Shown: in pieces, positions 1 to 64,000 of the stretch
How positions within the stretch are numbered: position 1 is the stretch's first letter
How the letters are laid out: each line of letters opens with the position of its first letter
DNA from: Streptacidiphilus albus JL83
GTDB taxonomy: Bacteria; Actinomycetota; Actinomycetes; Streptomycetales; Streptomycetaceae
NCBI RefSeq assembly: GCF_000744705.1
Contig: NZ_JQML01000001.1
Location: forward strand, 1,302,001 to 1,366,000
DNA length: 64,000 nt
Direction: 5' to 3'
Made by a program: the position numbers and the translations under genes
The notes under the pieces: model-generated
Seen by the model: the letters and a program-made list of their open reading frames with translations, nothing else
The model's database searches: none
Told to the model about the DNA's origin: nothing

Positions 1-654
1 CAGGAACAGGGCGCAGACGCCGATCGCGGCGAAGCCGTAGGTCTGCCAGGACTCGAAGAAGGCCGCCACGCCCTGACGGTCGAGGGTGTCGGTGGCCGAC
101 TTCATCAGCGCCGCCGTCAGCGCGTAGCCGATCGCCGCCGCAGTGCCGAGGCAGACCGCCCGAGCCGGGCCGACCGGACGCCGCAGCGCGGCCAGGGCCA
201 GCATGAACATCGCCCCGAGGCAGCTGGCCAGCGCGAGCACCCAGAGGGCGGGCGGCGGCTGGAGGTCGCCGCCGCTCGGAGCCGCCGCCGCCAGGGCGGC
301 GCCCAGCCCGACGACGATCGCGGCGACCGAGAACCACCCCTGGCGCGACATCCGTTTCCGGAACACCACCCCGGAGATCAGCAGCGCGAACGGGAGCTCC
401 AGGACGAAGATCGGCTGCACCACCGCCAGCGGCCCGGTCACCAGCGCCAGGGCCTGGAACACCGCCGCGAAGATCACCCCGAGGATGCCGCCGAACCAGA
501 CCGGGGTGCGCAGCAGGTCCAGCATCAGCCGGAGCCGGAAGGTGTCGGACTGCGGCACGATCAGCGCGGCCCGGCGCTGCAGCACCGTCCCCAGGGCGTT
601 GCTGACGGCGGCGAGGACGGCGAAGACGACGGACAGCACGGCCGTCATGGACAT
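1..654 (-). CDS. DMT/EamA-type membrane transporter (C-terminus beyond window edge)
   Basis: This is a partial gene of 218 codons from the ATG at 654, open to the left edge. The protein is almost entirely hydrophobic helices; the first spans about residues 5-24 (AVLSVVFAVLAAVSNALGTV), followed by paired helices separated by short basic loops such as VFRKRMSRQG, as in small multidrug or metabolite exporters of the DMT superfamily. An in-frame ATG at 648 is an alternative start. Substrate cannot be inferred. No partner gene is visible because the next gene rightward is a regulator that stops at 839. Confidence 0.75.
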   Translation of the reverse strand, partial: MSMTAVLSVVFAVLAAVSNALGTVLQRRAALIVPQSDTFRLRLMLDLLRTPVWFGGILGVIFAAVFQALALVTGPLAVVQPIFVLELPFALLISGVVFRKRMSRQGWFSVAAIVVGLGAALAAAAPSGGDLQPPPALWVLALASCLGAMFMLALAALRRPVGPARAVCLGTAAAIGYALTAALMKSATDTLDRQGVAAFFESWQTYGFAAIGVCALFL

Positions 655-760
655 GGTTCCCCGCCCCCTCGCATGAGCATCTCTTACCCGGTTCCGGACC
701 CTGCGATGCTATCCGGCGCTCCCGACAACCCGCCGCAGGCCGCGCGCTGGCGCGCCTCGC

Positions 761-830
761 GGCCCCGGCCCGGGCCCCGGCCCGGGCACCGGCCCCGGCC
801 CAGGCCCTTCGATCCCGGCCCTGGCCCAGG
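761..830. repeat. Low-complexity CCGGCCC-rich stretch
   Basis: Irregular tandem GGCCCC/CCCGGG units fill the space between the first transporter and the XRE-cupin gene. Reading frames through it are proline/arginine runs and do not look coding. It could form strong secondary structure in either transcript. Confidence 0.6.
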
Positions 831-838
831 GGCGCCGA

Positions 839-1414
839 TCAGGCGACCGGCGCCGGGACCGAGACCACCATGGTGAGCCGGACGACCTCGGCGCCCGGGT
901 TGTGGTAGCCGTGCGGCCGACCGGCCTCGTAGGAGGCCGTGGTCCCCTGCGGCACGGGGTGCTCGACGCCGTCGAGGGTGACCACCAAGGTGCCCGCCTC
1001 CACCCGGACGATCTCCATGGTGCCGGCCGGATGGGCGTCCGAGTCGTGGCCCTGACCGGGCTGGAGCACCCAGTCCCAGATCTCCAGCGGACCCGGGGAC
1101 TCGACCCCGGCCAGCAGCACCGCGCTGCTGCCCTGCGGCGTGGACCAGAGGGTCACCGCCTCCTCCTGCGGGACCAACCGGACCGCCGGGCCCTCGTCGT
1201 AGTCGAGCAGGCGGGCGATGCTCACGCCGAGCGCGTCCGCGACCCGGACCACGGTCCCGACGCTGGGGTTGGTCCGCGCCTGCTCGATCTGGATGAGCAT
1301 CCCCCGGCTGACGCCGGCCCGGGCGGCGAGGGCGTCCAGGGTCAGCGCCCGGTCAGCGCGGAACCGTCGGACGTTGCGGGCAAGGGCCTGGGCGACCAGA
1401 TCGAGGTCGGGCAT
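839..1414 (-). CDS. XRE-family regulator with C-terminal cupin domain
   Basis: DNA-binding regulator of 191 residues. Residues about 3-70 form a helix-turn-helix (recognition region around AARAGVSRGMLIQIEQ), and residues about 95-185 form a cupin sensor barrel with the HPAGTMEIV and GRPHGYHNPG strands. The architecture is that of SutR/PuuR-like regulators that sense a small ligand. It is divergent from an EamA exporter at 1530, its probable target. The frame is open up to an ATG at 1468, but that codon lies inside the promoter/operator, so the ATG at 1414 is chosen. A perfect palindrome in its own promoter spacer suggests autorepression. Confidence 0.85.
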   Translation of the reverse strand: MPDLDLVAQALARNVRRFRADRALTLDALAARAGVSRGMLIQIEQARTNPSVGTVVRVADALGVSIARLLDYDEGPAVRLVPQEEAVTLWSTPQGSSAVLLAGVESPGPLEIWDWVLQPGQGHDSDAHPAGTMEIVRVEAGTLVVTLDGVEHPVPQGTTASYEAGRPHGYHNPGAEVVRLTMVVSVPAPVA

Positions 1415-1444
1415 CAGCAGTCCAGTCCAGGAGGGGTCGAGTAA

Positions 1445-1473
1445 AATATAATGAACTTGATAGTTCATCTGAA
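1445..1473 (-). promoter_or_regulatory. Leftward promoter with an operator filling its spacer
   Basis: On the minus strand TTCAGA (1473-1468) and TATATT (1450-1445) are separated by exactly 17 bases. The spacer region is the 18-bp dyad ATGAACTTGATAGTTCAT (1451-1468; 7-bp arms, 4-bp centre). A dimeric HTH protein bound here would block RNA polymerase; the divergent exporter gene begins 62 bp to the right. Confidence 0.65.
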
Positions 1474-1529
1474 TACACTACTGTGGCGTGTACTCCACGA
1501 TTCACTGCACTGTACTGCGAGGTCCCGCC

Positions 1530-2402
1530 ATGACTGCTGTCTTCGCGCTGCTCAGCAGCGTGCTCTGGGGTCTGGCCGACTTCGGCGGCGGACTGCTCAC
1601 CCGCCGCCTCCCGGCGCTGGTGGTCGTGGTCGCCTCGCAGGCCGCCGCCGCACTGGCACTGCTGGTGGCGGTCTGCGCCACCGGCGGCTTCGCGCACGCG
1701 TCGGTGCACCTGCTCTACGCCGTCGGCGCGGGCCTGATCGGGCCGATCGCCATGATCGCCTTCTATCGCGCGCTCGCCCTCGGCCCCATGGGCGTGGTCT
1801 CCCCGCTCGCCACCGTCGGGGTGCTGGTACCGGTCGGCGCCGGCCTCGCCCTGGGCGAACGCCCCGGCACGCTGCAGGTCCTGGGCATCGCCGTGGCGGC
1901 GGTGGGGGTGGTCCTGGCGGGCGGCCCGCAGCTGCGCGGGGAGCCGGTCCAGCGCACGGCGGTGCTGCTCACCCTGGTCGCCGCCTTCGGCTTCGGCGCG
2001 GTGATGACGCTGATGGCGGAGGCCACGACCGGCGCGTCGGGCGTGCTGCTGGCGCTGCTGGTGCAGCGCTGCTGCAACCTGCTGGTCGGCGGGGGCGCGC
2101 TGGTGCGGGCGGCGCGCCGCGAGCCCGAGCGCTACCGGCGCGCGGAACTGCGCCTGTCGCTGGCCTCGCGCCGGATGGTCCTCGCCCTGGCCGGGGTCGG
2201 CATCGCCGACGTGGCCGCCAACGGCGCGTTCGTGCTGGCGAGCCAGGCCGGGTCGATGGCCGTGGCCGCCGTCCTGGCCTCGCTCTACCCGGTGGTGACC
2301 GCGCTGGCCGCGCGCTACCTGCTCGGCGAACGGCTGCTGGCGGTGCAGGCCGCCGGCTCCGGGCTCGCCCTGGCCGGCGCGATCCTGCTGGCGGCCCACT
2401 GA
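1530..2402 (+). CDS. EamA/DMT family exporter
   Basis: Integral membrane protein of 290 residues with about ten predicted helices in two homologous halves, the EamA pattern. The first half ends near residue 140 (GIAVAAVGVVLAGG) and the second begins near residue 155 (TLLTL-like helix, VAAFGFGAVMTLMAEA). The ATG at 1530 is chosen over an upstream in-frame ATG at 1488 because the extension is not hydrophobic and overlaps the control region. It is divergent from the XRE-cupin regulator at 839-1414 and probably controlled by it. Substrate is unknown; amino acids or toxic metabolites are typical for this pairing. Confidence 0.85.
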   Translation: MTAVFALLSSVLWGLADFGGGLLTRRLPALVVVVASQAAAALALLVAVCATGGFAHASVHLLYAVGAGLIGPIAMIAFYRALALGPMGVVSPLATVGVLVPVGAGLALGERPGTLQVLGIAVAAVGVVLAGGPQLRGEPVQRTAVLLTLVAAFGFGAVMTLMAEATTGASGVLLALLVQRCCNLLVGGGALVRAARREPERYRRAELRLSLASRRMVLALAGVGIADVAANGAFVLASQAGSMAVAAVLASLYPVVTALAARYLLGERLLAVQAAGSGLALAGAILLAAH

Positions 2403-2439
2403 CCTGCTGACCTACTGACCTGCTGACCTGCTGACCTGC
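2400..2439. repeat. Five 8-bp tandem repeats at an exporter stop codon
   Basis: TGACCTGC occurs as TGACCTGC, TGACCTAC, TGACCTGC, TGACCTGC, TGACCTGC, starting on the exporter's TGA stop codon. It fills most of the 64-bp gap before the convergent lgt gene. Confidence 0.85.
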
Positions 2440-2466
2440 CGACCGGGCAGGCCCGGGGCGCAGCAC

Positions 2467-3336
2467 TCAGGCCGGCAGTTCGGCGTCCTCCGGCTGGGGT
2501 TCGGGCTGCGTGATCCGGGAGCGTCCGATCGGATTCTCCGGCGCCGGCCGGTTCCTGGTGGCGACCAGGTAGCCGACCGCGACCAGGAAGACGACCAGCG
2601 AGGTCCAGTCGTTCAGCCGCAGCCCGAGGAAGCGGTTGGCGTGGTCGTCGCGCAGCGCCTCGATCCAGCCGCGTCCGGCCGTGTACACGGCGGCGTAGAG
2701 GGCGAACAGCCGCGCCGAGTGCATGTTCCAGCGCCGGTCGGCGTAGAGCAGCAGCAGCACGCAGCCGAGGTCCCAGAGCGACTCGTAGAGGAAGGTCGGC
2801 TGGTAGAACGCCACGTCGGGGGTGGCCGGCGGACGGTGCGCCGGGTCGATCCGCAGCCCCCAGGGCAGGCTGGTGGGGTCGCCGTAGAGCTCCTGGTTGA
2901 AGTAGTTGCCCCAGCGGCCGATGGCCTGGGCCAGGATCAGACCGGGCGCCAGCGCGTCCGCGAAACCAGCGAGCGGGACGCCCTTCTTCCGGCAGCCGAT
3001 CCAGGCGCCGACCGCGCCGAGCGCCACCGCGCCCCAGATGCCGAGGCCGCCGTCCCAGATGTAGAGCGCCCTGATCGGCTGCTCGCCGGGCTTGAAGTAG
3101 AGCTCGGGGTCGGTGATCACGTGGTAGAGCCGGCCGCCGACGATCCCGAAGGGCACCGCCCAGAGGGTGATGTCGAGGACGTCGTCCGGATTGCCGCCGA
3201 GCCTGACCCAGCGGCGCCGGGTCAGCCAGAGCGCCGCCGCGATGCCCGCGAGGATGCACAGCGCGTAGGCGCGGATCGGAACGGGACCGATGTGCCAGAC
3301 GCCCTGCGCGGGGCTGGGGATGTACGCGAGTTCCAT
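2467..3336 (-). CDS. lgt: Prolipoprotein diacylglyceryl transferase
   Basis: Transfers diacylglycerol from phosphatidylglycerol to the lipobox cysteine of prelipoproteins in the cytoplasmic membrane. The 289-residue protein has seven or so helices and the Lgt signature GRWGNYFNQELYG, preceded by IWDGGLGIWG and the VGGRLYHVITD region expected for the family. Starts at 3399 and 3336 are both in frame; 3336 (MELAYIPSP) matches the usual Lgt N-terminus. The C-terminus ends in a charged tail rich in E, P and Q. It stands alone, divergent from an ArsR gene. Confidence 0.95.
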   Translation of the reverse strand: MELAYIPSPAQGVWHIGPVPIRAYALCILAGIAAALWLTRRRWVRLGGNPDDVLDITLWAVPFGIVGGRLYHVITDPELYFKPGEQPIRALYIWDGGLGIWGAVALGAVGAWIGCRKKGVPLAGFADALAPGLILAQAIGRWGNYFNQELYGDPTSLPWGLRIDPAHRPPATPDVAFYQPTFLYESLWDLGCVLLLLYADRRWNMHSARLFALYAAVYTAGRGWIEALRDDHANRFLGLRLNDWTSLVVFLVAVGYLVATRNRPAPENPIGRSRITQPEPQPEDAELPA

Positions 3337-3427
3337 CAAGCCGGGCCGTTTCCCTTGCGGACGGGCGGGCTGCTCGACCCGCTTATGCGCCGCCAACACT
3401 ACCGGGACACAGCTCCCGCATTCCGAC

Positions 3428-3455
3428 TTGACAGCGTTCCCGCGCGCACTAGAGT
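3428..3455 (+). promoter_or_regulatory. Promoter of the ArsR/SRPBCC operon
   Basis: TTGACA (3428-3433) and TAGAGT (3450-3455) are 16 bp apart, a near-consensus vegetative promoter directly upstream of the ArsR gene. Confidence 0.7.
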
Positions 3456-3456
3456 A

Positions 3457-3485
3457 AACCCAGCGGTTAATTAACTAGGTGGTTA
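3457..3485 (+). promoter_or_regulatory. Tandem ArsR-type operators
   Basis: Two adjacent dyads follow the -10 box: AACC-CAGC-GGTT (3457-3468) and TAACTA-GG-TGGTTA (3472-3485, one mismatch). A GTTAATTAAC palindrome (3466-3475) joins them. This layout fits autorepression by the ArsR protein encoded at 3492. Confidence 0.6.
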
Positions 3486-3491
3486 TGCGGC

Positions 3492-3836
3492 ATGGTCAGC
3501 GACCAGGACCGGCTCAGCAGCGTCTTCGCGGCCCTCGCGGACCCGACCCGCCGGGCGATCCTCGCCCGACTGTCGGCGGGCGAGGCGACCGTCACCGAGC
3601 TCGCCGAGCCCTTCTCGATGAGCCTGCCCGCGATCTCCAAGCACCTGAAGGTGCTGGAGCGCGCCGGGCTGATCAGTCGCGGCCGGAACGCCCAGTGGCG
3701 TCCCTGCCGAATAGAGGCGGAGCCGCTGGGTGAGGCCTCCGTCTGGTTGGAGCGCTACCGGCAGCTCTGGGAGCACAGCTTCGACCGCCTTGCCGACCAC
3801 CTCCGAGAGATCCAGGCAGAGGGAGAACCCCGATGA
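3492..3836 (+). CDS. ArsR/SmtB-family winged-helix repressor (SRPBCC-linked type)
   Basis: A 114-residue winged-helix protein with DPTRRAILARL near the N-terminus and the recognition helix SLPAISKHLKVLERAGLI. The metal-binding cysteine pairs of classical ArsR are absent; the only cysteine is in WRPCRIE, typical of the SdpR-like subgroup. Its stop overlaps the next start (ATGA at 3833), so it is translationally coupled to an AHSA1/SRPBCC protein, a pairing common in actinobacteria. Probably represses its own operon through the dyads at 3457-3485. Confidence 0.9.
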   Translation: MVSDQDRLSSVFAALADPTRRAILARLSAGEATVTELAEPFSMSLPAISKHLKVLERAGLISRGRNAQWRPCRIEAEPLGEASVWLERYRQLWEHSFDRLADHLREIQAEGEPR

Positions 3837-4270
3837 CCGAGAGCTTCAGCATCACCCGCGTCTTCGACGCCCCCCGCGAGCTGGTGTTCGCCGCTTGGAC
3901 GGAGCCCGCCCAGTTCGCCCGCTGGTTCGGCGCGAGCAGCGACGTCCCGCTGGAGACGGTGGCCATGGACGTCCGCCCCGGCGGCGCCTGGAGCGTCGTC
4001 ATGCACGTCGACCCGGCGACGGTCATCCCCTTCCGGGGCAGCTACCTGGAGGTGCTCCCGCCGGAGCGGCTGGTGCTCACCCTGACCGACCCGGCCGACC
4101 CCGCCAACCCGAACGTCGAGGTGGTGACCGTGGTCCTCAAGGACCTCGGCGGCAGGACCGAGATGGTCTTCGTCCAGGAGGGCCACCTGGGCGCGGAGGA
4201 GTACGCCAGAACCAAGGCGGGCTGGTCCGCCTTCTTCGACACCCTCGCCGAGGGCCTGCCCACGGCGTGA
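3833..4270 (+). CDS. SRPBCC/AHSA1-like domain protein
   Basis: 145 residues forming one START-like (helix-grip) domain; the N-terminus ITRVFDAPRELVFAAWTEP and the RPGGAWSV and FRGSYLEV segments are hallmarks of the AHSA1/CalC-like group. Such proteins bind hydrophobic ligands in a deep pocket; no enzymatic residue is evident. It overlaps the ArsR gene by four bases and is its presumed target. The ligand is not known. Confidence 0.9.
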   Translation: MTESFSITRVFDAPRELVFAAWTEPAQFARWFGASSDVPLETVAMDVRPGGAWSVVMHVDPATVIPFRGSYLEVLPPERLVLTLTDPADPANPNVEVVTVVLKDLGGRTEMVFVQEGHLGAEEYARTKAGWSAFFDTLAEGLPTA

Positions 4271-4283
4271 AACAGTGGACCGC

Positions 4284-4805
4284 ATGACCGACGTACTCAG
4301 GCCCGCCCGGACCGACGAGGCGGCCGCGCTGCATGCCCTGGCGCTGCGCTCCAAGGCCCACTGGGGATATGACGAGGCGTTCATGACGGCCTGCCACGAC
4401 GAGCTCGCCGTCCCCGGGGAGTTGCTCGCGGCCGGACGCGTGGTCGTGGCCGAGGACGGCCCCGGCCGACTGCTGGGCTTCGCCACGCTCGACGGCGAGC
4501 CCGGGACCGAGCGGGGGAACGAGCGGGGGACCGAGCCGGGCACCGAGCCCGGGAGCGGCGGGCGGGGCGAGTTGGGCATGCTCTTCGTCGACCCCGGCGC
4601 GATCGGCCGGGGCCTCGGCCGCCGACTGCTGCAGCATGTCCTGGCCCAGGCGCGGACGCTGGGCTTCCACACCCTCACCATCGACGCGGACCCCAACGCC
4701 GAGTCCTTCTACCTCGCCATGGGCGCCAGGACGATCGGCCGCACCCCGTCCGGCAGCATCCCCGGCCGGGAGCTGCCGCTGATGGAGATCGACGTCAGCG
4801 TGTGA
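4284..4805 (+). CDS. GNAT-family N-acetyltransferase with low-complexity insert
   Basis: A 173-residue acetyl-CoA-dependent acyltransferase. Motif A is seen as LFVDPGAIGRGLGRRLLQHV, with the Q/R-x-x-G-x-G/A variant GRGLGR, and the C-terminal strand carries DADPNAESFYLAMGA. Between the first half and motif A is a Gly/Glu/Pro/Arg-rich insert (about residues 72-94) encoded by a 12-bp-like DNA repeat. The ATG at 4284 is preferred to one at 4275. It lies 13 bp after the SRPBCC gene and may be cotranscribed. Substrate is unknown. Confidence 0.85.
   Translation: MTDVLRPARTDEAAALHALALRSKAHWGYDEAFMTACHDELAVPGELLAAGRVVVAEDGPGRLLGFATLDGEPGTERGNERGTEPGTEPGSGGRGELGMLFVDPGAIGRGLGRRLLQHVLAQARTLGFHTLTIDADPNAESFYLAMGARTIGRTPSGSIPGRELPLMEIDVSV
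4498..4562 (+). repeat. Imperfect repeats inside the GNAT gene
   Basis: Units resembling GGGACCGAGC repeat about five times in frame and encode a GTER/GTEP-type acidic linker. The insert separates the first half of the acetyltransferase from its cofactor motif. Confidence 0.7.
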
Positions 4806-4871
4806 GCCGCGACTCGGCGGCGTGAACGGGATCCGGCGCAGCTGTCGGACCCGGCTGCTAGCTTGCCGGGC

Positions 4872-5390
4872 ATGACTCAAGATCCCGCCCTGTCCCGTAC
4901 CCCCGACGAGAAGACCGGGCTGCGCAGCAGCCTGGACCGGCAGCGCGACGTCGTGCTCTGGAAGGTCGAAGGCCTGGACGACGAGCAGCTGCGCCGCCGG
5001 ATGACGGCCAGCGGCACCAGCCTGCTGGGCCTGGTCAAGCACCTGGCCGCGGTGGAGTACGGATGGTTCTGCCGGACCTTCGGCCGGGAGACCGAGCCCC
5101 TCCCGGGCGACCCCTCCGTTCCGGGCGCCACCCCCGACGACGACATGCGGGCGGCGCCGGGTGAGACCGCCGCCGACATCCTGGCCTTCCACCGCCGGGC
5201 GCGGGAGTCCGCCGACGCGGTCATCGCCGAGCTCGACCTGGACGCACTGGGCACCTCCTGGAACGGCCGTACGGTCTCGCTCCGCTGGGTCCTGATCCAC
5301 ATGATCGAGGAGACGGCCCGTCACGCCGGGCACATGGACATCCTGCGCGAGCTGATCGACGGCAGCACCGGCGACTACCCGCGCAACTGA
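4872..5390 (+). CDS. DinB-family (DUF664) putative metalloenzyme
   Basis: 172 residues forming a four-helix bundle of the DinB/YfiT superfamily. The three likely metal ligands are the histidines in LVKHLAAVEYGWF, in IHMIEETARHAGHMDIL (HxxxH-like spacing) and nearby. Actinobacterial relatives include mycothiol- or bacillithiol-dependent transferases, so a thiol-S-transferase role is possible but not shown. The ATG at 4872 is used; it has a short CCGGGC leader and no strong Shine-Dalgarno site. Confidence 0.85.
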   Translation: MTQDPALSRTPDEKTGLRSSLDRQRDVVLWKVEGLDDEQLRRRMTASGTSLLGLVKHLAAVEYGWFCRTFGRETEPLPGDPSVPGATPDDDMRAAPGETAADILAFHRRARESADAVIAELDLDALGTSWNGRTVSLRWVLIHMIEETARHAGHMDILRELIDGSTGDYPRN

Positions 5391-5471
5391 CCCCGGGCGC
5401 CCGCTACCGACCCGTTTCCGCAGCCGGCCTGCTGAATTCCCGTCATCCACCCGTCCCCTCAGGTGTCGCGG

Positions 5472-5906
5472 TCAGCCTTCCACCGAATCGCGGAGCAGCG
5501 CCAGCAGTTCCCGCAGCCGCTCCCGTTCCGCCGGGCCGAGCCGGGCGGTGGCATCGGCCAGTGCCTTGCTGTCGATCGCCTCCGCCTCCCGGTGCCGGGT
5601 GCGGCCCAGCGCGGTCAGCGTGACCAGGAAGGACCGCCGGTCCTCGGGGTGCCGCACCCGCTCGACCAGCCCGTCGCGCTCCAGCGCGTCGACGACGGCG
5701 GTCGCGGTGCGGGCGGCGACGCCGAGCATCTCGCTGAGGTCGCGCATCCGCAGCGGGTCGGGCGAGGTGGCCATCATCCGCATGGCCCGCAGCCGGGCCA
5801 CCGACGCGCCGCGGACCTTCAGCCGCGCTTCCACGAAGGTGCGGATCTGGGTGGTGGTGGCGAAGAGTTCGTCCACCAGGATGTCGCTGCTCCCCGGTAC
5901 TGGCAT
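5472..5906 (-). CDS. MarR-family regulator of a divergent MFS pump
   Basis: 144 residues with the MarR winged helix: DLSEMLGVAARTATAVVDAL is the recognition region and RHPEDRRSFLVTL the wing. The ATG at 5906 is preferred, because the upstream in-frame ATG at 5942 falls inside the operator palindromes. It is divergent from the MFS gene at 6034, the usual layout for a drug-responsive repressor and its pump. Confidence 0.88.
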   Translation of the reverse strand: MPVPGSSDILVDELFATTTQIRTFVEARLKVRGASVARLRAMRMMATSPDPLRMRDLSEMLGVAARTATAVVDALERDGLVERVRHPEDRRSFLVTLTALGRTRHREAEAIDSKALADATARLGPAERERLRELLALLRDSVEG

Positions 5907-5940
5907 GTGTGCCGTGCCCCGATTCCCTGATGCTGATGAC

Positions 5941-5960
5941 ACTCATAGTGAGTATGCTCA
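5941..5960. promoter_or_regulatory. Overlapping MarR operator palindromes
   Basis: ACTCA-TAG-TGAGT (5941-5953) overlaps TGAG-TATG-CTCA (5949-5960). They sit between the divergent MarR and MFS genes and are probably bound by the MarR protein. Confidence 0.6.
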
Positions 5961-6033
5961 ATATATGTGGCGTCGCCCTGTCGGCCGCTCAACGCCACCG
6001 TCATCCTCCCGCGCCTCTCACAGGACCGAGTCA

Positions 6034-7608
6034 GTGCCCCACCGCCTCAGCCAACGTGTCGTCGTGCCCGTCATCGTCGCCTCCTCCATCTTCCTGGCCA
6101 TCGTGGACGGGGCCATCACCACCGTGGCCCTCCCCTCCATCGGCCGTCAGTTCCACCTCCCCGCCTCCGGCCTGGACAGCGTGGTGGTGGTCTACCCCGT
6201 CTGCGTCGGCATGGTGATGCCCGCCTCGGCCTGGCTCGGGGACCGCTTCGGCGGCAAGCGGGTCGTGCTGCTGTCGCTGGCCCTGTTCGTCGGCGCCTCG
6301 GCGCTCTGCGGCTCCGCCCAGAACCTCGGTCAGCTCGTCGGCTACCGCGCCCTCCAGGGCCTCGGCGGCGGACTGCTGCTGCCGGCCGGCGCCACCCTGC
6401 TCTTCCGGACCTTCTCGGCGAGCGAGCGGGTCCGCGCCTCCCGACTGATGATCTTCCCGCAGCAGGTGGCCCCGGCGCTGGCCCCGATCCTCGGCGGACT
6501 CCTGGTCGACGGCGCCTCCTGGCGCTGGGTGTTCTACGTCAACCTGCCGGTCGGCGCAGCCGCGCTGACCTTCGGTCTGCTCTTCCTGGACGAGCACCGC
6601 GACCACGCGCCGGGCCGACTGGACGTCCCCGGCCTGCTGCTCTCCGCTTCCGGCCTGGCCACCCTGATGTACGGGGTGTGCGAGGGCTCCCAGCAGGGCT
6701 GGGGCTCGGCCCCGGTGGACACCGCGCTGGCGGTCGGCGCGCTGCTGCTCGGCGCCGCCGTGGTGGTGCAACTGCGCACCGCGGAGCCGGTGCTGAAACT
6801 GCGGCTGTTCACCGACCGGCTGTTCCGCGACACCAATCTGATCTGCCTGGTCGGCTACATACCGATCATGGGGGCGATGTTCCTGGGCCCGCTGTTCCTC
6901 CAGGAGGCCCAGGGCCGGTCCGCCCTGGACTCGGGCACCAGCACCTTCACCGAGGCCTTCGGCGTGCTGCTGACCGTCCAGGTGGCCGGCGCGCTCTACG
7001 CCAGGGTCGGGCCGCGCCTGATCATCGCCGCCGGGATGGCCGGCGTGACCGGGGTGCTGCTCCTGCTGTCCACCTGCGACCTGCACACCGGGCTGTGGAC
7101 GTTCCGGCTCTACATGTTCCTGCTGGGCGTCAGCATGGGCGGAGTGTTCATGCCGACCACCGTGGCCTCGCTCAGCACCGTGGCCAAGGGCGACGTGGGC
7201 CACGCGACCACGCTCAACACCGTGGTCCGGCAGACGGCCGGCGCCCTGGCCCCGGCCGTGGTCACCACGGCCCTGGTCCTCGGCAGCTCGCGGCACGGCG
7301 CCGCGTCGCCGCCGCTCGGCGCCTACCAGGACGGCTACCGGCTGCTGGCGTTGTTGGCCGCGCTGGCCGCGCTCTTCAGCCTGACCATGCCGGACGCGGT
7401 CGCCCGCCGGGCCGCCGCCGCACCTCCGCAGACCGCCGACGCGGCAACGGAGCCCCACGACCCTGCCCCTGCCCATCCCCCGACCCCGGCATCGCTCCCG
7501 GCCCCGGCTCCAACCCCGGACGGCGGCACCGGGACGCGCGCCCGTCCGCCGACCGGCCGAAGCGGCGCCGGTGGGCGGACGGCGGGAACGACGCTCAGGC
7601 GCCGCTGA
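6034..7608 (+). CDS. DHA2-type MFS drug exporter
   Basis: 524 residues, about 14 predicted helices, with DHA2 (14-TMS) features: the loop WLGDRFGGKRVVLLSLALF (motif A), the LGGLLVDGASWRWVFYVNLP segment (motif C region) and a long Pro/Ala-rich cytoplasmic tail. The GTG at 6034 has AGGA eight bases upstream and gives MPHRLSQRVV directly before the first helix; the ATG at 5965 overlaps the operator and lacks a ribosome site. Expected to export drugs by proton antiport and to be derepressed when the MarR protein binds a ligand. Confidence 0.88.
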   Translation: MPHRLSQRVVVPVIVASSIFLAIVDGAITTVALPSIGRQFHLPASGLDSVVVVYPVCVGMVMPASAWLGDRFGGKRVVLLSLALFVGASALCGSAQNLGQLVGYRALQGLGGGLLLPAGATLLFRTFSASERVRASRLMIFPQQVAPALAPILGGLLVDGASWRWVFYVNLPVGAAALTFGLLFLDEHRDHAPGRLDVPGLLLSASGLATLMYGVCEGSQQGWGSAPVDTALAVGALLLGAAVVVQLRTAEPVLKLRLFTDRLFRDTNLICLVGYIPIMGAMFLGPLFLQEAQGRSALDSGTSTFTEAFGVLLTVQVAGALYARVGPRLIIAAGMAGVTGVLLLLSTCDLHTGLWTFRLYMFLLGVSMGGVFMPTTVASLSTVAKGDVGHATTLNTVVRQTAGALAPAVVTTALVLGSSRHGAASPPLGAYQDGYRLLALLAALAALFSLTMPDAVARRAAAAPPQTADAATEPHDPAPAHPPTPASLPAPAPTPDGGTGTRARPPTGRSGAGGRTAGTTLRRR

Positions 7609-7643
7609 TGCTCAGGCGCCGCTGATGCTCAGGCGCCCTTGAT
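7593..7643. repeat. Three 17-bp tandem repeats joining two convergent genes
   Basis: GCTCAGGCGCCGCTGAT occurs at 7593-7609 and 7610-7626, with a two-base variant at 7627-7643. The first copy contains the MFS stop codon and the third contains the end of the convergent YceI gene, so the repeat makes up the whole junction. Confidence 0.85.
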
Positions 7644-8183
7644 CAGCGAGAGCTCGAACTCCAGCACGATCTTGTCGCTGACCAGCACGCCGCCGGTCTC
7701 CAGCGCCGCGTTCCAGCTGATGCCGAAGTCCGCACGGCTGATGGTGTGGGTGCCCTCGAAGCCCAGCCGGTGGTTGCCGAAGGGGTCGGTGGCCGCACCG
7801 TCGTAGGCGAAGTCCAGGGTGACCCGCTGGGTGACGCCGCGGATGGCCAGGTCGCCGGTCAGGAGCACCTTCTCCTCGCCCTTCAGCTCCACCGAGGTCG
7901 AGTGGAAGGTGATCTGCGGGTGGTTGGCGACGTCGAGGAAGTCGTTGGTGCGCAGGTGGCCGTCCCGGTCCGCGTTGCGGGTGTCGACGCTGGCCACCTC
8001 GATCACGACGTTCGCGGAGGACTTGGACGGGTCCTCGGCGTCGACGAACACCGTGCCGACGAACTCGGTGAACGAGCCGCGGACCTTGGTGATCATGGCG
8101 TGACGGGCGACGAAGCCGATCCGGCTGTGGGCCGGGTCGATGGTGTAGTTGCCGGACAGGTCGGGGGTGATGGCGGTCGTCAT
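7629..8183 (-). CDS. YceI-family lipid-binding-like protein
   Basis: 184 residues forming one YceI domain, a lipocalin-like barrel that binds polyisoprenoid-type ligands. The family motif YTIDPAHSRIGFVARHAMI is at the N-terminus, and GVTQRVTLDF and DFGISWN are present. No signal peptide is visible, so it is cytoplasmic, as in many actinobacteria. The ATG at 8183 has GAGGAG seven bases upstream. It is divergent from a MarR gene and shares an operator with it. Confidence 0.9.
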   Translation of the reverse strand: MTTAITPDLSGNYTIDPAHSRIGFVARHAMITKVRGSFTEFVGTVFVDAEDPSKSSANVVIEVASVDTRNADRDGHLRTNDFLDVANHPQITFHSTSVELKGEEKVLLTGDLAIRGVTQRVTLDFAYDGAATDPFGNHRLGFEGTHTISRADFGISWNAALETGGVLVSDKIVLEFELSLIKGA

Positions 8184-8203
8184 TCGGGCTCCTCGGCGAG
8201 AGG

Positions 8204-8224
8204 TAGTTGAATCTTCACCAACTA
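8204..8224. promoter_or_regulatory. MarR-type operator between the YceI and MarR genes
   Basis: TAGTTG (8204-8209) and CAACTA (8219-8224) form an inverted repeat, with an inner TGAA-TC-TTCA. A 21-bp site matching at 17 positions lies upstream of the LLM gene at 42793-42813. Confidence 0.6.
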
Positions 8225-8275
8225 TGCTAGCCGACTTCGATGACACGTCAACCAACATCGCTAGGATCGGTCGTT

Positions 8276-8749
8276 ATGAAAACCAACGACACACCGTGGC
8301 TGGAAGACTCGCAACAGCAGGCGTGGCGGTCGTTCCTGCAGATGACAGCCCGGCTCACGGCCCGGCTCGGACAGGAGCTGCAGGCCGACTCGGAGCTCTC
8401 GCTCGCGGACTTCGACGTCCTGGTGCAGCTGTCGGAGACCGCCGGCGGCCGCGTCCGGGTGCTGGAGCTGGCGTCCGCGCTGCAGTGGGAGAAGAGTCGG
8501 ATGTCGCACCACCTCGCCCGGATGACCGGGCGCGGGCTGATAACCCGCGAGCAGTGCGCGCAGGACCGGCGCGGGGCCTACGCCGTGATCACCGAGGCGG
8601 GCCGGAGCGCGATCGGGGCCGCCGCCCCGCAGCACGTCGCCGCCGTGCGCCGCTACGTCTTCGACGCGCTCACCGCCGAACAGGTCGACGCCCTGGCAGC
8701 GGTCGCCGACCGCGTCCTCGACCGGCTCTCGGCCCCGCCCGAGGGCTGA
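8276..8749 (+). CDS. MarR-family regulator
   Basis: 157 residues with the MarR fold: LELASALQWEKSRMSHHLAR is the DNA-reading helix pair and CAQDRRGAYAVITEAG the wing. The ATG at 8276 has AGGA upstream. It is divergent from the YceI gene and probably represses it and itself; the cysteine in EQCAQDRR close to the wing could sense thiol stress, as in some MarR proteins, but that is inference. Confidence 0.88.
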   Translation: MKTNDTPWLEDSQQQAWRSFLQMTARLTARLGQELQADSELSLADFDVLVQLSETAGGRVRVLELASALQWEKSRMSHHLARMTGRGLITREQCAQDRRGAYAVITEAGRSAIGAAAPQHVAAVRRYVFDALTAEQVDALAAVADRVLDRLSAPPEG

Positions 8750-8788
8750 GGCCGGGAGCCGGACCCGCGCGGTGGCGGGATTGGGCCG

Positions 8789-9430
8789 TCAGTGTCCCCG
8801 GGCGATCCATTCCGCGAGGTGCGGCGCCTCGGCACCGACCGTGGTGGACTCGCCGTGGCCGGTGTGGACCACGGTCTCCGGCGGCAGGGACAGCAACGAG
8901 TCCCGGATGGAGTCGATGATCGTCGGGAAGTGCGAGAAGGAGCGACCGGTCGTTCCCGGGCCGCCCTGGAAGAGGGTGTCGCCGGAGAACAGCGCCCCCA
9001 GTTCCGGCGCATGGAGGCAGACCGCGCCGGGGCTGTGCCCCGGGGTGTGCAGCACGGTCAGCTCCACGCCGGCGACCGCGATCCGCCCGCCGGCCCGCAG
9101 CTCGCCGTCGGGGGCCCGGTCGGGATGGGTCCGCTGCCACAGCGGCAGGTCGTCCGGGTGCAGCAGCACCGGCGCCCCGGTGGCCTCGGCCAACGCCGGG
9201 GCCGCGTCGATGTGGTCGTTGTGGGCGTGGGTGGAGACGATGGCCACCAGCCGCCGCTCCCCCACCGCCGCGGCGATGGCCGCCGCGTCGTGGGCCGCGT
9301 CGATCACCACCACCTCGGCCTCGTCGCCGACCAGCCAGACGTTGTTGTCCACGGCCCAGCTGCCGCCGTCCAGCTCGAAGCTGCCGGAGGTGACCAGGTG
9401 CTCGATCCGCGCGGAACCGGTGCCGGCCAT
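8789..9430 (-). CDS. Metallo-beta-lactamase-fold hydrolase linked to formaldehyde detoxification
   Basis: 213-residue glyoxalase II-like hydrolase with the zinc motif THAHNDHIDAAP, the second ligand in HTPGHSPGAVCL, the Asp in FSGDTLFQGG and the final His in HTGHG. Its ATG overlaps the stop of the mycothiol-dependent dehydrogenase by one base (TGATG at 9428-9432). The same gene order is known at mscR/Rv2260 in mycobacteria, so it likely hydrolyses the S-formylmycothiol-type product, although that activity is inferred from context. Confidence 0.88.
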   Translation of the reverse strand: MAGTGSARIEHLVTSGSFELDGGSWAVDNNVWLVGDEAEVVVIDAAHDAAAIAAAVGERRLVAIVSTHAHNDHIDAAPALAEATGAPVLLHPDDLPLWQRTHPDRAPDGELRAGGRIAVAGVELTVLHTPGHSPGAVCLHAPELGALFSGDTLFQGGPGTTGRSFSHFPTIIDSIRDSLLSLPPETVVHTGHGESTTVGAEAPHLAEWIARGH

Positions 9431-10515
9431 CAGAGGACCACCACCGAACGCAGCACCTCGCCCTTGTTCATCCGGACGAAGGCCTGCTCCACCCCGTCCA
9501 GCGGGATCGTCTCGGAGACGAACGCGTCCAGGTCGAGCCGGCCCTGGAGGTAGAGGTCGATCAGCATCGGGAAGTCCCGGGAGGGCAGGCAGTCGCCGTA
9601 CCAGGAGGACTTGAGCGCGCCGCCGCGCCCGAAGACGTCCAGCAGCGGCAGCTCCAGCGTCATCTCCGGGGTCGGCACGCCGACCAGTACCACCGTCCCG
9701 GCCAGGTCGCGGGCGTAGAAGGCCTGCTTGTAGGTCTCCGGGCGGCCGACCGCCTCGATCACCACGTCGGCGCCATGGCCGCCGGTCAGCGCGCGGACCG
9801 CCTCGACCGGATCCTCGGTGCGGGAGTTGACGCTGTGGGTGGCACCCAGCCGGAGCGCGGTGGCGAGCTTGTCGTCGTCGATGTCCACCGCGATGATCCG
9901 GGCGGCCCCGGCCAGCCGGGAGCCCATGACCGCCGCGTTGCCGACGCCGCCGCAGCCGATGACGGCCACCGTGTCGCCGCGCGAGACATTGCCGGTGTTG
10001 ACGGCCGCGCCCAGGCCCGCCATCACGCCGCAGCCGAGCAGTCCGGCGGCGGCCGGGGAGGCGGCCGGGTCGACCTTGGTGCACTGCCCGGCCGCGACCA
10101 GGGTCTTCTCGGCGAACGCGCCGATGCCCAGGGCCGGCGAGAGCTCGGTGCCGTCCTCCAGCGTCATCCGCTGCTCGGCGTTGTGGGTGTTGAAGCAGTA
10201 CTGGGGCCGCCCGCGCCGACAGGCGCGACACTGGCCGCAGACCGCGCGCCAGTTGAGGATGACGAAGTCGCCCGGCGCGACCTCGGTGACGCCCTCGCCG
10301 ACCGCCTCGACGATCCCGGCGGCCTCGTGGCCGAGCAGGAACGGGAAATCGTCGTTGATCCCGCCCTCGCGGTAGTGCAGGTCGGTGTGGCAGACCCCGC
10401 ACGCCTGGACCTTGACCACGGCCTCGCCGGGCCCGGGGTCGGGGACGATGACGGTCTCGATCCGGACCGGCTCGCCCCTGCCGGGCGCGATCACACCGCG
10501 TACACGCTGGGCCAT
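9430..10515 (-). CDS. mscR: S-(hydroxymethyl)mycothiol dehydrogenase
   Basis: 361-residue zinc alcohol dehydrogenase that oxidises the formaldehyde-mycothiol adduct. Catalytic zinc ligands are in [10 protein letters not shown] and GHEAAG, structural zinc cysteines in [15 protein letters not shown], and the NAD site is [10 protein letters not shown]. Length and pattern match actinobacterial MscR/FadH, and the metallo-hydrolase partner supports it. The ATG at 10515 follows GAGGGAGAAGG; longer in-frame starts read through a tandem repeat and are rejected. General class III-like ADH is the alternative. Confidence 0.88.
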
Positions 10516-10535
10516 GGTTGCCTTCTCCCTCTTGG

Positions 10536-10610
10536 TTGCTGGGTGGGTGCTTGCTGGGTGGGTGCTTGCTGGGTGGGTGCTCGCTGGGTGGCTGCTTGCT
10601 GGGGTGGCTG
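10536..10610. repeat. 15-bp tandem repeats upstream of the mycothiol dehydrogenase
   Basis: TTGCTGGGTGGGTGC is repeated at 10536, 10551 and 10566, then in variant form at 10581 and 10596. The array starts 21 bp before the dehydrogenase start codon, probably within its leader. Confidence 0.85.
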
Positions 10611-10753
10611 TGCTGCTGGCTCCGCACCGTGCCCCCGCTCCGGCGCGGCCCGTCGGACGGGAGATCAACACCGTACTCCGGCCGGGTGCCCGGCCGACGG
10701 CGGACGGCGCAGCGCGCTTGACAGTCGATCAACGAGTTGGACAGGGTCGAGCC

Positions 10754-11224
10754 ATGGCAACCCCCGAATTCATCACCACCCTCCGCGCCTCGGCCGGGCA
10801 GCAGCTGCTCTGGCTTCCGGGCGTGAGCGCCGTCGTCTTCAACGAGCAGGGCGAGGTACTGCTGGGCCGACGCGCCGACACCGGCAACTGGGCCGTGCTG
10901 GCCGGCATGCCCGAGCCGGGCGAGCAGCCGGCCGAGGCGGCGGTCCGCGAGGTGCTGGAGGAGACCGGCGTCCACTGCGTGGTGGAGCGGGTGGTGTCGG
11001 TGGATGCCCAGCCGGCGATCGTCTACCCGAACGGCGACCGGTGCCAGTTCATGGACATCACGCTGCGCTGCCGCGCGGTCGGCGGCGAGGCCCGGGTGAA
11101 CGACGACGAGTCGCTGGAGGTGGGCTGGTTCCCGCCGACCGCGCTGCCCGAGCTGTCGACCCGCTCGCTCGACCGGATCGCGCGGGCCCAGGGCGAGGAG
11201 CCCACCTGGTTCGCCGCGCCGTAG
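10754..11224 (+). CDS. Nudix hydrolase
   Basis: 156 residues with a perfect Nudix box, from GMPEPGE to REVLEETGV (Gx5Ex7REUxEExGU). These enzymes cleave nucleoside diphosphates linked to another moiety, using Mg2+ held by the box glutamates. The C-terminal half (RCQFMDITLRCRAVGG) is typical of actinobacterial ADP-sugar or 8-oxo-dGTP type Nudix proteins, but the substrate cannot be read from sequence. The ATG at 10754 is preferred; upstream in-frame codons cross non-coding DNA. Confidence 0.9.
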   Translation: MATPEFITTLRASAGQQLLWLPGVSAVVFNEQGEVLLGRRADTGNWAVLAGMPEPGEQPAEAAVREVLEETGVHCVVERVVSVDAQPAIVYPNGDRCQFMDITLRCRAVGGEARVNDDESLEVGWFPPTALPELSTRSLDRIARAQGEEPTWFAAP

Positions 11225-11325
11225 CGGAAGCCGTGCCGTAGCGGACGCCGCGGCGCAGCGGACGCCGTGCCGCAGGGGCGACGGGATTCGCCGCGCCACT
11301 TCCGCTCTCCGGTCGCCCGTGCTAC

Positions 11326-11354
11326 TGCTGACATCATCTGACACACCGTCAGCA
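11326..11354 (+). promoter_or_regulatory. Inverted repeat before the LLM oxidoreductase
   Basis: TGCTGAC (11326-11332) and GTCAGCA (11348-11354) form a 7-bp inverted repeat with a 15-bp spacer, 18 bp before the start codon. It could be a repressor site or a leader stem. Confidence 0.4.
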
Positions 11355-11371
11355 ATGGAGGTGGTGCTCCC

Positions 11372-12364
11372 ATGACCGTGACGACGCTGCGGTTCAACCA
11401 GGTGACCCCGGGGCTGGACCGGCACGAGGTCGCCGCCCGCTACCGGGCCACCGTGGAGATGGCCGGCTACGCCGACCGCGAGGGCTTCGACCTGATCAGC
11501 CTGGAGGAGCACCACGGTGCCGACGACGGCTGGAGCCCCTCGCCGCTGTCCACCGCCGGAGCGATCTTCGGGGCCACCCAGCGGATCGGCGTGATGCTCT
11601 GCGCGATCCTCACCCCGCTCTACGAGCCGCTGCGGCTGGCCGAGGACGTCGCCGTGCTCGACCACCTCAGCGGTGGCCGGCTCAGCCTGGTCGCCGGCCT
11701 CGGCTACCGCCCGGAGGAGTACGCGGCGCTGGGGCGGGACTGGGCACAGCGCGGCCGGCTCCAGGACGAGGTGCTGAGCACCCTGCTGGCCGCGTGGACC
11801 GGCGAGCCGTTCGAGTACCGGGGCCGGACGGTGCGGGTGACGCCGCGACCGCTGACCGACCCGCATCCCACGCTGATGATCGGCGGCTCCTCCCGGGTCG
11901 CGGTGCGGCGCGCGGTCCGGCTCGGGCTGCCCTTCATGACCGCCGCCCACCTGCCGGAGCTGGCCGAGTACTACGACCGGCTGGCCGCCGAGGCCGGGCT
12001 GGCCGGCGGGTACGCGCTGCTCCCGCAGAAACTGACCCGGATGGTCCACTGCACCGAGGACCCGGACCGGGCCTGGGCCCGCTACGGCAGCCACTTCCTG
12101 CACGAGGCCGCGACCTACCGGGGCTGGCAGACCGAGGACATCACCTCGGCCCTCCGCTCGACGGCGCTGACGCCGGAGCAGCTGCGGGCGGAGGGGATCT
12201 ACTGCTGCCTGACCCCGGCGGAGTGCGTGGAGATCGCCCGCGCCGGGGGCCCGTTCGACAGCATCACCCTGCATCCGCTCTGCGGCGGGATACCGGTCGA
12301 CGCCGGCTGGGAGAGCCTGCGGCTCTTCGGCGAGCAGGTCCTCCCTCAGCTCGCCACGCTCTGA
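11372..12364 (+). CDS. LLM-class (luciferase-like) flavin-dependent oxidoreductase
   Basis: 330-residue TIM-barrel protein of the bacterial luciferase/F420 superfamily. Family marks are ISLEEHHGADDGWSPSP near residue 45, ILTPLYEPLRLAEDVAVLD and LSLVAGLGYRPEEYAALG. It likely uses FMNH2 or F420H2; the cofactor cannot be settled here. A strong GGAGG lies just before the ATG. No reductase partner is adjacent, unlike the LLM gene at 41641. Confidence 0.88.
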   Translation: MTVTTLRFNQVTPGLDRHEVAARYRATVEMAGYADREGFDLISLEEHHGADDGWSPSPLSTAGAIFGATQRIGVMLCAILTPLYEPLRLAEDVAVLDHLSGGRLSLVAGLGYRPEEYAALGRDWAQRGRLQDEVLSTLLAAWTGEPFEYRGRTVRVTPRPLTDPHPTLMIGGSSRVAVRRAVRLGLPFMTAAHLPELAEYYDRLAAEAGLAGGYALLPQKLTRMVHCTEDPDRAWARYGSHFLHEAATYRGWQTEDITSALRSTALTPEQLRAEGIYCCLTPAECVEIARAGGPFDSITLHPLCGGIPVDAGWESLRLFGEQVLPQLATL

Positions 12365-12368
12365 CCGA

Positions 12369-12400
12369 CCGGGTCGGCGCCGGCGCCGGCGCCGACCCGG
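12369..12400. terminator. Perfect 32-bp palindrome between convergent genes
   Basis: The sequence from 12369 to 12400 equals its own reverse complement (arms CCGGGTCGGCGCC and GGCGCCGACCCGG). It starts 4 bp after the LLM stop and ends 4 bp before the permease stop, so it can terminate both transcripts. Confidence 0.8.
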
Positions 12401-13230
12401 CAGCTCACTTGGCCAGCCGGCCCAGCAGCGAGGAGGCCGCCAGGATGCCCGCCAGCGCGGCGACCACCAGCACGGTGAAGTCCGTGCCGAGGTGCGAGGG
12501 CGTGCCCAGCAGCAGCCCGCGCAGCGCGTCGACCTGGTAGCTGAGCGGGTTGCACTTGCTGATCGCCTGCAGCCATCCCGGCATCACGCTGACCGGGTAG
12601 AGCGCGCTGGAGCTGAAGAACAGCGGCATGGTGATGGCCTGGCCGATGCCCATCAGCCGGTCGCGGGTGAGCACGATCCCGGCGATGGTCATCGACAGGC
12701 AGGAGAAGAACGCCCCGCCGAGGATGACGACCACCGCCACGCCGATCAGCTTGAGCGGGTTCCAGGTCAGGCCGACGCCGAGGAGCGCGGCGATGACGAC
12801 CACCACCAGCGCCTGGATCACCGCCTTCACCCCGGCCGCGAAGGCCTTGCCGGTGACCAGCGCGGCCCGGGGGGTGGGGGTGACCAGCAGCTTGGTGAGA
12901 ACGCCGGCGTCCCGCTCCCAGATGATCATGATGCCGTAGAAGATGGCGATGAACATCGCCGACTGGGCGATGATGCCCGGCGCCAGGAAGTCCAGGTAGG
13001 GAATGCCGCCGGTGGGGATGGCGTGCAGCCGGGTGAAGGTCTCGCCGTAGATCAGCAGCCACAGGGCGGGCTGGATCGCCCGGGTGTAGAGCTCGGTGCG
13101 GTCGTGGCGCAGCTTCTGCAGCTCCACGATGCACATCGCGCCGACCCGGGCCGGGACGACGGTCCAGCCGGTCCGCGCGCGGGGCGGGGAGAGCAGCAGG
13201 TCGAGCGGTCGCCCGTGCTCGGCCCCCGCG

Positions 13231-14138
<908 letters not shown>

Positions 14139-14142
<4 letters not shown>

Positions 14143-14594
14143 GGCCCCTCCAGGTCCTCGTGCAGGCCTTGGGCGAGCCTGCGCAGCGCGGGCACCGAGG
14201 CGGCGAGCGCCGCCCGGTCCTCGTGGTCGAGCGCCGCGACCTGGTTGCGCACCAGGTCGGTCCGGCGCGCGTCCCAGTCGAGCAGCCGTTCCACCGCTGC
14301 GGGCGTCACCGTGAGGTGCACGGCCCGCCGGTCCTCGGCGGCGGTCCGCCGCTCCAGCAGCCCGACCGCGACCAGCTGGTTGACCAGGGTGGACACCGAG
14401 TTGCCGGCCAGGTGCAGCTCCTTGGCGGCGGCGGACACCCCGATGCCGGGGTTGGCGCGGACGAGTCGGATCAGCCCGATCTGCGCCCCGCGCAGCCTCA
14501 GGTCGCCCTCCCCCTGCTGCGAGCGGCGGACGATCAGTCGCTGGATACCGACCAGCAACTCGGCAAAGTCCTCTGGCACTTCAGCCTCGGTCAT
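14139..14594 (-). CDS. MarR-family regulator of the ABC exporter
   Basis: 151 residues with the MarR winged helix (AAKELHLAGNSVSTLVNQLV) and wing (RTAAEDRRAVHLTVTPA). It is the first gene of a three-gene operon with the ABC ATPase and permease, so it probably represses its own operon through the palindrome at 14604-14624 and responds to the pump's substrate. Confidence 0.9.
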
Positions 14595-14603
14595 ACAGTC
14601 ATT

Positions 14604-14624
14604 TTAGCTCCTGAGTAGAGCTAA
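14604..14624 (-). promoter_or_regulatory. Operator of the MarR-ABC operon
   Basis: TTAGCTC-CTGAGTA-GAGCTAA is a perfect 7-bp inverted repeat with a 7-bp spacer, ten bases upstream of the MarR start codon. Confidence 0.65.
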
Positions 14625-14646
14625 CTTCCAGGGGGCCGGAAAAGAA

Positions 14647-14686
14647 CCGCGCCGGACCCCTGAGTCATCAGGGATCCGGCGCGGTG
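14647..14686 (-). terminator. Chitinase terminator
   Basis: ACCGCGCCGGA (14647-14657) pairs with TCCGGCGCGGT (14676-14686), and inner CCCTGA/TCAGGG arms extend the stem. On the minus strand the hairpin is followed by TTCTTTTCC, so it terminates leftward transcription from the chitinase gene. The gap 14690-14843 also carries a direct repeat (GTTCGACCCGCCGGCCTC, twice) running into the chitinase stop codon. Confidence 0.75.
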
Positions 14687-14843
14687 CCACAGTTGGAGAG
14701 CCGCGGTTCGGAAAGACGCAGTTGGGCGAACCGCCGTTGGTCCGGTCCGATCCCGGAACCGCTCGCACCGGGATCAGACCGGGTTCAGGTCCGCGCGGTG
14801 CGCGGAGTCGTTCGACCCGCCGGCCTCGTTCGACCCGCCGGCC

Positions 14844-16193
14844 TCAGTGGCCGAGGCTCTTGCCCAGCGCGGCGGTCAGCGCGCCGTTCGAGGTGTCGCC
14901 GTCGAGCGACCACACCATCGTTCCGCGCAGGCCCAGCGCGTTGATGTAGGCCCCCTTGACCGCCACCGAGAGCGGGCTGTCATAGGTGTAGAAGGTTCCG
15001 GTCGCCGCGTCGTACTTGTACGGCGCGTCCGACAGCGGGTCGAAGTAGGTCTTGCCGGGGGCGGCCACCACCGTGTTGTAGTTCGGCGTCCCGCCGCCGG
15101 CGGTCGCGGTCTGGAACAGCCCGTCGCCGTTCGGCCCGGGAGCGACCCCGGTCCACTCGTGCGCGTAGTAGGGGATGGAGAGCGAGATCTGCGACGGGCG
15201 CACCCCCTGGGACTCGTAGTACTGCACCGCCTGGTTGACACTGAACCTGTTGTTCGCCGGGTTCGGGTCGCGCGGGTCGGTGAACAGCGCGGACGCGAAG
15301 TCGGTCGGACCGGCCGGCTCCCAACTGCCGTGGTAGTCGAAGGTCATGACGTTGAACCAGTCCACCACCTTGGCCACCTGCTTGAGCTGCAGCTGCGCCG
15401 CGAAGACCGGGTTGGCCGAGGTGTTGGCGGTCAGCAGGTAGTGCGAGTCCCCCGTGCCGCTCGCACTGGCCGCGTCCAGCTGGGTGCGGAACTCCTGCAT
15501 CAGCGCGGTGTAGTCGGGGGTGTCCTGCGCGCCGTAGGGGTTGCCGTTGCCGGGCTCGCCCGGGTACTCCCAGTCGACCGCGAAGCCGTCGAAGATCCCC
15601 GCCGCCGCGCCGGCCGGAAGGCCGGGCAGGTCGCCCTTGATGTACTGGTCGATGCAGGAGGCGACGAACTTCTGCCGTCCGGCGGCGGTGGAGGCCAGCT
15701 GGGAGAACTGGCTCGACCAGGCCCAGCCGCCGATCGACATCACGATCTTCAGCTTGGGGTAGGCCGCCTTGAGCTCGCGCAGCTGGTTGAAGTTGCCCAG
15801 CAGCGTCTGCCCGGCCGCGTCGGCCTGCCCGTTCACCGACTCGCTCGCCGCGAACGGCCGCTGGTAGTCGGCCCAGCTGTCACCGCTGGAGCAGGTGCCG
15901 TCGGGCGCGATGTCGCTGAAGGCGTAGTCGAGTTCGGTGAGGTGGTTGATCTCGCCGGTGGTGATCAGGTTCTTCTCCAGGAAGCCGGAGTAGATGCCCC
16001 ACTGGGTGAAGTAGCCGACGAGCTGCTTCTCCTGCTGGCTGCCACTGGCCGCCGGGGCAGGCCTGGCCTGGGCCTGCGCGCTTCCGGGCAGCGCCGCCAG
16101 CAGCGCGACGGCGCAGCCGGCCGAGGTGGCGGCGGCGAGCAGCCGCCGGGGACGGCGGCGACCGGACGAACCGGTGGAGGACGGTGCGGACAT
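14844..16193 (-). CDS. Secreted GH18 chitinase-like hydrolase
   Basis: 449 residues with a signal peptide (RRRPRRLLAAATSAGCAV then hydrophobic core, cleavage near AQA-QA) and one GH18 barrel: LVGYFTQWGIYSG, KIVMSIGGWAWSSQFS, the catalytic strand DGFAVDWEYPG and WFNVMTFDYHG. The DxxDxDxE motif has Ala where the first Asp of the DxDxE core is usual; the acid Glu and neighbouring Asp are present. No carbohydrate-binding module is seen. Two dre-like DasR boxes lie upstream. Confidence 0.9.
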   Translation of the reverse strand: MSAPSSTGSSGRRRPRRLLAAATSAGCAVALLAALPGSAQAQARPAPAASGSQQEKQLVGYFTQWGIYSGFLEKNLITTGEINHLTELDYAFSDIAPDGTCSSGDSWADYQRPFAASESVNGQADAAGQTLLGNFNQLRELKAAYPKLKIVMSIGGWAWSSQFSQLASTAAGRQKFVASCIDQYIKGDLPGLPAGAAAGIFDGFAVDWEYPGEPGNGNPYGAQDTPDYTALMQEFRTQLDAASASGTGDSHYLLTANTSANPVFAAQLQLKQVAKVVDWFNVMTFDYHGSWEPAGPTDFASALFTDPRDPNPANNRFSVNQAVQYYESQGVRPSQISLSIPYYAHEWTGVAPGPNGDGLFQTATAGGGTPNYNTVVAAPGKTYFDPLSDAPYKYDAATGTFYTYDSPLSVAVKGAYINALGLRGTMVWSLDGDTSNGALTAALGKSLGH

Positions 16194-16294
16194 GGGCTCT
16201 CCTCAACAAGTGCCGTGGGGGGCATGGGGGAAGGGCGGATACATCGCACACAGGGGCACGTCGGAGACTGTGCCGCCCCCCGACGTCGCACCAA

Positions 16295-16332
16295 CATGGT
16301 ATAGACCACGTGAGGGCTAGGTATAGTCCATG
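16295..16332 (-). promoter_or_regulatory. Two DasR-like (dre) boxes upstream of the chitinase
   Basis: TGGTATAGACCA (16297-16308) and AGGTATAGTCCA (16319-16330) are direct repeats 22 bp apart, both close to the TGGTCTAGACCA core bound by DasR and found at Streptomyces chitinase promoters. The binding claim is by similarity. Confidence 0.65.
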
Positions 16333-16418
16333 TGATCGTGCGGGGTCAATGCTCCGTCAGTTGCACGGCGCCGGAATGGAGTCGGCCGAAAGCGTCCATC
16401 GCGGTGATAATCGCCAGC

Positions 16419-17171
16419 ATGGACGAAATCATGGACTGGACGGCGCTGGAGGCGATCGACCAGCTCTGCGCCCGGGTGTACATCGGCCTGCGCGACGACC
16501 GGCTCCGCAGCGACGACGTGGTGGAGCTGGCCTGCCTGCTGCTCGACTGGGGGCGCTACGAGCCGGCCGTCGAGGAGGTGGTGGCCCGCCGCCCGGAGGA
16601 GATCGGTCCGCAGCGGCTGCGCGAGCTGGCCGAGCAGCTCCTGGAGGGCACCGCCTTCCTGCCGGACTTCCGGCTCGCCCCGGAACGCCTCGTCCTGCTG
16701 GAACAGGCCCTGGGCACGGTGGCGGCCGACCTGCCGCCCTCCTGGTCCGGCAGCACCGCGCGGCTGGTTCCGATGTCGGACTCCTCCCCGCTCGACTACA
16801 AGGTCGAGCTCACCGGTGGCCGGATGCACGGCAACGGCCTGCGCACCGTCGACGCCGAGGACCTCACCTCCGCGCTCATCGCCGTCGCGGACCACGTCCA
16901 GGAGGGAGTGATGGAGTTCGACTGGCGGGTCTGGCCCGTCTGCCCGGTCCACCACCTCGGCCTGCACCCCGTCGCGGACGGCGGGACCGCCGTCTGGCAG
17001 TGCCGCCTGGGCCCGCACGCCGTCGCCGCCGTCGGCAGCCTGCCGCCCGCCGCCAGGCACGACGACGGCCCCCGTGCACGAGGCGGTCGGGAGGACCGCC
17101 ACGCGCGGCGGGGGCCGTCGTCGGGAACCGGCGGACAGCGGGGTCAGTCGCTGCCGACGCCGTTGGAGTAG
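16419..17171 (+). CDS. Uncharacterised actinobacterial protein with Cys/His-bearing C-terminus
   Basis: About 250 residues from the ATG at 16419; I do not recognise the family with certainty. The N-terminal 90 residues are helical and acidic (DDVVELACLLLDWGRYEPAV). The C-terminal segment WPVCPVHHLGLHP then VWQCRLGPHAVAAVG has a C-x2-H and later Cys that could bind zinc. After VAAVGSLPP the frame runs through a 15-bp-stem terminator and ends inside the convergent gene, so the natural C-terminus is probably near 17055 and the last 35 to 40 codons may reflect a lost stop. Confidence 0.65.
   Translation: MDEIMDWTALEAIDQLCARVYIGLRDDRLRSDDVVELACLLLDWGRYEPAVEEVVARRPEEIGPQRLRELAEQLLEGTAFLPDFRLAPERLVLLEQALGTVAADLPPSWSGSTARLVPMSDSSPLDYKVELTGGRMHGNGLRTVDAEDLTSALIAVADHVQEGVMEFDWRVWPVCPVHHLGLHPVADGGTAVWQCRLGPHAVAAVGSLPPAARHDDGPRARGGREDRHARRGPSSGTGGQRGQSLPTPLE
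17060..17123. terminator. Large bidirectional terminator hairpin inside an open frame
   Basis: CGACGACGGCCCCCG (17060-17074) pairs perfectly with CGGGGGCCGTCGTCG (17109-17123), and GGCGGTC/GACCGCC forms an inner stem. It lies within the 3' part of the rightward frame ending at 17171 and just beyond the stop of the leftward gene at 17144. Confidence 0.8.
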
Positions 17172-18946
17172 CCGGTCATGTTGTAGGTGCCGAAGCCGTT
17201 CTCCACCGGGCCGCCGGTGTTGTTGATGCAGTGCAGGATGCCTCCGCCGCCGACGCCGTTGAGGCAGACGATCATCAGGTCGGTGAAGACCACACCGGGC
17301 GTGTCCGGGACCTCGTAGGCCCGGTCGGTGTAGATGTCGGCCTGCAGGTCGAAGTAGCAGTAGCTGCCCAGTCCCCAGGCCAGGTGGTCGCTGACGGAGT
17401 CGGCGACCTTGTAGGCGGCGTAGCCGTTGGTGCCGTCGTGGACCCAGGCGGACTGGGTCGGGACGTCGTAGGGGTGCTCGTTCTGGAAGAAGTAGGTGCG
17501 GCCGTGCTCGCCGTTCCAGAGCACCTCGTACTTCTGGTAGTGCTCGACGGCCAGGCCGTAGGCGGTGACCCGGTCGCCGTTGACGAGGAAGCCGGTGTCG
17601 GCCGGGTTGACCGACCAGCCCACGGTGCCGTCGTTGCCGTGGTCGGCCCGCCAGAGCCAGAGGTTGTCGCAGATCACGTCGTTGCTGTCGAGCTGGATGC
17701 TGACCGCGGCGCCACCGGCGACGGCGCCGCCGATGCGGGCGTAGACGTCGAAGAGCACGGTGGGGTTGTCGGCGTGCCGGGCCCGGCTGCGGCCGTGGCC
17801 GACCCGGAGCAGCACCGGCGAGTCGGCGGAGGCGGCCTCCAGGATCACCCCGGCGACGGAGACCCCGCCGACGTCGGCCACCTCGATCAGCGAGTTGCCG
17901 TGCGTGGCCTGGAGGGTGGCCAGGCCGAGTCCGAGGACGACGGTGCTGGTCCGGGTCACCCGGAGCGGCGCGGAGAGGGCGTAGACGCCCGGGGTGAGCA
18001 GCAGGTGCAGCCCCCGGTCGAGGGCCTGGTTGAGGGTGGCGGCGGAGTCGCCGGGCCGGGCCACGTGGAAGCGGTCCAGCGGGATGCTGTACCCCTTCGC
18101 CCGGCCGCCCGCCCAACTGGTCCCGGCCGAGTTGCTGCGGAGCGCGGGCACGAAGACCTGGTAGCGGCCGTGCGCGTCGACCGTGAGGAAGGGCTTCTCC
18201 CGAACGGTCGGGGTCTCGTCGACCGTGGTGAAGGGGGGATCGGGGAAGCTCTGGGCCGGGGCGCCCTCGGTGCCGACGAAGACCATGTTCCAGTTGGAGC
18301 CGGTCCAGCTGCCGAAGCTGTCGTTGCGGGACAGCCACTGCTGCTGCGAACCCGACTGGACCTGGCCGTCGACCACGCTGTCGGCCAGGAATCCGCCGCT
18401 GGACCACTGGTTGCCGGGCGGGCTGGGCCAGAGCGACAGGTCGCCCTTGATGTGCGCCCGGCGCATCGGCCCGGCCTGGGCCACCGCCCAGCGGTCCAGC
18501 CCGTCCGGCGGGACGATGCAGAGGTTCTCGGCGCAGCGCCAGAAGTCCTGCGTCCCGTTGCCCTGCAACCACTGCGCGTCGACCGTGACATGACCGTTGA
18601 TCACCACGTCGTCCGGGCTGTCGCCGAGGCCCAGCACATGGGTGTAGAAGCCGACGTTGACATCGACGTTGTAGCTGCCCGGCCGGAAGGCCAGCGCATA
18701 CCGCTCGGTGCCGAACTGGTTGGACTGCTGAGTGTTGAACACGGCGTCGACCTGGGCCTGAATCGCCGCGTCGCCCATGGAGGGGTCGAAGACCAGGACG
18801 TTGGCGCCCAGGTCCGCGGCTCCACGGCCGTGGCCGGCCGGTGACGAGGCGAGGGCGGATCCGGCCGAGAGCTCGCCGACCAGCGGCAGCGCGGCGACGA
18901 CGGCCGCACCGCGGAGCACGGCACGACGGGTGGGGAAGTTGGACAT
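17144..18946 (-). CDS. Tat-exported right-handed beta-helix protein (pectate-lyase-like)
   Basis: 600 residues. The N-terminus NFPTRRAVLRGAAVVAALP is a twin-arginine signal, cleaved near ALA-SS. The body (ANVLVFDPSMGDAAIQAQV, FRPGSYNVDVNVGFYTHVLG, HGNSLIEVADVGG, VEHYQKYEVLWNGEHG) matches a streptomycete family with beta-helix repeats that is often auto-named adenylyl cyclase or coagulation factor 5/8 protein; no cyclase motif is present. A glycan-active role is more likely. The ATG at 18946 has AGGGAG upstream. A LacI-type palindrome lies 56 bp upstream. Confidence 0.8.
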   Translation of the reverse strand: MSNFPTRRAVLRGAAVVAALPLVGELSAGSALASSPAGHGRGAADLGANVLVFDPSMGDAAIQAQVDAVFNTQQSNQFGTERYALAFRPGSYNVDVNVGFYTHVLGLGDSPDDVVINGHVTVDAQWLQGNGTQDFWRCAENLCIVPPDGLDRWAVAQAGPMRRAHIKGDLSLWPSPPGNQWSSGGFLADSVVDGQVQSGSQQQWLSRNDSFGSWTGSNWNMVFVGTEGAPAQSFPDPPFTTVDETPTVREKPFLTVDAHGRYQVFVPALRSNSAGTSWAGGRAKGYSIPLDRFHVARPGDSAATLNQALDRGLHLLLTPGVYALSAPLRVTRTSTVVLGLGLATLQATHGNSLIEVADVGGVSVAGVILEAASADSPVLLRVGHGRSRARHADNPTVLFDVYARIGGAVAGGAAVSIQLDSNDVICDNLWLWRADHGNDGTVGWSVNPADTGFLVNGDRVTAYGLAVEHYQKYEVLWNGEHGRTYFFQNEHPYDVPTQSAWVHDGTNGYAAYKVADSVSDHLAWGLGSYCYFDLQADIYTDRAYEVPDTPGVVFTDLMIVCLNGVGGGGILHCINNTGGPVENGFGTYNMTGYSNGVGSD

Positions 18947-19001
18947 GGCTCTCCCTGGCGAGGTGGTTGGGGAGGGTGCTGCGGCTCGTCCTGGAGCGCA
19001 A

Positions 19002-19013
19002 GAGAGCGCTCTC
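19002..19013. promoter_or_regulatory. LacI-family-like operator
   Basis: GAGAGCGCTCTC is a perfect 12-bp palindrome with a central CG, the layout of LacI-family sites in streptomycetes. It lies between the beta-helix gene and the divergent GH38 mannosidase gene and could control both. Confidence 0.6.
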
Positions 19014-19191
19014 AGGGGGAAGTGAAGCAGGTGGGCCATACAGCGTCAATAGCCTGTAGGCGGCGGCAGTTCACCCGTGCCGCTGCGTTCACTGGTCGAA
19101 CGGAGCGACGCCCGCGCGGAATGGCCGGTCCGGTTGCGTCCGCGGGGCGCGTTCCGTGCCTATTCTGGACATCCCGAGTAAGGACTCGCGC

Positions 19192-22100
19192 ATGCACGAC
19201 GATCGCCTGCTCGCCGAGGCACGGCTCGAACGGATGCTGTCCCAGCGCATCCGGCCCGCCGTCCACACCGCCTCCGTGCCGCTGGAACTGACGGCCTGGC
19301 AGGTCCCCGACGAGCCGGTGCCGGTCGCCGAGGCCATGGCCGGACTGGAGGCCGAGGGACGCCCCTTCGCGGTGGGCGAGCGCTGGGGTCGGCCGTGGTC
19401 CACGCTGTGGATCCGGGCCACCGGCGAGGTGCCGGCCGAGTGGGCCGGGCGGCGGGTGGAGGCGGTGTTCGACCTCGGGTTCGTCGGCGCCTGGCCGGGC
19501 CATCAGGCCGAGGCCCTGGTCCACGACGCGGACGGACGGCCGCTCAAGGGCATCGAGCCGCAGAACCAGTACGTGCCGGTGGCGCAGCGGGCCGAGGGCG
19601 GCGAGCGGGTCCACCTGCTGCTGGAGGCCGCCGCCAACCCCGACGTCCTGGGGAACGGCTTCGTCCGCCCCACCCCCTTCGGCGACAAGCTCACCGCGCC
19701 GGCCGACCCGCTCTACACCATGGCCCGCGCCGACCTCGCCGTCCTGGACGAGGACGTCTGGCACCTGGCGCTCGACCTGGAGGTGGCCGGCGGAGTGATG
19801 CACGAGCTGTCGACCGGCGACCCGCGCCGGCACGAGCTGCTGCGCGCCGTCGACCACGCCCTGGACGCCGTCGATCCGCTGGACGTGCCGGGCACCGCCG
19901 CCGAGGCCCGCGCCCGGCTGGTCGAGGTGCTGGCCCGACCGGCCCACGCCAGCGCCCACACCGTCGCCGCCGTCGGCCACGCCCATATCGACAGCGCCTG
20001 GCTCTGGCCGCTCCGCGAGACCGAGCGCAAGGCGGCCCGGACCTTCGCCAATGTGACCGCCCTGGCGCAGCAGTACCCCGACTTCGTCTTCGCCTGCTCG
20101 CAGGCCCAGCAGTACGCCTGGGTGCGGGACCGCTGGCCGGAGATCTACCGGCGGATGCAGGAGGCGGCACGGGCCGGGCAGTGGGCGCCGGTCGGCGGAA
20201 TGTGGGTCGAGGCGGACGGCAACCTGCCCGGCGGCGAGGCGCTGGCCCGTCAACTGGTGCACGGCAAGCGCTTCTTCGCCGAGGAGTTCGGCGTGGAGTG
20301 CGAGGGGGTGTGGCTGCCGGACTCCTTCGGCTACACCGCCGCCTTCCCGCAGCTGGCGCTGCTCGCCGGGATGAACTGGTTCCTCACCCAGAAGATCTCC
20401 TGGAACCAGAGCAACTCCTTTCCGCACCACACCTTCTGGTGGGAGGGGATCGACGGCAGCCGGGTGTTCACCCACTTCCCCTCCGTCGACACCTACAACG
20501 CGGTGCTGTCCGGACGGGAGTTGGCGCACGCCGAGCGCAACTACCGGGAGAAGGGCCGCGGCACCCGCTCGCTCGCGCCCTTCGGCCACGGCGACGGCGG
20601 GGGCGGCCCCACCCGCGAGATGATGGAGCGGGCCCGCCGGCTGCGCGACCTGGAGGGCTCGCCCCGGGTGGAGGTGCAGCACCCCAACCGCTTCTTCGCC
20701 GACGCCCGGGCCGAGTACCCGGACGCCCCGGTCTGGGTCGGCGAGCTGTACCTGGAGCTGCACCGCGCGACCTACACCAGCCAGGCCCGCACCAAGTCCG
20801 GCAACCGCCGCAGCGAGCACCTGCTGCGCGAGGCCGAGCTGTGGTCGGCGACGGCCGCCGTCCACGCCGTCCACGCCGGGTTCGGCTATCCGTACCAGCG
20901 GTTGGACCGGCTGTGGAAGACCGTGCTGCTGCACCAGTTCCACGACATCCTGCCCGGCAGCTCCATCGCCTGGGTGCACCGCGAGGCCGAGGCGACCCAT
21001 GCGGCCGTGGCCGCCGAGCTGAACGCGATCATCGCCGAGGCCCGTGCCGCGCTCGCCGACGGCGGCAGCGGCAGCGGCAGCGCCGGGACGTCGGTGCTGA
21101 ACGCCTCACCACGCGAACGGACGGAGGTGGTCGCCGTCACCGCCCCGGCCGCCGCCCCGCCCGGTGCCCGCAGCCAGCCCCTGGCCGACGGCCGCACCGC
21201 CGTGCTGACCCGTGTCCCCGGCTCCGGTGCGGCCCCGCTCGGCGCGCCGCCGGACCGACAGCCCGCCGAGGTGACGGTCGGTCGGGCGGACGGGCGGATC
21301 GTGCTGGACAACGGCCTGGTCCGGCTGGTCGTCGACGCCGACGGGCTGCTCAGCTCCGTCCGCGACCTGGTCGCCGACCGCGAGGCGCTGGCCCCGGGCG
21401 CTCCCGGCAACCTGCTCCAGCTCCACACCGACCTGCCCAACCACTGGGACGCCTGGGACATCGACGCCCACTACCGGCGCCGGCGCACCGACCTGACCGA
21501 CGCCGAGGCGGTGGAGGTCGTCGCCGAGGGCCCGCTGCGCGCCGCCGTCCGGATCGAGCGCGGTTTCGGCGACTCCCGGATCGTGCAGACCGTCACCCTG
21601 GACTGCGGCAGCCCGCGCGTCGACATCGACACCGAGGTCGACTGGCACGAGCGCGAGAAGATCCTCAAGGCCGCGTTCCCGCTGGACATCCGGGCCGACC
21701 ACGCCGCCTCCGAGATCCAGTTCGGCCATGTCCGGCGTCCCACCCACACCAACACCAGTTGGGACGCGGCCCGCTTCGAGGTCTGCCAGCACCGCTGGAC
21801 CCACCTCGGCGAGCCCGGCTACGGCATCGCCGTGGTCAACGACTCCACCTACGGCCTCGACGTCACCCGCGACGTCCGCGCGGACGGCGGCACCACCACC
21901 ACGCTGCGGCTCAGCCTGCTCCGCGCGCCCCGCGTCCCCGACCCGGGCACCGACCAGGGCCGGCACCGCCTCCGCTACGCCCTGCTGCCGGGCGCCGGCG
22001 TCGCGGACGCCGTCGCGGCCGGCTACGCGCTCAACCTCCCGCTGCGGACCGGCCCGGCGACCGTCCCGTTCGCCCCGCTCGTGACCACCGACGGCGCGGC

Positions 22101-22344
22101 CGTCGTGATCGAGGCGGTGAAGCTGGCCGACGACGGCAGCGGCGACGTGGTCGTCCGGCTCTACGAATCCCTCGGCGGCCGAGCCGCCACCCGCCTCCGA
22201 CCGGCCTTCGCCGTGGCCCAGGCCCGAACCACCGACCTGCTGGAACGCCCGCTCCCCGAACCGCCGCTCCCCCTGACGGACGACGGCGCCGTCCCGCTCA
22301 CCCTCCGCCCCTTCCAGGTGCTGACGCTGCGGCTGCGCCGATAG
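19192..22344 (+). CDS. GH38 alpha-mannosidase
   Basis: 1050-residue retaining alpha-mannosidase. An N-terminal beta-sandwich (about 1-250) precedes the catalytic barrel with the zinc motif GHAHIDSAWLWPLRET near residue 265, the nucleophile Asp in WLPDSFGYTAAFPQ and the late zinc ligands in HQFHDILPGSS. C-terminal sandwich domains follow. No signal peptide is seen, so it is cytoplasmic and likely trims imported mannosides. The ATG at 19192 has AGGA eight bases upstream. Its last 33 bases are duplicated beyond the MurG-like gene. Confidence 0.93.
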   Translation: MHDDRLLAEARLERMLSQRIRPAVHTASVPLELTAWQVPDEPVPVAEAMAGLEAEGRPFAVGERWGRPWSTLWIRATGEVPAEWAGRRVEAVFDLGFVGAWPGHQAEALVHDADGRPLKGIEPQNQYVPVAQRAEGGERVHLLLEAAANPDVLGNGFVRPTPFGDKLTAPADPLYTMARADLAVLDEDVWHLALDLEVAGGVMHELSTGDPRRHELLRAVDHALDAVDPLDVPGTAAEARARLVEVLARPAHASAHTVAAVGHAHIDSAWLWPLRETERKAARTFANVTALAQQYPDFVFACSQAQQYAWVRDRWPEIYRRMQEAARAGQWAPVGGMWVEADGNLPGGEALARQLVHGKRFFAEEFGVECEGVWLPDSFGYTAAFPQLALLAGMNWFLTQKISWNQSNSFPHHTFWWEGIDGSRVFTHFPSVDTYNAVLSGRELAHAERNYREKGRGTRSLAPFGHGDGGGGPTREMMERARRLRDLEGSPRVEVQHPNRFFADARAEYPDAPVWVGELYLELHRATYTSQARTKSGNRRSEHLLREAELWSATAAVHAVHAGFGYPYQRLDRLWKTVLLHQFHDILPGSSIAWVHREAEATHAAVAAELNAIIAEARAALADGGSGSGSAGTSVLNASPRERTEVVAVTAPAAAPPGARSQPLADGRTAVLTRVPGSGAAPLGAPPDRQPAEVTVGRADGRIVLDNGLVRLVVDADGLLSSVRDLVADREALAPGAPGNLLQLHTDLPNHWDAWDIDAHYRRRRTDLTDAEAVEVVAEGPLRAAVRIERGFGDSRIVQTVTLDCGSPRVDIDTEVDWHEREKILKAAFPLDIRADHAASEIQFGHVRRPTHTNTSWDAARFEVCQHRWTHLGEPGYGIAVVNDSTYGLDVTRDVRADGGTTTTLRLSLLRAPRVPDPGTDQGRHRLRYALLPGAGVADAVAAGYALNLPLRTGPATVPFAPLVTTDGAAVVIEAVKLADDGSGDVVVRLYESLGGRAATRLRPAFAVAQARTTDLLERPLPEPPLPLTDDGAVPLTLRPFQVLTLRLRR
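22310..22342 (+). repeat. Direct repeat copy 1 (mannosidase 3' end)
   Basis: This 33-bp segment encodes the last residues (FQVLTLRLRR) of the mannosidase and recurs at 23588-23620 with one difference (G at 22320, A at 23598). The two copies bracket the MurG-like gene. Confidence 0.9.
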
Positions 22345-22413
22345 CCGCCGCCTGCGGGTGTGGCGAGGTCGTGGCGGTTAATGTGGTGCCCTACGAGCGA
22401 GTTGGGAGTTTTG

Positions 22414-23586
22414 ATGGGTTTCGGTACAGGTGCTGCTCAGCCGTTTCGTCTGATCGTCACGGGCGGGGGAACGGGCGGCCACACCTATCCGGCACTCACT
22501 GCGGTCCGGGCGCTGCAGGCGCGGCTGTCCGCCTCCGGGCGGGCGCTTGACGTGCTGTGGGTGGGTACAGCGGAGGGCTTGGAAGCGCGGGTCGCAGCAG
22601 CGGAGGGCATTGCGTTCCGGACGGTGGCAACGGGGAAGATCCGTAGGTCGGGCAACCCGCTGAAGCTGGTGTCACCGCAGAACGTCCGGGACATGGGTCG
22701 GGTGCCGCTCGGGGCGGCACAGGCCCGCACGATCGTGGCGGATTTCACGCCGTCGGTGGTGTTCTCCACCGGCGGCTACGTGGCGGTACCGGTGGGGCTG
22801 GCTGCGCGGATGTGCCGTCGGCCGCTGGTGGTGCACGAGCAGACGGTTCGGCTGGGGCTGGCGAACCGGGCGCTGGTGCGGACCGCGGCGCGGGTCGCGC
22901 TGTCGTCCGAGGCCTCGCTGGAACTGCTGCCGGATGCGGTGCGCTCCTCGGCGGTGGTGACGGGTAACCCGGTGCGGCCTGCGGTGCTGAACGGGCACGC
23001 GCAGAAGGCGGTGGAGGCGTTGGGCCTCTACGGCTTCGACCAGCGGTTGCCGACCGTGTACGTGACGGGCGGGGCGCAGGGCTCGGTGCAGATCAACACG
23101 CTGGTCGCCGAGGTGCTGCCGTGGCTGCTGGAGCGGGCGAACGTGGTCCACCAGTGCGGGCCGGCGAATGTGGCGGCGCTGGAGTCGGTGGCGGCCGCGC
23201 TGCCAACGGAGTTGGCGGGGCGCTACCAGCTGACGGGGTTCGTGGCCGGGGAGGTCGGCGATGTGCTGGCGCTGGCGGACGTGGTGGTCTCGCGGAGCGG
23301 GGCGGGCACGATCAGCGAGCTGACCGCACTGGGCAAGGCGTCGGTGCTGATCCCGCTGGCGAGTGCGGCAGGCAACGAGCAGGCGCACAACGCCGCGCAC
23401 CTGCAGGCGCAGGGCGCGGCGGTGGCGCTGCTGGGCGAGACCGACGGGGAGCGGCTGCGCGAGGCGCTGGGTCCGCTGCTCGACGATCCCGCCAGGCGCG
23501 CTCAGGTCGCCGACCGGGCGCGGGCGCTGGGACGACCGGACGCCGCCGAGCGGCTGGTCGACGTGCTCCTGGACGCGGCCGGGTAG
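22414..23586 (+). CDS. Stand-alone MurG-like glycosyltransferase
   Basis: 390-residue GT-B enzyme related to MurG, which adds GlcNAc to lipid I. It has the N-terminal GGGTGGHTYPAL loop, FSTGGYVAVPV, HEQTVRLGLANR and the donor-binding SRSGAGTISELTALGKA with NEQAHNA. Canonical murG lies in a division cluster with ftsW/ftsQ, absent here, so this is a paralogue; it may glycosylate lipid I or another lipid-linked sugar. Codon use is looser (more A and T at third positions) than in its neighbours, and the gene is bracketed by the repeated mannosidase end, suggesting acquisition. The ATG at 22414 has GGGAG upstream. Confidence 0.85.
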   Translation: MGFGTGAAQPFRLIVTGGGTGGHTYPALTAVRALQARLSASGRALDVLWVGTAEGLEARVAAAEGIAFRTVATGKIRRSGNPLKLVSPQNVRDMGRVPLGAAQARTIVADFTPSVVFSTGGYVAVPVGLAARMCRRPLVVHEQTVRLGLANRALVRTAARVALSSEASLELLPDAVRSSAVVTGNPVRPAVLNGHAQKAVEALGLYGFDQRLPTVYVTGGAQGSVQINTLVAEVLPWLLERANVVHQCGPANVAALESVAAALPTELAGRYQLTGFVAGEVGDVLALADVVVSRSGAGTISELTALGKASVLIPLASAAGNEQAHNAAHLQAQGAAVALLGETDGERLREALGPLLDDPARRAQVADRARALGRPDAAERLVDVLLDAAG

Positions 23587-23587
23587 G

Positions 23588-23620
23588 CCTTCCAGGTACT
23601 GACGCTGCGGCTGCGCCGAT
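23588..23620 (+). repeat. Direct repeat copy 2
   Basis: Second copy of the mannosidase 3'-terminal 33 bp, beginning one base after the MurG-like stop codon. It has no reading frame role here. Confidence 0.9.
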
Positions 23621-23715
23621 CGGCGCCCGCCGGATAGCTCCGCACCGGGGCTGTCGGTGGTGCGGGGTACCGTGATCGGGTCAGGGAGCAGCTCGACCGG
23701 TACGGGGGACGCGTC

Positions 23716-24735
23716 ATGAAGCAGTCGGCCACAGGGGCTCTGCTGGGACTGGCCATCGGGGACGCCATGGGGTTCCCGACCGAGTTCAACAGCATCGCGC
23801 AGATCGAGGCGAAGTCGGGGCCCTGGCGGGGGCTGCCGCTCCCGGTACAGGGCGGGGTCTCCTACGTGACCGACGACACCCAGATGACGCTGGCGCTCGG
23901 CGAGGGGCTGGTCGAGGCGATGGCTCGGGGGCCGCTCAGCGCGGAGCTGCTGGAGCCGCCGGTGCGGGCGGCGTTCGTGGAGTGGTCCTACTCCCCCGAG
24001 AACAACCGGGCGCCGGGCATGACCTGCATGCGCGCCTGCGACGCGCTGGCGGGGCGCGGACCCTGGCAGGCGGCGAGCGAGAAGAACTCCAAGGGCTGCG
24101 GCGCCAATATGCGGGTGGCCCCGCTGGGCCTGGTCCCGGGGCTGACCCAGGACCAGCGCTCCGGCGCCGCGCAGCTCCAGTCCGGGCTGACGCACGGTCA
24201 TCCGACCGCCCTGGCCGCGAGCGAGCTGACGGCGCAGACGGTGTGGCTGCTGGCGCAGGGCGCGGCGCCCGGCGAGCTGCTGCCGCTGCTGCGCGCCCAC
24301 GCCCGGGAGAACCGGACGGTCTACCGGGCGGACTGGCTGGGCGATCTGGCCCTGCGCACCCAGGACCCGACACCGGAGGAGTTCATCGCCCGGGGCTGGG
24401 ACGAGTGCCTGGCGGTCCTGGACCGGCTGGACCGCGCCCTGGACGCGCCGGACCGGGAGGCCGACCCCTGCCTGGCCACCGGCGCGGGCTGGATAGCCGA
24501 GGAGGCCCTCGCCACCGGCCTGTTCTGCTTCCTGCTCTTCCCTGACGACCCGCAGTCGGTGGTCCGCCGGGGCGCGTACTCCTCGGGCGACTCCGACTCC
24601 ATCGCCGCCCTCGCCGGGGCCTTCGCCGGGGCCCACCTGGGCGCCGACGCCTGGCCCGACGAGTGGACCGGGACCATCGAGTACCGCGACCGGCTGCTGG
24701 CGCTCGGCCGTGCCTGGGACGCGCCGGTCGGCTGA
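23716..24735 (+). CDS. ADP-ribosylglycohydrolase family protein
   Basis: 339 residues with the DraG/ARH-like all-alpha fold: ATGALLGLAIGDAMGFPTEF at the N-terminus, VTDDTQMTLALGEGL holding metal ligands, and SGDSDSIAALAGAFAGAHLG near the C-terminus with the second metal cluster. These enzymes remove ADP-ribose from proteins or small molecules using two Mg2+ or Mn2+ ions. No ADP-ribosyltransferase gene is nearby, so its target is unknown. Confidence 0.9.
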   Translation: MKQSATGALLGLAIGDAMGFPTEFNSIAQIEAKSGPWRGLPLPVQGGVSYVTDDTQMTLALGEGLVEAMARGPLSAELLEPPVRAAFVEWSYSPENNRAPGMTCMRACDALAGRGPWQAASEKNSKGCGANMRVAPLGLVPGLTQDQRSGAAQLQSGLTHGHPTALAASELTAQTVWLLAQGAAPGELLPLLRAHARENRTVYRADWLGDLALRTQDPTPEEFIARGWDECLAVLDRLDRALDAPDREADPCLATGAGWIAEEALATGLFCFLLFPDDPQSVVRRGAYSSGDSDSIAALAGAFAGAHLGADAWPDEWTGTIEYRDRLLALGRAWDAPVG

Positions 24736-25161
24736 GCGGGCGCGGGGCGCGGCCCATGGCCGTGCCCGCATCGGAGAGTTGCACGTGAGGAGGGCCCAGG
24801 GCGCCGCCCGGGCCCTCCTCGGCATGCGCGGGGTCCGGTCAAAGCCGCGCAGCATCATTGACACTCTGCATGCCACTGCTCGAAGATGCTCAGTTAGTAG
24901 CACTTTCACGCACGTATGATCACACGGGCTGATTCGCAGTGTCGACAGGAGACTCGCCGTGGCTGTTCAGCATCGCGCAGCGAGCTCATCAGGGACTGTC
25001 GGCCGTGCGCGTCCAGCCGGTGACCGCCCACGTGCCGACCCTTCACCGCCCAGCACACCGCCCGGACGGCACACCGCAGTTCCGGGCCCGGAACCGCTCC
25101 GACCCTCCGTTTCCAGAACACGGTGCCGCCTCGGCGGCACCCATCCGCTGAGGCCATACCC
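24736..25161. other. Intergenic region, 426 bp
   Basis: After the ADP-ribosylglycohydrolase stop come a terminator (24787-24820) and an A/T-richer stretch (24840-24935) with TTGACA at 24858-24863 and a TATGAT hexamer at 24915-24920; the second is a reasonable -10 for the epimerase gene, implying a leader of about 230 bases. Short open frames exist, one with a GTG at 24959 after AGGAG, but their codon use is not coding-like. Confidence 0.5.
24787..24820 (+). terminator. Terminator after the ADP-ribosylglycohydrolase gene
   Basis: GAGGAGGGCCC (24787-24797) pairs with GGGCCCTCCTC (24810-24820), with an inner GGGC/GCCC stem. There is no U-tract, as is usual in streptomycetes. Confidence 0.75.
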
Positions 25162-26043
25162 ATGAACATGTTCGGATTCTCCGTCGTAGACCTACCCGCC
25201 CCACCGCTCGAAAGACTGCTCGAACTCGCCCAGGAGACCGGCTATCGCGGCCTGGAGCTGCGCTCCGGTCCCGGCGAGACGGTCCACCTCGGCCTCGACC
25301 GGGCCGAGCGCCAGCAGATCGCCGTCGCCTTCGACCGGGCCGGGGTCTCCCTGCTCGGGCTGGTCACCTCGCTCGACGTCACCGCCCCCGGCGAGGACGG
25401 ACAGCTGCTCGCCGAACTGCGCCGCCACATCTGGCTGGCCGCCGATGTCGGCGCCCGCTACCTCCGGGTTCTGCCGTGCGGCGCAGACACCGGTGGCAGC
25501 GGGTCCGGCGTCCGGGCCGAGCGCAGGCTCCGGGCCGTCGCCAGCCTGGCCGCGACCTGCGGGGTGCGGATCCTGCTGCAGACCCAGGACGCGCAGGACT
25601 CGGTGGGCCGGGTGGCCGGCCTGCTCGACCGGATCGGCGCGGCCGGGGTCGGTGCCTACTGGGACGTCCAGGGCACCCCGGAGCCGGGCGGGGACCTCCC
25701 CCGCGCCTATGCCCGGCTCGCCTCCCACCTGGGCTTCATCCAGGTCCACGACGTCCGGGAGCTCGCACCCGCCGGGGAGGGCACCGTCCCTGACGGCGCG
25801 CCGGGCCGGACGCCGGACGACGCGGCCGGACCGCCGGAGCTGCGGACGGCGCTGCGGACCGCCGTCGACAACGGCTACGACGGCTGGTTCGTCTGGAAGT
25901 ACGACGCCCGCCGCCCGCCGCAGCCGGACGGCTTCGCCCCGGCCCTCGCCGCCGGACGCGACTGGCTGGAGCGCACCACCTGCGCCTCGCGCTCGGGCCG
26001 AGCCCGACGACGGGCCGAGGTCGGCGCGGACACCCGCCACTGA
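25162..26043 (+). CDS. Sugar phosphate isomerase/epimerase-like TIM barrel
   Basis: 293 residues of the xylose isomerase-like AP_endonuc_2 fold. The N-terminus MFGFSVVDLPAPPLERLLEL, the QETGYRGLELRSG strand, ARYLRVLPCG and the metal-site regions GAYWDVQGTP and GFIQVHDV are typical. It probably isomerises or epimerises a sugar or cyclitol with a divalent metal. The ATG at 25162 has GAGG eight bases upstream. The last 25 residues are basic and probably unstructured. Confidence 0.8.
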   Translation: MNMFGFSVVDLPAPPLERLLELAQETGYRGLELRSGPGETVHLGLDRAERQQIAVAFDRAGVSLLGLVTSLDVTAPGEDGQLLAELRRHIWLAADVGARYLRVLPCGADTGGSGSGVRAERRLRAVASLAATCGVRILLQTQDAQDSVGRVAGLLDRIGAAGVGAYWDVQGTPEPGGDLPRAYARLASHLGFIQVHDVRELAPAGEGTVPDGAPGRTPDDAAGPPELRTALRTAVDNGYDGWFVWKYDARRPPQPDGFAPALAAGRDWLERTTCASRSGRARRRAEVGADTRH

Positions 26044-26149
26044 CCGGATTCCCAGGTGGCACCATCAGTCACAGGTGACCCAGCGGGCGAGGACGATGCG
26101 CAGCAACGATCCAGGCCAGGCGATGGCGGCGGCTTCTCGGCCGACCCCC

Positions 26150-26185
26150 GGCCGGCCTGTCCGGTGTGGCCGGCCTGTCCGGCGT
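26150..26185. repeat. 18-bp tandem duplication
   Basis: GGCCGGCCTGTCCGGTGT (26150-26167) is repeated at 26168-26185 with one change; flanking GACCGGACCGGCC can pair with it, giving a hairpin between the convergent epimerase and APC permease genes that may act as a terminator. Confidence 0.6.
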
Positions 26186-26239
26186 GACCGGACCGGCCGG
26201 CCGGGCGTACGACGAGTTCAACGCAGTGATCGTCTGCTG

Positions 26240-27838
26240 CTACGGGACGGACGGCCCCGCCGCGACGGCCGGGGCGTCCGGGCTCGCCGCGCTGACCGGG
26301 ACGTCCGGGTTGCGGAACCAGGATCCCTGGACCGCCCACTGGATCAGCATCAGCACCACGCCCAGCAGCAGCGAGCCGATGCCGATGACGGTGACGCCGC
26401 CGGTGTTGCCGAAGATCGGCAGGTCGATCGAGGTCACGCCGTACGAGGGCTTGGCATAGACGTAGAAGGCCGCGTAGCAGAAGAAGAACAGCAGCAGCAG
26501 GCCGCCGAGGCCGGGCAGGATCCCCTTGAAGATCATGTCCCGGGCGCTGCGGGTGAGCACCTTGCGGAAGTACCAGATGCAGGAGAAGCCGGTCAGCCCG
26601 TAGTAGAAGGCGATGCCGAGGCCGACCGAGGCGATGGAGTCGGTGAGCACATTGGCGCTGATCTCCACCAGCAGGACGTAGAAGGCGATCGAGACCAGGC
26701 CCATGGCCACGGTCGAGTAGGTCGGGGTGAGGAAGCGGCGGTGCACGGTTCCGAACTTCGCCGGGATGGCCTTGTGCACCGCCATCGAGAAGCTGGTCCG
26801 CGCCGTCGGCAGGATCGTGGTCTGGGTGGAGGCCGCCGAGGAGGTCAGCACCATGAAGATCAGCAGCTTGGCGAGGAACCAGCCGAGCCCGTGGCTGCCG
26901 AAGACCGCGTTGCCGAGGCCCGACAGCACGTCACCGACGTTGGCGGGGTTGGCCAGGCCGATGCCCTTGGTGCCGGCCCCCGCGAAGGCCAGCGCCGAGG
27001 TCGAGACCAAGGCGTAGATGAGCAGCAGCAGCACGGTGGAGATGACGGCGGCCCGACCCGGGGTGCGCTCGCGGTCGGCGGTCTCCTCGTTGACCGAGAC
27101 GGCCGTGTCCCAGCCCCAGTAGATGAAGACGGCGGCCAGGATGCCCGAGGTCAGCGCGCTGACGCTGGGGACGTCGAAGGGGTTGAACCAGGAGGCGGCG
27201 ATGTGGATCGATCCGGCCGGCGCATTGCTGGAGTAGGTCTTCACCAGCGCCGAGACGGAGAACAGCACCAGCATCAGCACCTCGATGCAGAGCAGCCAGC
27301 GCTGGAGCGCGGCGGAGACCTCGATGCCGACGTAGCAGATCGCGGTCATCACGATGATCCAGACGACCCCGGCGACCGTGGTCCAGAGCGTGCTGCTGGA
27401 CAGGCTGGAGAAGCCGAACAGCTGGAAGCCGTAGGCGCCGGCGATCTGCGCCAGGTTGGCCATCACGATGACGTCGGCGACGATGATGCCCCAGCCGCCC
27501 ATCCAGCCGGTGCGCGGCCCGAAGGCCCTGGCCGCCCAGGTGAAGGTGGTGCCGCAGTCCGGGTCGACCTGGTTGAGCTCCTTGTAGGCGTAGGCGATCA
27601 GCAGCATCGGGACGAAGGCCAGGATGGTGACGATCGGCGCCTGGAGCCCGACGCCCGCGACGATCACGCCGAGGGTCGCCGCCAGGCTGTAGGCGGGCGC
27701 GGTGGAGGCGATTCCAATGGCGATGGACGAGAAGAGGCCGAGCGCGTTGCTCTTCAGACCCTTCTCGCCGACACCTGAGCCGGTGGCGGTCGGATAGGCG
27801 TCCTCGGGGACGCGGGGTGCGCCGGACGGAGTGCTCAT
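26240..27838 (-). CDS. APC-family amino acid/polyamine permease
   Basis: 532 residues with about twelve helices. The N-terminus (LGLFSSIAIGIASTAPAYSLAA, within helix 1), the IFIYWGWD-like segment AVFIYWGWDTAVSVNEETAD and SSAASTQTTILPTARTSFSM place it in the APC superfamily, actinobacterial permeases of the GABA/amino acid type. Substrate is uncertain. An inverted repeat (CTGACG-GCA-CGTCAG) lies about 100 bp upstream. Confidence 0.88.
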   Translation of the reverse strand: MSTPSGAPRVPEDAYPTATGSGVGEKGLKSNALGLFSSIAIGIASTAPAYSLAATLGVIVAGVGLQAPIVTILAFVPMLLIAYAYKELNQVDPDCGTTFTWAARAFGPRTGWMGGWGIIVADVIVMANLAQIAGAYGFQLFGFSSLSSSTLWTTVAGVVWIIVMTAICYVGIEVSAALQRWLLCIEVLMLVLFSVSALVKTYSSNAPAGSIHIAASWFNPFDVPSVSALTSGILAAVFIYWGWDTAVSVNEETADRERTPGRAAVISTVLLLLIYALVSTSALAFAGAGTKGIGLANPANVGDVLSGLGNAVFGSHGLGWFLAKLLIFMVLTSSAASTQTTILPTARTSFSMAVHKAIPAKFGTVHRRFLTPTYSTVAMGLVSIAFYVLLVEISANVLTDSIASVGLGIAFYYGLTGFSCIWYFRKVLTRSARDMIFKGILPGLGGLLLLFFFCYAAFYVYAKPSYGVTSIDLPIFGNTGGVTVIGIGSLLLGVVLMLIQWAVQGSWFRNPDVPVSAASPDAPAVAAGPSVP

Positions 27839-27937
27839 GAGGGATTCGTTGCCTTTCGCGTTCGGACCGGGGCGCGGACGGCAGTGCTGTGCTCCGGCTC
27901 GGCGGAGCCGGCCTGGCGGGAACGGGTCTACACCTCG

Positions 27938-27952
27938 CTGACGGCACGTCAG
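27938..27952 (-). promoter_or_regulatory. Inverted repeat upstream of the APC permease
   Basis: CTGACG-GCA-CGTCAG, 6-bp arms with a 3-bp centre, about 100 bp before the permease start. Candidate operator. The rest of the 27839-28075 gap shows nothing else definite. Confidence 0.4.
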
Positions 27953-28075
27953 TGAACGGATGGTAGGCCCCCCGGACCGCCGGGCGGCAGAGGCGCGTCA
28001 CAGTGGAGTCCACTCGGCCCGACGCGACCCCCCGTTCAGGCTCGGCGCATCACCTCATCAGGCGAAATATCCGGT

Positions 28076-28498
28076 TCAGCCGGAGGTGGTGCTGCCGTCC
28101 AGGAGCGGGATCTGCTCCAGCACGGCCGTCTCGGCCCCGGTCAGCAGCCGGGAGCGGATCAGGAACCGCATCCCCTCCGGCGCCTCCAGCGAGAAGCCGC
28201 CGCCGCGCCCCGGGACCACGTCCACCGTCAGATGGGTGTGCCGCCAGCGGGCGAACTGGTCCTTGGACATCCAGAAGCCCACCGGCTCCGGCACCCCGTC
28301 GATCCGCAGCGCGGCCAGCCGCACGTCCGAGGCGCCGGTGCGGAACTCGCCGTCGACATAGCACATCGGCGAGCTGCCGTCGCAGCAGCCGCCGGACTGG
28401 TGGAACATCAGCGGCCCGTTGGCCGCGTAGAGGGTGCGCAGCAGGTCCGCCGCGGCCTCGGTCACGGCGACTCGCGCCACCTCGTCGACGGTGCTCAT
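28076..28498 (-). CDS. DUF779 protein linked to aldehyde dehydrogenase
   Basis: 140 residues of the DUF779 family, with the conserved HQSGGCCDGSSPMCY segment (adjacent cysteines) and VGFWMSKDQF. Genes of this family are almost always next to aldehyde dehydrogenases of the ExaC/AcoD type, as here, but their biochemical role is not established; the cysteines suggest metal or thiol chemistry. The ATG at 28498 is the first that follows the hairpin at 28558-28600. Confidence 0.88.
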   Translation of the reverse strand: MSTVDEVARVAVTEAAADLLRTLYAANGPLMFHQSGGCCDGSSPMCYVDGEFRTGASDVRLAALRIDGVPEPVGFWMSKDQFARWRHTHLTVDVVPGRGGGFSLEAPEGMRFLIRSRLLTGAETAVLEQIPLLDGSTTSG

Positions 28499-28557
28499 GG
28501 CATCCACCCCTCCGCCCCGGCCCGGGGCCGTCCGCTCACGTCTGCCACCAGGGTCCG

Positions 28558-28600
28558 CCGGTGCCGCCGCGCCGTCCAGTGGTCGGCGCGGCGGCACCGG
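28558..28600 (-). terminator. 17-bp-stem hairpin between aldehyde dehydrogenase and DUF779 genes
   Basis: Arms of 17 bp (28558-28574 and 28584-28600) pair perfectly around a 9-base loop. It lies between two genes that would otherwise be read as an operon, so it is either a partial terminator or an RNA-stabilising element. Confidence 0.75.
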
Positions 28601-28612
28601 CCGCGGTTCGGC

Positions 28613-30136
<1,524 letters not shown>

Positions 30137-30211
30137 GTGTGACCTCCGTCGGGACTCCGCCGCCGTCCTCCGTCGGACGGTCGGGAGATGCCCGGCACGC
30201 TAGTTCCGCCG

Positions 30212-30250
30212 ACGTTGCAGCGACGTTGCAGCCACGTTGTAGCGACGTTG
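30212..30250 (-). repeat. Four 11-bp-phased ACGTTG repeats before the aldehyde dehydrogenase
   Basis: ACGTTG begins at 30212, 30223, 30234 and 30245, exactly 11 bp apart, within ACGTTGCAG or ACGTTGTAG. The phase is about one helical turn, as expected for cooperative activator binding. The AcoR-like protein encoded immediately upstream is the obvious candidate. Confidence 0.7.
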
Positions 30251-30285
30251 TAGCCGTGCGACCGCGCGGCCCGAGCAGTTGCCCG

Positions 30286-31560
30286 CTACCGGCCGGGGTC
30301 CGGCAGGCCGTAGTCCTCGCGGAGCTGGCGGGCGCGGGCCGAGGCGACCGCCCGGTCCGGCGAGTGCCGGGGCGCGATGCCGGCCAGCCACTCCCACACC
30401 TGGAGGTCGTGGAAGCCGCCGTGCTCCGCCCAGGCCCGCACCGGGGCCGGGTCGGGGCAGCTGAGCACGGCCGCGCGCAACTGGGTGTCCAGCCACTCCC
30501 GCTGGACGCACACCCCCGGCGCCTCCGAGCCGGGCAGCAGCGGCCCCCGATAACCGGAGACGGCGGCGGCCAGCCCGCCGCCGCGCAGCGCCGCCGCGAC
30601 CTCCAGGAAGTCGCCGCCGACCGGGGCGGTCAGCCGGTAGGGGCGGGAGGCCAGCAGGTCGCCCACGATCCGCCGGAGCCGGGTGAGTTCGGCCCGCAGC
30701 GTGGTCGGACAGGTCCCGTCCGCATACAGCAGCTCCGCCAGCTCCTCGCCGGCCAGCCCCTGCTGATGGACCATCAGCATCACCAGCAGCTCGGTGTGGC
30801 GTCGGCTCAGCTGGATCCGCTGCCCGTCCAGCCGCAGCAGTCCCTCGCTCCGGCCGAGTGCCTGGACCCGCACCGCACTGTCGCCGGGGGTGCGCGGCCG
30901 GGGCAGCCACAGCTCCGCCTCGGCGGCCCTGGCCGCCGCCCTGACCAGTGCCAGGCTGTGCGGATTGGCGACGATGTTCCCGCCGGTGACGTCGATGACG
31001 CCGAGGATCCGCCCGCTGACCGGGTCGTGGATCGGCGCGGCGGCACAGGTCCACGCCTGCACCGGGTGCCGGAAGTGCTCGGACGCGAAGATCTGCACCT
31101 CGTGGTCGAGCGCCAGGGCCGTGCCGGGGGCGTTGGTCCCGGCGTGGGCCTCGTCCCAGAGCGCCCCCTCGACGAAGTTGATCCGCGCCGCCCGGGAGCG
31201 GGCCTCCCGGTTGCCCTCCACCCACAGCAGCCGGCCGTCGGCGTCGGCCACCGCCATCAGGTGCTCGCCGTCCTCGGCCGCCGACCCCACCAACTGCCGC
31301 AGCACGTCGATGACCCTGGTCAGCGGGTGGCCGGCCCGGTAGGCGCCGAGCTCCACCCCGCTGAGGGTGACCGGCGGATGACGGTCCACGTCCACCCGGG
31401 CGTCCGAGGAGCGCTGCCAGGACCTGGCCACCACCTCGCGCAGGCCCGCTTCCGCGGCGGGCAGTTCCCGGGTGGCCACGAAGGCCGCGTGGGCGTGGGC
31501 GATCTCGCGCGCCCGCTGCCGCGGGTCCGCGCCGACCTCCGCCAGCCAGCCGTTGCCCAT
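30286..31560 (-). CDS. AcoR-like GAF-domain transcriptional regulator
   Basis: 424 residues. Residues about 30-220 match the N-terminal sensor region of AcoR-type activators (VVARSWQRSSDARVD, then a GAF domain with NFVEGALWDEAHAGTNAPGTAL and QAWTCAAAPIHDPVSGRILG). No sigma-54 AAA+ ATPase domain follows; instead residues about 240-330 look like a winged helix (LSRRHTELLVMLMVHQQGL, LRAELTRLRRIVGDLL). It ends 150 bp before the aldehyde dehydrogenase and probably activates it. Confidence 0.85.
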   Translation of the reverse strand: MGNGWLAEVGADPRQRAREIAHAHAAFVATRELPAAEAGLREVVARSWQRSSDARVDVDRHPPVTLSGVELGAYRAGHPLTRVIDVLRQLVGSAAEDGEHLMAVADADGRLLWVEGNREARSRAARINFVEGALWDEAHAGTNAPGTALALDHEVQIFASEHFRHPVQAWTCAAAPIHDPVSGRILGVIDVTGGNIVANPHSLALVRAAARAAEAELWLPRPRTPGDSAVRVQALGRSEGLLRLDGQRIQLSRRHTELLVMLMVHQQGLAGEELAELLYADGTCPTTLRAELTRLRRIVGDLLASRPYRLTAPVGGDFLEVAAALRGGGLAAAVSGYRGPLLPGSEAPGVCVQREWLDTQLRAAVLSCPDPAPVRAWAEHGGFHDLQVWEWLAGIAPRHSPDRAVASARARQLREDYGLPDPGR

Positions 31561-31663
31561 CCGCTCCCACCATCGGTTCCGGTGGTTCGATACTGTCGCC
31601 GCCCCGGAGCGGGCGCAATGCGCGACACGCCCTCGGTCGCGGCGAACCGCGGGCGGGCCCGGC

Positions 31664-31873
31664 TCACCAGCCGCTCTCCGCCAGGTCCTCGACGATCTGC
31701 AGGGCGTTGTAGAGACTGCTCACCAACGCACCCATCATCAGTTCGAGTTCGGCCGGGGCGGCGCCGGACTCGCCCAGCTCCCGCGCCCGCTTGAGGTCGT
31801 TGCGGGCGACCCGGATGCGGAACTCCTGGCTGGGGGTCAGCCGGGTGGGGACGGACCAGGTCAGCTCGGACAC
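31664..31873 (-). CDS. Small hypothetical protein
   Basis: About 69 residues from a GTG at 31873, seven bases after a G-run that could serve as ribosome site. The C-terminal half is helical (LTPSQEFRIRVARNDLKRAR, then LELMMGALVSSLYNALQIVE). An in-frame ATG further upstream would add a Pro/Arg-rich segment that looks non-coding. Family not recognised. It lies downstream of the TTA-containing XRE gene and could be cotranscribed with it. Confidence 0.55.
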   Translation of the reverse strand: MSELTWSVPTRLTPSQEFRIRVARNDLKRARELGESGAAPAELELMMGALVSSLYNALQIVEDLAESGW

Positions 31874-32084
31874 CGGAGCACCCCCCAGGACCGGCGGCAG
31901 CCGCCGGGCCGTCGGCAACCGCAGGGCCGGTGGCGGCGAAGTCGCCGTCGGAACCCGGGAGTTCCGCAGTGGATCACGGGCCTGCCGCGCACGTCGCATC
32001 ACCTCGTCCCTGAAGGGCCTGTCGCTGCTGCACCCATGCTGCCGGGCGGGGAGGGTCGCGAGGGACACTCGTTGTGTCCCTCCG

Positions 32085-33269
32085 TCAGATCGCTTTCGCC
32101 CACTCGGCGTAGCTGAGCAGCTCCTGTCGGCCGCGCCGGTCCGCCCTGACCAGCGACCGCAGCGTCTCCCGGACCTGCGGGTGCTCGCGGACGTGCTGCG
32201 GGGCGATCCGCCGGGCCGTCTGCAGCGAGTCGAAGGCCTCGCCGGTCATCCCCTGCCACAACTGGGCCCGCGCCAGGTCGATGTGGAAGTGCGACCGGCG
32301 TTCGGCCGGCAGGTCGGCCGGCGGGCGCCACTCCCCCGCCGTCCGCACCGCCCGGGCGCCCTCCCGCAGTTCGACCGCGACCGCGATCTCGTGCACCCGG
32401 TACGAGTCCGGGCCGAAGGCGGTGCCCAGGTACACGCCCTCGCGCACGGCCTCGGCCATTCGCCGGGCCTCGGTCATGTGCTGCCGGGCGCCGTCGGAGT
32501 CGGCCAGCCGGCCGGCCACCACCGCCGCCCGCATGTGCAGCGCCCCGAGGGCCGCCCGGGAGACCGGGTCGACCGGGGCCGGGGCCGCGTCCACGGCCTG
32601 CTCCAGCGCCCGCAGCCCGACCTGCAGTCCGGCCTCGCTGCGGTGCAGGAAGAAGACCTCGGTCCGGACGTAGGCGGCCATGGCGTCCAGCAGCGGGTCC
32701 TCCGCCAGCCGCGCCGTGCTGCGGACCAGGTCCACCAGCCGGGCGGACAGGTCGGTGTAGCCGGACTTGTACGCCACCGCGTCGGCGGACCGGTAGGCCG
32801 CCGCGAGCAGCGCCGCCGTCTCCAGCCGCTCCGGGCCGCTGCGCGCGTGCAGCGCCCGCGCCAGCTCCGCCAGCAGTTCGGGGGCCTTCTCGGTGATGCT
32901 GGTGTACTGCGAGCCGAGCCGCCAGCCCTCCAGCTCGGCGACCGCCCGGCGCTGCGACCGCAGGCTCCGGACCGGGCCGTCGCTGGGCACGTCGTAGGCG
33001 TCGATGGCGAGCCGGATCGCCGGGATGGCCGCGTGGATCCGGCTGCCGGTGTGGACGACCGTGCCCAGCAGCCGGGCGGAATCGACGTCCAGCGCCCGGG
33101 AGATGGCGTCCAGGACGTCGTCGCTTGGGGTCCGCTGCCCGCTCTCGACCTTCTTCAGCATGCTGACCGAGACGGCGGCGTGCGCCGAGAGCTCCTGCTG
33201 GGTGAGCCGACGGCTGCGGCGCGCGGCGGCGATGCGCGCCCCTACGCCCTCGGCGGGCGGTAATGCCAT
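32085..33269 (-). CDS. XRE-family regulator with helical (TPR-like) domain; TTA codon
   Basis: 394 residues. The N-terminal helix-turn-helix (residues about 10-65: RRSRRLTQQELSAHAAVSVS) is followed by about 300 residues of helical repeats (for example LRALEQAVDAAPAPVDPVSR), the plan of streptomycete SCO-type XRE/TPR regulators. The ATG at 33269 follows GGAG; an ATG at 33296 is less likely. The third codon is TTA (33261-33263), so translation should depend on the bldA leucyl-tRNA and be developmentally gated. Confidence 0.85.
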   Translation of the reverse strand: MALPPAEGVGARIAAARRSRRLTQQELSAHAAVSVSMLKKVESGQRTPSDDVLDAISRALDVDSARLLGTVVHTGSRIHAAIPAIRLAIDAYDVPSDGPVRSLRSQRRAVAELEGWRLGSQYTSITEKAPELLAELARALHARSGPERLETAALLAAAYRSADAVAYKSGYTDLSARLVDLVRSTARLAEDPLLDAMAAYVRTEVFFLHRSEAGLQVGLRALEQAVDAAPAPVDPVSRAALGALHMRAAVVAGRLADSDGARQHMTEARRMAEAVREGVYLGTAFGPDSYRVHEIAVAVELREGARAVRTAGEWRPPADLPAERRSHFHIDLARAQLWQGMTGEAFDSLQTARRIAPQHVREHPQVRETLRSLVRADRRGRQELLSYAEWAKAI

Positions 33270-33386
33270 GACCGGGCTCCGTTCCTGACTGTCCATCGGA
33301 AACCGTAGCCGCTGCGCGGGGCGGGGGCGCGCGGAATCGACTCCCTCGGTGCTGTGCGCCCGGAGCGGACCTGAGCGACCCCCGGG

Positions 33387-34028
33387 TCAGGCCGGGGCGA
33401 GGAGGATGGGCAGTTCGTCGAGCGAGTCGATCCGCCAGTCGGCCTGGGCGGCCTGCCCGGTGTCGGCGTAGAGGTAGCCCCAGGGGCCGCGCCGCAGATG
33501 GGCCGTCCGCAGCCCGGCGGCGCGGGCGGGGATGATGTCGTTCTGCGGATGGTCGCCCACGTAGAGGATCTCGGACGGCGGCCGGCCCGCCCAGGCCGCG
33601 ACCTGCTCGTAGAACTCCCGCTGCGGCTTGGCCACGCCCCACTCGCCCGAGGTGGCCACGGCGTCCGCCGGGAGCTCCAGCTTCCGCAGCAGTTCGGCGA
33701 CCCGGACGGTCTGGTTGCCGGCCACCCCGACCCACAGGCCCAGCTCGCGCAGGCCGGCCAGGGCGCGCCGGACGTCCGGGTAGAGGTCCTCGTCGGCGAT
33801 CTGCTCCCCGCGCCCGGCCCGCTCCCGGGCCTCGTACTCGGCCCGGACGTCGATGCCGGGGCGGATCAGCCGCAGCGCCTCCGCATTGTCGCGGCCCTGC
33901 GCGACGACCGCCCCGACCAGCGCGGACAGGGTGTGGTGCGGGACGTCGAGCCAGTCGGCCCAACCGCCCCAGAAACGCCGGTCGTAGGTGAGGGTCTCCC
34001 CCACATCGAACACCACAGCGGAGATCAT
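33387..34028 (-). CDS. HAD-family hydrolase
   Basis: 213-residue phosphatase-like protein. Motif I is VFDVGETLTYD; note DVGET in place of the usual DxDxT, so the second catalytic Asp is replaced by Glu. Motif II is GVAGNQT, motif III is around VAKPQREFY, and motif IV is ILYVGDHPQNDIIPARAAGL. The missing second Asp suggests weak or altered activity, or a dehalogenase-like relative. The ATG at 34028 starts directly at the first strand. Confidence 0.88.
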   Translation of the reverse strand: MISAVVFDVGETLTYDRRFWGGWADWLDVPHHTLSALVGAVVAQGRDNAEALRLIRPGIDVRAEYEARERAGRGEQIADEDLYPDVRRALAGLRELGLWVGVAGNQTVRVAELLRKLELPADAVATSGEWGVAKPQREFYEQVAAWAGRPPSEILYVGDHPQNDIIPARAAGLRTAHLRRGPWGYLYADTGQAAQADWRIDSLDELPILLAPA

Positions 34029-34243
34029 GTCCCGCAGCCTACCCAGCTCGCGCCGGGCCACGCCCCGGCCGTACCAGGTGTCCGCGCCCAGGTCAGGGCG
34101 GTGCCGACGGCCGTCCGGGGCATCTCCGCGAGGGCGGCCCGACGCGCCGGAAAATCCCGGCCCGGCCCGGTGGCTCCGGGATAGGGTCGGGGCCGATCCG
34201 GCTCGTCCACGAAGAAGCCGCGCTGACACCCCGAGGACCGCCG

Positions 34244-35638
34244 ATGGCACCCCCCTCCGCAGCCGAGGACCTGTTCCCCTCCACCAGCCGGGCCCTGCTG
34301 CACCGGCTGGCCGTCGGCCAGGCGGAGGGCCGCACCCCGTCGATGGTCGGCGCCGTGGTCCGGGACGGACGGACGGTCTGGACCGGGGCCCGCAGCATGA
34401 TCGACGGTCATGCGCCGGACGAGGACGTCCAGTACCGGATCGGGTCGATCACCAAGACCTTCGTCGCGGTGCTGGTGCTGCGGCTGCGCGACGAGGGCGC
34501 GCTGGAGCTGACCGACCCGCTGGAGCGCCATCTGCCCGGCACCGGGAAGACCGTCGGCCGGCTGACGGTCGGCCAGCTGCTCTCGCACACCTCGGGCCTG
34601 GCGGCCGAGACGCCGCCGCCCTGGTGGGAGCGCACCCCCGGCTCGCTGCGCCCGGGGCTGGCGGACATCCTCGGCGAGCCGCCGGTCCGGCATCCGGCGG
34701 GCACCAGGTTCCACTACTCCAACTCGGGCTTCGCCCTGCTCGGCGCGCTGGTCGAGCAGGTGCGCGGCGAGCCCTGGAGCACGGTGCTGAAGCGCGAGGT
34801 ACTGGCGCCGCTGGGCCTGACCCGGACCACCACCGCGCCCGAGGCTCCGCACGCGGGCGGCTTCGCGGTGCACCCCTGGGCGGACGTCATGACCGCCGAG
34901 CCGCTGGAGGAGACCGGGCTGATGGCCCCGGCCGGGCAGCTCTGGTCCACCGCCGCCGACCTGGCCCGCTGGGCCGCGTTCCTGACGGCCGGCGACGAGA
35001 AGGTGCTCCGTCCGGCGACGGTGGCCGAGATGCGCCGACCACTGGCTCCGCCGGAGCACGGCGACTCCACCGAGGGCTACGGCCTGGGGCTGCAACTGCG
35101 GAGCCAGGACGGGCGGTTGCTGTTCGGGCACGGCGGCTCGATGCCGGGCTTCCTGGCCGGCCTGTGGATCAGTGCGGCGGACGGCCTCGCCGCCGTGGTC
35201 CTGACCAACACCACCTCCGGCGCGGCGCCCGCCTCGGTCGCGGCCGACCTGATCCGGATCGTCGCGGAGCGCGAGCCCGGCTTCCCGCAGCCCTGGCGCC
35301 CGCTGCCGGAGACCGAGGCCGACCCGGAGCTGCTGGCACTGACCGGCCCCTGGTACTGGGGGCCCTCGGCGATGGTGCTGCGGATCCTGCCGGGCCGCGA
35401 ACTGGCCCTGGAGGCAGTGGGCGCGACCGACGGCGGCATGCGCTTCCACCCCGAGTCGGACGGCACCTGGACCGGGCTGAACGGCTACTACGCGGGCGAG
35501 ACGCTGCGCGTGCTCCGCGACCCGGACGGCGGGGTGAGCCATCTCGACATCGGCAGCTTCGTCCTCACCCGCGTGCCCTACGCCCCGGCCGCACCGGTCC
35601 CCGGCGCCCTCGACCCGCGCGGCTGGCACGCGGGCTGA
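34244..35638 (+). CDS. Serine hydrolase, class C beta-lactamase-like
   Basis: 464 residues with the beta-lactamase/penicillin-binding fold: the SxxK tetrad is SITK (in YRIGSITKTFVAVLVLRLRD), the YxN triad is YSNSG, and the KTG-equivalent is HGGSMPG. No signal peptide is visible, so it is cytoplasmic, like many actinobacterial esterase or peptidase relatives. About 100 C-terminal residues form an extra beta domain. Confidence 0.9.
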   Translation: MAPPSAAEDLFPSTSRALLHRLAVGQAEGRTPSMVGAVVRDGRTVWTGARSMIDGHAPDEDVQYRIGSITKTFVAVLVLRLRDEGALELTDPLERHLPGTGKTVGRLTVGQLLSHTSGLAAETPPPWWERTPGSLRPGLADILGEPPVRHPAGTRFHYSNSGFALLGALVEQVRGEPWSTVLKREVLAPLGLTRTTTAPEAPHAGGFAVHPWADVMTAEPLEETGLMAPAGQLWSTAADLARWAAFLTAGDEKVLRPATVAEMRRPLAPPEHGDSTEGYGLGLQLRSQDGRLLFGHGGSMPGFLAGLWISAADGLAAVVLTNTTSGAAPASVAADLIRIVAEREPGFPQPWRPLPETEADPELLALTGPWYWGPSAMVLRILPGRELALEAVGATDGGMRFHPESDGTWTGLNGYYAGETLRVLRDPDGGVSHLDIGSFVLTRVPYAPAAPVPGALDPRGWHAG

Positions 35639-35665
35639 GGGCCTAACGCCCGCCTCGGGGGCGTG

Positions 35666-35700
35666 CGTGCCTCCCCCGCCCGCCGGGCGCGGGAGGCACG
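35666..35700 (+). terminator. Terminator after the serine hydrolase gene
   Basis: CGTGCCTCCC (35666-35675) pairs with GGGAGGCACG (35691-35700) around a C/G-rich loop that can pair further. Confidence 0.75.
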
Positions 35701-35815
35701 GGGGTGGTGCAGACCGCACCTGGTGCGCTCGTACCGGCACGACTGACGGAGCGTCGGCGGACGGCGAGGATTGATCCGCCGGGACCGCCCCGGCGACACA
35801 CCGCCGGGGGATTCC

Positions 35816-36364
35816 ATGACCGTCACCACCACCGCCGCCGTCAGCACCGCTTCCGCTGGTACCGGAGCCGTCACCGCCGCTGCCATCACTGCCGACGCCG
35901 CGCCCGGCAGGCTGCGCCGCACGTTCTCGCGCGCTTCGCTGCGCCGTGTCGGCTATGCGCTGCTGGCCCTGCCGATCGGCCTGGCCGGACTGCCCGCGGC
36001 GGTCGGACGCGGCTCGGCCGACCGCCAACGGCGGTTGGTGCAGCGGATGCTGGGCCTCCCGTCGGTGCCGGTGTCGCGCCCCCGAGTGCTGCTGCACGCG
36101 CTGCTCAGCACCCCGCTGAACCTCGCCTCCGCCGTGCTGACCGGCTACAGCTGGTGGTTCGCGGTGGTCAACCTGGCCTATCCGATCCGCCCCCTGCTGG
36201 GCATTCCGGGCTACACCGCCAACTCCTGGGGCGGGCCCAGCTACGCCGGCGTCTGGGCCTTCCACGCACTGGTCGGCGGCGTCCCGCTGGCCCTGGCGAC
36301 CTGCGCGCTCGCGCTCGGCCTCACCTCCCTGCAGCGCCGCGCGGCACGGCGCCTGCTCGGCTGA
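35816..36364 (+). CDS. Small membrane protein, possibly sensor-domain-like
   Basis: 182 residues with four predicted helices (for example VGYALLALPIGLAGLPAAVG and ALVGGVPLALATCALALGL) and basic loops. The first helix and the following basic segment recall the putative sensor domain found before streptomycete histidine kinases, but no kinase follows. The ATG at 35816 follows a G-run. Function unknown. Confidence 0.7.
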   Translation: MTVTTTAAVSTASAGTGAVTAAAITADAAPGRLRRTFSRASLRRVGYALLALPIGLAGLPAAVGRGSADRQRRLVQRMLGLPSVPVSRPRVLLHALLSTPLNLASAVLTGYSWWFAVVNLAYPIRPLLGIPGYTANSWGGPSYAGVWAFHALVGGVPLALATCALALGLTSLQRRAARRLLG

Positions 36365-36521
36365 CGCGCCCCCACGCCGTTCCCGGTCAACCCGCACCAC
36401 CCCGCCCCGGGTGCGGTAACGTCGAATACGCAGGAACCGCCCCCGCTCGCGGGGACGGCAGCAACAGAGCGGCCCCCGCCGCGGACGGGCTATCCGCGAC
36501 AGGGGCCAGTGGCCTCACGGG

Positions 36522-36544
36522 GGCTCCTAAACGGGTTAGGAGCC
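36522..36544 (-). terminator. 9-bp-stem hairpin downstream of the 30-codon frame
   Basis: GGCTCCTAA and TTAGGAGCC pair perfectly around ACGGG, and longer flanking arms (GGGGCC..GGCCCC) pair outside. It begins 5 bases after the stop codon of the leftward small frame. Confidence 0.55.
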
Positions 36545-36549
36545 GCCGG

Positions 36550-36642
36550 TCACAGGCCCCGGAAAATCCACCTCCGCATCCTCAGAACCAGCCGCTCAAG
36601 GCGCTGGAGCAGGGATGGGCGGGGCTTCAGGTGAGGTGCCAT
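36550..36642 (-). CDS. Candidate 30-residue cationic amphipathic peptide
   Basis: A short frame with ATG at 36642, preceded by a G-rich ribosome-binding stretch (GAAAGGGGG, about 7 bases away). The peptide is strongly basic and amphipathic: it ends with SLLQRLERLVLRMRRWIFRGL-type helix (last 21 residues rich in Leu and Arg). A hairpin follows it and an extended -10 lies about 145 bases upstream. It resembles small toxins or antimicrobial-type peptides in composition only; no homologue is recognised and the coding claim is tentative. Confidence 0.3.
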   Translation of the reverse strand: MAPHLKPRPSLLQRLERLVLRMRRWIFRGL

Positions 36643-37007
36643 GGGCACGCCCCCTTTCTCTCTCTGCCGCGCCCAGTAGCCGCTGGGCGCTCCGGAGGAG
36701 GCCCATATTCGGGCTCCCCCTGAGCCCGACCGTGGTCGGTCCTCCTGGAGAAGGGGGCGCACCCCGTGGGGCACGTCCGTAATCAGAGTATCACCGTCGG
36801 TTACCACCAATGGCCCATCACCACTCGCGCCACACGACTACGGCATCCACACCGATCGTGGCCGATCCACTACAGTGAGCGACGGCGGCTCCGGGCCGCA
36901 CACTCCATCAACTCTTCTCTGCAGCAAGCCGGTTCCTCGCGCGTCGGTCGCCGCGCCCGGAGCCCGCGACCGTACGCCGGGGTCCGGACATGGACGGTGT
37001 GGGTCGT

Positions 37008-37688
37008 ATGAAGATCGCAGTTATCGGCACCGGCGGCGTGGGGCGGACGCTGGCCGGGAAACTCGAAGCGCTCGGGCACAAGGTCACCATCGGCACCCGT
37101 GACATCGCCGCCACCCTGGCCAGGGACACTCCGGACCAGTTGGGCACTCCGCCGTTCGCCGGCTGGCACGCGGACCGGCCCGAGATCGGACTGGCGACCT
37201 TCGCCGACGCCGCCGCCGCCAGCGAACTGGTCGTCAACGCCACCTCGGGGCTCGCCTCGCTGGAGGCCCTGTCCGCAGCGGGCGCGGCCAACCTGGCCGG
37301 CCAGGTGCTGGTGGACGTGGCCAACCCGCTCGACTACTCGCAGGGCTTCCCGCCGGGACTGGACCCCGTCGACAGCGACAGCCTGGGTGAGCGGATCCAG
37401 CGGGCCTTCCCGGAGACCCGGGTGGTCAAGACGCTGTGCACGGTGAACACCAAGGTGATGGTGGACCCGGGCCGGGTCGGCGGCGGGGATCACACGATCT
37501 TCCTCAGCGGGGACGACGCCCCGGCGAAGGCACTGGTCGGCGCGCTGCTGGCAGCCATGGGCTGGAACGACATCATCGATCTCGGCGGCATCAGGACCGC
37601 CCGGGGGCAGGAGATGCTGATGCGGAACTGGCTCAACCTCCTCACCACGCTGGGCACCGCCGACTTCAACATCAAGGTCGTCCGCTGA
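37008..37688 (+). CDS. NADPH-dependent F420 reductase-like oxidoreductase
   Basis: 226 residues with a Rossmann N-terminus (MKIAVIGTGGVGRTLAGKLE) and the region VVNATSGLASLEAL typical of the F420H2:NADP/FNO-like family, which moves hydride between F420 and NADP. The C-terminus (ARGQEMLMRNWLNLLTTLGT) is helical. The ATG at 37008 gives the family-like N-terminus; an ATG at 36990 is possible. Related proteins can act on other substrates. Confidence 0.85.
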   Translation: MKIAVIGTGGVGRTLAGKLEALGHKVTIGTRDIAATLARDTPDQLGTPPFAGWHADRPEIGLATFADAAAASELVVNATSGLASLEALSAAGAANLAGQVLVDVANPLDYSQGFPPGLDPVDSDSLGERIQRAFPETRVVKTLCTVNTKVMVDPGRVGGGDHTIFLSGDDAPAKALVGALLAAMGWNDIIDLGGIRTARGQEMLMRNWLNLLTTLGTADFNIKVVR

Positions 37689-37947
37689 CCGGGCGCACAC
37701 CCCGGCACGGCTCCGCTGCCGCCCTCCCCGACACCGCTCGGGGCCGGCGGCAGCCGCATTTCCGCACCTCACCCGTGCCCCGGCTGCCCCGCCCATACCT
37801 GAATGAAGCCATGCAACCCCTTGCGCAACGACTATGCGTATGCGAGATTCCCTCCATCGGTGGCTCGTACCCCCGCCCGACCAGCCCCCGGGGCCGCCCC
37901 CGCGCCCCGGCCGCCGGTCCCGATCTTCGGTCCGAACGAGGTGGCCC

Positions 37948-39333
37948 ATGCAGAACCCGGCATCCCTGTCCGTGGAGCAGCGATCGATCGACCAGATACC
38001 CGAGGACGAGCGCCACGGCCGTCCGTCGAGTCTGTTCTCGGTCTGGTTCGCGGCGAACATGCAGGTCACCACGGTGGTAACCGGCGCGCTCGGGGTGATC
38101 CTGGGCCTGCCGCTGCCCTGGGCGATCGCGGCCATCGCGCTCGGCAACCTGGTCGGCGCGGTGTTCATGGCGCTGCACTCGGCCCAGGGGCCGAAGCTGG
38201 GCATCCCGCAGATGATCCAGAGCCGGGCGCAGTTCGGCTTCTACGGTGCGATCATCCCGCTGATCCTGATCGTGATCATGTATGTGGGCTTCTTCGCGAC
38301 CAGCGCCGTGCTCGGCGGCTCCGCACTGGCGGCCTGGTGGGGCATCAGCACCCCGGTGGCCACCGCACTGGTCTCGGCGGTCTGCGCGGTGCTGGCGATC
38401 TTCGGCTACCAGCTGATCCACCAGGTCGAGCGGGCGATCAGCTGGCTGAGCGGCATCGGCTTCCTCTTCCTCACGGTCCGGCTCTTCACCCAGCACAGCG
38501 TCGGCTCGGTCTGGCACGCCGGCCATGTCAGCGGCGGAACCTTCCTGCTGGTCGCGGCCATCGGCGCGACCTGGCAGATCACCTACGCGCCCTATGTCGC
38601 CGACTACTCGCGCTACCTGCCGAAGGACACCAGCATCCGCTCGGCCTTCTGGTGGACCTACGCCGGTTCCGCGCTCTCCAGTATCTGGATGATGGCCTTC
38701 GGCTGCGTCGCGGTGGCCATCGCCGAGCAGTCCTTCGACGGCGGCTCGGTCTCCTTCGTCGTCGGCCTCGGCCCCTCCGGCACCCACTGGCTGTTCTCGC
38801 TGGTCATCGTGCTGGGCATCATCGCGGTGAACGTGCTGAACCTCTACGGCATGTTCATGTGCGTGACCACCACGCTGACCGCGCTGCTGCCCGTCAAGGT
38901 GCACGGCTGGACCCGGATCGGCTTCATCGTCGGCTCCGCCGTCGTCGGCACGGTGATCGCCCTGGCCGGCAGCGCGAACTTCCTCAACAACTTCGAGAAC
39001 TTCATCCTCTTCCTGGCGTACTTCCTGATCCCGTGGACCGCGATCAACCTGGCCGATTTCTACCTGGTCCGCAAGGAGCAGTACGACATCGAGGCGATCT
39101 TCGACCCGAAGGGCATCTACGGCGGCATCAACTGGCGTACCGCCGGGGCCTACCTGGTGGCCGTGCTGGCGGAGATCCCGTTCATGAACACCACGTTCTA
39201 CACCGGCGTGTTCGTCAAGGACCTGGGCGGCGCGGACGTCTCCTGGCTGATCGGACTGGTCCTGGCCGCCGCCCTCTACACCCTCGCGATGCGACCGGTG
39301 GTGCGCCGCGAGGCTGCTGCGGCCCTGGGGTAG
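37948..39333 (+). CDS. NCS1-family purine/cytosine permease
   Basis: 461 residues with about twelve helices: FSVWFAANMQVTTVVTGALG at helix 1, QSRAQFGFYGAIIPL, WQITYAPYVADYSRYLP and NFILFLAYFLIPWTAINLAD are hallmarks of NCS1 transporters for nucleobases, hydantoins and thiamine precursors. The ATG at 37948 has GAGG upstream. The 259-bp region upstream contains TTGCGC and TATGCGTATGC but no certain promoter. Confidence 0.9.
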   Translation: MQNPASLSVEQRSIDQIPEDERHGRPSSLFSVWFAANMQVTTVVTGALGVILGLPLPWAIAAIALGNLVGAVFMALHSAQGPKLGIPQMIQSRAQFGFYGAIIPLILIVIMYVGFFATSAVLGGSALAAWWGISTPVATALVSAVCAVLAIFGYQLIHQVERAISWLSGIGFLFLTVRLFTQHSVGSVWHAGHVSGGTFLLVAAIGATWQITYAPYVADYSRYLPKDTSIRSAFWWTYAGSALSSIWMMAFGCVAVAIAEQSFDGGSVSFVVGLGPSGTHWLFSLVIVLGIIAVNVLNLYGMFMCVTTTLTALLPVKVHGWTRIGFIVGSAVVGTVIALAGSANFLNNFENFILFLAYFLIPWTAINLADFYLVRKEQYDIEAIFDPKGIYGGINWRTAGAYLVAVLAEIPFMNTTFYTGVFVKDLGGADVSWLIGLVLAAALYTLAMRPVVRREAAAALG

Positions 39334-39509
39334 TCGGCGGCAGGCCGGCCACACCGATCGGCGCAAAGAAGGCGATCATCCCGCGTTCCGGCGGGTACAA
39401 CTGAGGAGAGAAGGCGCTCGGCAAACTAGATGTATATGGCAACTTCTATGTATGGTCTTACCTGGCTCCGGTAGTCGCTTGACCGTGTCGCCAGGGAGGC
39501 CGAACCCTT

Positions 39510-39534
39510 GATCCGGGAGCAGCCCTCCCGGATC
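39510..39534 (+). promoter_or_regulatory. Hairpin in the cyclopropane synthase leader
   Basis: GATCCGGGAG-CAGCC-CTCCCGGATC is a perfect 10-bp stem with a 5-base loop, 51 bp before the start codon. Upstream lies an A/T-richer patch with TGTATATGG and TGTATGG direct repeats (about 39431-39455). It may be an attenuator or a regulator site. Confidence 0.5.
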
Positions 39535-39585
39535 GGCTGGGCCGCTGCCGCTCTGAGACGTTTGTAGATTCGGAGGCTGGTTTTC

Positions 39586-40878
39586 ATGGCTCATGCCGCT
39601 GGACGGCTTGTCGCCCTCGCAAGCGAGATGCTCGGAACACCGCCGCCGCTGCGCCTTCGCGCGTGGGACGGCAGCGAAGCCGGTCCGACCGATGCTCCCA
39701 CCCTGGTCATCCGCAGCCGCCGGGCGCTGCACCGGATCCTGTGGAAGCCGGGCGAGTTGGGCCTCGCCCGGGCCTGGGTGGCCGGCGAGATAACGGTGGA
39801 GGGCGACCTCTACGACGCACTGAACCGGCTGGCGCCGGTGGTCTGGCAGCGCGGCGAGGCCCCGACCGAGCGCCGGCTGCTGCCCGACCGCAACGCCCTG
39901 CGGATGGCGGGCGAGGTGCTGGCGCTGGCCGGCCCCTCGCTCCCGCCCGCTCCCCCGCGCGAGGAGGCCCCCGCGCGCCGGGGGGTGCGGCACTCGCTCC
40001 GGCGCGACCGGGACGCCATCAGCCACCACTACGACGTGGGCAACGACTTCTACTCGCTGGTCCTCGGCCCCTCCTTCGTCTACTCCTGCGCCTACTGGGA
40101 GGGCGCCGGCGGCACGCTGGAGGAGGCCCAGTTCGCCAAGCTCGACCTGATCTGCCGCAAGCTCGCGCTCAAGCCCGGCATGCGGCTGCTGGACGTCGGC
40201 TGCGGCTGGGGCTCGATGGTGCTGCACGCCGCCGAGCACTACGGCGTGCACGCCGTGGGCGTGACCATCTCGGCCGAGCAGGCCGACCTGGCCCGCAAGC
40301 GGGTGGTGGAGGCCGGGCTCGCCGACCGGGTCGAGATCCGGGTGCAGGACTACCGGCTGGTCGACGACGGCCCCTTCGACGCGATCTCGTCCATCGGCAT
40401 GGCCGAGCACGTCGGCAGCAGCGCCTACCTCACCTACGCCAAGCAGCTGTTCGAGCTGCTGCGCCCGGGCGGACGGCTGCTCAACCACCAGATCGCCCGG
40501 CGCCCGATGGCCGACGAGGACAGCTACGAGCTGGACGCCTTCATCGACCGCTACGTCTTCCCGGACGGAGAGCTGTCGCCGGTCGGCAACACGGTCTCGC
40601 TGCTGGAGGAGGCCGGCTTCGAGGTCCGCGATCTGGAGTCGATCCGCGAGCACTACGCGCTGACCCTGCGGGCCTGGGTGGCCAACCTGGAGCGGAACTG
40701 GAGCGAGGCGGTGCGGCTGGTCTCGCCGGGCCGGGCCCGGGTGTGGCGGCTCTACATGGCGGCGTCGGCGCTGGCCTTCGAACAGAACAAGATCGGGGTG
40801 AACCAGGTGCTCGCGGTGCGCTCCGGCCCGACCGGTGCGTCCGGGATGCCCCCGGTGCGGGGCACCTGGTCCGGCTGA
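39586..40878 (+). CDS. cfa: Cyclopropane-fatty-acyl-phospholipid synthase
   Basis: 430-residue SAM-dependent methyltransferase that adds a methylene to unsaturated acyl chains of membrane lipids. The SAM site is LLDVGCGWGSMVLHAAEHYG, and HHYDVGNDFYSLVLGPSFVY and the SYELDAFIDRYVFPDGELSP region match the Cfa/mycolic acid cyclopropane synthase family. The N-terminal 110 residues are the usual accessory domain. A 12-bp-stem terminator follows. Confidence 0.92.
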   Translation: MAHAAGRLVALASEMLGTPPPLRLRAWDGSEAGPTDAPTLVIRSRRALHRILWKPGELGLARAWVAGEITVEGDLYDALNRLAPVVWQRGEAPTERRLLPDRNALRMAGEVLALAGPSLPPAPPREEAPARRGVRHSLRRDRDAISHHYDVGNDFYSLVLGPSFVYSCAYWEGAGGTLEEAQFAKLDLICRKLALKPGMRLLDVGCGWGSMVLHAAEHYGVHAVGVTISAEQADLARKRVVEAGLADRVEIRVQDYRLVDDGPFDAISSIGMAEHVGSSAYLTYAKQLFELLRPGGRLLNHQIARRPMADEDSYELDAFIDRYVFPDGELSPVGNTVSLLEEAGFEVRDLESIREHYALTLRAWVANLERNWSEAVRLVSPGRARVWRLYMAASALAFEQNKIGVNQVLAVRSGPTGASGMPPVRGTWSG

Positions 40879-40882
40879 CAGC

Positions 40883-40929
40883 GGTGCGGGGCGGCACGGA
40901 GCGCGTCCGCGCCCGTACCGCCCCGCACC
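40883..40929. terminator. Bidirectional terminator between cfa and an FMN reductase gene
   Basis: GGTGCGGGGCGG (40883-40894) pairs with CCGCCCCGCACC (40918-40929), and ACGG-GCGC/GCGC-CGT forms an inner stem. It serves the convergent genes ending at 40878 and 40940. Confidence 0.8.
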
Positions 40930-40939
40930 TGCCGTCGCG

Positions 40940-41584
40940 TCAGTGCCCCAGCGCCGCCAGCTGCTGCGCGAAGGGGACGACGGCATCGTCCGGCTGCGTC
41001 GGCCCGACGCCGGCCGGGGCCTGCCGCAGCAGCATTCCGGCCAGCTCCCCGGCCGCGCGCTCGATCCGGTCCGCGAGCGGGCTGCCGCCCCGCGCGGTCC
41101 CGTCCTCGTCGCTGCGGCCCCAGTCCTCGGTGGCGGCGAACACCGCCGTCGGCGCGACCTGTGCCCGGAGGTAGGCGAACAGCGGGCGCAGCGCGAACTC
41201 CAGCGCCAGCGAGTGCCGCGCCGTGCCGCCGGTGGCGGCGACCAGCAGCGGCCTGCCGATGAGCGAGTCGTCCTCGACCACGTCGAAGAAGGACTTGAAC
41301 AGGCCGCTGTAGGAGGCGGTGAACACCGGCGAGACGGCGATGACCGCGTCCGCGCCGGTCACCGTGGCGATGGCGGTGCGCAGCGCCGGGCCGGGGAACC
41401 CGGCCACCATCGCGTTGGCGATGTCGACGGCGAGCTCGCGCAGCTCGACGACCTCGACCAGGACGGTCCGGCCGGACTCCGCCAGCTGCCGCTGGACGGC
41501 CTCGGCCAGCCGGTCGGCCAGCAGCCGGGTGGACGAGGGCCGACCGAGGCCGGCCGCGACGACGGCGAGGGTGAAGGGTTCCAT
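40940..41584 (-). CDS. NADPH-dependent FMN reductase partnered with an LLM oxidoreductase
   Basis: 214-residue flavodoxin-like reductase (LAVVAAGLGRPSSTRLLADR at the phosphate loop, then VIAVSPVFTASYSGLFKSFF). Proteins of this subgroup are coded beside LLM oxidoreductases and supply reduced FMN. Here the LLM gene ends 56 bp upstream in the same direction, so they form an operon. Confidence 0.88.
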   Translation of the reverse strand: MEPFTLAVVAAGLGRPSSTRLLADRLAEAVQRQLAESGRTVLVEVVELRELAVDIANAMVAGFPGPALRTAIATVTGADAVIAVSPVFTASYSGLFKSFFDVVEDDSLIGRPLLVAATGGTARHSLALEFALRPLFAYLRAQVAPTAVFAATEDWGRSDEDGTARGGSPLADRIERAAGELAGMLLRQAPAGVGPTQPDDAVVPFAQQLAALGH

Positions 41585-41640
41585 CGGTTCTGCTCCTCGG
41601 CTCGGGTCAGTGGGGGTCAGTGGGCGTGGTGGCGGGCCGG

Positions 41641-42774
41641 TCAGCCGGCCAGGACGCCGTCCGCGACGGCCCCGGCGGTCCCGGCGTTCTCGGCGTTCTC
41701 GGCGTCCCGGCGGGCGACCAGCGCGGCGTGGGTGGGTCCGGCCGGGACCTCGGCGGGGCGGCCGGACGCGAACTCCTTGCGCAGCACCGGCACGACCTCC
41801 TCGCCGAGCAGGTCCAGCTGCTCCAGGACCGTCTTCAGCGGCAGGCCCGCGTGGTCCATCAGGAACAGCTGGCGCTGGTAGTCGCCGAAGGAGTCGCGGA
41901 AGGCCAGCGTCTTCTCGATGACCTGCTGCGGGCTGCCGACGGTGAGCGGGGTCTGCTCGGTGAAGTCCTCCAGCGAGGGGCCGTGGCCGTAGACCGGGGC
42001 GTTGTCGAAGTAGGGGCGGAACTCGCGCACCGCGTCCTGGGAGTTCTTCCGCATGAACGCCTGGCCGCCGAGCCCGACCACGGCCTGCTCGGGGGTGCCG
42101 TGGCCGTAGTGGGCGAAGCGCTCGCGGTAGAGCGAGATCAGCCGCTGGAAGTGGTCCTTGGGCCAGAAGATGTTGTTGGCGAAGAAGCCGTCGCCGTAGT
42201 AGGCGGCCTGCTCGGCGATTTCCGGGCTGCGGATGGAACCGTGCCAGACGAACGGCGGGACGCCGTCGAGCGGGCGGGGCGTGGAGGTGAAGGACTGCAG
42301 CGGGGTGCGGAACCGGCCCTGCCAGTCGACCACGTCGTTGCGCCAGAGCTCGTGCAGCAGCGCGTAGTTCTCCACGGCGAGCGGGATGCCCTGGCGGATG
42401 TCCTTGCCGAACCAGGGGTACACCGGGCCGGTGTTGCCGCGTCCGAGCATCAGGTCCACCCGGCCGTCGGCGAGGTGCTGCAGCATCGCGAAGTCTTCGG
42501 CGATCTTCACCGGGTCGTTGGTGGTGATCAGCGTGGTGGAGGTGGACAGGATGATCCGCTCGGTCCGGGCCGCGATCCAGCCGAGCATGGTGGTCGGCGA
42601 GGAGGGCACGAAGGGCGGGTTGTGGTGCTCACCGGTCGCGAAGACGTCCAGGCCCACCTCCTCGGCCTTGACCGCGATGGCGGTCATTGCCTTGATCCGC
42701 TCGTGCTCGCTGGGCGTCCGGCCGGTGGTCGGGTCCGTCGTGACGTCGCCGACCGTGAAGATCCCGAACTGCAT
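41641..42774 (-). CDS. LLM-class FMN-dependent monooxygenase
   Basis: 377 residues of the luciferase-like TIM barrel; MQFGIFTVGDVTTDP, VFATGEHHNPPFVPSSPTT, RIILSTSTTLITTNDPVKIAEDFAML and VDLMLGRGNTGPVYPWFG are family features of the CE1758-type group. It precedes and probably pairs with the FMN reductase at 40940. The ATG at 42774 is preferred. A MarR-type operator lies 19 bp upstream. Confidence 0.9.
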   Translation of the reverse strand: MQFGIFTVGDVTTDPTTGRTPSEHERIKAMTAIAVKAEEVGLDVFATGEHHNPPFVPSSPTTMLGWIAARTERIILSTSTTLITTNDPVKIAEDFAMLQHLADGRVDLMLGRGNTGPVYPWFGKDIRQGIPLAVENYALLHELWRNDVVDWQGRFRTPLQSFTSTPRPLDGVPPFVWHGSIRSPEIAEQAAYYGDGFFANNIFWPKDHFQRLISLYRERFAHYGHGTPEQAVVGLGGQAFMRKNSQDAVREFRPYFDNAPVYGHGPSLEDFTEQTPLTVGSPQQVIEKTLAFRDSFGDYQRQLFLMDHAGLPLKTVLEQLDLLGEEVVPVLRKEFASGRPAEVPAGPTHAALVARRDAENAENAGTAGAVADGVLAG

Positions 42775-42792
42775 GGTGTCCACCGTCCTCAA

Positions 42793-42813
42793 TATTTGTT
42801 GACGTTTCAACTA
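42793..42813 (-). promoter_or_regulatory. MarR-type operator of the LLM operon
   Basis: GTTGA-CGTT-TCAAC (42798-42811) lies within a 21-bp site that matches the 8204-8224 operator at 17 positions when read on the minus strand (TAGTTGAA at one end). The same MarR protein, encoded at 8276 or a relative, may bind both. Confidence 0.55.
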
Positions 42814-42982
42814 TACCGAACGGGAGAACCCCCCGGAACATTCCCCCGGCGCACCGCGTCGCCGATCATCCCAACGGACAGGGTGACCATCCCACCTACC
42901 ACTCGTTGAGCCCAACGGACCGCCCGTCCTGCCGCCCCCAGCCACGGCACCGCACCGCACCGCACCGACGAGGAGAAGCCGC

Positions 42983-44863
42983 ATGGGACGCGAGAACCCC
43001 GCCGCCGGGCACCGGCGCGCGCCCGTCCCCGGCGCGGTGGAGGCCGAGGCCGCACTCGTCCGGCACTACTCCCGGCTCACCCGCCTCGCCTACACCGTGC
43101 TGCCCGCCGACCGGGACCGGCACCGGCGGGTGCTCGCCGCCCACGCCCTGGTCCAGCGCTCGATGCCGCGCACCGCTCCGCCGCTCCCTTCCCGCACGCC
43201 CCCGGGCCAGGCGGACGGCAGCGCCTACGCCCATCTCCGGCTCACGGTGCTCGGCGCCGCGCTGCGCGCCCCGGGCCACCGACCCCGGCCGCTGCTGCCG
43301 CAGGTCTGGGGGCTGCGGCTGCGCCCCTCCGCCGAGGGCCAGGCCGCCATCGCACTGGCCCGTGACCTGGCCGAGGCGGCCCCGGCCGAGCGGGCCGGAT
43401 ACGCCCTGCTGGCCCTGGAGCAGCTGCCGCCGGACGAGGCCGAGGACCTGCTGCGGGAGGCCGGCGCCGCCGATCCCGCCGCCGCGCTGCAGCGCGCGCA
43501 GGAGCTCCGCGCGCTGCACCCCGCCACCGCGCCGCTCGGCGCCGACTTCGACCCCTGCGCGCTCCAGGCCGGCCCGACCGACCTGCTGCGCCGCCGGTTA
43601 CGACTGCGGTCCGCCGCCGGTGCCGCCGTGACGGCGGCCGTCGTCGCCCTCGCCCTCCTGCTCAACGCCTCCGGCTCCGGGCCGGGCGGGTCGACCCCCT
43701 CCGACGACACCGTGGTCACCGGATCCGTGTCGGCGCCCTCCGCCGCCGTCGCGGACCTCGGCCGGACCTCGGCCGACGCCTGGCAGGACACCGAACGGAT
43801 CGACTTCTCCGCCTGGCCCGCACGCGGCGGACTCACCCACGACGACGCGCTGCTCGGAGCCGCCCTGTCGGCCTGGCGCGCGCCCGCCGCCGAGCCCCGG
43901 CTGCTGTGGGCCGGACGGGTCGACGACGCCCTGGTCGTCCTCCTCGACGACGGCGCGCACCTCGCCCGCTACACCCGCCCCGACCACCCGGACGCCGCCG
44001 ACCCGGTGCGGCTGGAACTGGTCCGCGACGACGACTCCGACGTGACCACCGCCGGAGCGGTGCTGCTGCGCCACAGCGCGGCGGGCGACCGGTTCCTGAT
44101 CGCCCCCTGGGTCGACAGCGTCCAACTGCGCGACCTCAGCGAGCCGAACACCCCGGCCCAGTCGCTGACCACCGCCGACGGCCTCACCCCCGACGTCGCC
44201 GCCCCGCCCGCGCAGGGCTGCGCCCACTGGCCGGTGCTGCAACTGCGCTCCTCCAGCGTGATCGCCGAGCACCACGCCTTCCTGCTGACCGACCTCGGCG
44301 ACGTCACCCCGGTCCATCTCACCTTCACTCCCCCGCCGCAGCGCGGACCGGCCAACTATCCGCGCGAGGCCACCGGCAGCGAGGCCCTGGTCACCTGGTC
44401 CCGGCTGGTCTGCTCGCTCCCGCCGCTGCGCGGCCGGGACGTGAAGGCGGTCAACGCCTGGAAGTTCGCGATCCAGGCCCTGCCCGAGACCGGCGCCGGC
44501 GCCGCCTGGGTGTGCACCCGCGCCGACCTCTGGGACGGCACCGGCTCGGCCGCGACCTACTTCCTCGACCCGGCCGGGACCGGCGCCCTGCCCACCGGCG
44601 CCCAGCCCTCCGGACGCGCCTGCGGTCGCTTCCAGCAGTACGTGGTCGCCGACGCCTGGTGGCGGTCCCCGCAGAGCGGCCACGGCTACCTGCTCGCGGC
44701 CGGCAGCCGCACCGTGGTGCGGATGTCCGCCGAAGGATCGGTCGCCTTCCGGAACACCGCCGTGCCGACGCAGACCCTCGCCGTCCCGGGCCCCGGCAGC
44801 GGCCCGCTGCCCAGCCTGAGCGCGGCGCTCAGCACCGGCCAGACGACGACACCGTTGCCCTGA
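42983..44863 (+). CDS. Large membrane-anchored protein at the Tad locus edge; TTA codon
   Basis: 626 residues of unknown family. Residues about 1-200 are helical, with LTRLAYTVLPADRDRHRRVL and LLALEQLPPDEAEDLLREAG resembling sigma-factor-like helices; a single helix (AAGAAVTAAVVALALLLNAS) near residue 215 is followed by a 400-residue exported domain with cysteines. The ATG at 42983 has GAGGAG upstream. Codon 206 is TTA (43598-43600), just before the membrane helix, so synthesis should need bldA. It reads toward the Tad locus and is convergent with its last gene. Confidence 0.75.
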   Translation: MGRENPAAGHRRAPVPGAVEAEAALVRHYSRLTRLAYTVLPADRDRHRRVLAAHALVQRSMPRTAPPLPSRTPPGQADGSAYAHLRLTVLGAALRAPGHRPRPLLPQVWGLRLRPSAEGQAAIALARDLAEAAPAERAGYALLALEQLPPDEAEDLLREAGAADPAAALQRAQELRALHPATAPLGADFDPCALQAGPTDLLRRRLRLRSAAGAAVTAAVVALALLLNASGSGPGGSTPSDDTVVTGSVSAPSAAVADLGRTSADAWQDTERIDFSAWPARGGLTHDDALLGAALSAWRAPAAEPRLLWAGRVDDALVVLLDDGAHLARYTRPDHPDAADPVRLELVRDDDSDVTTAGAVLLRHSAAGDRFLIAPWVDSVQLRDLSEPNTPAQSLTTADGLTPDVAAPPAQGCAHWPVLQLRSSSVIAEHHAFLLTDLGDVTPVHLTFTPPPQRGPANYPREATGSEALVTWSRLVCSLPPLRGRDVKAVNAWKFAIQALPETGAGAAWVCTRADLWDGTGSAATYFLDPAGTGALPTGAQPSGRACGRFQQYVVADAWWRSPQSGHGYLLAAGSRTVVRMSAEGSVAFRNTAVPTQTLAVPGPGSGPLPSLSAALSTGQTTTPLP

Positions 44864-44881
44864 CGCGGTCGGCGGTGCCGC

Positions 44882-45967
44882 TCAGCTCATGCCGGCCGCG
44901 GCGGGTTCCGCCGGGTGGACCGGGGCCAGGCCGGTGGCCAGCGGAAGGGTGTGGACGAAGGCGAGGTGGTGCTCGCGGTCGGTCCACTCCAGGTGGAGCC
45001 CGGGTTCGGCGTCGCGCGGACGGCGCAGCTGCACCCGGGCGAGCTGCAGCTCCGCCGGAGTACGGGCGCTGACGGTCAGGTAGGCGGCAGCGGCCGGCTC
45101 CTCGCCGGGGCCGACGGCCAGGACCAGCGCAGCGGTGCGGGGCAGCAGCAGGCCGGGCAGCGGTCCCAGCGGGGCGGCCAGGTCGATGGCGCCCGCGCCC
45201 ACCCTCGGCCACGCCTTGAGCCAGGCCGTGGCGTGGTACCAGCCGACGGAGCGGGCGGCCCCGCTGGCCGCCGGGGTGACGGTGCGCAGATGGCGGTGGT
45301 CGGTGGCGTCGATGTCGGTGGGCCAGGGGCCGCCGACCGGCCCTCCGACCCCGCCTGCGGCCGGTCCTGGACCGGGGTCGTAGCGGGAGCGGATGACGGC
45401 CGCCAACGCCTCGGCGTCCAGGAAGGCCCGGATCGGGATCCCGGCCTCGGCGAGGTGCCGGGCCAGATCCAGCGTCGCCCGGCCGGCCAGCAGCGCGAGC
45501 CCATGGCCGGTCCGCTCGCCCGGCGGTCCCTCGGAGCCCACGCCGACGGTCAGCGCCTCCGCCCGGATCCGCCGGTCCAGCGGCATGGCCGCCACCAGCC
45601 GTAGCCGCCGGACCCGGCCCGGTGGCCGGTCGGTGACCAGGAGTTGGAGCCGGACGAAGGGCGTGGCCGCCCCACCGACCCGGGCCAGCAGGTCGCGCAG
45701 CCGGGCGTCGTCCACGGGGCGGACATCCCCTGCCCGGGTATCGGCCGCTCGGGCATCGGCCGGGGGGCCGTCCTCGCCGGTGTCCAGTTCCAGCGCCGTG
45801 GTGAGGATCCCGCGCTCGGGGTGGGCCAGGACCGCGAGCGGCTGTCCCAGCACCTCGGTCCGCAGCCACCGCAGCCGACCCACTCCGGGCGGCGGCCCCT
45901 CGCGTACGGAGTCGGAGCGGTCGGCCACGCCCGCGCGCCGGGTGCTGCGGGCCCGCCGGGTGATCAT
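44882..45967 (-). CDS. EccE-like protein, last gene of the Tad locus
   Basis: 361 residues, mainly strands. The opening RLRWLRTEVLGQPLAVLAHP and the region TDRPPGRVRRLRLVAAMPL resemble EccE-type components of actinobacterial type VII secretion, but no other ESX gene is present and the similarity is weak by eye. The ATG at 45967 has GGAGGGA about 8 bases upstream. It lies 57 bp downstream of the LysM gene, across a 7-bp tandem repeat. Confidence 0.5.
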   Translation of the reverse strand: MITRRARSTRRAGVADRSDSVREGPPPGVGRLRWLRTEVLGQPLAVLAHPERGILTTALELDTGEDGPPADARAADTRAGDVRPVDDARLRDLLARVGGAATPFVRLQLLVTDRPPGRVRRLRLVAAMPLDRRIRAEALTVGVGSEGPPGERTGHGLALLAGRATLDLARHLAEAGIPIRAFLDAEALAAVIRSRYDPGPGPAAGGVGGPVGGPWPTDIDATDHRHLRTVTPAASGAARSVGWYHATAWLKAWPRVGAGAIDLAAPLGPLPGLLLPRTAALVLAVGPGEEPAAAAYLTVSARTPAELQLARVQLRRPRDAEPGLHLEWTDREHHLAFVHTLPLATGLAPVHPAEPAAAGMS

Positions 45968-45995
45968 CGGTCCGTTCCCTCCGAGCCGTGCAGTG

Positions 45996-46016
45996 GTGCC
46001 TGGTGCCTGGTGCCTG
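45996..46016. repeat. Three 7-bp tandem repeats
   Basis: GTGCCTG is repeated three times in the short gap between the LysM gene and the EccE-like gene. Confidence 0.8.
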
Positions 46017-46024
46017 GTCGGCCC

Positions 46025-47140
46025 TCAGGGCCCGTCGAGGTCGGTGGCCGCCGTCCAGTCGAGGGAGAGCTGCTGGTTGTGGGCCAGGCCGAGGATGTAG
46101 GAGGAACTCCCGAACAGCCCGAACGGGCCCCGTTCGTAGCTGCCGACCACCGGCTGGTACCCGCTCCCGGAGGCGGAGAGCTGCCAGCTCACCCCGTACT
46201 GGTCGGTGCCGCCTCCGGTCGGGATGTCGGCCACGCGCAGCGGCCCGGTCGTGGCGGGCGGGGTGAACACGTAGTAGAAGACCCGCTGCGGGTCGGAGGC
46301 CGAGGGCAGCACCGTGGTGGACTGCCGGCTGCCGTCGGCCGAGGTGTACCAGACGGTGGTGGTCGGCGACCCGGTGGGCGCGGGCGTGGTGGGCGCGGAC
46401 GCCGTGGGAGCGGGCGTGGGGGCGGCCGGGCTCGACGGCGCAGCGGGGGCGGTCGTCGGGGCGGAGGGCGACGCGGCCGGCGGCGCGGACGGGGTCTGGC
46501 TGGGCGCGGCCTGGGGCCGGCTCTGCACCGGGGCCGGGGTCTGAGTCGGGGTCGGGGTCTGGGCCGGGGGCGCCGTGGGCTGTTGGGACACCGGCGGTGC
46601 GGGCGCCGTCGTGGGCTGCGAGGGCGCCGGCTGCGAGGGCGCGCTCGGGGCGGGGTTGGCGGAGACCGGCGCGGTCGGCGGCGCGGTGGTCGTCGTGCCC
46701 GAGCCCGACGTCCCCGAACCCCCTCCCGTTCCGGCCGACGGAGCGCAGCGGGCCATGCTGATCCGCAGCCGCTGGCCGGGCAGGATCAGGTTCGGGTCGG
46801 GACCGACCACGGCCCGGTTCTCGGCATAGACCGTCTGCCAACTCCCGGGCACACAGAAGGCCCTGGCGATCTCGGTCAGGTACTCGCCCGAGCGGACGAT
46901 GTGGACGGTCGCCGTCCCCTCCCCGTCCCCGGACCGGTCGGCGGTGCTGCCGGTGGTCGCGGCGACCGCCCGGCCGCTGGACGCGGAGGCCGGTGCGGCA
47001 GCGGGCGCCGCCGCCGGGGCGGCGACCGCAGCGGTCAGCGGCAGCGCGGCGGTCGCGCCGGTGGCGGCCAGTGCCCCCAGCGCGGCCCGCTGCGGGCCGA
47101 GCAGAGGCGCCGGGGGACGTCGGTGTCGGGCACTGGACAT
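46025..47140 (-). CDS. LysM-domain cell-wall-associated protein
   Basis: 371 residues. A signal-like hydrophobic segment (about 20-48, ATGATAALPLTAAVAAPAA) precedes one LysM domain (VHIVRSGEYLTEIARAFCVP ... NLILPGQRLRIS, residues about 80-130), then a Pro/Ala/Thr/Gln-rich linker of about 110 residues and a C-terminal globular domain (TTVWYTSADGSRQSTTVLPS, then YGVSWQLSASG). LysM binds peptidoglycan. A strong GAGGAG precedes the ATG at 47140. It follows a hairpin that separates it from the giant LysM/BTAD gene. Confidence 0.85.
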   Translation of the reverse strand: MSSARHRRPPAPLLGPQRAALGALAATGATAALPLTAAVAAPAAAPAAAPASASSGRAVAATTGSTADRSGDGEGTATVHIVRSGEYLTEIARAFCVPGSWQTVYAENRAVVGPDPNLILPGQRLRISMARCAPSAGTGGGSGTSGSGTTTTAPPTAPVSANPAPSAPSQPAPSQPTTAPAPPVSQQPTAPPAQTPTPTQTPAPVQSRPQAAPSQTPSAPPAASPSAPTTAPAAPSSPAAPTPAPTASAPTTPAPTGSPTTTVWYTSADGSRQSTTVLPSASDPQRVFYYVFTPPATTGPLRVADIPTGGGTDQYGVSWQLSASGSGYQPVVGSYERGPFGLFGSSSYILGLAHNQQLSLDWTAATDLDGP

Positions 47141-47226
47141 CAGATGCTCCTCTGCGGGCGCGAAACCGGCTTGCGCGGGCCGGTCACGACGGTGGTCGGT
47201 TCCAAGGTTGGGGTCGGCCGAGGTCC

Positions 47227-47260
47227 GCGTCAACGGTGCAGGTCGGCGCACCGTTGACGC
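47227..47260 (-). terminator. 13-bp-stem hairpin inside the Tad locus
   Basis: GCGTCAACGGTGC (47227-47239) pairs perfectly with GCACCGTTGACGC (47248-47260). It lies between the giant LysM/BTAD gene and the next LysM gene and may divide the locus into two transcripts. Confidence 0.75.
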
Positions 47261-47270
47261 GGTTCGCCGG

Positions 47271-49973
47271 TCACCGGGTCGGATGGGACGTCAGGTCGCC
47301 GATCAGGGCCACCGTCTCGGGTGAGAAGTCGCAGCCCAGCGAGGCGTTGACCTGCGCGAGCAGGTTGATGGTCGCGGCCAGGTGGTCGCGCTGACCGGTG
47401 GTGGCGTAGAGCACCATCAGCCCCCGGTGCAGGATCTCGGCCTCCGGGACGGCGGCGAGCCCGCTGTGCAGTGCGGCCTCGCAGCCGGAGTAGTCGCCAC
47501 CGGCCAGTCGGCGCTTGGCCAGCTCGTGCGAGGCGTCGATGATCGCCGAGATCATGTCCTGGCGGTAGGGCTCGGCCCAGGGGTAGAGACCGTAGGCGGA
47601 GTCGAACGGCCTTCCCCGGACCAGGTCGAGCGCCCGGCGCAGCGCGGCATCGGCCGCCGGGGTGCGGTGGTTCATGCCCTGCCGGTAGAGCTCCTGGAAG
47701 TCCGCCCAGTCACTGGTGACGGCGGGGTGCAGTCGCCAGCCGGCCGGGGGCAGGCAGAGGCTGCCGTCGGGCGCCTGCCCGAGCCAGTCGCGGAGCTTGC
47801 TCAGGGCCGAGGCCCGGCCGCGCAACGAGCCCTGGGCGCTGGCGTGGCCGGGGGCCGGGACGTAGAACGGGCTCGGCGCCAGCACCGCGTCCACGTCGCG
47901 CGGGTCGGGATCCGGACGGAGCGTCAGCAGGGCGGCGAGTGCCGTGAGTTGGCTGATCCTGGAGGGGTCGGCCGTGCCGTTGGTGGCGATCACCCGGACC
48001 TGGCCGAGGAGCAGCACGCGGGGTCCGGCCGAGGTCGGCCCGCTCGTCGGCGAGGGCGGCGGAGCGGTGAGGTCGTAGCCCTGGGTCAGCGCGGTCAGCG
48101 GCATGACGCGCGGATCCACGCGCCGTACCGGCGGCGGCGGGGACTGCTGACCCAGCGGGTCCGACCCCCCGGACGACTGGGCTGCGGCGTGCTGCGGCGC
48201 GGACGGCAGCGGAGCCATCGGCAGCGGCGTCACCTGCGGCATCGGGGGCAGTTGCGGCTGCTGCCGAGCCGGTTCGGTCGGCGCGGGCTGGAGCTGGGCC
48301 GGCTGCGGCGCGGAGTGCCGTGGCCCGGCATGCTGCGGTGCGGAGCGCTGCGGTGCGGAGTGCTGCGGTGGTGCGAACGGCTGCGGTGCGGCCGGCTGCG
48401 GGGGCGTCGGCATCGGCGGGGGCGAGTAGAGCGGGACCGGCGCGCCCGGGGCGTCCTCGCCGAGCAGCGGGACAGCGGTGGCCGAGGCCGGGTTCGCACC
48501 CGCCGTCGCCTGGGCGTGGGCGGCGAGGACCGGGATGTAGAACGGGTCGGCCTCCTCCTGGACCGCTCCGGCACGCATCGCCAGCACGGCGGTCTCCTCG
48601 TCCAACTCCGCCAGCCCGTCCGGGTCTTCGACGTCGTAGGCGGAGTCGGCGTAGGCATCGCCCCCGGCCTCGGCCCCGGCGCGGGCGGCGCCGATGGTGC
48701 CGACGTCACTGGTCCAGTCCGGCGAGCCGTCGCCGGGTGGGAGTTGACTGATCGACAGCACGCTCAGCACGGAGGCGAACTCCTGCTCGCTCATCCGCTG
48801 CAGCTCCACCGCGAACGGCAGGTTGCCGGCGATCCGGTAGTGGCCGGGGCGGGCGTCGAGGTGCCAACCCGCCCCCTGGGTGGCCGGGGTGACGGCCGCG
48901 ACGCAGCGGTGCTCGCGTCCGGCGAGGACCCAGCCGAGCTCGTCGAGCTGGTCCTGGGTCATCACCTGGTCGGTGCAGAGCAGCACCGACACCCAGGTGT
49001 CGGTGGCGATGCCCTGGGCGCGGGCCATCCGGGGGTGGGCGATGTGGCAGTCGCCGAGCGCCTGTTCCATCGACGTCCGGTGGGCCACCAGGTCGTTGAG
49101 CGCCTCCTCGGGCTGCTCCCGGGTGCGCAGCCGGTCGACGCCGAGGTGGCCGACCAGCGGGGCGGCGCTGCCGAGGACGATCAGCCGGAGGTGGTCGGCG
49201 AGGGTGCTGGCGGCGAGCTCGGCGACCATGGCCCGGGTGACGGCGGCGATCTCCTCCGGTGAGCCGTCGAGGTGCAGGTGCCGGACGGTCTCCAGGTCGG
49301 CGAGGACCTGGACGTCGTCCGGGGTGCGGCCGAGGGTGACCAGCGCCGGGTAGGGCGCGGGTACGTCGGCGGCCTGGGCGGCGGTGAGCAGTTCGGCCTG
49401 GCCGGTGACGCAGCGCCACATCCGCCCGTTGGGCGAGGCCAGGAACGGGGCGGGGGCGGGTCCCTCGGCGGGCTCGATCAGGTAGAGGTCGATGGTGCCG
49501 CCGGGGCGCAGCGCCACGGCGGCCAGCGCGGGCAGCTCGTGACCCTGCGTCAGGCAGGTCTGGGCCAGGGTGCGCAGCGCCCGGTCGAGCAGGTCCAGGC
49601 CGCTCGGGTCGGCCATGGCGCGCAGGTAGGTCTCGTACTGCTGGTCCTCCATGGTCGGCATCGGGATCCGACGGCGCGGGGGACGGCGGCGCTGCTGGAG
49701 GATCCGGTTGCGGCGCAGCACGCCGAGCAGTCCGGCGGCGAGCAGGCCGCCGAAGCCGAGCGCGGGCAGCAGGATCGCATCGTCGTCGCTGTCGTGGGCG
49801 CCGGCCGTGGCGTGGACGTCGCTGCCGCCGCTGCCGTGCGAGGTGGGGACCCCGGCGGCCTCGGAGGCGGGCGCGGAGGCGTTGGCGGAAGCGGACGTGG
49901 ACGTGGACGTGGAGGTGGAGGCGCCGCCGCTGAAGGGGTCGACCGAGCCGCCGGCGCTGGGCCGGGGGGAGGC
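47271..49973 (-). CDS. C-terminal part of a frameshifted LysM-TM-BTAD protein
   Basis: About 900 codons in the frame that continues the protein begun at 51277. It starts in a Ser/Thr/Ala-rich linker (VDPFSGGASTST), passes a membrane helix (LLPALGFGGLLAAGLLGVL) followed by RRNR, and reads through a cytoplasmic region of about 350 residues, a Pro/Gln/His-rich linker, and a C-terminal winged-helix/BTAD-like module (LLLGQVRVIATNG, LRGRASALSKLRDWLG, LDLVRGRPFDSAYGLYPWAE). The start of this frame has no own ribosome site; an internal ATG at 49721 would begin in the middle of the cytoplasmic boundary. Confidence 0.8.
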   Translation of the reverse strand, partial: ASPRPSAGGSVDPFSGGASTSTSTSTSASANASAPASEAAGVPTSHGSGGSDVHATAGAHDSDDDAILLPALGFGGLLAAGLLGVLRRNRILQQRRRPPRRRIPMPTMEDQQYETYLRAMADPSGLDLLDRALRTLAQTCLTQGHELPALAAVALRPGGTIDLYLIEPAEGPAPAPFLASPNGRMWRCVTGQAELLTAAQAADVPAPYPALVTLGRTPDDVQVLADLETVRHLHLDGSPEEIAAVTRAMVAELAASTLADHLRLIVLGSAAPLVGHLGVDRLRTREQPEEALNDLVAHRTSMEQALGDCHIAHPRMARAQGIATDTWVSVLLCTDQVMTQDQLDELGWVLAGREHRCVAAVTPATQGAGWHLDARPGHYRIAGNLPFAVELQRMSEQEFASVLSVLSISQLPPGDGSPDWTSDVGTIGAARAGAEAGGDAYADSAYDVEDPDGLAELDEETAVLAMRAGAVQEEADPFYIPVLAAHAQATAGANPASATAVPLLGEDAPGAPVPLYSPPPMPTPPQPAAPQPFAPPQHSAPQRSAPQHAGPRHSAPQPAQLQPAPTEPARQQPQLPPMPQVTPLPMAPLPSAPQHAAAQSSGGSDPLGQQSPPPPVRRVDPRVMPLTALTQGYDLTAPPPSPTSGPTSAGPRVLLLGQVRVIATNGTADPSRISQLTALAALLTLRPDPDPRDVDAVLAPSPFYVPAPGHASAQGSLRGRASALSKLRDWLGQAPDGSLCLPPAGWRLHPAVTSDWADFQELYRQGMNHRTPAADAALRRALDLVRGRPFDSAYGLYPWAEPYRQDMISAIIDASHELAKRRLAGGDYSGCEAALHSGLAAVPEAEILHRGLMVLYATTGQRDHLAATINLLAQVNASLGCDFSPETVALIGDLTSHPTR

Positions 49974-51277
49974 GGGGGCGTGCTGTGGGCCGGCGGGGCG
50001 GTGTGGGCCGGCGGGGTGACCGGAGTGGTCACCGGCGGCGTGGTCACCGGCGGCGTGGTCACCGGCGGCGTGGTGGTCGATCCGCCGGGGCTGCTGCTCG
50101 ACCCGGCGGGCAGCGCGAGCTGCTCACCGGGTTGGATCAGGTCGGGGTTGCTGCCGATCTCGGCCCGGTTGGCCTCGTAGAGCGCGGGCCAGCCGCCCGG
50201 CACCCGGTGGTCCGTGGCGATCTCGCTGAGGCTGTCCCCGGCGCGGACGGTGACCTCGTCGCCGGTGCCGGCGCCGGTGCCGGTGCCGGTGCCGACGGCC
50301 GTGGTGGCCGGGGCAGCCGTCGGGGTGGCGGTGACGGCGTCGACCGAGGCCGGCGCCGCGACGCTGTCGGCGGCCCGGAAGGCCTGGTCCATGGCGGGGT
50401 GCACCATGGTGCCGGAACCCGTCCCGAAGTCGGATCCGGTGCCGGTGCCGGTGCCGGACCCGGCATCGGTCCCGCCGGTCGTCGGCACGGGTCCGGTCAG
50501 CCCGTTGGCGTCGGCGGGCATCAGCAGCTTCCAACCGGGCTGGATCACCCCCTCCGCGTGGAAGACCCGCCCTTCGGCGTCCATCGTCCGGCCCTCGTTG
50601 AGCCGGGCGATCTCCTTCCAGCGGGTGCCGCTGCCGAGATGGGCCTCGGCGATCGACCAGAGCGACTCGGCCGGGCGACTGTCCTTCACCTTGTAGAGCA
50701 CCTGGTCGGAGCTCTGGACGCGGCTGCCGAGCGAGGCTCCGTCGACCGCCGCGTGGGCGGGACGGGCGTCGGGCCGGGGCGCGGCGGTGGCGACCGTCGG
50801 CGCGTGGGTCACGACGGTCGGGGTGGCGGCGAAGGCGCCGGTGGTGGGCAGCAGCGCGAAGATCGCGCCGACCAGCCCGGCGGCGGTCCGCTGCGACCAG
50901 CCCATGGCCGGCAGTCGGCGCGGCATCCGTCCGCGCAGCTGGGCCGGGATCTCGACCAGCACGCTGAGGGCGAAGCAGCCCCAGGCGATCCAGCCGACGG
51001 CCACCAGCGCCCAGGCGAACAGGCCCCCCTGGTCGGGGCTGGTGAGCAGGGTCGGGATGCTCTCGTGCACCGGCAGCGGGTTGCTGCCGGCCATGGTCAG
51101 CGTGCCGTAGAGCAGCCCGGCGGGCAGCGCGACCAGCAGGGCCAGCAGCAGGACCAGGCTGGTGGTGGCGCGCACCAGGGACAGCAGGATGCCGCGTCTG
51201 CGATGCGGAAGCGGACGTGGGCTCGGGCCCGCGTTGCCGCTGGGGCTCGGGCGCGTGGCGGCCCGGGACTTGGTCAT
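49974..51277 (-). CDS. N-terminal part of a frameshifted LysM-TM-BTAD protein
   Basis: About 435 codons from the ATG at 51277, which overlaps the stop of the pilus gene upstream (ATGA). Three helices come first (about residues 30-58, 86-110 and 131-150), then two LysM domains (SLWSIAEAHLGSGTRWKEIA, residues about 205-255; SLSEIATDHRVPGGWPALYE, about 350-395) and a Thr/Pro-rich linker with TTPPV repeats. The frame then breaks in C-runs at 49964-49978; without a one-base shift the protein runs into an improbable low-complexity tail ending at 49550. Confidence 0.8.
50026..50070. repeat. Three 15-bp tandem repeats
   Basis: TGGTCACCGGCGGCG is repeated three times and encodes TTPPV units of the linker in the LysM protein. 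Confidence 0.85.
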
Positions 51278-51789
51278 TGCTGGCCCCCGTTGGGAGTCTG
51301 TCGGCCGGTGACGAGAGTGGCCGTCCCACTGCCGTTGATGGTGAACGAGTCGATGCCGAAGATGGAGAGCAGCATCGTGTGGTACTGGGTGCTGAAGCTG
51401 ACGTCGACCGTGTTGGGCTGGTCGGCGGGGCAGGTGACATGGGCGGTGGCCGCCACCCCGGCGCTCTTCAGGAAGGACGCCGCCTCCGACTGGGCGGTCA
51501 GCGTTCCGCGCGGCTGGGTGCTCGGGCAGTAGACGGTGATGGACTTGCCGGTCATGGCGTCGTCGACATTGATGACCTGGGTTCCGGCGCGGGCAGCCTC
51601 GTTGGCGTACTCGTCGGCGGCGACGGTCGCATCGAGGAGGCCGCCGGCATCGATGACGATCCCGATCAGGGCGATCATGCCGACCATGGCGAGTGCGACG
51701 AACACCGACAGTGTGCCTCGATCGCTGCTGCCGCCCCGCTCGATCCGGCGGCGGAGCGCGCTGCGGGCGCGCGTGATCCGGCTGCTCAT
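51274..51789 (-). CDS. TadG/TadE-like pilus assembly protein
   Basis: 171 residues with a single N-terminal membrane helix after a GTLSVFVALAMVGMIALIGI segment (near residue 35), as in Tad-type pseudopilins and TadG-like proteins. The exported C-terminal domain carries cysteines (VYCPSTQPRG, HVTCPADQPN) that could form a disulfide. The ATG at 51789 is preferred over 51819. It overlaps the giant LysM gene by four bases. Confidence 0.85.
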   Translation of the reverse strand: MSSRITRARSALRRRIERGGSSDRGTLSVFVALAMVGMIALIGIVIDAGGLLDATVAADEYANEAARAGTQVINVDDAMTGKSITVYCPSTQPRGTLTAQSEAASFLKSAGVAATAHVTCPADQPNTVDVSFSTQYHTMLLSIFGIDSFTINGSGTATLVTGRQTPNGGQQ

Positions 51790-51835
51790 CCTGGTGATCC
51801 CCCCTCCTCTGTGCGGCAATGGTATTGACGATCCC

Positions 51836-52270
51836 TCAGCGATAGCTGTCGACGACGGCGACGAACTTCTCGGTGACAGTGACGGACGGCCCGCCGATCC
51901 CGGCGACGAGCAGCCCGGCCATGGAGATGTGGCAGGTGACCGTGACGCTGACGGTCCCGATCGCGCCGAGTGCCGGGAACATCTTGCTGGTGTCCGGCTG
52001 CGGCACGGTGCAGCTCATCCCCTGGCTCCGCAGGGTGTCGTCGGCGGCCGCCACCCCGGCGGCCCTGGCCCCGGCGGTGCTGTCCGCCAATGAGGCCGCC
52101 CGAGCGCCGTCCCGCGCCGCCTCGACCACGGTGCCGTCCGCCGACCTGATCCGGCCGGCCATGATGACCAGGCTGAGCAGCACCAGGAAGAGCGGGACGA
52201 GCATGGCGGCCTCGATCGCCGCCGATCCCCGTTCCCGCTCGATGCCCAGGCTAGGGAGCCAGTGGTTCAC
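51836..52270 (-). CDS. TadE-like pseudopilin 2
   Basis: 144 residues: ERERGSAAIEAAMLVPLFLV is the TadE-like motif, followed by a membrane helix and an exported domain with a paired Cys (MSCTVPQP, VTCHISM). A GTG at 52270 with AGGGG five bases upstream is favoured over an ATG at 52288; both overlap the upstream gene by 19 to 38 bp, supporting coupled translation. Confidence 0.85.
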   Translation of the reverse strand: MNHWLPSLGIERERGSAAIEAAMLVPLFLVLLSLVIMAGRIRSADGTVVEAARDGARAASLADSTAGARAAGVAAADDTLRSQGMSCTVPQPDTSKMFPALGAIGTVSVTVTCHISMAGLLVAGIGGPSVTVTEKFVAVVDSYR

Positions 52271-52733
52271 AGATCCCCTGGGCGTCATATCCGGTGCACC
52301 ATGCCTCCCTCGGAGCAGTGACCTCGGTCGTGAGCTTCATCCGGGGCAGCCCCGGCACCACGTTCTGCACCAGCACGACCACCGTGACGGTGATCTCGTT
52401 CGCCCCCGGACCGTTGGTCTGACTGACGCACTTGGAGGCCGGCGTGGCGCAGACGATGGCTCCGTCCAACTGGCCGACCAGCAGCTGTGCCTCGGCCGGA
52501 CCGGCCTTGTCGTTGTTCCGGTTGTCATAGGAACGCCCTACGCTGACGCCCTCCCGGGCGGCCGTCTGGGCCACCTCCCGTGCCCACCACCAGAGCATGC
52601 ACTGCACCAGCAGCAGGATCAGGACCAGGATCACCGGGAAGACCATGGCGAAGGTGATGCTCTGCGACCCGCGCTCGTCGCCCCGCAGCCTGGTAAGGGC
52701 TGCAGGGCGACGGTACGAAGGACGAGAACTCAC
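52251..52733 (-). CDS. TadE-like pseudopilin 1
   Basis: 160 residues from a GTG overlapping the stop of the Flp-like gene (GTGA at 52730-52733). ERGSQSITFAMVFPVILVLI is the TadE-type motif with the first half of a membrane helix; an exported domain with four cysteines follows. Tad systems use such minor pseudopilins to start pilus assembly. Confidence 0.88.
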   Translation of the reverse strand: MSSRPSYRRPAALTRLRGDERGSQSITFAMVFPVILVLILLLVQCMLWWWAREVAQTAAREGVSVGRSYDNRNNDKAGPAEAQLLVGQLDGAIVCATPASKCVSQTNGPGANEITVTVVVLVQNVVPGLPRMKLTTEVTAPREAWCTGYDAQGICEPLAP

Positions 52734-53023
52734 CCCTTGGCTCCGGCTCCGGCCGCCGTAGGCACGGAGAGCGGAGCCTGCTGGACCTTGGTGGTCACAT
52801 TGCCGACCACCACGGCGATGGCCGCGAGGACCACCAGGGCGAAGGCGATGACGGCCACGGTGATCAGCGCCTGCTCGATCGAGACGGCGCCCTTCTCGCC
52901 GTCCCGCCGGGCCTCGCGCGCCCGCGCGGTGACGGAGTAGTACAGATTGGCGGCCATGGCGACGGGCAGGTAGGTCATCGGCAGGTCTGCCATCGCGCCG
53001 AGCCTGGATTTCATTGCGTTCAT
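52730..53023 (-). CDS. Flp-like prepilin
   Basis: 97 residues. The segment EKGAVSIEQALITVAVIAFA resembles a Flp/type IVb prepilin site: processing after Gly, Glu at +5, then a hydrophobic helix. Position +6 is Gln rather than the usual Tyr. The leader before it is long (about 44 residues). It is the likely major pilin or a pilin-like secretion component. Confidence 0.8.
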   Translation of the reverse strand: MNAMKSRLGAMADLPMTYLPVAMAANLYYSVTARAREARRDGEKGAVSIEQALITVAVIAFALVVLAAIAVVVGNVTTKVQQAPLSVPTAAGAGAKG

Positions 53024-53113
53024 CGCGATACTTCTTCCTTCTCGTTGAATTCGATCAGGCGGTCGAGCGGTTGTGCGGTGAAGCGGCGGTGCAGTGGTGG
53101 TGCAGTGGTGCGG

Positions 53114-53998
53114 TCAGAGCCCGCCGCTGAACATCTGCGCGACGGCGGGGTAGGCGATGAGCACGGTCATCAGCGTCACCAGGACGGTGCCGGGGATGAC
53201 CATGCGCTCGGACTCGACGGCGGCCCTCGCCTGGTCGTCGGCCAGGAGCTCCGACCGCAGGTTGTGGGCGCGGGCGCGGAGTGCGGTGTAGATGGAGGCG
53301 CCGTCGGCGCCGGAGACCTGCATGATGTCGGCGAGGTCGGTCAGCGCGGTCAGCCCCAGCCGCTGGCCGAGCCGGGCCAGGCCGACCCAGGGCGGCTGCC
53401 GGTCCAGGGCCGCGCTCTCCATCGCCACCGCGAACTGCAGGAACGCGGGCGAGCGGCCGACCGTGGCCGCACGGCGCAGCGACTCGGCCGGTCCGTGGTC
53501 GGCGGCGCGCTCCATCGCCACCAGCTCCAGATAGGCGGAGATGGCGTGGAGGTACTCGGTGCGCGCCTCCGCCGCCTGGCCCTTGAGCGACCAGTCCGGC
53601 AGGAACCACATCACCGCGCCGAGCACCAGCCCCGCGCCGAGCGACAGCAGCACCGTGATGTGGACGCCGAACAGGACCGCGAGCAGTTCCAGGTACGGCG
53701 GCACGGCCAGGCCGATCAGCGCGCAGAGCGCCTTGGTCGCCATGAACCGGCTCGGCGTACGGCCCGTCAGCGCCAGCTGCTGGTGCGGGATCCGCAGCCC
53801 CGGCAGGGTCAGCAGCGGCACGCCCAGCCGGTCGAGCAGCGGGTCGGCCCCGGAGAGCTGCTCCACACCGGGCTTGGACTGCATCCGCTCCAGCACATTG
53901 CCCAGGTCCGGGGGCGCGGCCCGGAGCTGCGAGAAGAGCAGGGCGAGGCCGAGGCCGAGCACGCCCCCCGCCAGGATCAGCCAGCTCATCGCGGTCAT
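53114..53998 (-). CDS. tadC: TadC inner-membrane protein
   Basis: 294 residues of the type II secretion F-domain family. A cluster of N- and C-terminal helices surrounds the F domain (ARTEYLHAISAYLELVAMER, AILMQVSGADGASIY-like region, RSELLADDQARAAVESERMV). It overlaps tadB by four bases. TadB and TadC form the membrane platform used by TadA. Confidence 0.9.
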   Translation of the reverse strand: MTAMSWLILAGGVLGLGLALLFSQLRAAPPDLGNVLERMQSKPGVEQLSGADPLLDRLGVPLLTLPGLRIPHQQLALTGRTPSRFMATKALCALIGLAVPPYLELLAVLFGVHITVLLSLGAGLVLGAVMWFLPDWSLKGQAAEARTEYLHAISAYLELVAMERAADHGPAESLRRAATVGRSPAFLQFAVAMESAALDRQPPWVGLARLGQRLGLTALTDLADIMQVSGADGASIYTALRARAHNLRSELLADDQARAAVESERMVIPGTVLVTLMTVLIAYPAVAQMFSGGL

Positions 53999-54960
53999 CG
54001 GACACCGCCCCCGACGGTCGCGGCGGCCTGCTCGGCGGCACGTTCGGCGGTTGCCTCGCCGGCCGGGAGCTTCACCGTGCTGCGCCGGTCCGGCTCCAGG
54101 AACCGGGGCACCGGGCGCTGCTTGGACATCGTCTGCATCCAGGCGACGACGGCGACCATCCCGGCCAGTACGACGCCCAGCACCAGCTCTCCCACCGGGC
54201 TCTTGTAGGGGCGGATGTAGGTGGTGTCGAACGCCCCGGCGACCACCACCACGATGATGATGATCGTCATCCAGCGCACCGTGGCCCGGTGCTTGGCGCG
54301 GTCGGCCTCGATGGCGCGGCGCTGCCGGACCTCCTCCCGGACCGACTCGGCCAGGTCAGCCAACGCCCGGGCCAGGCCGGGGCCGTGGTCGCCGGCGCGC
54401 AGCACCAGGGCCGCGAGCACCTTGTCGGCGGTGGCGTCGCCCATGTCGTTGCCGAGGGCGCGCAGCGCGTCCTCCAGCCGCCAGCGGGACTGGAGCCGTC
54501 CGGAGAGCGCCTTGATCTCGGCCTCCAGCGCCTCCGGCGCGGTGTTGACGCTGGTGCTGATGACCTGTTCGAGGCCGCCGCCCGCGACCAGCCGGTCGGA
54601 GAGCCGCTGGGTCCACTCGGCCAGCGCCTCCAGCCGGACGATCGGGGCGTCGTGCGAGCTGGTCGAGCGGAGGAACCAGGGCAGCACGAAGACCAGCGCC
54701 GGAATCACCAGCGCGGTCAACGGAATGCCGGTGAACAGCCAGGCCGCCGGGGCGCCGACCCCGGCCAGCAGCAGCTGGATCCGCCGCTGCCGGACCATGT
54801 CCGGATCGGGCGCGCCCACGCTGCCGTACCAGGCCGTCCGGAACCGCAGCGCGGTGGCGCTGGGGCTGTCCGGCGCGGACTCGGGTCGGCCGGTGATGAA
54901 CAGGACGAGGCAGGCCAGGCCGGTGGCCAGGGCCGTGCCGCAGAGCAGGTACTCGATCAT
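53995..54960 (-). CDS. tadB: TadB inner-membrane protein
   Basis: 321 residues of the T2SS F-domain family: EALAEWTQRLSDRLVAGGGL, then SGRLQSRWRLEDALRALGND and DLAESVREEVRQRRAIEADR, with helices at the N- and C-termini. It overlaps both tadA (ATGA at 54957-54960) and tadC. Longer open frame upstream of 54960 is antisense-free but belongs to the tadA region and is ignored. Confidence 0.9.
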   Translation of the reverse strand: MIEYLLCGTALATGLACLVLFITGRPESAPDSPSATALRFRTAWYGSVGAPDPDMVRQRRIQLLLAGVGAPAAWLFTGIPLTALVIPALVFVLPWFLRSTSSHDAPIVRLEALAEWTQRLSDRLVAGGGLEQVISTSVNTAPEALEAEIKALSGRLQSRWRLEDALRALGNDMGDATADKVLAALVLRAGDHGPGLARALADLAESVREEVRQRRAIEADRAKHRATVRWMTIIIIVVVVAGAFDTTYIRPYKSPVGELVLGVVLAGMVAVVAWMQTMSKQRPVPRFLEPDRRSTVKLPAGEATAERAAEQAAATVGGGVR

Positions 54961-56681
54961 CGCCTGACTCCAGTCGCGGGGATCCGCAGGTCCAGCGGGC
55001 GTCCCCAGCTGCCGTACGGGTTGTCGAGCAGCGCCGCGTCGAAGCCGACCCGGCGCAGGTCGTCCAGGCAGGCGGGCTGGGTGGTGGGCACGGCGCGCAC
55101 TTCGGCGCCGCTGCTGTGCGGCCCGAAGACGGTGTTCATCGCGGGTCTGCCGTTCTCGCCCATCCCGGTGAGCTCCAGCACGTGCGAGACGTAGCGGTGC
55201 ACCCGTCCGCCGATCGGCGTCTCGTCGATCAGCGAGACGTGGACGATCAGGTGCACGCCGTTGGCGAGCAGCCGGTAGGCCAGGCCGTCGTTGATGTTGC
55301 TGCCGTACTCGGCGCAGAGCTGGGCGATCCGGTCCGGGACCATGTACGGGGTCTGTGCGTGCATCGTCGCCATGCCGCCGACGCCGTTGGTCATCGCCTG
55401 GAGCATCGGCATGACCTCGCGCGAGCGGACCTCGCCGACGATGATCCGGGACAGCGACATCCGCAGCGCGGCCGGCATCAGCTCGGTGAGCGTCAGCTCG
55501 CCGGAGGGGCGGCCGTCGATCCGCTCGCCGTTGCCCTGGCGCTCCTCGATCGGCACCACCTGCCGCAGATGGCCCAGGGTGTGCAGCCACAGCTCGTACT
55601 CGGACTCCATGGTCGCGACCCGCTCGTCGGCCGGGATCTCGGCCGCCAGCGCCCGCAGCAGCGAGGTCTTCCCGGCCCGCTGCACACCGGTGACCAGGAT
55701 GTGCTTCCGGGCCCGGACGGCGGAGGCGAGGAAGGAGGCGATGGTGGAGTCGATGCTGCCGAGCCGCACCATGTCGCCGAGGGTCGCCGAGGCGACCCGG
55801 TGCCGGCGGATGGTGACGAACGGCCGCGGGGTGACCCCGGTCATCACCTGGACGCGCATCCCGCCGTCCAGCCGCATCGCCAGGTTGGGGTTGGAGGTCG
55901 ACAGCGAGCGCTCGCCGCCGCCGTGACGGCGGGCCAGGTCCTGCAGCAGCTCGATCAGTTCCTCGTCGCTGTCGGCGATCGGCGGCACCGACCGCAGCGG
56001 CTCGTTGACCCGCAGGATCGAGACGTTGTCGCAGCCGTTGATGTAGATGTCCTCGACCCGCTCGTCGTCGAGGTAGGGCTGGAGCCGCCCGGCCCGGAAC
56101 ATCAGGTCGAAGACGGCGTCGGCCAGCACCCGGTCCATCTCCCGGGTGGGCGAGACGCCGTGGGTCTGCGCGTAGGCGTCCGACCAGCGGGCGACCACGC
56201 TCTCGATCACCGCCCGGCCCCGCTGGCGGCGGCTCTCCTGGTCGGTGGCGGTGTCGCCGGCGGTCTGCTCGTGCAGCTCGTCCACGACGATCTTCCGCAC
56301 CTGGCGGACGGCGAGGTGGTCCACCTGGGGCGTGGCCGCCCCGGACTGGCCGTTGTGCCCGCTCTGGCCGTTGTGCCCGTTGTGGGTGCGCGGCGGCGGC
56401 TGCGGCACGGACATGGCCGTGGTCGGCGCTGGGACCGCGCGCAGCGGTGCGGGCGGCGCCGGCACGGCGGCCGGCCCGTACCCGGCGACGGGGGCGGCGG
56501 CGTAGCCGGGCACCTGGCCGGGGGCGGTGACGGGACCGGGGCCGGTGTGGCGCCCCGGGTACGGGTAGGGCGGCTGGACCGGCGGCCGGCCCTGGGCGTG
56601 CTCCGGCTCCGCCGTGGGCTCGGGCTCCACCGGCAGCTCCGGCAGGACGATCGGCGACAGCGGCAGGTGGTTAGCGCGCAT
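54957..56681 (-). CDS. tadA: TadA/CpaF-type secretion ATPase
   Basis: 574 residues. A Pro/Gly/Asn-rich N-terminal 120 residues (with NGHNGQSGHNGQSG) precedes the N-domain (LQPYLDDERVEDIYINGCDN) and the RecA-like core: Walker A is VTGVQRAGKTSLLRAL, the Asp box is near ERVATMESEYEL, Walker B is SRIIVGEVRSREVMPMLQAM and the His box is GGMATMHAQ. It powers pilus assembly. It overlaps tadZ by 11 bp. Confidence 0.95.
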   Translation of the reverse strand: MRANHLPLSPIVLPELPVEPEPTAEPEHAQGRPPVQPPYPYPGRHTGPGPVTAPGQVPGYAAAPVAGYGPAAVPAPPAPLRAVPAPTTAMSVPQPPPRTHNGHNGQSGHNGQSGAATPQVDHLAVRQVRKIVVDELHEQTAGDTATDQESRRQRGRAVIESVVARWSDAYAQTHGVSPTREMDRVLADAVFDLMFRAGRLQPYLDDERVEDIYINGCDNVSILRVNEPLRSVPPIADSDEELIELLQDLARRHGGGERSLSTSNPNLAMRLDGGMRVQVMTGVTPRPFVTIRRHRVASATLGDMVRLGSIDSTIASFLASAVRARKHILVTGVQRAGKTSLLRALAAEIPADERVATMESEYELWLHTLGHLRQVVPIEERQGNGERIDGRPSGELTLTELMPAALRMSLSRIIVGEVRSREVMPMLQAMTNGVGGMATMHAQTPYMVPDRIAQLCAEYGSNINDGLAYRLLANGVHLIVHVSLIDETPIGGRVHRYVSHVLELTGMGENGRPAMNTVFGPHSSGAEVRAVPTTQPACLDDLRRVGFDAALLDNPYGSWGRPLDLRIPATGVRR

Positions 56682-57828
56682 GACTCACCACCTGGTTGTG
56701 CAGGTCACCGGCAGCGCCCTCGGCCGGACCCCGGCCGTTCGTCGCTCCGTTCGTCGCCCCGCCCGTCGCTCCGGGCACCGGCATCGGCATGGGCGCGGGG
56801 GGCGAGGGCGGCACCGGGTTGGGGACCGGCCCGTAGACCGGCCGTCCGGCCGTACCGGCCCGTCCCGGCTGCTCCGGCGGCTCGGCCGGACGCCGGTACA
56901 ACTGCTCCTGCTGCCAGTCGGGTTGGGGCTGATGCTGGTACTGCGGCTGCGGCTGCGGCTGCTGTTGCGGGGCCGGCCGGGGCGGTGGCACCGGCTGCTG
57001 GTACTCCGTCTGCTCTGCTTCCGGATAGGGAACCTGTTGCGGCGTCAGCCGAAGCCGGCGGCGGGACACCCGGGACCGTGCCTCGTCGATGACGGTGCGG
57101 GAGGCGCGCAGCAGCGGCGAGCGGACGAAGCGCCGGTCATGGGTGTTGCCGCCGTCGGAGAGGACGGCCGCCACCGCCGGTGAGTGCGGCAGCAACCCCA
57201 CGACCGGGGAGCCGAGTTGCGCGCTCACATCGGCCGCCTTGTAGGGACCCTCCTCGATCATGACCAGCCCGAGCCCGTCCGATCCGGTCCCGTTGGCCTC
57301 CAGGTCGGCCCGCAGCGCGGCGACCCGGGGGTGGGCGGTGGTCAGCGAGCGCAGCGTCGAGCGGACGACGACCAGCACCGCGTCGGCGCGCTGCGCCAGG
57401 ACCGCGCTCGGTCCGGTCGCCCCCGAGCGGCCGAGGTCGAGCAGGACGTCCACGCCCTGTCCTTCGAGCGCGACCAGGAGTTCGGCGAGCGAGTGCCAGA
57501 CATAGGCCAGGCCCGGGTACTGGGCCGGGTCGCTGACGCCGGGCAGCAGCAGCCGGTCGGCGGTGCCGCCCGGGGAGACGTCGGTGAGCTGGGTCATCAG
57601 GGTCTGCGCCAGCTGGCCGCGCCGGTCGGCGACGCCGAGCTGGCCCAGGCCCCGGCTGCCGTCCAGCCGGCCTTCGAGCGCCCCGGGGAGGATCACCCCG
57701 CCGTCCGGGTCGCACTCGGCCAGCAGCACCCGCTGGCCGCTCTGCAGCGGCCAGGCGTGCAGCATCGCCAGGGCGGTGACCGTGGCGCCGGGTGCGCCGT
57801 GGCCGCCGACGATCGCGTACATGGCCAT
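56671..57828 (-). CDS. TadZ/CpaE-like MinD-family protein lacking the P-loop lysine
   Basis: 385 residues. The Walker A position reads GGHGAPGATVTALAML, so the invariant MinD/TadZ lysines are missing, but the ATPase fold continues (VLLAECDPDGGVILPG, VDVLLDLGRSGA). The C-terminal 130 residues are Pro/Gln-rich (QQQPQPQPQYQHQPQPDW). Such proteins place the Tad machine at the pole. It starts one base after the CpaB-like gene stops (TGAGATG) and overlaps tadA. Confidence 0.85.
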   Translation of the reverse strand: MAMYAIVGGHGAPGATVTALAMLHAWPLQSGQRVLLAECDPDGGVILPGALEGRLDGSRGLGQLGVADRRGQLAQTLMTQLTDVSPGGTADRLLLPGVSDPAQYPGLAYVWHSLAELLVALEGQGVDVLLDLGRSGATGPSAVLAQRADAVLVVVRSTLRSLTTAHPRVAALRADLEANGTGSDGLGLVMIEEGPYKAADVSAQLGSPVVGLLPHSPAVAAVLSDGGNTHDRRFVRSPLLRASRTVIDEARSRVSRRRLRLTPQQVPYPEAEQTEYQQPVPPPRPAPQQQPQPQPQYQHQPQPDWQQEQLYRRPAEPPEQPGRAGTAGRPVYGPVPNPVPPSPPAPMPMPVPGATGGATNGATNGRGPAEGAAGDLHNQVVSHAR

Positions 57829-57829
57829 C

Positions 57830-58558
57830 TCACCCACCGCCCTCTGGCGCGAACACCACGGCGAAGCTGCCGCCTGCGGCGAGCACCGCCAGCACCGCAG
57901 CCTGGGACTGCGGCACGGCGACGTCGATGACCTGCGACCCGCTGCTGTCCGCCGCACCGACGGTGACCACGGTGGCGGCGAACTCCGCGCCCGCCACCGG
58001 AGCCGTCATCGAACTGCCGCTGCCGGAGCTCCCGTTGGAGCTGCTCGGGGAGCCGGCGACCTCGCCGCCACTGCCGCTGCCGCCGGTCGCGATGATCACG
58101 ATCTGTGTTCCTGGCTCCAGCGGAACGGCCGGGAGCTGGGTGTCCTTGGTCGGCAGCCCGACGACCTGCTGCCCCGACTGGACCAGGGAGGTGCGGGTGA
58201 CGTCACTGACCGTCAGGAACTGGCCCGCCTTCAGATCGGCGGTGGCGCGCATCCCGACCACGGTGGTGAGGCTCGCCGCGCCGACCGGCTGCAACGCCGG
58301 GTCCAGCGAGATGTGGGCCACGACCAGGTCGGCCGAGGTGATCGACGCCCCGGCCGGGACGTTCTGGGCGAGCGCCAGGACGGCGGACCGCTGCCCGGTC
58401 TCGTTGTAGAGCACCGCGCCGCCCAGGCCGCCCGCAGCGACCAGAGCTATCGCCAGTGCCAGCACCGCCGGACTGCGCCGCCGCGCCCGTGGCGCACGCG
58501 GCGGGGCGGGCACTGCCCCGGTGGTCGCGCCGGGAAGGGGTGGAAGTGTCGTCGTCAT
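57830..58558 (-). CDS. SAF-domain (CpaB-like) membrane protein
   Basis: 242 residues: an N-terminal helix (SPAVLALAIALVAAGGLGGA), then a SAF domain (NVPAGASITSADLVVAHISL ... GMRATADLKAGQFLTVSDV) and a Ser/Gly-rich C-terminal region. CpaB/FlgA-type SAF proteins assist pilus assembly near the cell wall. Confidence 0.85.
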   Translation of the reverse strand: MTTTLPPLPGATTGAVPAPPRAPRARRRSPAVLALAIALVAAGGLGGAVLYNETGQRSAVLALAQNVPAGASITSADLVVAHISLDPALQPVGAASLTTVVGMRATADLKAGQFLTVSDVTRTSLVQSGQQVVGLPTKDTQLPAVPLEPGTQIVIIATGGSGSGGEVAGSPSSSNGSSGSGSSMTAPVAGAEFAATVVTVGAADSSGSQVIDVAVPQSQAAVLAVLAAGGSFAVVFAPEGGG

Positions 58559-58579
58559 GACGGTGCTCTCCTCGGGCGG

Positions 58580-59527
58580 TCAGTTCAGGGTCTGTGCCTG
58601 GTCGATGGTCACCGTGGCCACGCTGGTACGGGGCACGGCTTCGGGCCCAGGACCGTCGATCCCGATGGTGCTGTTCCAGCTGACGAGCCAGTTGGCCGTC
58701 GCGGAGATCGTGTAGCTGGGGTCGCTGGGCTGGAGGTAGCCGCTGAAGCCGCAGTTCGGCGACTGGCTGATGCCGTACGAACTGCTGTACTTGGTGCCCC
58801 GGTTGTAGCAGGTGAAGACATGGCCGTCGCCGGTGCTCCAGGTGATGCTGCCGATGGTGGCCGTGGCGGTGACGGTGACGCCGCCACCGGCGTCGGCGGA
58901 AGCAGTGAGCTTCGTCCACGGGGTACTGGTCCACAGCCATACCGGCATCCTGACCAGACCGGTGCTGCCGGCGGCCGGCGCCGAGCCGATCTTCATCTTG
59001 TAGGCCTGAAGCTCGGCCTGGGCCACCGCCCGGGTCGCCGCATCGGCCACGTCCACGACCGGCTGGTTGGGCGGCGCAGCGGCCAGGTACGCCTGGTAGA
59101 TGACGCCCGAATCGACACCGGTCTGATAGGGGCAGTACTGCCAGTAGATCATCCCGCCGCCGGAGGGGCTGTTCCCGCCCCAGGCCGGGTCGCCGGCCGG
59201 CGGCTGCGGATTCTCCAGCAGGTCGTAGCAGGCGGAGCCGTCCCAGAAGCCGTGCGAGTTCACGCAGGCCACGGTGGTTCCCTGGTAGCTGCAGGTGGCG
59301 CTGCCGCCGCCGGTGCCCCCGGCGCCGCCACCGGAACTGCCCCCGCTGCCGCCCGGGTCGGAGGCGACGGCGCTCGCGCTGCACACTCCGGTGGTCGGGT
59401 CGCAGGCACCGCCGCCGCCGGAACCGCCGTCGGCCGAGGCGCTGGGAACCAGCAGCGCCCCGAACACGAGCGCGGAGGCGGCGACCGCCGCGCCGGCGTG
59501 ACCCAGGGTGAAACGTCGTTTCAGCAC
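58580..59527 (-). CDS. Exported Cys-rich protein of the Tad locus
   Basis: 315 residues from a GTG that overlaps the lipoprotein stop by seven bases (GTGCTGA). A signal peptide (LKRRFTLGHAGAAVAASALV, cleavage near ASA-DG) precedes a Gly/Ser-rich segment and two Cys-containing regions (CSYQGTTVACVNSHGFWDGS; CPYQTGVDSG). Family not recognised. It is probably a surface component associated with the pilus. Confidence 0.75.
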   Translation of the reverse strand: MLKRRFTLGHAGAAVAASALVFGALLVPSASADGGSGGGGACDPTTGVCSASAVASDPGGSGGSSGGGAGGTGGGSATCSYQGTTVACVNSHGFWDGSACYDLLENPQPPAGDPAWGGNSPSGGGMIYWQYCPYQTGVDSGVIYQAYLAAAPPNQPVVDVADAATRAVAQAELQAYKMKIGSAPAAGSTGLVRMPVWLWTSTPWTKLTASADAGGGVTVTATATIGSITWSTGDGHVFTCYNRGTKYSSSYGISQSPNCGFSGYLQPSDPSYTISATANWLVSWNSTIGIDGPGPEAVPRTSVATVTIDQAQTLN

Positions 59528-60099
59528 GGTCTGCTCCTGTTCACGTCGGTCTCGGTGATCCGCCAGCCGTCCGGGCCGAGCTGCGCCTGCGAGACGGAGA
59601 TGAAGCTGCTGTGGGCGGACGCGGCGGTGACGTCCTGGTGGGTTGCCTGGACCACCGCGTGCCATCCGCCGACGTCCATGCAGTCGGTGACGGTGGCCGT
59701 GGCCGGGGACGCGCTCAGGTCCAGCGCGGTGACCTTCGGATTGAGGATCGGGGCGCCGACCATCACCCAGCCCTTGGCGGAGTTCTCGATGACCGCGGCG
59801 GTGATCGCGACGAAGGCCTTGCCGCTCGTGTACGCGGAGAGGTCCACCCCGATCGTGCTGCTGCTGTCCTCCGCCTGCTCCTGCGCCTGCCGCATCCCGG
59901 TGTAGGCCGCGAGGACGGCAGCGGTCGCGGTCAGGGTGGGATCGCTGCTCGGCGAGGCGGCCACCGGGGCCGGCGCCGAGGCCGTGCCTGCCGGTGCGAT
60001 CTGCGAGACCTGGCCGCCACCCGGGGAGCAGGCGGTGAGGGTGCACAGGGCCAGGCCGACGGCGGCCAGGCCGAGACGCTGCTGCTGACGCTTGGTCAT
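59521..60099 (-). CDS. Lipoprotein of the Tad locus
   Basis: 192 residues with a lipobox (LCTLTAC, Cys near residue 24), so it should be lipidated by Lgt. The C-terminal domain is a small alpha/beta fold (VLAAYTGMRQAQEQAEDSSS, then SQAQLGPDGWRITETDV), similar in outline to NTF2-like or SnoaL-like exported domains of actinobacteria. It overlaps the next gene upstream by four bases. Confidence 0.8.
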   Translation of the reverse strand: MTKRQQQRLGLAAVGLALCTLTACSPGGGQVSQIAPAGTASAPAPVAASPSSDPTLTATAAVLAAYTGMRQAQEQAEDSSSTIGVDLSAYTSGKAFVAITAAVIENSAKGWVMVGAPILNPKVTALDLSASPATATVTDCMDVGGWHAVVQATHQDVTAASAHSSFISVSQAQLGPDGWRITETDVNRSRPC

Positions 60100-61025
60100 G
60101 CCGACTCCTCCGCCGGCCGGTCGTCGACCGGTTCGGCCCCCGGGCCGGCCGTCGGCTCCGCGCGGCGGCGCAGCGCGTCGCGCAGCGCGGGCGGAAGGAC
60201 GTCCACCGACAGCACACCGCGCCCCAGCGCGCGGTTGCGCAACTGCACCGCGCCCGAGCCGGGCAGGAAGCGGGCGAGGCTGAGCGCCGCCGGTCCGGCC
60301 GTGGCCGCCCGGGGCTCCGGCAGGGTCGACTGGTACAGGGTCTCCGGGGTGAGCACCGCAGGCGCGCCCGGGACGCCGTCGCGCAACCGGGCGGCCACCC
60401 AGTGCGCCCACGAAGCCTCGGCCGTCTGCCCCCGGCCGCGCCGGGTGGGGATGGGGCGGAGCTGACCCCAGAGTGACGCCCCCTCCGCCGCCAGCCGGTC
60501 GTTCCCGGCCTGCGGGGTTCCCGTCAGCAGCGGCCAGGCCCGCTGGTCCGCCTCCAGGTCGACCATCAGCAGCCGGGTCGGCGCGGCGGAACGGGTGATC
60601 GCATGAGTGATCCATTCCCAGCGGACGCCCAACAGATGCGCCAGCCGGACCGGCAGCCCGGGCGTGGTGAGATAGAGCCGCTGGTCACCCGCCAGCGCCA
60701 ACTGGCCGGTGACATAGACGATCAGGCTGCGCGCCGGGGTGTCGGCGGCGTCCTTCAGACCGGTCAGCAGGCTGTCCGCGCCGTGGCCGTCGGGCGTGGC
60801 CACCCGGCACTGGGCCGGCCCGTCGAAGAGCCCGGCGGGCAGCGCCATCCCCATCGCGGCCACCCGGGCCAGGTGGCGGTCCATGCTGGCCCGGCTGCGG
60901 CCGGTGTCCGTGGGCAGCAGCAGCACGATCCGGTGCGGCGGAGCGGCGTGCCGCACCAGCGTGCCGACCGAGGTGTCGGCGGACGGAGCACGCCGACCGA
61001 AACTCGCGGTGCCGGTACTGTCCAC
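60096..61025 (-). CDS. Degenerate caspase-like (C14-type) protein
   Basis: 309 residues. The order of segments resembles a caspase-like fold: IVLLLPTDTGRSRASMDRHL, a strand ending in SLIVYVTGQLALAGDQRLYL (where active C14 enzymes have a GHG), and PTRLLMVDLEADQRAWPLL (where they have Asp-x-Cys). Both catalytic positions (His and Cys) are replaced, so an inactive caspase-like scaffold is inferred. No other family fits by eye. It sits in the Tad operon between the roadblock gene and the lipoprotein. Confidence 0.55.
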   Translation of the reverse strand: MDSTGTASFGRRAPSADTSVGTLVRHAAPPHRIVLLLPTDTGRSRASMDRHLARVAAMGMALPAGLFDGPAQCRVATPDGHGADSLLTGLKDAADTPARSLIVYVTGQLALAGDQRLYLTTPGLPVRLAHLLGVRWEWITHAITRSAAPTRLLMVDLEADQRAWPLLTGTPQAGNDRLAAEGASLWGQLRPIPTRRGRGQTAEASWAHWVAARLRDGVPGAPAVLTPETLYQSTLPEPRAATAGPAALSLARFLPGSGAVQLRNRALGRGVLSVDVLPPALRDALRRRAEPTAGPGAEPVDDRPAEESA

Positions 61026-61122
61026 GGGCTGCTCCTTCCTTCCGTCGTGGCTGCGGGCGTCTGGCCCGGTTCGCGCTGGTGGGTGGTGGGTGGTGGCGAG
61101 GGCCTGCGCCGCGCCGCCCGGG

Positions 61123-61533
61123 TCAGGCCCCGGTCCGCAGCAGCGCCCCTGCCAGGGAGGCGACTTGGCACTGCATCTCGTAGGTGACCTTGCCCATGTC
61201 CACGTTGCGGCTGGTGTAGAGGGCGAGTACGGAGTGGCGCCCGGCCGGGACGGCGAAGACGAAGCCGTCGGTGGTCTCCACCACGATCTGCCGCACCAGG
61301 GTGTCCCGGTCCCCGCTCAGCGCGCCGGAGAGCGCCCGTGCCGCGCCCTGGAGCGCGGACATCATCGCGGAGGCCCCCTCGGCCTGGCCGCGCTCCAGAC
61401 CGGGCGAGGCCGCCCAGACCATGCCGTCGGCGGTGACGACCAGTCCGTGGGTCACGCCCGCCAGTTCCAGCAGCGGCTCCAGCACCCACCCGGCGTCGTC
61501 GTGGCTGTCCGCGAGACTGTGCTCCTCCGTCAT
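61123..61533 (-). CDS. Roadblock/LC7-domain protein
   Basis: 136 residues of the roadblock fold (VTHGLVVTADGMVWAASPGL, then VVETTDGFVFAVPAGRHSVL). In streptomycetes such proteins act beside conservon GTPases, but no GTPase gene is present here. The ATG at 61533 has GAGGGGAG upstream and overlaps the preceding gene by four bases. It is likely a scaffold or switch in the Tad operon. Confidence 0.88.
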   Translation of the reverse strand: MTEEHSLADSHDDAGWVLEPLLELAGVTHGLVVTADGMVWAASPGLERGQAEGASAMMSALQGAARALSGALSGDRDTLVRQIVVETTDGFVFAVPAGRHSVLALYTSRNVDMGKVTYEMQCQVASLAGALLRTGA

Positions 61534-62159
61534 CGCCAACTCCCCTCATGGCGGCCCTGGTGGCGCTCCTCGGTGGCGGCACGGGCGGACTCGGTCCCGC
61601 TCTGGAAGGCGCTCCAGACGGCACTGCTCCCGCTCAACCCGCTCGCACTCTCGGCCGGTGCCGCCGGTGCGGCCGGCGCGGTCCAGGGCTCCGACGGCGG
61701 GGGCGTCCGCTGCGCCGAGGCGTAGCGCTGCCGGGTCCTCGGCTCGAACCAACTGGGCTCGGGTTCGGGCACCGGTTCGGGCCTCGGCTCGAACGCCGGC
61801 CCGACCGCACCTCCGGTCACCACCGTGCCGCTGACGTACGGCGCCGAGAGGTAGGGCGAGCCGGTGTAGGGCTGCGTCCAGGGCTCGGAGGTGCCGAGGC
61901 CGAGCGGGTCCGAGGCCGCCGCCCTGGCGTCGTTGGCCGCGGCGACCTCGCCGAGCAGCACATGGCGCTCGGCCTCCAGCAGCGTGACCCGGTGCCGGGC
62001 GCGGATCCACAGCGACGTGGTGACCAGCGTGGACAGTGTGCCCGCAGCCAGTACTGCGGAGGCGGCTTCGGTCAGGGAGCTCAACTGCTTCACATCCCCC
62101 GACGCGACCGGAAGCCGATGAGCCGCCGCCGAAGCTGCGGCTCCTTCTGCATCGAGCAT
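61530..62159 (-). CDS. Membrane protein with Pro/Glu-rich tail, first gene of the Tad operon
   Basis: About 209 residues from an ATG at 62159; GTG at 62093 is possible but its G-run ribosome site is too close. One helix (AASAVLAAGTLSTLVTTSLW) is followed by LLEAERHVLLGEVAAANDA, a short coiled-coil-like segment, and a Pro/Ser/Glu-rich tail. Family not recognised. Four-base overlap with the roadblock gene supports one operon. Confidence 0.6.
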   Translation of the reverse strand: MLDAEGAAASAAAHRLPVASGDVKQLSSLTEAASAVLAAGTLSTLVTTSLWIRARHRVTLLEAERHVLLGEVAAANDARAAASDPLGLGTSEPWTQPYTGSPYLSAPYVSGTVVTGGAVGPAFEPRPEPVPEPEPSWFEPRTRQRYASAQRTPPPSEPWTAPAAPAAPAESASGLSGSSAVWSAFQSGTESARAATEERHQGRHEGSWR

Positions 62160-62226
62160 GACAACGTCGACGCACTCACGATGTCCAGATCCATAGGTCC
62201 CCACCCCTCGCCCCGACCGCCCTCCG

Positions 62227-62257
62227 GTGCTGTCGGGCGCATACGCCCCTACAGCAC
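62227..62257 (-). promoter_or_regulatory. Dyad upstream of the Tad operon
   Basis: GTGCTGT (62227-62233) pairs with ACAGCAC (62251-62257), with GGGCG/CGCCC inside. It lies about 68 bp upstream of the first Tad-operon gene and may be an operator or leader stem. Confidence 0.5.
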
Positions 62258-62310
62258 CCCCAGGCTTCTTGCGACTGTAGAGAATCAGACATCGCACATC
62301 GGCCAACAGC

Positions 62311-62369
62311 GCGCACAAGGACGCGTACTTGTCACAAGGGCGCGCACTCCACGCGCACTGCCCGCGCAC
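62311..62369. repeat. GCGCAC direct repeats between the Tad operon and the XRE/TPR gene
   Basis: GCGCAC begins at 62311, 62342, 62353 and 62364; the last three are exactly 11 bp apart and each reads GCGCACT. They are between divergent genes and could be regulator sites. Confidence 0.6.
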
Positions 62370-62432
62370 TTCTTCCGCACCAGAATGCCCAATCGCCCGA
62401 CGCATACGATCGAGCGGCATTACATTCCGTAC

Positions 62433-63848
62433 ATGCGCCGCCACGCGGAACCACGGCCGGACCATGTACCGCAGCCGGAGCAGCACTCGAACGTGCAGCT
62501 CAGCGGCCTCCTCGACGAAGCCGGTCTGTCCAATATGGCCTTCGCCCGCGAGGTGCGGGCGACCGCCGCCCAGCACGGACACACCGTCGCCTGCGACCAC
62601 AACCACGTCCGGCGCTGGCGCGACGGCCACGCCAGCCGGGCGGTGCCGCCGCAGTTCATCGCCGAGGCGCTGTCGCGTCGCCTCGGACGCAGTCTCTCAC
62701 TCTCCGACGTCGGCATGGACGCCCAGGGTCGGATCCCCTCCGCCCAGGGGCTGCTGGAGTTCGCCGGCTCCCCCGCCGAGATCCTCGCCGCCACCCACGA
62801 GCTGTGCAGCCAGCCCGAGTCCCTGGACCGCACCCAGCCCACGGGCCCGCTCACCGTACTGGCGCCGGCGGTGCTGCGCTGGCTGGTCGTGCCGCCGCCC
62901 AACGCGCCCGCCCGGCACACCCCCGGACGCCCCGTCACCTCCGGTGACATCGACCGGGTACGGGCCACCACCGACGCCTTCGACCAGATCGACCGGCGCA
63001 GCGGCGGGGCGGTGGCCCGGCTGCCCGCCGTGCAGTTCCTCCGCTCCGGCGTGGCCCCGCTGCTCGGCGCCCACTACACCGGCCCGACCGGACGGGAGTT
63101 GTACAACGCGGCGGCGCTGTGCACCTACGGCATCGCCCGCTACACCTTCGACGCCGACCTGCCCGGGCTGGCCAACCGCTGGACGGTGCTGGCGCTGAGC
63201 ATGGCGCACCAGGCCGACGACCCGCTGCTCGGCGCGTACATCGTGCTGCTGCTGGCGGAGCAGGCGCTGCTCAACGAGGCGCCGCAGACCGCGCTCACCT
63301 ACGTCAGCGCCGCGCTCACCGCCACCGGCGAGCACAGCCTGCGCGTCCGCGCCGGACTGCACGCCGTCGAGGCCCGGGTCCACGCCCAGTTGGCCCAGCC
63401 ACTGCCGGCCAGGGCCGCCGCCGCCAAGGCCGAGCGCGGGCTGGCCAGACCGGCCGAACCGCAGGACCCGACCTGGCTGGAACCCTTCGACCACGGCTTC
63501 GTCGCCCACAGTGCGGCGCAGAGCGCGCTCGCCCTCGGCAACGCGTCGATCGCCCGCCGCCGGGCCGAGCAGGCCCTGGCCGCGATCCCCGCCGAACGGG
63601 TCCGCGACTCGGTGGTCATCCGACTCCAACTCGCCTCCGCACTGGCCCGGCAGGGGCACACCGCGGACTCCTGCACCCAGGCGGAGGCGGCGCTGCGGCA
63701 GGCCGACGGCCTCCAGTCGAGCACCGTCACCACCCATCTCCGGCTGGCGCTCCGCGAGTTGCAGCAGCATGCGGACGTCCCGCAGATCGCGGCGGTGATC
63801 GACCGGCTGGCCCGGGCGACCCATCGGCAGCAGGACGTCCTGGGCTGA
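62433..63848 (+). CDS. XRE/TPR-type regulator divergent from the Tad operon
   Basis: 471 residues. An HTH region (residues about 20-70: NVQLSGLLDEAGLSNMAFAR, then DHNHVRRWRDGHASRAVPPQ) is followed by about 350 residues of helical repeats (LYNAAALCTYGIARYTFDAD, LRVRAGLHAVEARVHAQLAQ), as in streptomycete SCO-type regulators with TPR-like sensor domains. The ATG at 62433 is preferred over one at 62385. Its position suggests control of the Tad operon. Confidence 0.85.
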   Translation: MRRHAEPRPDHVPQPEQHSNVQLSGLLDEAGLSNMAFAREVRATAAQHGHTVACDHNHVRRWRDGHASRAVPPQFIAEALSRRLGRSLSLSDVGMDAQGRIPSAQGLLEFAGSPAEILAATHELCSQPESLDRTQPTGPLTVLAPAVLRWLVVPPPNAPARHTPGRPVTSGDIDRVRATTDAFDQIDRRSGGAVARLPAVQFLRSGVAPLLGAHYTGPTGRELYNAAALCTYGIARYTFDADLPGLANRWTVLALSMAHQADDPLLGAYIVLLLAEQALLNEAPQTALTYVSAALTATGEHSLRVRAGLHAVEARVHAQLAQPLPARAAAAKAERGLARPAEPQDPTWLEPFDHGFVAHSAAQSALALGNASIARRRAEQALAAIPAERVRDSVVIRLQLASALARQGHTADSCTQAEAALRQADGLQSSTVTTHLRLALRELQQHADVPQIAAVIDRLARATHRQQDVLG

Positions 63849-64000
63849 GGCCGAGCGGTCGCCACCCCTTGTGAAGATACTGTCGATCTTTCGCCGGGCG
63901 CACGGCGGTGAACTGGGCCTTCCCACATGTTGCATATGCCATGGCACAGCCAAAGTCCCCACATCGACATTTGGCGGTCCATACTTGCCGCCACCACCCA
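63849..64000. other. Right-edge non-coding region
   Basis: About 150 bp after the XRE/TPR stop. It contains TTGTGAAGATACTGT-like A/T-richer sequence (63870-63895) that could be a promoter, but no gene can be supported before the window ends. Confidence 0.5.

Follow-up and report, generated by a model that had tools for sequence, protein, structure and literature searches.

Integrative elements such as the AICEs use the ends of tRNA genes or protein genes as attachment sites. The locus described here lies in a window of 64,000 nucleotides from Streptacidiphilus albus JL83 and resembles such insertions in that the 3′ end of a gene, encoding a GH38 α-mannosidase, is duplicated at both edges of an insert that closes the reading frame. 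It differs from them in having no integrase, in lacking a matching attachment site in the MurG-bearing mobile DNA searched, and in occupying a site that is not seen to be reused in relatives.

Two other described processes are comparable. Healed double-strand breaks in Streptomyces ambofaciens carried five insertions of endogenous DNA, the shortest of 30 bp and the longest of 18.8 kb, and end joining is offered by the authors, as a speculation, as a way in for exogenous DNA (PMC5869714). The likeness would lie in a streptomycete chromosome capturing a fragment with neither a transposase nor an integrase; the fragments there were, however, endogenous, and the available portions of that report describe insertions at the break sites, not flanking duplications of the 33-bp type. 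Homology-facilitated illegitimate recombination has also been described in bacteria (PMC3240628). We would expect a partial duplication of a resident gene round foreign DNA to be a possible outcome of it, whereas at the present locus only 33 bp are shared and the edges are abrupt.

A repeat pair brackets a single MurG-like gene

The two repeat copies (Table 1) are identical at 32 of 33 bases. When up to three mismatches are allowed, the 33-mer matches at exactly two places in the genome of 9,915,093 bases, and the reversed 33-mer, used as a control, at none. The earlier note had reported such a pair round a MurG-like gene, and this is borne out; it had also taken the repeat for the last 33 bp of the mannosidase gene, which is right in placing it inside the 3′ end but not in its limit, since copy 1 ends within the stop codon (CGA-T/AG). 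Between the 1.5-kb flanks of the MurG-like gene, the best direct repeat has an ungapped score of 31 (+1/−2); 100 single-base shufflings of the upstream flank gave no score above 20, and 36 other places in the window none above 18. The LTLRLRR end of the mannosidase gene, which is strongly conserved, is covered by the repeat. The two copies differ at one third codon position, where copy 1 has G and copy 2 has A; the change is synonymous, and several mannosidase relatives carry G there.

The repeat copies abut the MurG unit, with at most 24 bp to the left and 1 bp to the right. No second gene was called in the insert by the gene finder, and four mechanical ORFs overlapping the MurG-like gene have no Pfam match; the insert accordingly holds no integrase gene by these two measures, as the earlier note had stated. 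A transposon insertion was considered and rejected, as the insert has no transposase gene and its terminal inverted repeats are at chance level (best match 6, equalled by 59 of 200 shuffles).

Table 1 Features of the locus and of the loci compared with it. Positions are those of the window unless a locus is named.
Feature	Position	Strand	Remarks
MarR gene	14139-14594		
9.1-kb block	14637..23703		GH18, two genes without Pfam match, GH38 and MurG; absent in G011 and G013
GH38 α-mannosidase, present form, 1062 aa	19156..22344	+	PF01074, PF09261, PF07748, PF17677
Repeat copy 1	22310..22342	+	Within mannosidase 3′ end; encodes FQVLTLRLRR
Inserted segment, 1245 bp	22343..23587	+	Stretch between the two repeat copies
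Upstream region accompanying MurG-like gene	22367..22413	+	blastn similarity to L004 and L005, the nearest two MurG loci, begins at 22367
MurG-like GT28 glycosyltransferase, 390 aa	22414..23586	+	PF03033 and PF04101
Repeat copy 2	23588..23620	+	Starts 1 base past the MurG-like gene stop codon
Displaced mannosidase end, probable	23621..23637	+	In frame, SAPAG then TAG; tail lengths in relatives
Terminator hairpin of original mannosidase end, possible	23637..23668	+	11-bp stem
ADP-ribosylglycohydrolase gene	23716-24735		
TIM-barrel (AP_endonuc_2) gene	25162-26043		
Duplicated mannosidase end of L079	L079:11072-11404 and 12317-12655		Streptomyces endocoffeicus
tRNA-Ser 3′ end copies	L241:17371-17427 and L241:19311-19367		tRNA-Ser itself in L242 (genome 5180947-5181033)
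Cassette loci	L191:8004-12670, L192:7983-12755, L187-L189, L170, L174, L177		

The MurG-like protein has both the N and C domains of GT28, and its best NCBIfam match is MurG, but its score on TIGR01133 (234.9 bits) is below the MurG cut-off of 250.25. It is 31% and 34% identical to the two other MurG relatives of the genome, which has no close second copy. GT28 activity is predicted from the domains, and a role in the cell envelope is our guess from the context of the cassette described below.

Among 37 window genes of at least 600 bases called by a heuristic gene finder, the 36 others being the CAI reference, the MurG-like gene has the lowest CAI (0.544, z −3.5) and a GC3 (0.887, z −2.8) below that of every other gene. 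Its codon use is therefore looser than that of its neighbours, as had been noticed at first sight; because GC3 in 34 MurG-like relatives spans 0.75 to 0.97, this may in part be a family trait.

The nearest kin of the MurG-like gene lie in a sugar-gene cassette

MurG-like matches at E 1e-60 or better occur in 9 of 14 genomes of the genus, the window's genome included, and at E 1e-140 or better in 93 of the 297 genomes of a family sample. The window protein groups with those of L004, L005 and L152 (support 96/94, with the bootstrap not fully settled), each of whose genes adjoins a DegT-type aminotransferase gene; its nearest kin, at 77% identity, lies in a sugar-gene cassette. Such an aminotransferase is found within the 1.5-kb flanks of 13 of 35 genomic MurG-like loci (one of them partial) and is absent from the other 22. 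On all three virus-classed contigs, the MurG-like gene is accompanied by an aminotransferase and a relative of dTDP-glucose 4,6-dehydratase, with no match there for the ATP-grasp partner, and on both plasmids examined all three partners are annotated, with an LMW phosphatase gene as well on one of the two.

The foreign origin of the MurG-like gene is argued by its deviant codon use, its cassette-borne kin and the lack of a close copy in the genome, and these sequence comparisons support its interpretation as foreign DNA inserted where the mannosidase gene ends. The best match in the window's genome to the aminotransferase partner is 37%, so the gene would have arrived alone or have later lost its cassette partners. 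The locus shows that a chromosome can harbour a lone MurG-like gene of the accessory kind found in plasmid and virus-like cassettes.

The cassette recurs with variable make-up: the MurG-like gene faces a gene row that includes a DegT aminotransferase and a dTDP-glucose 4,6-dehydratase, in many cases also an ATP-grasp gene and in some an LMW phosphatase gene. It is found on genome contigs as well as on plasmids and virus-classed contigs. PADLOC gave no match for the MurG-like protein or four cassette partners; in PHROGs the MurG-like protein is unmatched, and three of the four partners match broad families.

The original end of the mannosidase

The present stop codon of the mannosidase gene, TAG, is made at the junction, with T from repeat copy 1 and AG from the insert. 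Behind copy 2, the mannosidase frame stays open for five codons (SAPAG) before reaching TAG, and this in-frame run makes copy 2 the probable original end, now displaced, although by our own estimate only a few-fold likelier than copy 1. The chance of a stop within six codons is 7%. Among the 79 named relatives with a covered end, 76 extend by at least one residue past the present last residue, six of these being exactly five residues longer, and three have the same end as copy 1. A possible terminator hairpin of the original end follows; it is weak (z −1.48), with 14 of 200 shuffles folding equally well.

The surrounding 9.1-kb block is new at this locus

The permease region of the window was covered in 11 of 13 congeners, G003 and G006 being left out together with further permease matches of some genomes, and neither the MurG-like gene nor the mannosidase is found there in any of the 11. 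Two of them, G011 and G013, largely keep the window's surrounding gene order, and in both the MarR gene lies next to the ADP-ribosylglycohydrolase gene, the two being divergent. G012 lacks the ADP-ribosylglycohydrolase gene as well. Congener homology reaches 14636 on the left and begins again at 23704 or 23717 on the right. Because the two genes adjoin in two syntenic congeners, the whole 9.1-kb block, including the GH38 and MurG-like genes, is on this comparison of gene order new at this locus. Eight further congeners have the permease gene in other surroundings, with no mannosidase or MurG within 13–19 kb.

The edges of the block carry only short repeats, with direct scores of 8–9 and inverted scores of up to 10. 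At 80 named mannosidase loci, covered over as much as 8 kb to either side, and at 29 congener loci, covered over 1.5 kb to either side, no relative of the MurG-like or ADP-ribosylglycohydrolase gene lies beside the mannosidase. A strict empty site, in which the mannosidase adjoins the ADP-ribosylglycohydrolase gene with a single repeat, did not turn up among the genomes searched. Separately, a TIM-barrel gene between the ADP-ribosylglycohydrolase and permease genes is absent from that place in G011 and G013; its flanks have no long repeats (direct scores 8–9, inverted up to 10).

Origin of the insertion

The reading that we prefer, and to which we give about an even chance, is the one-off capture of a foreign MurG-like fragment during the repair of a break or of replication. 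A fragment with one MurG-like gene and its own upstream region would have joined the GH38 mannosidase gene in its 3′ end, some 15 bp short of the original stop, with 33 bp of the target being duplicated. This could have come about through a break whose long staggered ends were filled in and joined round captured incoming DNA, or through template switching by a replication fork, which then resumed 33 bp further upstream. The frame of the mannosidase would have stayed closed with the loss of five terminal residues and the use of the junction-made stop, and the old end would have been stranded behind the MurG-like gene. The repeat, the foreign gene and the context in relatives are shown by the sequences; the repair route and the identity of the original copy are what we infer. 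A Ku gene, for host end joining, is present in the genome.

Several points weigh against repair capture. A duplication of 33 bp requires either a template switch or staggered ends of unusual length, a right edge 1 base past the stop is neat for a random fragment, and the tRNA-end repeats of the same genome look like integrase sites. In primates, the available part of one survey gives deletions, filler or microhomology at 51 of the 68 breakpoints, and target duplications of 4–21 nt accompanied retrotransposition (PMC2671141), which tells against target duplication being routine in repair captures. If the repair reading is true, the locus would be a natural scar of the capture of a single foreign gene in an actinomycete, with a target duplication and both edges intact, and would exemplify a type of event proposed by the authors of the Streptomyces break-induction work in the available portions of their report (PMC5869714). 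All in all, the insertion looks like a single chance event in which DNA was taken up and joined in by repair, and not like a novel type of mobile element.

The earlier note had seen here an insertion that duplicated the mannosidase 3′ end, much in the manner of integration at a gene end. The first half of this stands, as a foreign insertion with a duplicated stretch; the second, taken as the work of an integrase, is not supported, with no matching sites in the MurG-bearing DNA searched, no recurrent use of the site in the relatives compared and no repeats at 35 other MurG-like loci. In its fullest form, which we consider unlikely but deserving of weight, a tyrosine-integrase element would have brought in a MurG cassette by integrating at the end of the GH38 gene, which is conserved, the 33 bp being the attachment core, and the integrase and the rest would later have been deleted, leaving MurG between attL and attR. 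Direct repeats do flank the insert at a gene end, the repeat covers the conserved end of the protein with a synonymous change as its sole difference, MurG relatives occur on a plasmid close to integrase genes and on virus-classed contigs, and the same genome has short stretches bracketed by tRNA-Ser 3′ ends, with no integrase noticed. Such a deletion would, however, need to end at the MurG stop, and the reading is disfavoured because the MurG-bearing DNA searched shows no matching attachment core and the site no reuse in the relatives compared. Twelve MurG loci from ten places match the 33-mer at 19–22 of 33 bases, which is the level of shuffles, and ten whole records or genomes lack it at up to three mismatches. 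Among plasmids, 166 records have partial matches to the 33-mer, of which 12 cover at least 80%, with E values of 0.07 or worse among the 20 matches listed, and a 22-base core has no match in IMG/VR.

As to reuse of the site, for which the comparison covered strains that are not close, an exact tail pattern, which misses divergent tails and is hence a partial test, matches in 42 of 297 family genomes, and the window's genome alone among these has a close pair; none of the 41 others has a close second match, the two matches of G094 lying about 397 kb apart on opposite strands. At mannosidase loci, a second tail copy is found in one of 79 (L079), and it is of different make-up. The possibility that the MurG-like gene moves recurrently as a unit and carries repeats of its own was rejected, as none of the 35 other loci has flanking repeats within 1.5 kb (best scores 11–17).

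A circle or fragment carrying MurG together with a mannosidase end might instead have recombined with the resident gene, an insertion-duplication that we hold to be quite improbable. Only 33 bp are shared, which is too short for ordinary RecA-type crossing-over, both edges are abrupt, and the 80 named and 29 congener loci show no MurG beside a mannosidase. In its favour are the homology-facilitated process already cited and a comparable arrangement downstream of a related mannosidase in Streptomyces endocoffeicus (L079). The duplication there is of 339 bp at 87% identity and comprises the mannosidase end plus the end of the next gene. The copies enclose 912 bp, in which a single gene was called (123 aa, no Pfam match), and about 146 bp of this stretch match a stretch further downstream in the related loci L083, L084 and L075; none of these three loci showed the tail a second time. 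Measured against L083, which has one copy, copy 1 reaches 97% identity and copy 2 88%, so copy 2 may have been imported by homology or may be an old copy that drifted.

That the conserved GH38 3′ end is a target of integrase-less single-gene units moving in trans and leaving a duplicated gene end, with the MurG and S. endocoffeicus units as examples, seems to us very improbable. We give practically no credence to chance or convergent similarity, or to a regulatory repeat without any insertion: the sequence is GC-rich and the protein motif conserved, but a chance origin is ruled out by a score of 31 against a chance maximum of 20 and by just two copies in 9.9 Mb.

Other repeats in the genome

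A census of 1.264 Mb of the genome gave 53 repeat pairs. Apart from the pair under study, these look, with three places examined and the rest judged by eye, like paralogous genes, repeats within proteins, recurring intergenic stretches and tRNAs. Copies of the tRNA-Ser 3′ end, 54–57 bp long, bracket two stretches of 1.6–1.9 kb in which small genes and no integrase were noticed. These tRNA-Ser copies resemble the MurG case in layout, and the small genes between them are toxin-antitoxin-like by eye.
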